32,217 bases of DNA from a bacterium (GTDB lineage Bacteria; Patescibacteriota; Minisyncoccia; Moranbacterales; UBA2206). The position numbers and the translations under genes were made by a program. A model generated the notes under the pieces. The model saw only the letters and a program-made list of their open reading frames with translations. It was not told the DNA's origin and searched no databases. Location: assembly GCA_030654225.1 (NCBI GenBank), contig JAURXY010000007.1, positions 1-32,217 on the forward strand, given 5' to 3'. Positions 1-32,217 of this stretch are shown here, piece by piece. Within the stretch, counting starts at the first letter, position 1. The number at the start of each line of letters is the position of its first letter.

Positions 1-395
1 TCTTTTCCCAAAAGAAAAGTGGCAAAAAAGAAAAAGGCCATCCGAGCTCATAGAAAGATAAATTTTCAACTTTTTCGCTAAAATTTATAACTCGGCCCGA
101 CCAAATGCGTCGGACCTCAAACAGGATAAATTTCTTAACGCGAAAAAGTTTCAATTTATTTCTTTCTATTTCGCAAGGATGGGACAAAAATGCAAAATTC
201 TTTTTTCTTAAATTCAGCCTTGCGGAGTACTCCAATATAAATTCAAGTGAGCTGGCGTTAAGAATTTACTCATCTTAGCTTGACGTACTCGTCAAGCCTA
301 GTAAATTTAGCCAGCGAACGCAGAATTTATTGGAGTACGTAGCTCGGCTGAGAGTTCTTTTTGTTACTTTTTCTTGCGGAAAGAAAAAGTAAGGG
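1..395. repeat. Noncoding nested stem-loop block with degenerate flanking inverted repeats
   Basis: Edge tcttttcccaaaagaaaagtggcaaaaaagaa resembles the reverse complement of 355-390 (ttctttttgttactttttcttgcggaaagaaaaagt). Inside are two large imperfect hairpins (about 53-176 and about 226-345). No ORF. Confidence 0.5.
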
Positions 396-535
396 GAGAA
401 TTTCTTAACGCCCGCCTGCTTCGTAATGCTAGCCAAATAACAAATCGGGGTTTTAGAAGATTATAATTGCTTTATAATATCTCAACTTACTTTTAGTGGC
501 GAAGCATTGCGGGCAGGCTCAAAAAATCTCAATTT

Positions 536-557
536 ACCTGCCTGCCGGTAGGCAGGT
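536..557. repeat. Short near-palindrome ACCTGCCTGCCGGTAGGCAGGT
   Basis: Self-complementary by inspection apart from one central mismatched pair; intergenic. Confidence 0.6.
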
Positions 558-624
558 AATTCTTTATTTTATGGGATGGGAAAAAATGCAAAAAACAAAA
601 AACAAAATTCAAGAACGGTTGTAG

Positions 625-676
625 AAAAGTTGAGCTTTAGGGTGGAGCCTAAACTTTTCGAAAAGCTCAACTTTAG
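625..676. repeat. 52-bp palindromic intergenic repeat, copy A
   Basis: aaaagttgagctttagggtggagcctaaacttttcgaaaagctcaactttag is identical to 19065-19116; outer arms AAAGTTGAGCTTT/AAAGCTCAACTTT, inner TTTAGG/CCTAAA. Confidence 0.9.
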
Positions 677-798
677 TGGAGTAATTATGAAAGAAAAATA
701 AAATTATAAGAAAAGTAAATTTTTTGCTATAGTTAAATCAGCTCGGTGTATTTTTTGTATATTTGTATTTTTGTAAAATTTCGTAATTTTGTAGCCTT

Positions 799-1350
799 AT
801 GCAAAAAGAACTAATATTAAATCAAGAAAAAATATCATATACTTTCAGAAAAAGTCGACGTTCGAAGTGTATGAGACTCACGATCAGAAATGACGCGACT
901 TTGGTGGTGAGTGTGCCGTGGCGACTGAGTGAAGAAACCGCGATGAAGTTTGTGAAAGAAAAGGCGGATTGGATTCTTGGGAAGATAAAACATTTCCAAA
1001 GTAAGGAATCGAGTTTGCCAACAGCAACGAGAAAAGATTATTTGAAATATAAAAAGTTGGCGCGTGAGATTGCTGAGAAGAAGTTGAAATATTTCAATGA
1101 GTTTTATGGTTTCTCATACGGCCGAGTTTCTATTCGCAACCAAAAGACTCGCTGGGGGAGTTGTTCAAAGAGTGGTAATCTAAATTTCAGCTATCGGATA
1201 ATTTATCTTTCCGAAAAACTTTGCGACTATATAATCGTTCATGAACTCTGCCATCTTGGCGAGTTCAATCATTCCCGAGATTTTTGGAATCTCGTGGCAA
1301 AAAGGGTGCCGGAGTATAAGAAGATAAGAAAAGAGATTCGAGGGATGTGA
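799..1350 (+). CDS. YgjP-like (DUF45/M48-type) zinc metallopeptidase
   Basis: TRWGSCSKSGNLNFSYRIIYLSEKLCDYIIVHELCHLGEFNHSRDFW: HExxH-type zinc motif of the YgjP family. Confidence 0.85.
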   Translation: MQKELILNQEKISYTFRKSRRSKCMRLTIRNDATLVVSVPWRLSEETAMKFVKEKADWILGKIKHFQSKESSLPTATRKDYLKYKKLAREIAEKKLKYFNEFYGFSYGRVSIRNQKTRWGSCSKSGNLNFSYRIIYLSEKLCDYIIVHELCHLGEFNHSRDFWNLVAKRVPEYKKIRKEIRGM

Positions 1351-1355
1351 TTTTT

Positions 1356-4300
1356 CTACCAAATATCCACTTTTCCCTCCGGCACAATTATTTTCAAAGC
1401 TTTTTCGAGCTCTGTTGTGTTTTGGATGCAGTAGGGGGTTTCGAGTTTTGACCCGCTGATTGAGAGATAGACTTTCATAGCACCTAGTTCGCAACGATCA
1501 AAAAGAGAAGAAAGATTTTTGAGAATGGATTTGTCGAAGTTTGGCGGGAGGGTGATGATGAGTTTGGAAGCCTTATTTAGATTCTCCCTCTCCTGTCGCG
1601 AGTACGCGACATCCTCTCCCGAGGGGAGAGGAGGATTGGAAATAGATTTTTTCATAGGCTCACCGCCATTGTTTCTTTGAGTGTTGAGAATTCTTTTGAA
1701 ATTTTCCAATTCATTTTCATTGACGACTTTGACTGTATCGCAAAGCAATTTGAAACTGCCATCTTTGTCGGAAATTTTTCCACTCGCCAAAATTATTTTT
1801 TCTTCTTGCCACATTGAGCCAGTCGCTTCCAGAACTTTGGGGAAAACCAAAATTTCCATAGTGGAATTCATATCTTCCAGTGTGACAAACATCATTGTTT
1901 TTTGATTTTTGAGAAAAATCTTTTTTATCTTGGAAATTATCCCACCCACTGACACCATTTGCCCAACTGACTGCGCTCCAATATTTCGAATTGGCAAGGC
2001 CATTTTTTCAAAATATTCTTGATAATCTTTGACGGGATGATCGCTAATATAGAGTCCAAGAAGTTCTTTTTCCCAAGTCAATTTTTCTTTTTTAGAAGCT
2101 TCTATGGAGGCTTCTAGTTTTATCGGGGGTAATTTGATGTCAGCGTCTCCAAAGAGGCTAGTCTGATTGGAATTTTTAAGCTTCTCGATGTTTTTTGAAT
2201 GCGCCAAGATATTTTCAATGGAGGCGATGATGGAATTTCTTTCGGAAAATTCTTCTAGTGCGCCAACCTTGGAAAGAGCTTCAATGGATTTTTTGTTGAG
2301 ATCTTTATGACGTACTCTTTCCACAAAATCATTAAGACTTTTGAACTTTCCATTTCTTTTTCTTTCCTCTACGATTTCATGGGCAATAGTGTGGCCAACA
2401 TTTTTAACGGCGTTTAGTCCAAAACGAATTTTTTTTGTATTTTTTTCATTGTCAGTTATCACCGCAAACTGTTCAAAACTCTCATTGACATTAGGTGGCA
2501 AAACTTCAATGCCCATTTCTCGGCATTCAGCAATTTCAATCGCTACGCGATCAATGTTGTCTTGATCAGAAGTGAGAAGGGCCGCCATAAATTCAGCTGG
2601 GAAATGTGCCTTAAGGTAGGCTGTTTGATATCCAACCAAGGCATAACAAGCGGCATGGCTTCTATTAAACCCATATCCCGCAAAAGGTTCAATATAGGCA
2701 AAAACTTTTTCTCCTACCGTGCCAGCGATACCTTGTTTCATGCAACCTTCAATGAATTTATGTTTTTGTTCTTGAATAAGCGCGAAGATTTTTTTGCCCA
2801 TGGCTTTTCGAAGCACATCCGCTTCGCCAAGCGTGAAACCGGCCAAGGCTTGAGCAATCTGCATAACTTGTTCTTGATAGACCGCTACTCCATAAGTTTT
2901 TTCCAAGATTGGTTTCAAATTTGGATGCAAATATTTGATTTCTTTCTCGCCGTGCTTTCTGGAAATGAAATCGGGAATCCAGTCCATTGGTCCGGGGCGG
3001 TAGAGTGCCACCATAGCGATGATGTCTTCCAAAACATTGGGTTTCAAAAGTTTCAGATATCTTTTCATTCCGGAACTTTCCAATTGAAACACACCGGTTG
3101 TTCTAGCTTCTTGCAAAAGTTTGAAAGTTTTTTCATCTTCCAGGGGAATATCATTGATATCAATATCTTGGCCATAAGTTTTTTTCACAATTTTCAAAGC
3201 ATTTTGAATGATGGTGAGATTTTTTAGTCCCAAAAAGTCCATTTTGAGAAGGCCAATTTTTTCCACAAAACTATATTTGGTGGAAGAAGAATATTGTGTC
3301 ACTGTGCCATCACCCTTGCCAGTGATTTTTTGCAAAGGGGTATATTCTGTCACGGGTTCTTTGGTGATAACCACTCCACAAGCATGCATCGAAGCATGAC
3401 GCACGACGCCTTCCAAGCGTGAGGCGCTATCAATTAATTTTTTTCCACCCTCATCATTTTTGTGCAAATCACTAAATTCTTTCACTGACTCCAGAGCATC
3501 AGAAATTGTGGAAAACATTGGAATCATTTTGGCAGTTTTGTCACAAAAATCATAGGGGAGCCCGAGAGCTCGTCCGGCGTCTCGAATGGCCGCGCGCGCA
3601 GCCATAGTTCCGAAAGTAATAATTTGAGCGACATGATCATTGCCATATTTTTGCCGAACATATTCCAAAACTTCATCTCGCCGGTCGTCAGCAAAGTCCA
3701 TATCCACATCGGGCATGGAGATTCGTTCAGGATTTAAAAATCTTTCAAACAGCAAATCATATTTTATCGGATCGATGTTGGTGATGCCGATAAGATAGGA
3801 CACGAAACTTCCCGCGGCACTGCCACGTCCTGGGCCCACCACGATGCCTTGCTCTTTGGCCCAGTTTACAAAATCTTGCACGATAAGAAAGTATGATGCG
3901 AAGCCAGTTTTTCGAATAACATCTAATTCATAATCCATTCTTTTTTGATGTTCTTCGGTTATGTTTTCACCAAATCTTTTTTTGAGACCATCACTGGTAA
4001 TTTTCAAAAGATATGTTTCGGCCGTATATCCTTCGGGTACATCAAAATGGGGGAGTTGAGTTTCGCCCAAAGTTATTTCCAAATTGCATTTATCCACAAT
4101 TTCCTGGGTGTTTGATAGTGCCTCCGGAACTTCCTTGAAATGGTCAGCCATCTCTTCAGGACTTTTGAGATAAAGCTCAAAATCCATCAAATTCATTCGA
4201 TTAGTTTCTGTGACTTTGCGGTTAGTCTGAATGCAGAGCAAAATATCTTGAATTACGTTGTCTTCCTTATTTATATAATGAATATCATTAGTGGCGACCA

Positions 4301-4907
4301 GAGGAATGTCGAATTTCTTGGAAATTCCAATCAGGGCATCGTTGGCAATTTTTTGGTTAGTCATTTTTGGATGATGCTGAATTTCCAAATAGAAATTACC
4401 TTTGCCAAAAATTTCTTGATATTCCAAAGCTAAATTTTGGGCATCTTCAATTTTGCCGTTTATGGCAGTTTCTGGAATTTCTCCTTGCGCGCAAGCGGAT
4501 AGTCCAATTAGTCCCTCGCTATATTTTCGCAAGAGCGCTTTGTTGATTCGCGGTTTATAATAGAAACCTTCCAAATGCGCCACGGAAATTAGTTTCATCA
4601 AATTTTTGTATCCAATTTCATTTTTTGCAAGAAGAATTAGATGATAGCGAGTTTTGTCAACTTGCGTGTTATTTTTGCTCAAATAATCTCCAGATGTCAG
4701 ATACATCTCACAACCGATAATTGGTTTTATCCCACGCTCTTTGGCTTTGATATAGAACTCAATAGCGCCATAAAGCACACCATGATCGGTAATAGCGAGA
4801 GAGTCCATCCCAAGTTCTTTGGCACGGTCAAGAATCTCATCGACTTTGGCGAGACCGTCGAGTAAGCTATAGTGAGTGTGGACGTGGAGGTGAGTGAATT
4901 TTGGCAT
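1356..4907 (-). CDS. dnaE: DNA polymerase III subunit alpha
   Basis: PHP domain start MPKFTHLHVHTHYSLLDG, PDVDMDFADDRRDEV, YRPGPMDWIPDFISRKHG, C-terminal OB domain. The track's 10-aa upstream extension lies in a repeat, so the MPKF start is preferred. Confidence 0.96.
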   Translation of the reverse strand: MPKFTHLHVHTHYSLLDGLAKVDEILDRAKELGMDSLAITDHGVLYGAIEFYIKAKERGIKPIIGCEMYLTSGDYLSKNNTQVDKTRYHLILLAKNEIGYKNLMKLISVAHLEGFYYKPRINKALLRKYSEGLIGLSACAQGEIPETAINGKIEDAQNLALEYQEIFGKGNFYLEIQHHPKMTNQKIANDALIGISKKFDIPLVATNDIHYINKEDNVIQDILLCIQTNRKVTETNRMNLMDFELYLKSPEEMADHFKEVPEALSNTQEIVDKCNLEITLGETQLPHFDVPEGYTAETYLLKITSDGLKKRFGENITEEHQKRMDYELDVIRKTGFASYFLIVQDFVNWAKEQGIVVGPGRGSAAGSFVSYLIGITNIDPIKYDLLFERFLNPERISMPDVDMDFADDRRDEVLEYVRQKYGNDHVAQIITFGTMAARAAIRDAGRALGLPYDFCDKTAKMIPMFSTISDALESVKEFSDLHKNDEGGKKLIDSASRLEGVVRHASMHACGVVITKEPVTEYTPLQKITGKGDGTVTQYSSSTKYSFVEKIGLLKMDFLGLKNLTIIQNALKIVKKTYGQDIDINDIPLEDEKTFKLLQEARTTGVFQLESSGMKRYLKLLKPNVLEDIIAMVALYRPGPMDWIPDFISRKHGEKEIKYLHPNLKPILEKTYGVAVYQEQVMQIAQALAGFTLGEADVLRKAMGKKIFALIQEQKHKFIEGCMKQGIAGTVGEKVFAYIEPFAGYGFNRSHAACYALVGYQTAYLKAHFPAEFMAALLTSDQDNIDRVAIEIAECREMGIEVLPPNVNESFEQFAVITDNEKNTKKIRFGLNAVKNVGHTIAHEIVEERKRNGKFKSLNDFVERVRHKDLNKKSIEALSKVGALEEFSERNSIIASIENILAHSKNIEKLKNSNQTSLFGDADIKLPPIKLEASIEASKKEKLTWEKELLGLYISDHPVKDYQEYFEKMALPIRNIGAQSVGQMVSVGGIISKIKKIFLKNQKTMMFVTLEDMNSTMEILVFPKVLEATGSMWQEEKIILASGKISDKDGSFKLLCDTVKVVNENELENFKRILNTQRNNGGEPMKKSISNPPLPSGEDVAYSRQERENLNKASKLIITLPPNFDKSILKNLSSLFDRCELGAMKVYLSISGSKLETPYCIQNTTELEKALKIIVPEGKVDIW
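1586..1634. repeat. ~50-bp double-hairpin repeat inside dnaE (in frame)
   Basis: ccctctcctgtcgcgagtacgcgacatcctctcccgaggggagaggagg; homologous to 6561-6612 and 8448-8496. Confidence 0.9.
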
Positions 4908-4910
4908 AAA

Positions 4911-5047
4911 AAATAAATTCCAAATTACAAACATCAAATCTCAAATAATATCAAAATTATAATTTTCGAAATCAAAAACCGATTTCGATATTTGAATTTT
5001 GGTTATTGTAATTTATTTGGGATTTGTAATTTGATATTTGTGATTTT
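4911..5047. repeat. AT-rich imperfect inverted repeat upstream of dnaE
   Basis: cgaaatc-aaaaacc-gatttcg centre; outer aaataaattccaaattacaaacatcaaat versus reverse complement of atttgggatttgtaatttgatatttgtgatttt. Confidence 0.65.
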
Positions 5048-5203
5048 AAAAAATAAAAACTGGCTCAATCTAATTGATAATCCAGTTGAATAAAATAATG
5101 GCAAACTTTTTCATATGACTTGTTCTCCTCATAGCCCGGGATGACCCTTGGGTTTTGCAGGGGAATTTATTTCTATTTAAAGTATATCATAATCTTTGGA
5201 AAT

Positions 5204-5245
5204 AAAAAAGGACGGCTGGATTATATATCCGGCGCGTCCTTTTTG
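5204..5245. terminator. Probable bidirectional intrinsic terminator
   Basis: aaaaaggacggctggattatatatccggcgcgtccttttt: ~10-bp outer stem with A/T tracts both sides plus inner CTGGA/TCCGG stem. Confidence 0.75.
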
Positions 5246-5251
5246 GCAGAG

Positions 5252-5617
5252 TTAGATGCGTATTTTTTTCAAAAAGCAAGAAATTGCGCTTCCATAGCTT
5301 ACAATACAACTCCACCGACCATCTTTATTTTTTTTCAAAACCTTTTTGATGGTCAGAGGTGTTCCGCCCGGCAAGGTAATTTTTTCACCTGCCCGCGGTT
5401 TTTTTTCAGCGGGAATATACCCTTGACATCTGCCAAGGTCTATCCCGCTTTTTATATCCCCTCCAACTCGGAGAAAAGAGCAGATGATGATTTGATTTGA
5501 ATTCTCATCTTTCAGTGTGCATTTGACCACACTTTTTCCTGTGGATACACGCATGACTGTTACAATTATTCCGAAAATAATTTGATCGCCTTTTTTTGGA
5601 ATAGAGCTGATGATCAT
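5252..5617 (-). CDS. Hypothetical protein
   Basis: 121-aa ORF overlapping the stop of the upstream gene by 4 nt (ATGA), preceded by gaaaggaggcg. Confidence 0.7.
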   Translation of the reverse strand: MIISSIPKKGDQIIFGIIVTVMRVSTGKSVVKCTLKDENSNQIIICSFLRVGGDIKSGIDLGRCQGYIPAEKKPRAGEKITLPGGTPLTIKKVLKKNKDGRWSCIVSYGSAISCFLKKIRI

Positions 5618-5952
5618 GACGCCTCCTTTCCCGCAAGTATTTTGCAGGGGTTGATTTTGTCTGGAATGGGCTCGTCAATAGGATACTTTTCCTTTGTTTG
5701 CGATACCGTATCTATTTTTTTATTAAACCCATCGATTCTTTTTTTCAAGTCCAATGCATCATTTTTAATTACGGAATCCTCATTTTGCAGGGAATGTAAT
5801 TCTCTTGTCTCCTTGCTTGTTTTTAAATAATTATAAGTAAATTCTACTGTCTTTATCGTTGCGATTGTAAGCGATAAAAATAAGATAAAAATTAAAAAAT
5901 TTATACCACTGTTTTTTTCTTCTGATTCTGTTTTTTCTGTCGGTTCAGTCAT
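5614..5952 (-). CDS. Hypothetical single-TM protein with coiled-coil-like C-terminus
   Basis: FLIFILFLSLTIATIKTVEFTYNYL hydrophobic segment; SD-like aggaggag upstream. Confidence 0.7.
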   Translation of the reverse strand: MTEPTEKTESEEKNSGINFLIFILFLSLTIATIKTVEFTYNYLKTSKETRELHSLQNEDSVIKNDALDLKKRIDGFNKKIDTVSQTKEKYPIDEPIPDKINPCKILAGKEAS

Positions 5953-5971
5953 TTTCTCCTCCTAAGTTTTT

Positions 5972-6307
5972 TTATGGACAGTTTATTTCAAGCAATGATA
6001 TTTCCCTTGGTAAGAACTTCTTTTTTTTGAAATATGGTGATAATAATAAATCACCCAATTTTTCATTAAAAAGAGTAATAAAAAAATTAAGATCGCACCC
6101 CATTTCATTTATAGAAGCAATGGAATATTTAGGATCATATCTCATTTCATTAAACATGGCCTTATTTTTCATTATCTCAGTATGGATACTATTCATCTCA
6201 ATTATTATTTTTTCTTCTGCGCTTGGCTTCGCACTAAATTCAACAAAGGCCAATGCGAAGAGAATTAGCAATAGCCATTTTCCTAATGAATGCATTTTGA
6301 CCTCCAT
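5972..6307 (-). CDS. Hypothetical secreted/membrane-anchored small protein
   Basis: N-terminal hydrophobic segment MHSLGKWLLLILFALAFVEFSA; same orientation and spacing as the two downstream ORFs. Confidence 0.65.
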   Translation of the reverse strand: MEVKMHSLGKWLLLILFALAFVEFSAKPSAEEKIIIEMNSIHTEIMKNKAMFNEMRYDPKYSIASINEMGCDLNFFITLFNEKLGDLLLSPYFKKKKFLPREISLLEINCP

Positions 6308-6428
6308 GGAGTTTGATTTTTTTTGGTGAATATTCTGTTTTTAAAGAAAATCAAATCATGCTTTTTCTAAGACTGTTTATGTTAAATCAGGCTGTTAAAA
6401 AAGTATATTTAAGGATATAATAGAATAT

Positions 6429-7115
6429 ATGATTAAGTCAAGCTTTGAATTAGAGGAAAAATTAAGAGCCGAAGGATATGAAATTATCATCGGCATTGAT
6501 GAGGTGGGGAGAGGACCGTTAGCTGGTCCTGTTGTTGCGTGTGCGGTGGCACTGCGCGCTCCCTCTCCTGTCCCGACTTTGTCGGGACATCCTCTCCCTA
6601 AGGGTGAGGAGGATTTGGAAAAATTCAATCTTATTCGCGATTCTAAAATGCTTTCGGAAAAACAGCGGGAAAGCCTGTTTGATTTTATCGGGGAGAATTT
6701 TCATGTGGGGGTGGGGATTTGTGATCATCGGACAATTGATCGAGTGAATATCTTGGAAGCTTCTTTTCTCGCAATGAAAAGTGCGGTTTCGCAGTTGAAA
6801 AATAAAATTCAAAATTTCGATAATTCAAAATTGATAATTCTTTTAGATGGCAACAAAAAAATTCCCAACTTTTCCTTTGAACAGCGGGCGATTGTGAGTG
6901 GGGATAAATTGATCAAATCAATTTCCGCTGCTTCAATTTATGCTAAGGTGACGCGAGACCGCATGATGGGGGAGATGCACAAACTTTATCCCGAGTATAA
7001 TTTTGCCCAGCATAAAGGTTATGGCACAAAAATTCATATGGACGCCCTCAAAAAACACGGCCCCTGCGAAATCCATCGCAAAAGTTTCCGGCCAGTGAGG
7101 AAATGTATGGTGTGA
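6429..7115 (+). CDS. rnhB: Ribonuclease HII
   Basis: IIGIDEVGRGPLAGPVVACAVAL, LIRDSKMLSEKQRE, SISAASIYAKVTRDRMM, HKGYGTKIH. Confidence 0.96.
   Translation: MIKSSFELEEKLRAEGYEIIIGIDEVGRGPLAGPVVACAVALRAPSPVPTLSGHPLPKGEEDLEKFNLIRDSKMLSEKQRESLFDFIGENFHVGVGICDHRTIDRVNILEASFLAMKSAVSQLKNKIQNFDNSKLIILLDGNKKIPNFSFEQRAIVSGDKLIKSISAASIYAKVTRDRMMGEMHKLYPEYNFAQHKGYGTKIHMDALKKHGPCEIHRKSFRPVRKCMV
6561..6612. repeat. ~50-bp double-hairpin repeat inside rnhB (in frame)
   Basis: ccctctcctgtcccgactttgtcgggacatcctctccctaagggtgaggagg; encodes PSPVPTLSGHPLPKGEE, absent from typical RNase HII. Confidence 0.9.
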
Positions 7116-7152
7116 AGTTGATTTTAGTTATCATTTGAGATAATATGAAGGT

Positions 7153-8790
7153 ATGAAACAAGAAATTCAAAAACTTATAGAAAAAGCGGTAAAAGACCTT
7201 GGTTATGAAATGGGCGAGGTTGAAGTTGACTATCCAAAAGTCGAAACTTTTGGTGATTATACGACGAATGTGGCGATGGTTTTAGCTCAAACGCTCAAAA
7301 AGAATCCAATGGAAATTGCCGAGAGCCTAAAGCTCGGCTTTGAAAAATTCCTAGAGCCGAGCTTTAGGAAAATTGAGATTGTTGCGCCGGGATATATTAA
7401 TTTCTATCTATCGAAAGAATATCTGCAAGACAAAGTTCGAGAAATAAATGAGAAAGAAAATAAATTTGGTGAAAGTAAAATTGGAAAGGGAATGAAAGTT
7501 AATAATGAATTTATTTCTGCCAATCCGACTGGGCCACTTCATCTTGGCAATGGTCGAGGAGGATTTTTTGGGGATGTGATTGGGAAAGTTCTGGAAAAAG
7601 CTGGTTATGAAAATACAAATGAATATTATGTGAATGATGCAGGAGGGCAATTAGTTAGTTTATGGCAAAGTGTGAATCTAAATTCAGGCGAGGATGCTAT
7701 TTATAAAGGGGAATACATAGAAGATTTGTATAAAAAGTATTCTAAAAAACCTTGGATTATAGATACATTCACTTTTGAAAATGCTTTTATTTTTTCTGAA
7801 GATATTTTAGAAAATATTATCAAAAAGACAGTCAAGGAAAAAATGGAAATTAATTTTGACAGTTGGATTTCAGAAAAGAAAGATTTAGTCGACAGCGGTT
7901 ATGTCGAGAAGGCGATTGAAAAATTGAAAAAGAAAAAACTGACATTTCAAAAAGATGGTGCGATATGGCTTGAGACGACAAAATTTGGCGATGATAAAGA
8001 TCGAGTGCTAATCAAGAAAGATGGACAGAAAACATATTTCGCCTCGGATTGTGGATATATCTTAAATAAAATAGATAGAAAATTTGAAAAAATAATTGAA
8101 GTTTGGGGCGCTGATCACCATGGCTATATTTCAAGATTTCGCGCAGCAACCGAAGCGCTTGGATTCAAAGGTGAACTTAAATTTGTGATTGTGCAACTGG
8201 TACGTCTTGTGAAGGATGGCAAAGAAGCTAGAATGAGCAAGCGCGCCGGGAATGTTGTTTATATTGATGAGCTGATAGACGAAGTTGGCTTGGATGCCGT
8301 GAGATTTTTCTTTTTGATGTATGATGCTAACACTCATATGACTTTTGATCTTGGCTTGGCTAAAGAAAGATCTGAGAAGAATCCGGTGTACTACATTCAG
8401 TACGCGCATGCTCGCATATGTTCTATAATACGCAAAGCTAATGAGAACCCTCTCCTGTCCGGAGTACCGGACATCCTCTCCCAGAGGGAGAGGAGGAATA
8501 AGGTGGATTTAAAATTATTAACTCACGAAAAAGAGTTGAGTTTGATTAGAGAATTGAATAAATTTCCACAAGTTGTGGAAGAAATTTCGCAAAGTTATGA
8601 AGTGCATAAATTGCCGTATTATGCTATAAAACTGGCGGATAAATTTCATTCTTTCTACAACGATTGCAAGGTGCTAGATGATGAGAATCCAGAGCTAACT
8701 GGCGCTAGACTAAACCTCATAAATGCTGTTAGAATAGTGTTAGGAGAGACATTGCGAATACTTGGCGTTAACGCGCCAGAAAAAATGTGA
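7153..8790 (+). CDS. argS: Arginyl-tRNA synthetase
   Basis: ANPTGPLHLGNGRG (HIGH), ARMSKRAGNVVYIDELIDEVGLDAVRFFFL (KMSKS region), DALR-type C-terminus. Confidence 0.96.
   Translation: MKQEIQKLIEKAVKDLGYEMGEVEVDYPKVETFGDYTTNVAMVLAQTLKKNPMEIAESLKLGFEKFLEPSFRKIEIVAPGYINFYLSKEYLQDKVREINEKENKFGESKIGKGMKVNNEFISANPTGPLHLGNGRGGFFGDVIGKVLEKAGYENTNEYYVNDAGGQLVSLWQSVNLNSGEDAIYKGEYIEDLYKKYSKKPWIIDTFTFENAFIFSEDILENIIKKTVKEKMEINFDSWISEKKDLVDSGYVEKAIEKLKKKKLTFQKDGAIWLETTKFGDDKDRVLIKKDGQKTYFASDCGYILNKIDRKFEKIIEVWGADHHGYISRFRAATEALGFKGELKFVIVQLVRLVKDGKEARMSKRAGNVVYIDELIDEVGLDAVRFFFLMYDANTHMTFDLGLAKERSEKNPVYYIQYAHARICSIIRKANENPLLSGVPDILSQRERRNKVDLKLLTHEKELSLIRELNKFPQVVEEISQSYEVHKLPYYAIKLADKFHSFYNDCKVLDDENPELTGARLNLINAVRIVLGETLRILGVNAPEKM
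7326..7368. repeat. Palindromic element inside argS (in frame)
   Basis: cctaaagctcggct - 15 nt - agccgagctttagg, perfect 14-bp arms. Confidence 0.85.
8448..8496. repeat. ~50-bp double-hairpin repeat inside argS (in frame)
   Basis: ccctctcctgtccggagtaccggacatcctctcccagagggagaggagg. Confidence 0.9.
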
Positions 8791-8792
8791 TT

Positions 8793-8888
8793 CTTTACTA
8801 ATTACTAATCAAGTATTAATATACTAATTTACTAAAAACATCTGTTTCTCTTATTGGTATATTCGTAAAAAATTAGTAATTAGTAAAG
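8793..8888. repeat. Intergenic inverted repeat with perfect 17-bp arms
   Basis: ctttactaattactaat (8793-8809) / attagtaattagtaaag (8872-8888). Confidence 0.85.
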
Positions 8889-8922
8889 AAAAAAAACTAA
8901 ATTAATTAACTAAGACAAAACT

Positions 8923-10092
8923 ATGAAGATCGGAATTGACGCGCGCACAATTTTGAATCCTGAGAAAGGCGAGGCAATTGGAGTGGGGCACTATACCTAT
9001 CAACTCATTCGACATCTTCTGGAGATCGACAAGGTGAATGAATACGTTTTGTTTTTTGATTTTCGCGTGCGAGAAAAGGATGTGAAAAAATTTGCGCAGG
9101 CGAATGTGAAGATAAAATTCTATCCATTTTCGGATTATAAAAAATATCTTCCTGGTGCGTATAATGAAATTCTTGGAACTGCTACATTGATGAGAGAAAA
9201 TTTGGACGTAGTTCATTCAACATCGCCAATGAGTCGAATCCCGGTTGGGTATCGCGGAAAAACTATTGTTACGGCTCATGATTTGGCAGTCTACAAAGTA
9301 CCGGATGTTTTTCCGAAACTGAAAAGCACCAAAGCGCGAGCCACAATGAGTCTTATGGTGAGCAAAGCCGACAAAATAATTGCCGTCTCTGAGTCTACCA
9401 AAAAAGATATTGAAAATATTTTCAAATATCCAGCCGAAAAAATCAAAGTGATCAATGTTGGTTTTGACAAACGGCTTTTTGAAGAATCAAAACTAACTCG
9501 TGAAAAAGTTTTGGAAAAATATGGAATTCCAACTGACAAAATATATATTTTGTTTTTGGGAACAATTGAGCCGATCAAAAATATCACAAGACTTTTGGAA
9601 GCCTTCAAAATTTTCAAAGAAAAATGTCAAAAAATCAAAGGCAAATGCGATCACAAACTTATCCTAGCTGGAAAGAATGGCTGGTTGGCGCAGGAATACA
9701 AGCAGATAGTAAAGGATCTGGATCTTTCCAAAGATGTGATTTTTACCGGTTATGTAGTTGGCGATGAACTCGTTCCACTTTTCAAAAATGCTGATTTCTT
9801 TGTGATGCCATCGCTCTATGAAGGTTTTGGTATGACAGTGCTGGAAGCTTTTGCCACGGGGACGCCAGCGATTGTCTCAAATGTTTCTTCTATTCCGGAA
9901 GTGGCCGGAGACGGCGCATATCAGATTGACCCAATTGACACACAAAGTTTGGCCGAAGCGATGACAAAATTTGCCACAGACGAAAATCTCAAAAATGATT
10001 TTCGTGAAAAAGGAAAAAAACAAGTCGAGAAATTCAACTGGGAAAAATGTGCAAGAGAGACTCTGGAAGTATACAAAAGTTTTGAAAAATAA
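8923..10092 (+). CDS. GT4-family (GT-B) glycosyltransferase
   Basis: MKIGIDARTILNPEKGEAIGVGHYTYQLIRHL; ADFFVMPSLYEGFGMTVLEAFATGTPAIVSNVSSIPEVAGDGAYQIDP. Confidence 0.92.
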   Translation: MKIGIDARTILNPEKGEAIGVGHYTYQLIRHLLEIDKVNEYVLFFDFRVREKDVKKFAQANVKIKFYPFSDYKKYLPGAYNEILGTATLMRENLDVVHSTSPMSRIPVGYRGKTIVTAHDLAVYKVPDVFPKLKSTKARATMSLMVSKADKIIAVSESTKKDIENIFKYPAEKIKVINVGFDKRLFEESKLTREKVLEKYGIPTDKIYILFLGTIEPIKNITRLLEAFKIFKEKCQKIKGKCDHKLILAGKNGWLAQEYKQIVKDLDLSKDVIFTGYVVGDELVPLFKNADFFVMPSLYEGFGMTVLEAFATGTPAIVSNVSSIPEVAGDGAYQIDPIDTQSLAEAMTKFATDENLKNDFREKGKKQVEKFNWEKCARETLEVYKSFEK

Positions 10093-10153
10093 TAATACTA
10101 CAAGAGTACAAGAATTTACAAATTTTTGTACAATTTTGTAATTATGTAGAGCT

Positions 10154-13087
10154 ATGGCATTCAAAAAAGTTGAGGTGAAGCAATCGTTTCCCAAGATGGA
10201 AGAAGAAATTTTGAAATTTTGGGAAGAGAATAAAATTTTTCAAAAATCTCTTGAAAATAGAGTGGACTGTCCGCTGTATACTTTTTATGATGGACCGCCT
10301 TTTGCAACTGGAACTCCACATTACGGTCATTTGGTCGGTAGTGCAATGAAAGATATCGTTCCACGCTTTTGGACAATGAAAGGTCGCTATGTTCCAAGAA
10401 AGTGGGGTTGGGATTGTCATGGATTGCCAATTGAAAATATCGTCGAAAAAGAATTGGGCTCAAAAGCAAAAAAAGATATTGAAGAAATGGGTGTGGATAA
10501 ATTCAATGATCTTTGTCGATCAAAAGTTCTTACTTATGTTTCGGAATGGGAAAAAACAGTGAAACGCTTTGGGCGTTGGGCGGATATGAAAAATGCATAC
10601 AAAACGATGGATTTATCCTATATGGAATCCGTCTGGTGGGTTTTCAAGGAACTTTATGACAAAGGATTGATTTATGAAGGTTATCGCTCAATGCATATTT
10701 GTCCACGCTGTGAAACAACTCTTTCTCAATCAGAAGTCGCAGAGGGATATAAGGATGTGAAAGATTTATCAGTAATTGCTAGCTTTGAATTAATCGACGA
10801 GCCAAATACTTTTGTTTTGGCTTGGACAACAACGCCATGGACATTGATTGGCAATGTAGCTTTGGCGGTTGGCGAAAATATTAAATATGTTTTAGTAAAA
10901 TATGAAAATAATTTTTATATTCTTGCTAAAGAAAGAATCCAAGATGTTTTTAAAAATAAAGAATATGAAATAACAAATGAGATAGATGGAAAGAATTTAA
11001 TTGGAAAATCATACAAGCCTCTTTTTGATTATTATTCTTCTCAAGAAAAACTAGAAAATCAAGAAAATGGATGGAAAATTTATGCTGGTGATTTTGTGAC
11101 AACAGAAGACGGAACTGGAATTGTGCATATCGCACCAGCTTTTGGAGAAGACGATATGAATCTTGGCAAGAAAGAAAAGTTGCCGTTTGTTCAGCATGTT
11201 GGAATGGATGGAATAATAAAATCAGAAGCAATTGATTTTGCTGGGCTTCATGTGAAGCCTGAGGGTGACCTGCAAAAAACTGATGTAGAAATTATAAAAT
11301 ATTTAGCAAAAAATAATTTGCTTTTTAGTAAGGAAAAATATGAACATAGTTATCCGCATTGCTGGCGATGTGAAACGCCACTCATCAATTATGCAACTTC
11401 TTCATGGTTTGTGAGCGTGGAAAAAATTAAAGAAAAAATGTTGGAAACTGCCAAAGAAATAAATTGGTCGCCTGCTCACATCAAAAATGGTCGTTTTGGA
11501 AATTGGCTGGAATCTGCGAGGGATTGGTCAATTTCTCGCCAAAGATTTTGGGCCTCCGTGATGCCAATATGGAAATGTGAATGTGGAGAATTGAAAGTTT
11601 TTGGATCAGTAAAAGAATTAGAAGATTTATCTGGAGAAAAAATAACTGATATCCATAAGCACATTGTTGACAAAATTAATTTTAAATGTGAAAAGTGCGG
11701 AGAGGAGATGAAAAGAATTCCGGATGTGCTCGACACTTGGTTTGACTCAGGTTCGATGCCATATGCTCAAATTCACTATCCATTTGAAAATAAGGATAAA
11801 TTTGAGAAAGGTTTTCCAGCCGAATTTATTGCTGAGGGAATTGATCAGACTCGTTGCTGGTTCTATTATCTGCATGTTATTTCTAATGGAATAAAAGATA
11901 GTCTAGCTTTCAAAAATGTGGTGGTCAATGGAATAGTTTTAGCTGAAGATGGAAAAAAAATGGCCAAGCGACTTCAAAATTATCCGGACCCGAATTATGT
12001 TTTGGAAAAATATGGTGCGGACGCTCTTCGATTTTATCTGACGTCTTCTAGCGTAATGCAAGCGGAGAATTTGAACTTCAAAGAAGCAGATTTGTCCGAT
12101 CTTGTTCGGGGAATGTTTCGTATGCTTTGGAATTCGTATTCTTTTTTTGTGCTGTATGCTAATATTGATGGCTTTGTTCCTACTGGTAGAGACGCGATTA
12201 ATCGCGTCTCTACAGGAGGCAACCTTCTTGATCGCTGGATAATTTCAGAACTCAATATGCTTATGCAAGATGTTAATGAAAACATGGAAAGGTATGAGCT
12301 CACTCGCGCCGCTAGATGTTTTCCAAAATTCATCGACAATCTTTCCAACTGGTACATTCGCCGAAGTCGAAAGCGATTTTGGAAGAGTGAAAATGACGGG
12401 GATAAAAATGAGGCTTATGCCACATTGCATTATGTGCTAGTCACGCTTTCAAAATTGATGGCGCCGTTTACGCCGTTTATTGCGGAAGAGATTTATCGAA
12501 ATTTATCCGGTGCTGTAGAGACGCAAAATTTTGCGTCTGTACACTTAGAATATTTCCCAATTGCTGATGAAAAATTGATAGATGAGAAATTAAATAAAGA
12601 AATGGCGAAAGCTAGGTATATCGTTAGCAAGGGATTGCAATTGCGAGCATTAGCAGGGATAAAAGTTAGACAACCGCTAAATGAAATCAGATTCGGCGAA
12701 GACATAACAGAAGAATTAAAAGAAATAATTATAGAAGAGTTGAATGTAAAAATGTTTGTTTATAAAAAAGAATTAAATAGTTTAGGAAATGACGGTGACA
12801 TAGAATTGGATACTAACATAACAAAAGAACTCAAACTCGAAGGCCAAGCGCGAGAAGTGATTCGTTTTGTGCAAGAAATGCGAAAAACGGCTGGCTATGA
12901 AGTTGACAATCGAATCGAAATATTTTATAGTGGTGAATCAATAGTTCTTGAAAAATTTAATATATTAATCGCCAAAGAAACTTTGGCGAATGGCATAATG
13001 TCTTCTGATGATCTTTCCGGAGCTGATCTCAAAAAAACTTTTGAGATAGATGGAGAGAAATTGGAAGTTGGAATTAGAAAAGCATAA
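10154..13087 (+). CDS. ileS: Isoleucyl-tRNA synthetase
   Basis: DGPPFATGTPHYGHLVGSAMKDIVPRFWTMKGRYVPRKWGWDCHGLPIE; AEDGKKMAKRLQNYPDPNYVLEKYGADALRFYL. Confidence 0.95.
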   Translation: MAFKKVEVKQSFPKMEEEILKFWEENKIFQKSLENRVDCPLYTFYDGPPFATGTPHYGHLVGSAMKDIVPRFWTMKGRYVPRKWGWDCHGLPIENIVEKELGSKAKKDIEEMGVDKFNDLCRSKVLTYVSEWEKTVKRFGRWADMKNAYKTMDLSYMESVWWVFKELYDKGLIYEGYRSMHICPRCETTLSQSEVAEGYKDVKDLSVIASFELIDEPNTFVLAWTTTPWTLIGNVALAVGENIKYVLVKYENNFYILAKERIQDVFKNKEYEITNEIDGKNLIGKSYKPLFDYYSSQEKLENQENGWKIYAGDFVTTEDGTGIVHIAPAFGEDDMNLGKKEKLPFVQHVGMDGIIKSEAIDFAGLHVKPEGDLQKTDVEIIKYLAKNNLLFSKEKYEHSYPHCWRCETPLINYATSSWFVSVEKIKEKMLETAKEINWSPAHIKNGRFGNWLESARDWSISRQRFWASVMPIWKCECGELKVFGSVKELEDLSGEKITDIHKHIVDKINFKCEKCGEEMKRIPDVLDTWFDSGSMPYAQIHYPFENKDKFEKGFPAEFIAEGIDQTRCWFYYLHVISNGIKDSLAFKNVVVNGIVLAEDGKKMAKRLQNYPDPNYVLEKYGADALRFYLTSSSVMQAENLNFKEADLSDLVRGMFRMLWNSYSFFVLYANIDGFVPTGRDAINRVSTGGNLLDRWIISELNMLMQDVNENMERYELTRAARCFPKFIDNLSNWYIRRSRKRFWKSENDGDKNEAYATLHYVLVTLSKLMAPFTPFIAEEIYRNLSGAVETQNFASVHLEYFPIADEKLIDEKLNKEMAKARYIVSKGLQLRALAGIKVRQPLNEIRFGEDITEELKEIIIEELNVKMFVYKKELNSLGNDGDIELDTNITKELKLEGQAREVIRFVQEMRKTAGYEVDNRIEIFYSGESIVLEKFNILIAKETLANGIMSSDDLSGADLKKTFEIDGEKLEVGIRKA
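12186..12213. repeat. 28-bp palindrome in ileS, copy 1
   Basis: GTAGAGACGCGATTAATCGCGTCTCTAC, perfect palindrome; translated GRDAINRVST. Confidence 0.95.
12515..12542. repeat. 28-bp palindrome in ileS, copy 2
   Basis: GTAGAGACGCAAAATTTTGCGTCTGTAC; translated VETQNFASV. Confidence 0.93.
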
Positions 13088-13111
13088 CCCTATAAAATAA
13101 GGAGAAGAAGA

Positions 13112-13321
13112 TTGATAATATTTAGACAAATAATCTCTGGGCTTATTATCAAAAGTAATGCTCGGAATAGTTCGCGAGCGGATGTTTTTGAAAAACCGCT
13201 TTCGGAAGCGGAACTTAAACAGCCAAGTGCTTGGAGGGATGGTGCACAGCCTCCTGAAGAGTATATTCCCGATTCATTGACAGTGATTGGGAACTGGCAA
13301 TCAGAGAAACTTTTTCGCTAA
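13112..13321 (+). CDS. Hypothetical protein (TTG start)
   Basis: 69-aa ORF with upstream aaggagaag SD-like sequence; no recognisable domain. Confidence 0.4.
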   Translation: MIIFRQIISGLIIKSNARNSSRADVFEKPLSEAELKQPSAWRDGAQPPEEYIPDSLTVIGNWQSEKLFR

Positions 13322-13357
13322 CCATTTTTTAAAAACTTTTAAGAATGGGGAGGGAGT

Positions 13358-13456
13358 ATGTTTTATGTAGACCTGAATTTTTATGGAATGATTTTTTCAG
13401 GAGTAGCCCTTTTGGTTCTTGTAATTTATTTGGCTTGGGAGAAGGGGCGTGAATAA
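13358..13456 (+). CDS. 32-aa single-TM microprotein
   Basis: MFYVDLNFYGMIFSGVALLVLVIYLAWEKGRE*, upstream ggggaggg SD-like sequence; below the track's length cutoff. Confidence 0.6.
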   Translation: MFYVDLNFYGMIFSGVALLVLVIYLAWEKGRE

Positions 13457-13472
13457 TTTTTTCAATTTTTAT

Positions 13473-13518
13473 CGGCGGTTTCGCGAATCTTTCGCAAAAC
13501 CGCCGCTGTTTTTTTCGC
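13473..13518 (+). terminator. Intrinsic terminator
   Basis: cggcggtttcgcgaatctttcgcaaaaccgccgctgttttttt. Confidence 0.85.
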
Positions 13519-13523
13519 TTCGC

Positions 13524-13552
13524 TTGCCAAAAGGGCAAAAGTCTGCTATAAT
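13524..13552 (+). promoter_or_regulatory. Sigma70-like promoter
   Basis: TTGCCA-17 nt-TATAAT. Confidence 0.75.
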
Positions 13553-13558
13553 GGTTAT

Positions 13559-13634
13559 ACAAGTGGCTTCCGCCAGCTGGCGGATTAGCCATAAAAGTGT
13601 TGAAAGCCGGGTGAAAAGCCCGGATTTTATTTAT
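13559..13634 (+). ncRNA. Candidate small RNA or leader (promoter-hairpin-terminator)
   Basis: tggcttccgccagctggcggattagcca hairpin then ccgggtgaaaagcccggattttattt terminator-like hairpin, directly downstream of a promoter. Confidence 0.45.
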
Positions 13635-13700
13635 TTACGAAAATACGAATCTAACTAAAGTACGAATTCGTAATTTCGCTTAATTCGTACTTTCGTAAAT
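13633..13700. repeat. Inverted repeat upstream of CAP-domain gene
   Basis: atttacgaaaatacgaat / attcgtactttcgtaaat, 17 of 18 paired; inner aaagtacgaatt/aattcgtacttt. Confidence 0.8.
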
Positions 13701-13706
13701 ACTATT

Positions 13707-14510
13707 ATGATTAAAAGATTAAAAATCAAATTAATAGAAGAATGTTTTGTGGAAGTGGTCGCGATTGCGATTATATTTTTCATTTTTGCCGTGCCGATAA
13801 TGGCGAGCGAGATAAATCCTGAGAAAGTTATTCAATTGGTTAATATTGCTAGAGAAAAAGAAGGCTTGGTGCCACTTAGTCAAAGTGAAGCACTTTCCAA
13901 AGTTGCCAATGACAAGCTCAATGACATGATCAATAATAGTTATTTTGCCCATACTTCGCCTAGCGGAAAAACTCCATGGCATTGGTTTGAGAATGAAAAT
14001 TATGAATACCAATTTGCCGGCGAAAATTTAGCCATCAATTATACTTCCGCTGAAGAGCAACAAGTAGCGTGGATGAAAAGTCCAACGCATCGAAAAAATA
14101 TTTTGAATGTTGATTACAAAGAAATTGGTGTGGCGTTTGGTGCCGGAGAAATTGATGGAAGGATGTCTTTGCTTGTAGTTCAGGAATTTGGCAGTAGAGC
14201 TGGAGTAGCGGGAGCATCAAAGAATGGAGAAAATTTCATAATGCAAAAAAGTTCTGATCTGCTCGAGAGGGGAGCAGGAATTCTGCCACAAGTTTTAGCG
14301 GTAAAAAATGAAGTGCCAGCCAAAGTTATGCCAAAAAACGAAAAAATAGATTCGTCAAAAGTTTGGCCAAATTTTTCCAATGTTTTGTCTATAGTTTCTG
14401 CGTTGTTGTTTTTTGGATCGATTGTGCTTTTGCCAATTTCTTTTTTGGCGGTAGCTTGTGACAAGTTATATATAGCCTATGAAATGAAAAAGCACGCTCA
14501 GCAAGTTTAG
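13707..14510 (+). CDS. CAP (SCP/PR1-like) domain membrane protein
   Basis: VNIAREKEGLVPLSQSEALSKVANDKLNDMINNSYFAHTSPSGKTPWHWFENENYEYQFAGENLAINYTSAEEQQVAWMKSPTHRKNILN; TM at both ends. Confidence 0.92.
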   Translation: MIKRLKIKLIEECFVEVVAIAIIFFIFAVPIMASEINPEKVIQLVNIAREKEGLVPLSQSEALSKVANDKLNDMINNSYFAHTSPSGKTPWHWFENENYEYQFAGENLAINYTSAEEQQVAWMKSPTHRKNILNVDYKEIGVAFGAGEIDGRMSLLVVQEFGSRAGVAGASKNGENFIMQKSSDLLERGAGILPQVLAVKNEVPAKVMPKNEKIDSSKVWPNFSNVLSIVSALLFFGSIVLLPISFLAVACDKLYIAYEMKKHAQQV

Positions 14511-14643
14511 AAAAAATAGAATTTTAATATAGAAATAAAAATTTAATATAGAAAGTAATAGGCCGAAAAAGCCTACAAAAAGAAAGGCTAGATTCCTTGC
14601 CTTGTCCCGATAGATCGGGAAACAAAAACAAAAACAAAAAATT

Positions 14644-14665
14644 CCACCGCTCAGGTGGTTTTTTT
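14644..14665 (+). terminator. Intrinsic terminator after CAP gene
   Basis: CCACCgctcaGGTGGttttttt. Confidence 0.88.
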
Positions 14666-14817
14666 GATTCTAATAAAATTATAAAATCATAAACTTGGTT
14701 TTTGTCAATATGGACAAAACACTGGACAAATTTTGATATCTATATTAGATTAGATTTGATAAAGTGTTTTAAGTACGGGTGAAATGAACACAATCAGTAG
14801 AGAGAATTTTAGCTGTG

Positions 14818-14876
14818 GAAAAACAACTAAAGCTTGTTGCCTTTTTAGAGGCAGTCAGTTTTAGTTGTTTTTTTGT
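14818..14876 (+). promoter_or_regulatory. Terminator-like hairpin in leader of surface-protein gene (possible attenuator)
   Basis: AAACAACTAAA...TTTAGTTGTTTtttt with inner TTGCC/GGCAG, ~30 nt before ATG 14907. Confidence 0.55.
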
Positions 14877-14906
14877 TTTAATAAGTAAATTATTTAAATT
14901 AAATTT

Positions 14907-17345
14907 ATGAAAAGTATAAAAAAAATTCTCTATTCTTTTATGGTGATGATGATGGTTTTGCAACCGGTGAGCATGCCAGGAGTTTTGCGAGCTGTTGCGG
15001 CAGATGAAGCAATTGCGGAGGCTGTTTCGGCTTCAGCTTCGGAAGAAGTTGAAGAAGAAACAGAAGAAGAAACAGAAGAGTCAACCCCAGCATCAGAAGA
15101 AGAGCCAGCAGCGGAAGTTGTTGATGTGGTTGCCAAAGAACCGGCTCCAGTAGCGGTAGTAGAAGAAGCTATTGTTTCGCCAGTAGAAACAAATAATACT
15201 GAAACAATTGAAATCACAGACGAAGGACAAATTACTCCGGAAGCGGCATATGATGAAAAACTGGTTGTTATTGAACCAGAAAATACTCCAATTGAAAAAC
15301 CAATTGAAGTTCAAATCCCACTACCCGAAGAAGTGGGAGATCTTAATACTATCGTAGTTGATAACATCAAAGCTAGTTCCCTAAATTTAGATGAAATAGA
15401 TCCGGAAAATATTGAAAAAACGGCTAATTTAGCAACCGACAAAGCTGATTATGCACCAACAGACGCAGCTATTATTACAGGCACAGGATTTATTCCTAAT
15501 CAAGCCTATGTTTTAATAATATCTTCTAAAGATACTCCGCCAGTTACAAAAAATGTTACCGTAACAACCGCTGAAAATGGACAGTTTGTGTATGCTTATC
15601 AGTTGGATGGCAAATATCGTCCTGATTATAAAGTGGAGGCAAAGAATGATTCCGGAGAGGTGATTGCGGAAGTGGCGTTTACGGATAGCCCTGTCGTTTC
15701 ATCACTAGTTATTAATGAAATTGATTATGATCAACCTAGCACTGACACTGCTGAATTTATTGAGATAAAAAATACCAGCGGAGGATCAATAAATCTTGAT
15801 AACTACGAGTTGCGTTTTATTAATGGAGCAGCCTCTAGCGTTCCATATAAAAATATTGACTTGCCAAATGTTGATTTGAGTGCCGGTGATTATTATGTAG
15901 TTTGTTCAAATACTGCCAATGTTTCTAATTGTGACTTAGATATTACTCCTAATACAGATTTGATTCAAAATGGAGGAGGCGACCCTGACGCAGTTGCTCT
16001 ATATAATAGTAGTGTTCTTATTGATACTGTGAGTTATGAAGGAAGTGTGTTTGGATACACTGAAGGGACTGGGGCGCAAGAAGATTTATCTGGGGTTGCT
16101 TCAAAGGGACTATCTCGTTATCCTGATGGTCAGGACAGCTATAATAATAATGCCGACTTTTCTTATATTTGCATCTCCCCAGGAATTGCCAATGCAAATT
16201 ATTTTGACTGTGCCAATCCGGATGCTATTTCGCCGGTTCTCTCTGGAACACCTTCTCCATCTGGAATATTGAATCATAATAATGCAAATCTAAACATTAG
16301 TTTTACTGATAATTTGGGATTTAATACTATAAATCCTCTTGCTAACATCAAATCCTATAAAATCGATGGAAGTTCTCAATCAACATCAAATGGTTGCGTC
16401 ACCATAAGTGCGGATGGTTTAACTCTTACCTATGCTTGCACTGTCGGGGCGTTGGCTGATGGGGTTCATACATTGGATTTTCAAGTGCAAGACTTGTCTA
16501 GAAATGAATCTTCGAATGCGAGTTGGACATTTACAGTCGACACAACGATCCCGATAATTTCGCTTGTTGGAGAAAATCCGCAAACGATAGAAGAAGGTAC
16601 GCCGTATATAGATTCGGGAGCAACGGCGACTGACGATGTTGATGGCGACATTACGGATGAGATTGTGGTGAATAATCCAGTGGATGTGAATGTTGTTGGA
16701 GACTACACTGTGACTTATGATGTAGTCGATATGGCTGGAAATCACGCTGTGCAAGTGACGCGAACAGTCAAAGTATTGGCAAAAGCAACGGAAGATTCCG
16801 ATCCAAATGAAGTTAGAAATTTGAAAGCGAAATATAGGAGCGACACGCAGTGCGTCAAATTGTCGTGGGATTTGAACGAGGACAACGCTGATCAGACAAG
16901 AATTTATCGCAGTCAAAAATCTTCTTTTGGTGCTGATTCAGACACGGAAATTGAAAGACAGGATTCGGGCGACAAAACATTCAGGGATTGTGATGTTTCA
17001 AGAGGAGAAAAATATTATTATAAGGTGGTGGTGCTTGGAGAAGATCGAGACAGAAAAAGTGATTCCAAAAAAGTTTCTATTGAAATTCCTTTTTATGGTG
17101 ATGCCCAAAGCGGAGCAATTTTCTCTGGCGGAGAAGGGAGTGGAAACAATAACCAGGGCGATGGAACAAACGATGAAAACCCGGAAGTTTTAGGTGAACA
17201 AAATCAAACAGGCGAGGATAATAATGATGCAGGAAATTCAAACGAAGATTCTGGCGGTTCCAATATTGTTGACAAATGGCCGTGGTTTCTTTTGGGAGTT
17301 ATAATTTTAGGTGGGGGTTGGTATGTTGGTAGAAGAAAAAAATAA
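14907..17345 (+). CDS. Large surface protein: signal/TM, acidic linker, lamin-tail-like domain, DUF5011/HYR-like Ig domain, FN3-like domain, C-terminal TM anchor
   Basis: VSSLVINEIDYDQPSTDTAEFIEIKNTSGGSINLDNYELRF; ISLVGENPQTIEEGTPYIDSGATATDDVDGDITDEIVVNNPVDVNVVGDYTVTYDVVDMAGNHA; WPWFLLGVIILGGGWYVGRRKK. Confidence 0.85.
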   Translation: MKSIKKILYSFMVMMMVLQPVSMPGVLRAVAADEAIAEAVSASASEEVEEETEEETEESTPASEEEPAAEVVDVVAKEPAPVAVVEEAIVSPVETNNTETIEITDEGQITPEAAYDEKLVVIEPENTPIEKPIEVQIPLPEEVGDLNTIVVDNIKASSLNLDEIDPENIEKTANLATDKADYAPTDAAIITGTGFIPNQAYVLIISSKDTPPVTKNVTVTTAENGQFVYAYQLDGKYRPDYKVEAKNDSGEVIAEVAFTDSPVVSSLVINEIDYDQPSTDTAEFIEIKNTSGGSINLDNYELRFINGAASSVPYKNIDLPNVDLSAGDYYVVCSNTANVSNCDLDITPNTDLIQNGGGDPDAVALYNSSVLIDTVSYEGSVFGYTEGTGAQEDLSGVASKGLSRYPDGQDSYNNNADFSYICISPGIANANYFDCANPDAISPVLSGTPSPSGILNHNNANLNISFTDNLGFNTINPLANIKSYKIDGSSQSTSNGCVTISADGLTLTYACTVGALADGVHTLDFQVQDLSRNESSNASWTFTVDTTIPIISLVGENPQTIEEGTPYIDSGATATDDVDGDITDEIVVNNPVDVNVVGDYTVTYDVVDMAGNHAVQVTRTVKVLAKATEDSDPNEVRNLKAKYRSDTQCVKLSWDLNEDNADQTRIYRSQKSSFGADSDTEIERQDSGDKTFRDCDVSRGEKYYYKVVVLGEDRDRKSDSKKVSIEIPFYGDAQSGAIFSGGEGSGNNNQGDGTNDENPEVLGEQNQTGEDNNDAGNSNEDSGGSNIVDKWPWFLLGVIILGGGWYVGRRKK

Positions 17346-17442
17346 ACGCCCCAAAACTTGACTAAAATTTCAAAATATGCTTGAATAGTTAGACCTAAAT
17401 CATTAGGCTTTTAGTTGTTTGACAATTAAATAGGCTCAAAAA

Positions 17443-17492
17443 AGGACTTACGCATTTGGGGATAATTTTTTGTCAGTGGATGCGTGAGTCCT
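17443..17492. repeat. Strong hairpin upstream of receiver-like genes
   Basis: AGGACTtACGCAT...ATGCGTgAGTCCT. Confidence 0.7.
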
Positions 17493-17537
17493 ATTATTAT
17501 ATCCATCTAAACCCTAATATACAATAGAGGAGAGAAG

Positions 17538-17852
17538 ATGAATGTTTTGTTGCTTTGTAGGAAAAATGTTCTGGAAAAAATTGTGAAAATTCACAATTTA
17601 AAAAAGGACACTTTTGTATATTTTTTTGATCGTAAAAATGCTACAGATTGGCTTCTTAAAGAAAAACAAAAGCCAAATTTTATTATTGTGGATGAAAGAA
17701 TGCGCAATAAGACGGCGCTAGTTTTTTTGAGGGAAATAAAAAAAATGAAATTAAATGCAACAATCATGAGGTATATAAAAGAAAAGGGAGAGAAAAATGG
17801 AAAAAATGTCGGGAGTAATTTTAGTGGCATATTTAGACAGTGCCGCAAATGA
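17538..17852 (+). CDS. Degenerate receiver-like small protein
   Basis: MNVLLLCRKN...PNFIIVDERMRNKTALVFLREIKK, CheY-like pattern; ggagagaag SD-like sequence. Confidence 0.45.
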   Translation: MNVLLLCRKNVLEKIVKIHNLKKDTFVYFFDRKNATDWLLKEKQKPNFIIVDERMRNKTALVFLREIKKMKLNATIMRYIKEKGEKNGKNVGSNFSGIFRQCRK

Positions 17853-18153
17853 TTTAATCAGAAGACAGATTCTTTCGGCTGGTTTTTCAGGTGAAATTAT
17901 CGTCTCAGATAATCGAGACGAACAGAGGCGAAAGATAATTAGCTATCAGCCCGAATTGATTATTATTGGAACCAAAAACGGCGGAGTAGATATTATAAAA
18001 TTCTGCCAGAAAAAATCATCCAGAACAAGTATTTTTATCTATTCAGGAAGTGTCAATGCACGAGATTTGGCGATGAATCTTTGTGTTGCTGCTTTTTTGG
18101 CAAAGCCTGCTGGAAAAGATGAAATCATTGAAGTAGTTAAGGGGCTACTCTAA
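17806..18153 (+). CDS. Response-regulator receiver-like protein lacking a clear phospho-acceptor Asp
   Basis: GVILVAYLDSAANDLIRRQILSAGFSGEIIVSDN...PELIIIGTKNGGVDIIKFCQKK...IFIYSG...AAFLAKPAGKDEIIEVVKGLL. Confidence 0.6.
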   Translation: MSGVILVAYLDSAANDLIRRQILSAGFSGEIIVSDNRDEQRRKIISYQPELIIIGTKNGGVDIIKFCQKKSSRTSIFIYSGSVNARDLAMNLCVAAFLAKPAGKDEIIEVVKGLL

Positions 18154-18185
18154 AAATCCCGATTTCTGAAAACTTCAGAAGAGGT

Positions 18186-18223
18186 GCTTCGTTGCGGAAC
18201 ATTGCAACGGGCGCCTTTTTGTT
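18186..18223 (+). terminator. Intrinsic terminator
   Basis: aggtgcttcgttgcggaacattgcaacgggcgccttttt. Confidence 0.75.
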
Positions 18224-18289
18224 TATCTTAAAAAAGAGTAAAATAAATATAGTGGTAGTTTAATGTAGTAATTTAAGTCTTGAGACTGG

Positions 18290-18309
18290 ATTCCCGTTTT
18301 CACGGGAAT
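18290..18309. repeat. ATTCCC-N8-GGGAAT hairpin repeat immediately upstream of recO
   Basis: attcccgttttcacgggaat inside ctggattcccgttttcacgggaatgaca; same format as the Neisseria dRS3 consensus. Confidence 0.85.
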
Positions 18310-18318
18310 GACAAGGAT

Positions 18319-19044
18319 ATGGAATATAAATATAATGCGATTGTGTTGAATAAGATTGATACGGGGGAAACTGATCGAGTGTATGTGGTTTATACTCGAG
18401 AAGCTGGGCGGATTTTGGCGCGGGCGATTGGGGTCAAAAAGCCCAATGCTAAATTGGCGGGCAATTTGGAATCTATAACCCAATGTGAAATTTTTTTGGT
18501 CAAAGGCAAGGGTCGAGGCAATATCACAGGTGTAATCCCAACGGAAAATTTTTTGGCGATTAAAAAAGATGTCGATGCTTTGGAAAAAGTTTTTGGAGTG
18601 ATGAAAATTTTCAATCGTTTGATGACGCAGGAAGAAAAGGATGAAAAAACTTTCCAACTTTTATTGGATTATCTGCTAGTCATGGAAAAAGAAGCGGGTG
18701 AGAAAGAAAAAGATATTTTGAAATTTGATGTTTATACTTTGGGTTTTATTTTCAAACTTTTGCAAAATTTGGGATATAAACAAGAAGTCAAAAAATGTGC
18801 TGTTTGCTCGGGTAAGCTAGTTTCAGGAGAAAACTATTTTAGCGCCCAAATGGGCGGGATAATTTGTCCAAATTGTTCCAAGCAAGAGACAAAAAAAATC
18901 AAAATAAATGATGAGGCGGTAAAATTCATTCGCATTGTGCTGGAAAATAAAATGGAAAATCTCGGCAAGATAAAGCTGGAAAAGAAGAATTTGAACAATT
19001 TGAAAATTATTGCCAATGAAGTGGTGCGGTGGATAGCGAATTAA
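18319..19044 (+). CDS. recO: DNA repair protein RecO
   Basis: MEYKYNAIVLNKIDTGETDRVYVVYTREAGRILARAIGVKKPNAKLAGNLESIT; CAVCSGKL...CPNC zinc pair. The track start at 18280 translates the upstream repeat. Confidence 0.9.
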   Translation: MEYKYNAIVLNKIDTGETDRVYVVYTREAGRILARAIGVKKPNAKLAGNLESITQCEIFLVKGKGRGNITGVIPTENFLAIKKDVDALEKVFGVMKIFNRLMTQEEKDEKTFQLLLDYLLVMEKEAGEKEKDILKFDVYTLGFIFKLLQNLGYKQEVKKCAVCSGKLVSGENYFSAQMGGIICPNCSKQETKKIKINDEAVKFIRIVLENKMENLGKIKLEKKNLNNLKIIANEVVRWIAN

Positions 19045-19064
19045 AATTCAAAAATAATTGCAGA

Positions 19065-19116
19065 AAAAGTTGAGCTTTAGGGTGGAGCCTAAACTTTTCG
19101 AAAAGCTCAACTTTAG
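19065..19116. repeat. 52-bp palindromic intergenic repeat, copy B
   Basis: Identical to 625-676; a further ~20 bp upstream is also similar. Confidence 0.9.
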
Positions 19117-19191
19117 AGAATCGAGGATTGTATTGTTAAAAACCAAAAAATCTAGTATTATGGTAGTGTAAAGAAATAAAATATTAAGCCT

Positions 19192-21090
19192 ATGTCATTG
19201 CAAGATATTAAAAATAATCTATACAAAAAAGAAGCGCCGGAGAATTTATCGGAGCATGAAATCAGTCAATATGATCCGTCGCTTGCCAAAGACACTGGCG
19301 AGATGAATAAGGGTGAAAAGGATTTATGGGCAAAAAAAACCGGACTGGATAAAACCGAAAAAAAAGCCATCAAAAAAGGTGTGATTGCTTTTGGGATTGT
19401 TATGGGGATAATTATCGCGATAGCAATTTTTGCATTGATTCGGCAAATGCTTTTTCAATCGGGCAATTCCACAGTTGAAATTTCTGGTCCAACACAAGTC
19501 AACAGTGGCAAGCTTTTGACTTATGAAATAAATTATAAAAATAATAATCGCTTAAATATAAAAAATGCGGTTTTGCGCGTGAGTTATCCGGAAAATTTCA
19601 AGCCGGAAAATAATCCTGATTTCAAAATTGAAAGCCTTACTTCGGGAAGTTTTGATATCGGAACAATCAAAGGAAAAACTCAAGGGAAAATTGTTTTGAA
19701 CGGAAAAGCCTATAGCCCAAAAGGAGCACTTATTTATCTCAAGGCCGCACTGTCATATAATCCTGCGGGTTATTCCAGTCAATTCCAAGCCAATCAACAA
19801 TTAGGGATAAATGTTAATTCAGCTCCAATCACCTTGGAATTGCTGGCTCCGCAAAATGTTTCCAGTGGCGACGCAATTGACTATCAAATAAACTATCGAA
19901 ATGATGGAGGGGAAACGATGAATAATTTGGTAGTCAAGATTGAATATCCCGATCAATTCACTTTTTCTTCATCCAGTCCGAAAACTTCAAGAGAAAATAA
20001 TGTCTGGGACATTGGAAGTCTTTCTGCTGGACAAAGCGGAAAAATTGTGGTGAGTGGAAAATTGGAAGGGGAAAGAGATAATATTAAAAAAGTAAAAGCC
20101 AGCATTGGAGTTTCACAGCAGAATGAATTTGTGGCATATAACAGTGAAAGTACAGACACAAAAATGGTTTTTTCTCCGTTATTGATAGCGCAAGCGGTTA
20201 ATGGAAAGGAAAATATCAATGTGAATGCGGGCGATACTTTGGGTTTTGAAATTGTTTATAAAAATAATGGAAGCTTGGGATTGCGAGATGTGATCATCAC
20301 CGAAAAAATAGATAGTTCTGTTTTGGACTATTCATCTTTGAAACTCAAAAATGGTAGTTTTGATGTGGATAGCAAGACAATTACTTGGAAAGCTTCTGAC
20401 ATAAAAGAATTAGCTAGTTTAGGGGCTAATCAAAGCGGAAAAATATCTTTTTCTATAAAAATAACTGATACTTTGCCAATAGGAGAAGAAAAGGATAAGA
20501 ATTTTGTCATTAGTAGCGTTGCTAAAATCGATAGTCCGGATGTGCCAACGCCTATTTCTATGAACAAAATAATTTCTAGTAATACTATAAATATGAAAGT
20601 CAATTCTAGAGTAGCAGTGGATGTTAAGGGATATTATACTGATCAAAGTATTCAAAATTTCGGTCCAATTCCGCCAAAAGTTGGACAGGAAACAACTTAC
20701 ACGATTCATTGGAAAGTTTTCAATATTTCTAATGATGTTTCTGGTGCTAAGGTTTTTGCAGTATTGCCAACCAATGCGCAGATGACGGGGAAAATTTTTC
20801 CAGAAGATGCAAATTTAGAATATAATTCTAGAACTAACGAAATGGTGTGGACAATTGGGAATATGAAATCGGGTACGGGACTTCTTTTTCCTTCACCCGA
20901 AGTAGCTTTTCAAGTAAAGATAAAACCATCACCCGATCAAGTCGGAAGAGATGTGGGTATTTTAGGAAAGACAACTATATCAGCCAAAGATCTTTTTACG
21001 GAGGATAATCTTGTGGGAACGGCTGGAGAAAAAACTACCAATCTTTTGGAGGATAATTCTGTGGCGAATGGAATTCGAGTGGTGAACTAG
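19192..21090 (+). CDS. Single-TM protein with repeated DUF11-like/Ig-like extracellular domains
   Basis: TM GVIAFGIVMGIIIAIAIFALIRQML; repeats of type GPTQVNSGKLLTYEINYKNNN..VLRVSYPENF.. Confidence 0.8.
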   Translation: MSLQDIKNNLYKKEAPENLSEHEISQYDPSLAKDTGEMNKGEKDLWAKKTGLDKTEKKAIKKGVIAFGIVMGIIIAIAIFALIRQMLFQSGNSTVEISGPTQVNSGKLLTYEINYKNNNRLNIKNAVLRVSYPENFKPENNPDFKIESLTSGSFDIGTIKGKTQGKIVLNGKAYSPKGALIYLKAALSYNPAGYSSQFQANQQLGINVNSAPITLELLAPQNVSSGDAIDYQINYRNDGGETMNNLVVKIEYPDQFTFSSSSPKTSRENNVWDIGSLSAGQSGKIVVSGKLEGERDNIKKVKASIGVSQQNEFVAYNSESTDTKMVFSPLLIAQAVNGKENINVNAGDTLGFEIVYKNNGSLGLRDVIITEKIDSSVLDYSSLKLKNGSFDVDSKTITWKASDIKELASLGANQSGKISFSIKITDTLPIGEEKDKNFVISSVAKIDSPDVPTPISMNKIISSNTINMKVNSRVAVDVKGYYTDQSIQNFGPIPPKVGQETTYTIHWKVFNISNDVSGAKVFAVLPTNAQMTGKIFPEDANLEYNSRTNEMVWTIGNMKSGTGLLFPSPEVAFQVKIKPSPDQVGRDVGILGKTTISAKDLFTEDNLVGTAGEKTTNLLEDNSVANGIRVVN

Positions 21091-21097
21091 GGGGGCT

Positions 21098-21240
21098 GAA
21101 GATTATTATTAAAAATTAAAAAATAACTCGAATACGATTTTTCTAACCAAAAATTTTCTCGGTCAACGGCGGAAAGAGAAAATTTTTGGATAAAAATCGC
21201 ATTCTCAGGCAGGATTTTTTATTTTTTAATAATAATCTTC
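21098..21240. repeat. ~143-bp long inverted repeat upstream of tgt
   Basis: gaagattattattaaaaa...ccaaaaattttctcggtcaacggcggaaagagaaaatttttgg...ttaataataatcttc. Confidence 0.88.
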
Positions 21241-21263
21241 TTGTAAATAAGAAAAGACGGTAT

Positions 21264-22421
21264 ATGTTTGAGATAATTTCGAAAAAACCCGATAGTCGAG
21301 TGGGGAAAATTAGAACCAAAAACGGAGAAGTGAACACTCCGTTTTTTATGCCTGATGCGACGCGTGGATTTGTGCGCTCAATTGACAATGAAATTTTAGA
21401 AAAGATTGGTTTGGAAGCGATTCTCATCAATACTTACCATTTGTTTTTGAATCCGGGGATGGAAATAATCAAGGAAGCTGGAGACGCGCATAATTTTATG
21501 AATTGGCCCAAGCCCCTACTTAGCGATTCTGGCGGATATCAGGTTTTTTCTTTGATTCATAAAAATCCAAAACTTGGAAAAATTACTGACAACGAAGTTA
21601 TTTTTTGCTCGCCAACTGATGGCTCAAAACATATCTTGACGCCGGAAATTGCCATTCAAATTCAATTTGATTTGGGGGTGGATATGATGGTTTGCTTAGA
21701 TGATCCACCACCTAATGATTATCCGCGCGAAAAAATTGCGCAGGCAGTTGAGCGGACAATTCGTTGGGCGAAGAGGTGTAAAGATGAATATGAAAAACAA
21801 ATAAAGGAAAGAAAAATATCTGAGGCGGATAGACCGTTGATTTTTGGGGTTATTCAGGGTGGGGAATATTTAAATTTGCGAAAACATTGTACCGAGGAGC
21901 TGGTGAAGATTGGCTTCGATGGCTATGGTTTTGGTGCGAGACATATTGATGCGCAGGGAAATTTTATGGAAGAGGTATTGCGAGAAACCGCCAGCTTTAT
22001 TCCTGAAAATGCTTTGCGTTTTGCTTTGGGAGTGGGAACGCCCGAGGATATTGTGAAATGTTATAGCTTCGGCTGGGATATGTTTGATTGTGTGATTCCG
22101 ACTAGAGAAGGGCGACACGGAAGGCTTTTTATTAGAAATGTAAAGACGCTATTAATCGCGTCTCTACAAAGCGAAGAAAATTTTTACGAAACAATCAATA
22201 TTAATAATGGAAAATATAAAAATGATTTTTCGCGAGTTGACGAGAATTGTGATTGTATGTTATGCAAGAATCACACCAAAGCGTATTTGCACCATCTTTT
22301 TTCTTCCAAGGAAATGCTCGGAATGAGACTGGCCGCGATTCATAATTTGAAGTTTTATGCGGATTTACTGGAGGCACTCCGAAATAGTGTAAATTCGAAA
22401 AAAATTGAACTCAAACCTTAA
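21264..22421 (+). CDS. tgt: tRNA-guanine transglycosylase
   Basis: TPFFMPDATRGFVRSID, LLSDSGGYQVFSL, GVIQGGEYLNLRKHC, ALGVGTPEDIVKCYSFGWDMFDCVIPTREGRHGRLF, CDCMLC zinc site. Start moved to MFEIISKK because upstream codons lie in the hairpin. Confidence 0.96.
   Translation: MFEIISKKPDSRVGKIRTKNGEVNTPFFMPDATRGFVRSIDNEILEKIGLEAILINTYHLFLNPGMEIIKEAGDAHNFMNWPKPLLSDSGGYQVFSLIHKNPKLGKITDNEVIFCSPTDGSKHILTPEIAIQIQFDLGVDMMVCLDDPPPNDYPREKIAQAVERTIRWAKRCKDEYEKQIKERKISEADRPLIFGVIQGGEYLNLRKHCTEELVKIGFDGYGFGARHIDAQGNFMEEVLRETASFIPENALRFALGVGTPEDIVKCYSFGWDMFDCVIPTREGRHGRLFIRNVKTLLIASLQSEENFYETININNGKYKNDFSRVDENCDCMLCKNHTKAYLHHLFSSKEMLGMRLAAIHNLKFYADLLEALRNSVNSKKIELKP
22140..22167. repeat. 28-bp palindrome inside tgt
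   Basis: GTAAAGACGCTATTAATCGCGTCTCTAC; translated VKTLLIASL. Confidence 0.88.
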
Positions 22422-22507
22422 ATTTTCTTGCCAAAATTATCTTGACAAGCAACGGCGGAACAAAATAATTTTGGAGAAAATTTAGGTTTTCGAACAGTAA
22501 TTTTTTT
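22398..22507. repeat. ~110-bp inverted repeat overlapping tgt 3' end
   Basis: aaaaaaattgaactcaaaccttaaattttcttgccaaaattatcttg...caaaataattttggagaaaatttaggttttcgaacagtaattttttt. Confidence 0.85.
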
Positions 22508-22542
22508 CTAATTTATATTATTTCTCCGTTTTATAAAAAATA

Positions 22543-23922
22543 ATGAAAAATTCAATTAATAATAATAATAAAATAGAATTACTTGCGCCGGCGGGCTTGC
22601 CTCGCCAAAGCAAAAAAAAGGCAAAAGTCGAATTACTTGCGCCGGCGGGAAGTTTGGAAAAAATGAAATACGCCTTTGCTTATGGCGCGGATGCGGTGTA
22701 TTTTGGGGTGCCGGATTTTTCACTTCGGGTGCGGGTTAATAAATTTAGTGAACAGGATATTTTGAAAGCGGTTTCCTATGCTCATAAATTAAAAAAGAAA
22801 ATTTATGTGACGCTCAACATTTATGCGCATAATCAACATTTGAAAAAAATCGAAAAACATTTAAAATTCTTAAAAAAGATAAAGATTGACGGAATAATCG
22901 CCAGCGATCCTGGCATAATAAATCTGGTAAAAAAATATTTGCCCAATGTGGACATTCATCTTTCCACCCAAGCCAATGCGACCAACTTTGAAGCGGTGAA
23001 ATTTTGGCGAGACTTGGGAGTGAAAAGAATAATTTTAGCACGCGAAGTGACTCTCAAGGAAATTGAAGAAATTTCCAAAAAAGTGAAAGGAATTGAGTTG
23101 GAATATTTTGTTCACGGCGCAATGTGCATGAGTTATTCCGGCCGATGCATTCTTTCCAAATGGATGAATGGCAAAAGTGCTAATTTGGGGGATTGCACAC
23201 AGCCGTGTCGGTGGGAATATAAGACAATGATCAAGGATCAAGAATCAATGATCAATAAATTCAAAAAACTTAAAATAAAAGATGAAAAAGACAGATACGA
23301 GATGGATATTGAGGAGGATCGGCATGGGACATATTTTTTCAATAGTTATGATATGAATCTGATTTCATATATGGAAGAATTAGTTAGCGCCGGAATAAGT
23401 TCCATGAAAATTGAAGGACGAGCAAAAAGTGTTTATTATGTCGCCGTGGTGACGCGCGCATATCGAAAAGTAATTGATGCCATCATAGAGACGCATTGCA
23501 ATGCGTCTGTACGAAAGAAAATAATTTTGGAGCAAAAAAAAGAATTGGATAATTTGGTGCATCGTGGATATTCAACGGGTTTTCTTTTAGGTCAAGAGCC
23601 GGCACACAATTTTTCCGGAAAACTTTTTGGTACCAAAGTTGAATTTGTGGGTGAGGTGAGAGGCGTGGAAGGAAAATTAAATATCATGAAAATTCATAAT
23701 GCAGTTTTGAGGCAGGACAAAATTGAAGCGATTACGCCGGAAAAAAATATTGCGCTCAAAATCAAAAAAATATTCAATGACCAGAAAAAAGAAATTGACG
23801 AGGCGCATGGTGGACACAAAAAATTATATTATTTTGAATTCGACAAAGTTTTGCCGGAGGGGGGTTTAATTAGGAGAAAAATAGTTTTACGAAATACGAA
23901 ATGTTTAAAAATATTAAAATAA
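22543..23922 (+). CDS. U32-family peptidase
   Basis: VELLAPAGSLEKMKYAFAYGADAVYFGV, VDIHLSTQANATN, EYFVHGAMCMSYSGRCILS, GDCTQPCRWEY, SMKIEGRAKSVYYVA. Confidence 0.94.
   Translation: MKNSINNNNKIELLAPAGLPRQSKKKAKVELLAPAGSLEKMKYAFAYGADAVYFGVPDFSLRVRVNKFSEQDILKAVSYAHKLKKKIYVTLNIYAHNQHLKKIEKHLKFLKKIKIDGIIASDPGIINLVKKYLPNVDIHLSTQANATNFEAVKFWRDLGVKRIILAREVTLKEIEEISKKVKGIELEYFVHGAMCMSYSGRCILSKWMNGKSANLGDCTQPCRWEYKTMIKDQESMINKFKKLKIKDEKDRYEMDIEEDRHGTYFFNSYDMNLISYMEELVSAGISSMKIEGRAKSVYYVAVVTRAYRKVIDAIIETHCNASVRKKIILEQKKELDNLVHRGYSTGFLLGQEPAHNFSGKLFGTKVEFVGEVRGVEGKLNIMKIHNAVLRQDKIEAITPEKNIALKIKKIFNDQKKEIDEAHGGHKKLYYFEFDKVLPEGGLIRRKIVLRNTKCLKILK
22576..22649. repeat. 20-bp direct repeat spaced 54 bp apart at the U32 N-terminus, enclosing a short inverted repeat
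   Basis: gaattacttgcgccggcggg at 22576 and near-exactly (cgaattacttgcgccggcggg) at 22630; between them cTTGCCTcgccaaagcaaaaaaaAGGCAAaag. Confidence 0.85.
23485..23512. repeat. 28-bp palindrome inside U32 peptidase gene
   Basis: ATAGAGACGCATTGCAATGCGTCTGTAC; translated IETHCNASV. Confidence 0.9.
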
Positions 23923-23926
23923 AAAT

Positions 23927-24151
23927 ATGAAATTGGGAAAATACTTGCATTATAAAAACAAGTTTTATGAAGTGATTGGGGAAGCGAGGCACAGCGAAAC
24001 ATTGGAAAAACTTGTGGTTTATTATTCGCTTGATAAAAATTTTAAGCGAAAATCTCTTTGGATTCGGCCGAAAAAAATGTTTTTGGAAAAGGTGGAAGTT
24101 TCTGGCAAAAAAGTGCCGAGGTTTAAGTTTATTTCGGCAAAAATTGACTAA
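23927..24151 (+). CDS. DUF1653-like small protein
   Basis: MKLGKYLHYKNKFYEVIGEARHSETLEKLVVYYSLDKNF....LWIRPKKMFLEKVEVSGKKVPRFKFI. Confidence 0.85.
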   Translation: MKLGKYLHYKNKFYEVIGEARHSETLEKLVVYYSLDKNFKRKSLWIRPKKMFLEKVEVSGKKVPRFKFISAKID

Positions 24152-24252
24152 TACGAATTTATTTGTTAGATTCTAGATAGAATTTTTCTTTAAAAATTTT
24201 ACTGTAAGGAATATTTTTTTCACAAAACCTTATAATTAAGGAGGATTGTAAA

Positions 24253-24396
24253 ATGTCCAAAAAAGAACCCAGAGAGGATGAGGCAGAAAGACCAAAAATT
24301 TTCAAAAGACCTCGAAAAAAAATTCCTCAGTTTGTTAATATCCTTGGTTCAGATCGATCTGGTGGAGTTCGACCAGACATTAAAAGATTAAGATGA
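24253..24396 (+). CDS. 47-aa basic small protein
   Basis: aaggaggattgtaaaATG; MSKKEPREDEAERPKIFKRPRKKIPQFVNILGSDRSGGVRPDIKRLR*. Not in the ORF track. Confidence 0.6.
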   Translation: MSKKEPREDEAERPKIFKRPRKKIPQFVNILGSDRSGGVRPDIKRLR

Positions 24397-24399
24397 GCT

Positions 24400-24624
24400 C
24401 TTGACTTATGTGCTTGTATTCAGGAGCGTTGCACTGTCGAAAGTGTCGCCAAACGGCGATGCTAGGGTGTTGCTCTGCACCCACTTGTTTAGGCGCCAAT
24501 AAGGCGCTCGGGGAAAACTTACAATGAAGGACGTCCGGCGGTCCAAAAAAAGTTGTTCCCCAAAATACCTTGCCCTTGAATGGGCTGCCGGCCAAGGACT
24601 TCGATCCTTGCGCCGGCATTTTTT
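24400..24624 (+). ncRNA. Candidate structured ncRNA (multi-hairpin, own terminator), or structured 3' UTR of the 47-aa ORF
   Basis: GC-rich for the window; at least six hairpins including GGGGAA-AACTT.../AAGTTgTTCCCC and terminator TGCCGGCcAAGGActtcgaTCCTTgcGCCGGCATTTTTT. Confidence 0.6.
24586..24624 (+). terminator. Strong intrinsic terminator
   Basis: tgccggccaaggacttcgatccttgcgccggcatttttt. Confidence 0.9.
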
Positions 24625-24644
24625 ATTTCTTAAAAATTAACTAT

Positions 24645-25670
24645 TTAAGACAAAATACGAATCAAGGTTTTTCCGAATAATTTTATGCGTACAAGAAAGG
24701 TGATGCCGTCAAAGACGAGATCTCGGAAAAACCAAGAGCAAATGATAAGAAGTAGCATTATTTCATGAATTCTTTTTTCGCGAATCACGGCGCGGATTTT
24801 TTTTGGGCGATGATTTTTGTCCAGAATTATTTTTGCAATATCTTCTCCAGAAACGAGAGCTTGATAGATGCCTTCGCCTGTGAAACTATCGGCTATTCCG
24901 GCGGCATCTCCTGAAAGAAAAATATTTCCAAAACGAAAACCGCGATAGTCGCAATTAATGAGAAATGCTTCGCGAATGGAATTTTTAAGATCGATATTTT
25001 TGCTTTGAGCCCAATGCTCAAATTTCTTTTGTGCCTTAATTGGCGAAAAAAGTTTTTGCGGATATCCATAGCCGATTGAAATGTGATCTTTGTGAGGAAA
25101 AATCCAAGAATACCAAGCACCGAAAAATTTTGAGTGCATAAAAATTTCAAAATCTTTAAATGTACCTAGCGGAATTTTATATTGGATCGCTACGCCAGCT
25201 AAACGAGTTTTCAATTTAAGGTGTCGGCGGACGATAGAGTTTGATCCGTCTGCGCCGATGAGATAATTGAATCCAATTTTTTGATTTTCTTTTGTGATGA
25301 TGAAATCTTTTTCAATTTGAACAACATGCGTGTTTGTTCGCACCTCAACGAAATCGCGGTTTATTTTTTCCAGTTGCCACTGGCCTAAATTTTTTCGGTC
25401 AACTGTGTAGAAAAAAATATCACTAAATTTTATGCTAGAGCGAAAATGCGGAGAATTAAAAATAATTTCATTATATTTATAATCAATAATTTCTTGGGGT
25501 AAATTAAGATAGCGAATGCTTTTCCGAGTGAGTCCTCCCGCACAAACTTTTGGACCGATTTCTGCGTTTTTTTCCAAAAGCAAAACTTTTCTTTCGGCGT
25601 CGCCCAAAATTTTAGCGGCATTTAACCCGGCTGGCCCAGCGCCAATAATGATTATGTCGTATGATTCCAT
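24645..25670 (-). CDS. Geranylgeranyl-reductase-family FAD-dependent oxidoreductase
   Basis: MESYDIIIIGAGPAGLNAAKILGDAERKVLLLEKN (FAD GxGxxG), NYLIGADGSNSIVRRHL, GNIFLSGDAAGIADSFTGEGIYQALVSG. Confidence 0.9.
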   Translation of the reverse strand: MESYDIIIIGAGPAGLNAAKILGDAERKVLLLEKNAEIGPKVCAGGLTRKSIRYLNLPQEIIDYKYNEIIFNSPHFRSSIKFSDIFFYTVDRKNLGQWQLEKINRDFVEVRTNTHVVQIEKDFIITKENQKIGFNYLIGADGSNSIVRRHLKLKTRLAGVAIQYKIPLGTFKDFEIFMHSKFFGAWYSWIFPHKDHISIGYGYPQKLFSPIKAQKKFEHWAQSKNIDLKNSIREAFLINCDYRGFRFGNIFLSGDAAGIADSFTGEGIYQALVSGEDIAKIILDKNHRPKKIRAVIREKRIHEIMLLLIICSWFFRDLVFDGITFLVRIKLFGKTLIRILS

Positions 25671-25754
25671 AGGATTGGTTTAAAATAATTATCTATAGTA
25701 TATAGGTAAATTCAGAAAATAAAAAGTGATCGAGGCTTAATTGACTAAAAGCCT

Positions 25755-25783
25755 AATTTTTTGTAGTATTAAGAGCAGAAAAG
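25755..25783 (+). promoter_or_regulatory. Possible promoter for glyS
   Basis: TTGACT-17 nt-TAGTAT overlapping hairpin AGGCTT...AAGCCT. Confidence 0.45.
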
Positions 25784-25812
25784 ACTTTATTAAATACTAG
25801 ATAATAAATTTT

Positions 25813-27216
25813 ATGTCACAAGAAAAAGAACAAACAATGATGGAAAAAATTGTGTCGCTTTGTAAACGGAGAGGTTTCGTGTATCCAAGCTCGGAAATTT
25901 ATGGGGGAATGAGTGCCATTTATGATTATGGGCATTATGGAACACTACTGAAAAATAATATCCGGGACGCTTGGTGGAAAGAGATGGTTCAAAAACGAAT
26001 GGATGTTGTTGGGCTCGATAGCGCGATTTTTATGCATCCCAAAACTTGGGTGGCGTCGGGACATGTCGGTGGTTTCAATGACCCGCAAGTAGATTGCAAA
26101 AAATGTAAATCTCGTTATCGCGCTGATCATTTGCTCGAAGAATTTAATGTTGCTATTGATGACAAAACTCCCATTGAAGAAATAAACAAAAATCTGGACA
26201 AACTGCGGGAAGAAAAAAAACTAAAATGTCCTAATTGCGGTTCAACTGATTTGACCGAGGCGAAGGTTTTTTCCTTGATGGTGAAGTCTAATATTGGTTC
26301 GCCAACCGACGAACTTAGCGAAGAAAATGTGGTGTATCTGCGACCAGAAACTTGCGGAGGAATTTATTTGGAATATAAAAACACGCTGGATTCACTTCAT
26401 CCAAAATTGCCCTTTGGAATTGCGCAAGTGGGCAAAGCTTTTCGCAATGAAATTGTGGCGCGACAGTTTGTTTTCAGAACGCGTGAATTTGAACAAATGG
26501 AAATGCAATATTTTCTCCGACCGGAAATGATGAAAGAAAAATATGAAATGTGGAAGGAAATCCGTTGGGCATGGTATCAAAATTTTGGAATTTCTGAAAG
26601 TAATTTGAAATGGTATGAACATGAAAAGCTGGCACATTATGCATCGGAAGCTTATGACATTGAATTTAATTTCAAATCCTTGGGTGGGTTTCGCGAAGTG
26701 GAAGGACTCCATACGCGTGGAGATTGGGATTTATCTCAGCACAGCAAATTTTCCGGTGAGGATCTCTCATATTTTGATCAAGAAAAAAATGAAAGATTTA
26801 TCCCGCACATCATGGAAACTTCAGTTGGACTTGGGCGATTATTCTTGATGTTTTTGGACAACGCTTACACTGAAGAAGACGTGAATGGAGAACTGCGAAC
26901 AGTTTTGAAAATAGACAAAAGACTTGCTCCAATTAAGGTGGCGATTTTGCCACTCTCGAAAAAAGAAGAATTGACAGTGCCAGCCAAAGAAATCTGGGAA
27001 ACGCTTAAAGATAATTTTATGGTTGAATACGACGAAACGCAATCAATTGGTAAGCGCTATCGCAGGCAGGATGAAATTGGTACGCCATACTGTGTGACAG
27101 TGGATTTTGAAACATTAAACGACAAAGCAGTGACTGTGCGTGACCGCGACACGATGGCACAAGAGAGGATTGCAATTTCCGAACTGCCGAAATATTTCGA
27201 GGAGAAGCTGAAATAA
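25813..27216 (+). CDS. glyS: Glycyl-tRNA synthetase, dimeric alpha2 type
   Basis: [98 protein letters not shown]-like C-terminus. Confidence 0.95.
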   Translation: [467 protein letters not shown]

Positions 27217-27271
27217 TTTGTAAAGTTAAGACAGTTAATAAAGTTCGTAAAGTTTTAAAGTTCATAAAAAG

Positions 27272-27295
27272 CAAGGATTGAAACCTTGTTTTTTT
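27272..27295 (+). terminator. Intrinsic terminator after glyS
   Basis: CAAGGattgaaaCCTTGttttttt. Confidence 0.85.
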
Positions 27296-27469
27296 ATACT
27301 CAATTTTCTTCAAAAACTTATCCACAGATAGCAAGATTTTTTCTTGATTTTGTGGTAGAATAAAGAGGTGGAATTATATAAAAAAAATTCCGAAATAAGA
27401 ATCCTAAAAGAGGGATAATTTTTGCCTTAATTTTTCAATTTCCAAAAATAAATATCTATTAAAAAATTT

Positions 27470-27790
27470 ATGAATGAGCTTATAAACATAAAAGTAATTC
27501 AAAAAGATTTCAATGGTGAAAAGAAAAGATTTGTGAATGCTAGGGAACTGTATAAATGGTTGGGTGTAGGTAGGGATTTTTCTAACTGGATAAAAGATAG
27601 GATTGGAAAGTATGATTTTGTAGAAGACCTGGATTTTTTCGTAGCCTTCGCCAAATTTGGCGATGGATTTAGTGGCTTAAATAAGGCGAAAGCTATTGAT
27701 CCTAAAAGTGGAAAAATTATGGCAAAAGAGCAAGAAATATTATGGCAACTTATGACGAAGAACTGCGAAGAATCAAACATCCGAAACTAA
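27470..27790 (+). CDS. AntA/AntB-type antirepressor domain protein, possibly truncated
   Basis: NARELYKWLGVGRDFSNWIKDRIGKYDFVEDLDFFVAFAKFGDG resembles the AntA motif; atypical short C-terminus. Confidence 0.7.
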   Translation: MNELINIKVIQKDFNGEKKRFVNARELYKWLGVGRDFSNWIKDRIGKYDFVEDLDFFVAFAKFGDGFSGLNKAKAIDPKSGKIMAKEQEILWQLMTKNCEESNIRN

Positions 27791-27843
27791 TTGATTATAG
27801 AAAAGAGTTTAGTCAGGAAGATATTCAAAAGCTTCTGAAATAA
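27742..27843 (+). CDS. 33-aa ORF overlapping the antirepressor in another frame
   Basis: MATYDEELRRIKHPKLIDYRKEFSQEDIQKLLK*. Confidence 0.35.
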   Translation: MATYDEELRRIKHPKLIDYRKEFSQEDIQKLLK

Positions 27844-27849
27844 GTCTTT

Positions 27850-27868
27850 CCTAAAGCGAAGCTTTAGG
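27850..27868. repeat. Short hairpin CCTAAAGC-gaa-GCTTTAGG
   Basis: Perfect 8-bp arms just after the small ORF stop; arm sequence shared with the argS element. Confidence 0.7.
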
Positions 27869-27879
27869 AGGATTTCTTT

Positions 27880-27911
27880 GGTGGTTTTTTAGGGGGAAAT
27901 GAGGTAGAATA
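27880..27911 (+). promoter_or_regulatory. 32-bp direct repeat, copy 1 (promoter-like)
   Basis: ggtggttttttagggggaaatgaggtagaata; TAGAAT as candidate -10. Confidence 0.6.
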
Positions 27912-28010
27912 TAGAGAGAAAAATGTTCAATAAAAGCAGGGGGAAGCTATTATATAAAATGTGTCATTACTATTGTCATATTTTAACGAATAACCTGACA
28001 ATACAAATAT

Positions 28011-29306
28011 ATGGAGATAGAGAAAATAAAAAAAATTATCGTTGACCAAAAAGAAGAAATTGAAGATTTTTTTCAGCGAGAAAAAATTGTGTCAAGAGAA
28101 CTAAGTCCAGATAAACTCAGGAAATTTTTGCAATATCCCAATGTCCTAGTTATCACAGGACCGAGAAGGAGCGGAAAATCAACTTTGGCTACTTTGATTT
28201 TTAAAGGAGAAAAATATGGCTATTTGAATTTTGACGACGAAAGATTGGCGGGATTTTCTGCCAAAGATTTTAATCTAGCCGTTCAAGCGTTTTATGATTT
28301 GTATGGCGAAAAAACGGATTGCTTTATTTTTGACGAAATACAAAATATTCCCAACTGGGAGCTATTTATTAATCGCCTACGAAGAACTAAGAAAATAGTT
28401 ATCACAGGAAGCAACGCCAAAATGTTATCGGGAGACTTGGCGACGCATTTGACAGGTAGATATTTAGAAGCGATGCTTTATCCCTTTTCTTTTCGTGAAT
28501 TTTTGAGTTTCAAAAATTTTGAAATCAAAAAAACTGACGAATATTCCACCAAAGAAATTTCTAAAATTGGTAAGCTTCTGGATGAATATTTGAAAAATGG
28601 CGGTTTTCCCGAAACATTCAAATTTGGTTCGGCTATGGTTAGCAAAATTTATGACGATGTGATTACAAAAGACATTTTACTTCATTATGGGGTAAAGAAT
28701 AAAAGTGCTTTTCGCGAAATGGCTAATTATGTGGTTTCAAATTTTGGCCAAGAAATTGGTTATGCCAAATTGGGACATATTTTCTCCATAAAAAATGTTC
28801 ATACAGTCAGGAATTATGTGGAATATCTTTCGACTAGTTTTTTGATTTTTGTTTTGGAAAAATTTTCCTATAAACTGAAACAGCAATTTATCACTTCTAA
28901 AAAAGTTTATGGCATTGATACAGGACTGGTTAACGCGGTGGCTTTTAAATTTTCAGAAAATTCAGGAAAAATTTTGGAAAATGCAGTGATGATTGATTTG
29001 AAACGAAGAGGGGATTATTTTGAATCTAAATTGAAATCTAAAGTTTATTATTGGCAGGATTATTCCGGCAAGGAAGTTGATTTTGTGGTGAAACAAGGAA
29101 ATAAAATAAAACAATTGATTCAGGTTTGTCAAAGTTTGGCGAATTTTGAAACTAAAGAACGAGAAACGAGAGCGCTTTTGAAAGCTAGTCAAGAATTGAA
29201 TTGCAATGATTTAACGATCATCACTTATTCGGAAGAAGTAGTGGAAAAAATTAAGGGCAAGAAAATAAAAATAGTTCCCGCATGGAAGTGGTTGTTGGAA
29301 GTTTAG
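28011..29306 (+). CDS. AAA ATPase with DUF4143 C-terminal domain
   Basis: VLVITGPRRSGKSTLATLIF (Walker A), DCFIFDEIQNIPNWELFINRLRRT, ITGSNAKMLSGDLATHLTGRYLEAMLYPFSFREFL, YYWQDYSGKEVDFVVKQGNKIKQLIQV. Confidence 0.93.
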   Translation: MEIEKIKKIIVDQKEEIEDFFQREKIVSRELSPDKLRKFLQYPNVLVITGPRRSGKSTLATLIFKGEKYGYLNFDDERLAGFSAKDFNLAVQAFYDLYGEKTDCFIFDEIQNIPNWELFINRLRRTKKIVITGSNAKMLSGDLATHLTGRYLEAMLYPFSFREFLSFKNFEIKKTDEYSTKEISKIGKLLDEYLKNGGFPETFKFGSAMVSKIYDDVITKDILLHYGVKNKSAFREMANYVVSNFGQEIGYAKLGHIFSIKNVHTVRNYVEYLSTSFLIFVLEKFSYKLKQQFITSKKVYGIDTGLVNAVAFKFSENSGKILENAVMIDLKRRGDYFESKLKSKVYYWQDYSGKEVDFVVKQGNKIKQLIQVCQSLANFETKERETRALLKASQELNCNDLTIITYSEEVVEKIKGKKIKIVPAWKWLLEV

Positions 29307-29321
29307 AAATTTTTGCCAAAG

Positions 29322-29353
29322 GGTGGTTTTTTAGGGAGAAATGAGGTAGAATA
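29322..29353 (+). promoter_or_regulatory. 32-bp direct repeat, copy 2 (promoter-like)
   Basis: ggtggttttttagggagaaatgaggtagaata, 31 of 32 identical to copy 1. Confidence 0.6.
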
Positions 29354-29438
29354 GAAATAGGAAATTTTCAATTAATAAAAAATAAAATAGAAAAAATTCA
29401 CCCTATTAAGTAAATTTTAAATTTTTAGCCAAATTTGC

Positions 29439-29693
29439 ATGCAGTATGTTTATGTTTTGAAAAGTAAAAAAGATAATAAAAATTATGTAGGTTATACTAA
29501 AAATTTAAAATTAAGATTTGAGCAACATAACAAAGGGCTGGTGCTTTCTACAAAAAATAGAACACCACTAAATCTTATATATTATGAAGCTTGCCTAAAT
29601 CAAAAAGATGCTACTAAAAGAGAAAAGTATCTAAAAACTATTTATGGCAAGAGATATATAAAAAGCAGGCTCAAATCTTACTTAATAGGGTAA
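29439..29693 (+). CDS. GIY-YIG nuclease-domain protein
   Basis: YVYVLKSKKDNKNYVGYTKNLKLRFEQHNKGLVLSTKNRTPLNLIYYEACLNQKDATKREKYLKTIYGKRYIKSRL. Confidence 0.92.
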   Translation: MQYVYVLKSKKDNKNYVGYTKNLKLRFEQHNKGLVLSTKNRTPLNLIYYEACLNQKDATKREKYLKTIYGKRYIKSRLKSYLIG

Positions 29694-29700
29694 AGAATAA

Positions 29701-32217
29701 ATGAGATTAAAAATAAATAAAAATTTGCTAATATTTCTTTTCCCAATAATAACCTTGTTATTTGTTTTGTCGTCGCAAAGTGCGAGCGCTTATACTTGCA
29801 CTTGGACTGGGACAAGTTCGACGGCTTGGGCGACGGCGGGGAATTGGTCGGGATGTAATAGCACTATTCCGCAAACTACGGATGATGTAGTGATTAATGT
29901 TGCCTCGGCCAATCAACCGCTCCTTGATCTTACGGGAGGAAAAACTATCAATTCTCTTTCAATTGGATCAAGTGCAGTTTCAACTCTTACTCTTTCTAAT
30001 GGCTTGGTGGACATTGATGTCAATAAATTAACTATCACCAACAATCTCACTGTCGGAGGATCCGGCACAATCACAAGCACCGCCAACACCACCGCCCAAA
30101 CTCATTCGGTGAATATGTCGGTGGGAGGAAATGTGGATATTGCAACTAATGGGAAGATTGATGTGACGGGGAAAGGGTTGAGTGGGGGAGCAGGGGGAGC
30201 AGCGAATGCGAGTGGTGGTAATGGCAATACTTCTGGTACTGGCGGTGGCGGTGGCGGAACATCTCTTAGTGGATGTGGCGGTGGCGGTGGTTACGGCGGA
30301 ATTGGAGGATCTGGAGATCCTGCGTGGGGTGGCGCAGGATTAGGAGGTATCGAAAATAATCAAAATAATATTCATCAGCCGATTGCTCTTGGTTCAGGTG
30401 GTGGTGGAGCCGCAGGCTACACTAATGTCGTTGGTGCCGCTGGTGGTGCTGGAGGAGGAGCAATCAAATTGATTATTTCCGGAACATTAACTTTAAATTC
30501 CGGAGGGTTCATTACTGCCAATGGAAATAACGGATCAAATAGCGGTGGCAATGGTGGTGGTGGTGGCGCTGGATCTGGTGGATCAATTTGGGTTCAAGTT
30601 GGGGCAATTTCTGGATCAGGAACAATTAGAGTTAACGGAGGAGCTGGAGGGTTCGGTGGTTTAAGTTGGTATGGTGGAGGTGGATCGGGAGGAAGAATTG
30701 CAATTACTGGATATAGTGCCGATTCATCAGTTAAACAAGCTTATGGTGGGCTTGGATATAATACTATTTATGGTGGGGCTGGTTCAATCTATACAAAATC
30801 AAGTAGTGCCACTTATGGCGATCTAACTTTCAATAATAATTCTCAGAATTCTCCATCAGCCAGAACTATTACTACCAGTTATGGAATTTTAGATTTCAAT
30901 AATATTTCTTTTAATGAAGGTACAGCCGGTTTTACTAACACGGGAGCCACCCTAAATATCTACGGAACATTTTCTTCTTCATCTTCCAATACTATAGACA
31001 AAACATTCATTAACTCTGGGACAATTAATCTCTATTCTTCCGGAACTTTTGCTATTTCTGCCACAGCCAATAATTCCGGCACTATCAACGCTAATTCTAT
31101 CACCACTCTAAATGTCAGTAATGTCATCACTAACTCTGGCTCATTTGTTGCCAATGCTTTAGAAAATCTAAATTTATCAGCTTCAATGGCTATGGATTTC
31201 GGAAAATACACCTTACCCTCAACTTTAAATATGACAATTAATAGTGGCGGAATTCTTACTCATACGGCTAATACTACTGCCAGAACATACTATATAGATT
31301 TATCTCTGGCTAATCTTACAATTAATTCTGGTGGTTACGTCAATGTCGACGGCAAAGGTCTCAGTGGTGGAGCAGGTGGAATTTATAGTAATGGTTCAAA
31401 TGGAACAACTTCTGGAGCCGGCGGTGGTAGTGGTGGAATATCAACTTCTGGCGGTGGCGGTGGCGGTGGCTATGGCGGAATAGGAGGAAATGGTCAATCT
31501 GGCGTTGGTGCGGGTGGTTCAGGCGGAATTGAAAATGGTCAAGCGTCTACAACACAACCAATTATTCTTGGTTCAGGTGGTGGTGGCGGTGCATCTGCAA
31601 ACGCTCATTGGGGTGGTGGTGGAGGTAAAGGAGGGGGAGCAATAAAGCTAATTATTTCTGGAGCACTAACATTAAACTCCGGCGGAGTTATTACAGCTAA
31701 TGGTAATAATGGATCTGCCGGTTATTCTGTAAGTGCAGGCGACGGTGGTGGTGGCTCAGGTGGTTCTATTTGGATTTCTGCTGGAACAATTACTGGGTCA
31801 GGAACAGTTAATACCAATGGAGGAAATGGAAGCACCGTTGGTTATGATGGCGGTGGCGGAGCAGGAGGAAGAATTTCTCTGGCCGGTATAGGCACAGCTG
31901 GATTTGTCAAAGGCTCAGGTTTTTCAATGACTCCAACTGCTACTGGTGGAACAGGTTATGCTTCTGGTGGAACTGGTTCCATCTACTACAATGTCAGTGG
32001 AACACAAACTTCTTCCGTAATGGATTTCACCGTCGCCAGAGATTTCACGACTTTAGCCTACAACAAAACCACCACCGCAGATTCCATCAGCACCCCCACT
32101 CTCACAGTGGATGCTCGTGCCGGAAATGCCACCGATACCAATGATAGTAGCTGGACTGCTTGGCAAACAAACATCTCAAGCAATGTCAGCGACAACCTCA
32201 ATCCTTTTGACAACAAG
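29701..32217 (+). CDS. Giant Gly-rich secreted/adhesin-like protein, 3' truncated by window end
   Basis: MRLKINKNLLIFLFPIITLLFVLSSQSASAYTCTWTGTSSTAWATAGNWSGC... open through position 32217 (839 codons); not in ORF track because no stop. Confidence 0.85.
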   Translation, partial: MRLKINKNLLIFLFPIITLLFVLSSQSASAYTCTWTGTSSTAWATAGNWSGCNSTIPQTTDDVVINVASANQPLLDLTGGKTINSLSIGSSAVSTLTLSNGLVDIDVNKLTITNNLTVGGSGTITSTANTTAQTHSVNMSVGGNVDIATNGKIDVTGKGLSGGAGGAANASGGNGNTSGTGGGGGGTSLSGCGGGGGYGGIGGSGDPAWGGAGLGGIENNQNNIHQPIALGSGGGGAAGYTNVVGAAGGAGGGAIKLIISGTLTLNSGGFITANGNNGSNSGGNGGGGGAGSGGSIWVQVGAISGSGTIRVNGGAGGFGGLSWYGGGGSGGRIAITGYSADSSVKQAYGGLGYNTIYGGAGSIYTKSSSATYGDLTFNNNSQNSPSARTITTSYGILDFNNISFNEGTAGFTNTGATLNIYGTFSSSSSNTIDKTFINSGTINLYSSGTFAISATANNSGTINANSITTLNVSNVITNSGSFVANALENLNLSASMAMDFGKYTLPSTLNMTINSGGILTHTANTTARTYYIDLSLANLTINSGGYVNVDGKGLSGGAGGIYSNGSNGTTSGAGGGSGGISTSGGGGGGGYGGIGGNGQSGVGAGGSGGIENGQASTTQPIILGSGGGGGASANAHWGGGGGKGGGAIKLIISGALTLNSGGVITANGNNGSAGYSVSAGDGGGGSGGSIWISAGTITGSGTVNTNGGNGSTVGYDGGGGAGGRISLAGIGTAGFVKGSGFSMTPTATGGTGYASGGTGSIYYNVSGTQTSSVMDFTVARDFTTLAYNKTTTADSISTPTLTVDARAGNATDTNDSSWTAWQTNISSNVSDNLNPFDNK
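30151..31990 (+). repeat. Two diverged internal Gly-rich modules
   Basis: Module 1 DVTGKGLSGGAGG...GAIKLIISGTLTLNSGGFITANGNNG...SGGSIWVQVGAISGSGTI; module 2 NVDGKGLSGGAGG...GAIKLIISGALTLNSGGVITANGNNG...SGGSIWISAGTITGSGTV. Confidence 0.85.

Follow-up and report, generated by a model that had tools for sequence, protein, structure and literature searches.

An uncatalogued, genus-restricted candidate structured RNA element ending in an intrinsic terminator in a streamlined bacterial genome

Introduction

LOOT RNA is an orphan RNA linked to candidate-phyla bacteria, that is, to bacteria similar to the host of the element described here. It is listed as RF03000 in Rfam 14 (PMC7779021). Searches of GC-rich intergenic regions yield orphan candidate structured ncRNAs (PMC8632094). 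T-box leaders (RF00230), like our element, consist of a chain of stems closed by a terminator; T-box-like leaders precede glyS and ileS in the genus studied here.

Here we analyse a 228-nt element lying between a 47-aa open reading frame (ORF47) and a convergent gene. The window, meaning the whole stretch of DNA analysed, is a contig of 32,217 nt (C34) in an assembly of 1,005,678 bases and 34 contigs. A preliminary description had proposed that the element is a novel structured ncRNA. We find it to be an uncatalogued structured-RNA candidate restricted to its genus. If transcribed, it would add a structured RNA to a streamlined genome of 1 Mb; a limited literature search found no dedicated ncRNA study of such genomes.

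Results

Composition and predicted fold

The preliminary description had reported a GC-rich stretch with successive stems, and a terminator at 24586 ending in six T residues. All the listed stems were present, displaced by no more than two bases from the positions given, and the terminator was found as described (Table 1). One listed stem, CACT/AGTG at 24432, occurs in the sequence but is not part of the minimum free energy (MFE) fold, and the list had missed the stem P1, which begins at the first base past the ORF47 stop codon. The P2b loop sequence GCTC (24472-24475) could alternatively pair with the P1 strand GAGC (24424-24427), as in the RNAalifold consensus of alignment A2. By eye, this pairing amounts to 5-6 bp in the window.

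Table 1. Coordinates of the element, its predicted stems and the adjacent reading frame in the window
Feature	Position	Strand	Description
Candidate structured RNA element	24397..24624	+	Hairpin chain P1-P6, then intrinsic terminator
P1	24397-24404 GCTCTTGA / 24420-24427 TCAGGAGC	+	8 bp; MFE and centroid folds
P2a	24442..24463	+	AGTGTCGCC-AAAC-GGCGATGCT
P2b	24465..24482	+	GGGTG/CACCC, loop TTGCTCTG
P3	24492..24508	+	GGCGC/GCGCT
P4	24510..24561	+	GGGGAA-AACTT / AAGTT-G-TTCCCC
P4b, inside P4	GGAC 24529-24532 / GTCC 24541-24544	+	
P5	24572..24585	+	GCCC-TTGAAT-GGGC
P6, intrinsic terminator	24586..24624	+	TGCCGGC...GCCGGCA (TGCCGGC-C-CAAGGA type stem), CTTCGA/CTCGA loop, T6 24619-24624
ORF47	24253..24396	+	47 aa; TATAAT 24231-24236 and GGAGGA upstream

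The predicted MFE was -94.7 kcal/mol, against a mean of -70.3 for shuffled sequences (z -4.9 for 24397-24626; 0 of 200 shuffles folded as well). The MFE and centroid folds agreed, and z was still -4.1 when P5 and P6 were left out. However, 196 of 884 intergenic windows of the same genome (22%), scored in a similar way but against fewer shuffles, reached z <= -4.5, and fold energy alone is therefore not distinctive for the element. Many of the strongest-folding intergenic windows are terminators and long inverted repeats.

The element is GC-rich, as had been claimed. Its GC content is 52%, compared with a genome mean of 36.0% (sd 5.3), and only 0.33% of 223-nt windows reach this value. When the 285 intergenic regions of at least 150 nt were scored by their best 150-nt window, the region containing the element ranked seventh. 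Four of the six regions above it carry tRNA or tmRNA calls by ARAGORN, one is the 16S rRNA gene (L225) and the last encodes RNase P RNA (C8:9724-10058). By the GC-rich intergenic criterion of PMC8632094, the region of the element comes first in the genome once those with known RNAs are set aside. It is GC content together with conservation, not fold energy alone, that singles it out.

Comparison with known RNA families and classes

Rfam 15 covariance models gave no match at gathering score in the window, and at E <= 10 the matches were all to families of eukaryotes or viruses and were regarded as chance. No known Rfam family thus speaks against the novelty claimed in the preliminary description, which had recognised no tmRNA, SRP, RNase P or 6S signatures. 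A housekeeping RNA (RNase P, tmRNA or SRP) was rejected: besides the lack of an Rfam match, the distribution is patchy (3/7 congeners), and RNase P RNA and tmRNA are encoded elsewhere in the genome. The small bacterial SRP RNA model RF00169 matched none of the seven genomes of the genus (G000 to G006), although it matched 13 of 14 controls. No SRP core motif was seen by eye in the element; this and the patchy distribution make it unlikely that the element is the missing SRP RNA.

Several further classes were rejected. A simple repeat scan found no CRISPR array in the genome to go with a tracrRNA. The element is single-copy in the genome, which does not fit a dispersed hairpin repeat, nor, with only short, chance-like repeats in the flanks, a mobile element; phage and plasmid collections contained no match to it. 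A protein-coding function was dismissed on the absence of a reading frame common to the species and on indels of 1, 2 and ~21 nt. Neither a 79-aa minus-strand ORF (24380-24619) nor ORF47 matched Pfam.

Distribution

Homologues were sought by BLAST in 95 genomes, and with two covariance models, R1 for the 5′ domain and R2 for the 3′ domain, in the 132 genomes of the order. They were found in three of the seven genomes of the genus, namely the source genome (G000), G003 and G006. Neither BLAST nor R1/R2 detected the element in G001, G002, G004 or G005, and R1/R2 detected it in none of the 125 order genomes outside the genus. Extending R1 to 384 genomes of the phylum and R2 to 387 of the class yielded no homologue outside the genus. 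A match of R2 in G063 (E 0.019) falls in a DNA-methyltransferase-like reading frame and was set aside as chance.

Conservation of the two domains

In G006 (L006:1937-2098) it is the 5′ domain that is retained, and P2a and P2b fall within stretches of 17 and 30 identical nt. This domain is followed by an unrelated-looking hairpin and a separate terminator, and a second copy of P5/P6 lies ~640 nt further on, past a 163-aa ORF. The G003 copy (L005:1881-2095) keeps P3 to P6 at 78% identity. P5 and P6 are the sole parts retained in all three species, and neither G003 nor the second G006 copy shows any change in P5. A separate terminator is present in every copy (window, G003 and G006), and homology ends at the T-run in all species. 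Counterparts of P1, judged by eye, are 6 bp with a bulge in G006 and weaker in G003, which has also lost P2a through a deletion of ~21 nt (by eye). The alternative pairing of the P1 GAGC strand with the P2b loop is 6-7 bp in G006 and mismatched in G003.

Between the window and G003/G006, third-codon-position identity in neighbouring genes is 0.59-0.76, and noncoding DNA around the element gave no alignment between species. Both halves of the element are therefore conserved at or above the synonymous level, a comparison limited by the coding genes of the region, which also hold identical runs of at least 30 nt, and by other intergenic islands (44-97 nt), which align at 82-93%. G003 and G006 are close relatives (93.7% in GGR at the nucleotide level) yet keep different halves, and four of the seven congeners lack the element. 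Neither half is therefore indispensable.

The 37 pairs of P3-P6 were compared between the window and G003. Twenty-seven are the same, 5 are changed on one side, 2 on both sides (one in P4, one in P6) and 3 are broken, all three in P4. In G003, P3 has G-U pairs in place of Watson-Crick pairs; P2b reads GGGCG/CGCTC there, and shows one more double-sided change by eye. With the same substitutions redistributed over the paired columns as a null, covariation in this comparison of few sequences was not significant (P ~0.16 for double-sided changes, ~0.24 for breaks). The changes are suggestive of a conserved structure, not proof of one. The conservation of structure in relatives expected by the preliminary description thus held in part: pieces are conserved in two species, with some stem-keeping changes, but a deletion removes one hairpin and the covariation falls short of significance.

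Retention of P5 and P6 alone in all three species would be expected of an ordinary terminator preceded by neutral hairpin-rich DNA, and the intergenic DNA of this genome is generally hairpin-rich. However, the 5′ domain is nearly identical in the window and G006, P3-P4 is recognisable in G003 where flanking noncoding DNA cannot be aligned, and the GC content is exceptional. We consider this explanation very improbable.

Gene order and relation to ORF47

The genes of the window are arranged in the order U32 peptidase, DUF1653, ORF47, element, GGR-like FAD oxidoreductase (GGR, reverse) and glyS. The order in G003 is U32, DUF1653, GGR (reverse), element, a PaaX_M-domain gene and glyS; that in G006 is similar, with no DUF1653 match found at the locus. 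The element thus precedes GGR in the window but comes after it in these two relatives, and the location downstream of DUF1653/U32 where the preliminary description would have looked for homologues is consequently not general. The GGR block directly adjoins DUF1653 in G003, and U32 and GGR nearly touch in G004. One of the two, the element or GGR, has moved.

The change of side relative to GGR between species, the sharp end at the T-run and the mosaic copies would all fit an element that is left over from, or carried along by, a local recombination hotspot and that moves as a portable unit of transcription but has no role in the cell. The duplication around the 163-aa ORF in G006 and the presence of an unrelated unit in G001 and G005 also fit such an origin. 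It is made rather unlikely by the single copy, by flanking repeats that are short and chance-like, and by the lack of spread beyond the genus; moreover, GGR may be what moved.

There is no terminator between ORF47 and the element directly downstream of it, and a joint transcript is therefore quite possible. With TATAAT and a ribosome-binding site upstream of ORF47 and P1 starting right after its stop codon, the element could be the structured 3′ UTR and terminator of an ORF47 mRNA, protecting the mRNA or being released from it by processing. We regard this as unlikely: among 36 relatives none has a convincing counterpart of ORF47, which was found in this species only among those searched, and no such ORF precedes the copies in G003 and G006. 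Pairing of 24512-24525 with the ORF47 start (11/14) was rejected as a general antisense mechanism because G003 has no ORF47. No promoter common to the copies of the element was identified.

Other features of the loci

In the U32-GGR gap, G001 and G005 carry 'unit B' (L156:3266-3620 and L157:~1430-1790, both minus strand). It has a promoter-like TTGACA...TATAAA, tiny ORFs with ribosome-binding sites, a GC-rich folded core (z -3.75) and a terminator. Its two copies are 72% alike over 210 nt, with no Rfam match at gathering score. The sequence AAAACAGNATTTTTCAATTTTATCGATAAA is confined to this locus and is present in four of the seven genomes of the genus (L006:2100-2150 and 2795-2840, L005:2095-2145, and, on the minus strand, L156:~3635-3675 and L157:~1800-1845). 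It stands past the element terminator in G003 and G006, and ahead of a promoter in G001 and G005. Similar palindromic sequence (CTTTTTCTTTCCGCAAGAAAAAG and following) is found at 236-465 of the window and in intergenic DNA of G001/G005 (L156:~3760-3920, minus strand), which suggests a dispersed repeat family.

In G005 (C17), the T-box model RF00230 matched L261:12717-12891 on the minus strand with 59.9 bits (E 1.6e-12), short of its gathering score of 93. The matched stretch carries AAGGTGGTACCACG...CGTCCTTA and lies upstream of an ileS-like ORF (L261:9629-12709, minus strand); it is a putative tRNA-sensing leader in the genus. A weak T-box match (26.9 bits) with AGATGGAACCGCGAGATTAATCTCGTTCT is located upstream of glyS in G005 (L156:1920-2140, minus strand). 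This is the gap, between GGR and glyS, in which the element stands in G003 and G006. The 143-nt GGR-glyS gap of the window contains no TGGNACC motif.

Discussion

We propose, with moderate confidence, that the element encodes a structured non-coding RNA of ~230 nt that ends at a Rho-independent terminator. On this reading the RNA is restricted, among the genomes sampled, to some species of one genus and lies in a rearranging intergenic hotspot between the U32-peptidase/DUF1653 genes and glyS. The observations behind the RNA reading are a predicted fold that closes with a terminator, no match to any known family, the GC rank of the region and the conservation of separate domains in two other species. 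Against it count the abundance of intergenic hairpins in the genome, the non-significant covariation, the absence from four of the seven congeners, the dispensability of the halves and the want of an identified shared promoter.

Such an RNA would probably be sRNA-like. A terminator is present, no reading frame is shared between the copies and no co-directional gene lies directly downstream in the window; a trans-acting sRNA therefore fits best among the types considered. The element may have a transcript of its own or, in this species, form the 3′ end of one that includes ORF47; exposed loops, TTGCTCTG for example, could then mediate an action of the RNA in trans. In P1, the GAGC strand might pair either with the GCTC of P1 or with that of the P2b loop, giving two states; we offer this as a suggestion. 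A bolder proposal, quite improbable, is that the element stands for a new class of RNA, specific to the genus and able to adopt both of these states, and that it is carried as a portable transcription unit whose domains are swapped and pruned between close species. If the element is transcribed, its domain-wise loss in close relatives would provide a small case study of the origin and erosion of an ncRNA gene.

The possible alternative pairing, the terminator at the end and the T-box-like leaders of the genus would also be compatible with a cis-acting leader (riboswitch, T-box or attenuator) of a downstream gene. This is extremely unlikely. Unlike T-box leaders, the element has no TGGNACC motif, no T-box match and no tRNA-synthetase gene directly downstream; a convergent gene follows it in the window, and the genes that follow it in G003 and G006 have promoter-like sites of their own past the terminator.

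The element matches neither LOOT RNA nor any other Rfam family. The orphan candidates of PMC8632094 were judged on comparative alignments, whereas the element is represented by three partial sequences with covariation that is not significant. It nevertheless resembles those candidates in lying in a long GC-rich intergenic region of an AT-rich genome, in its hairpins and in belonging to no known family.
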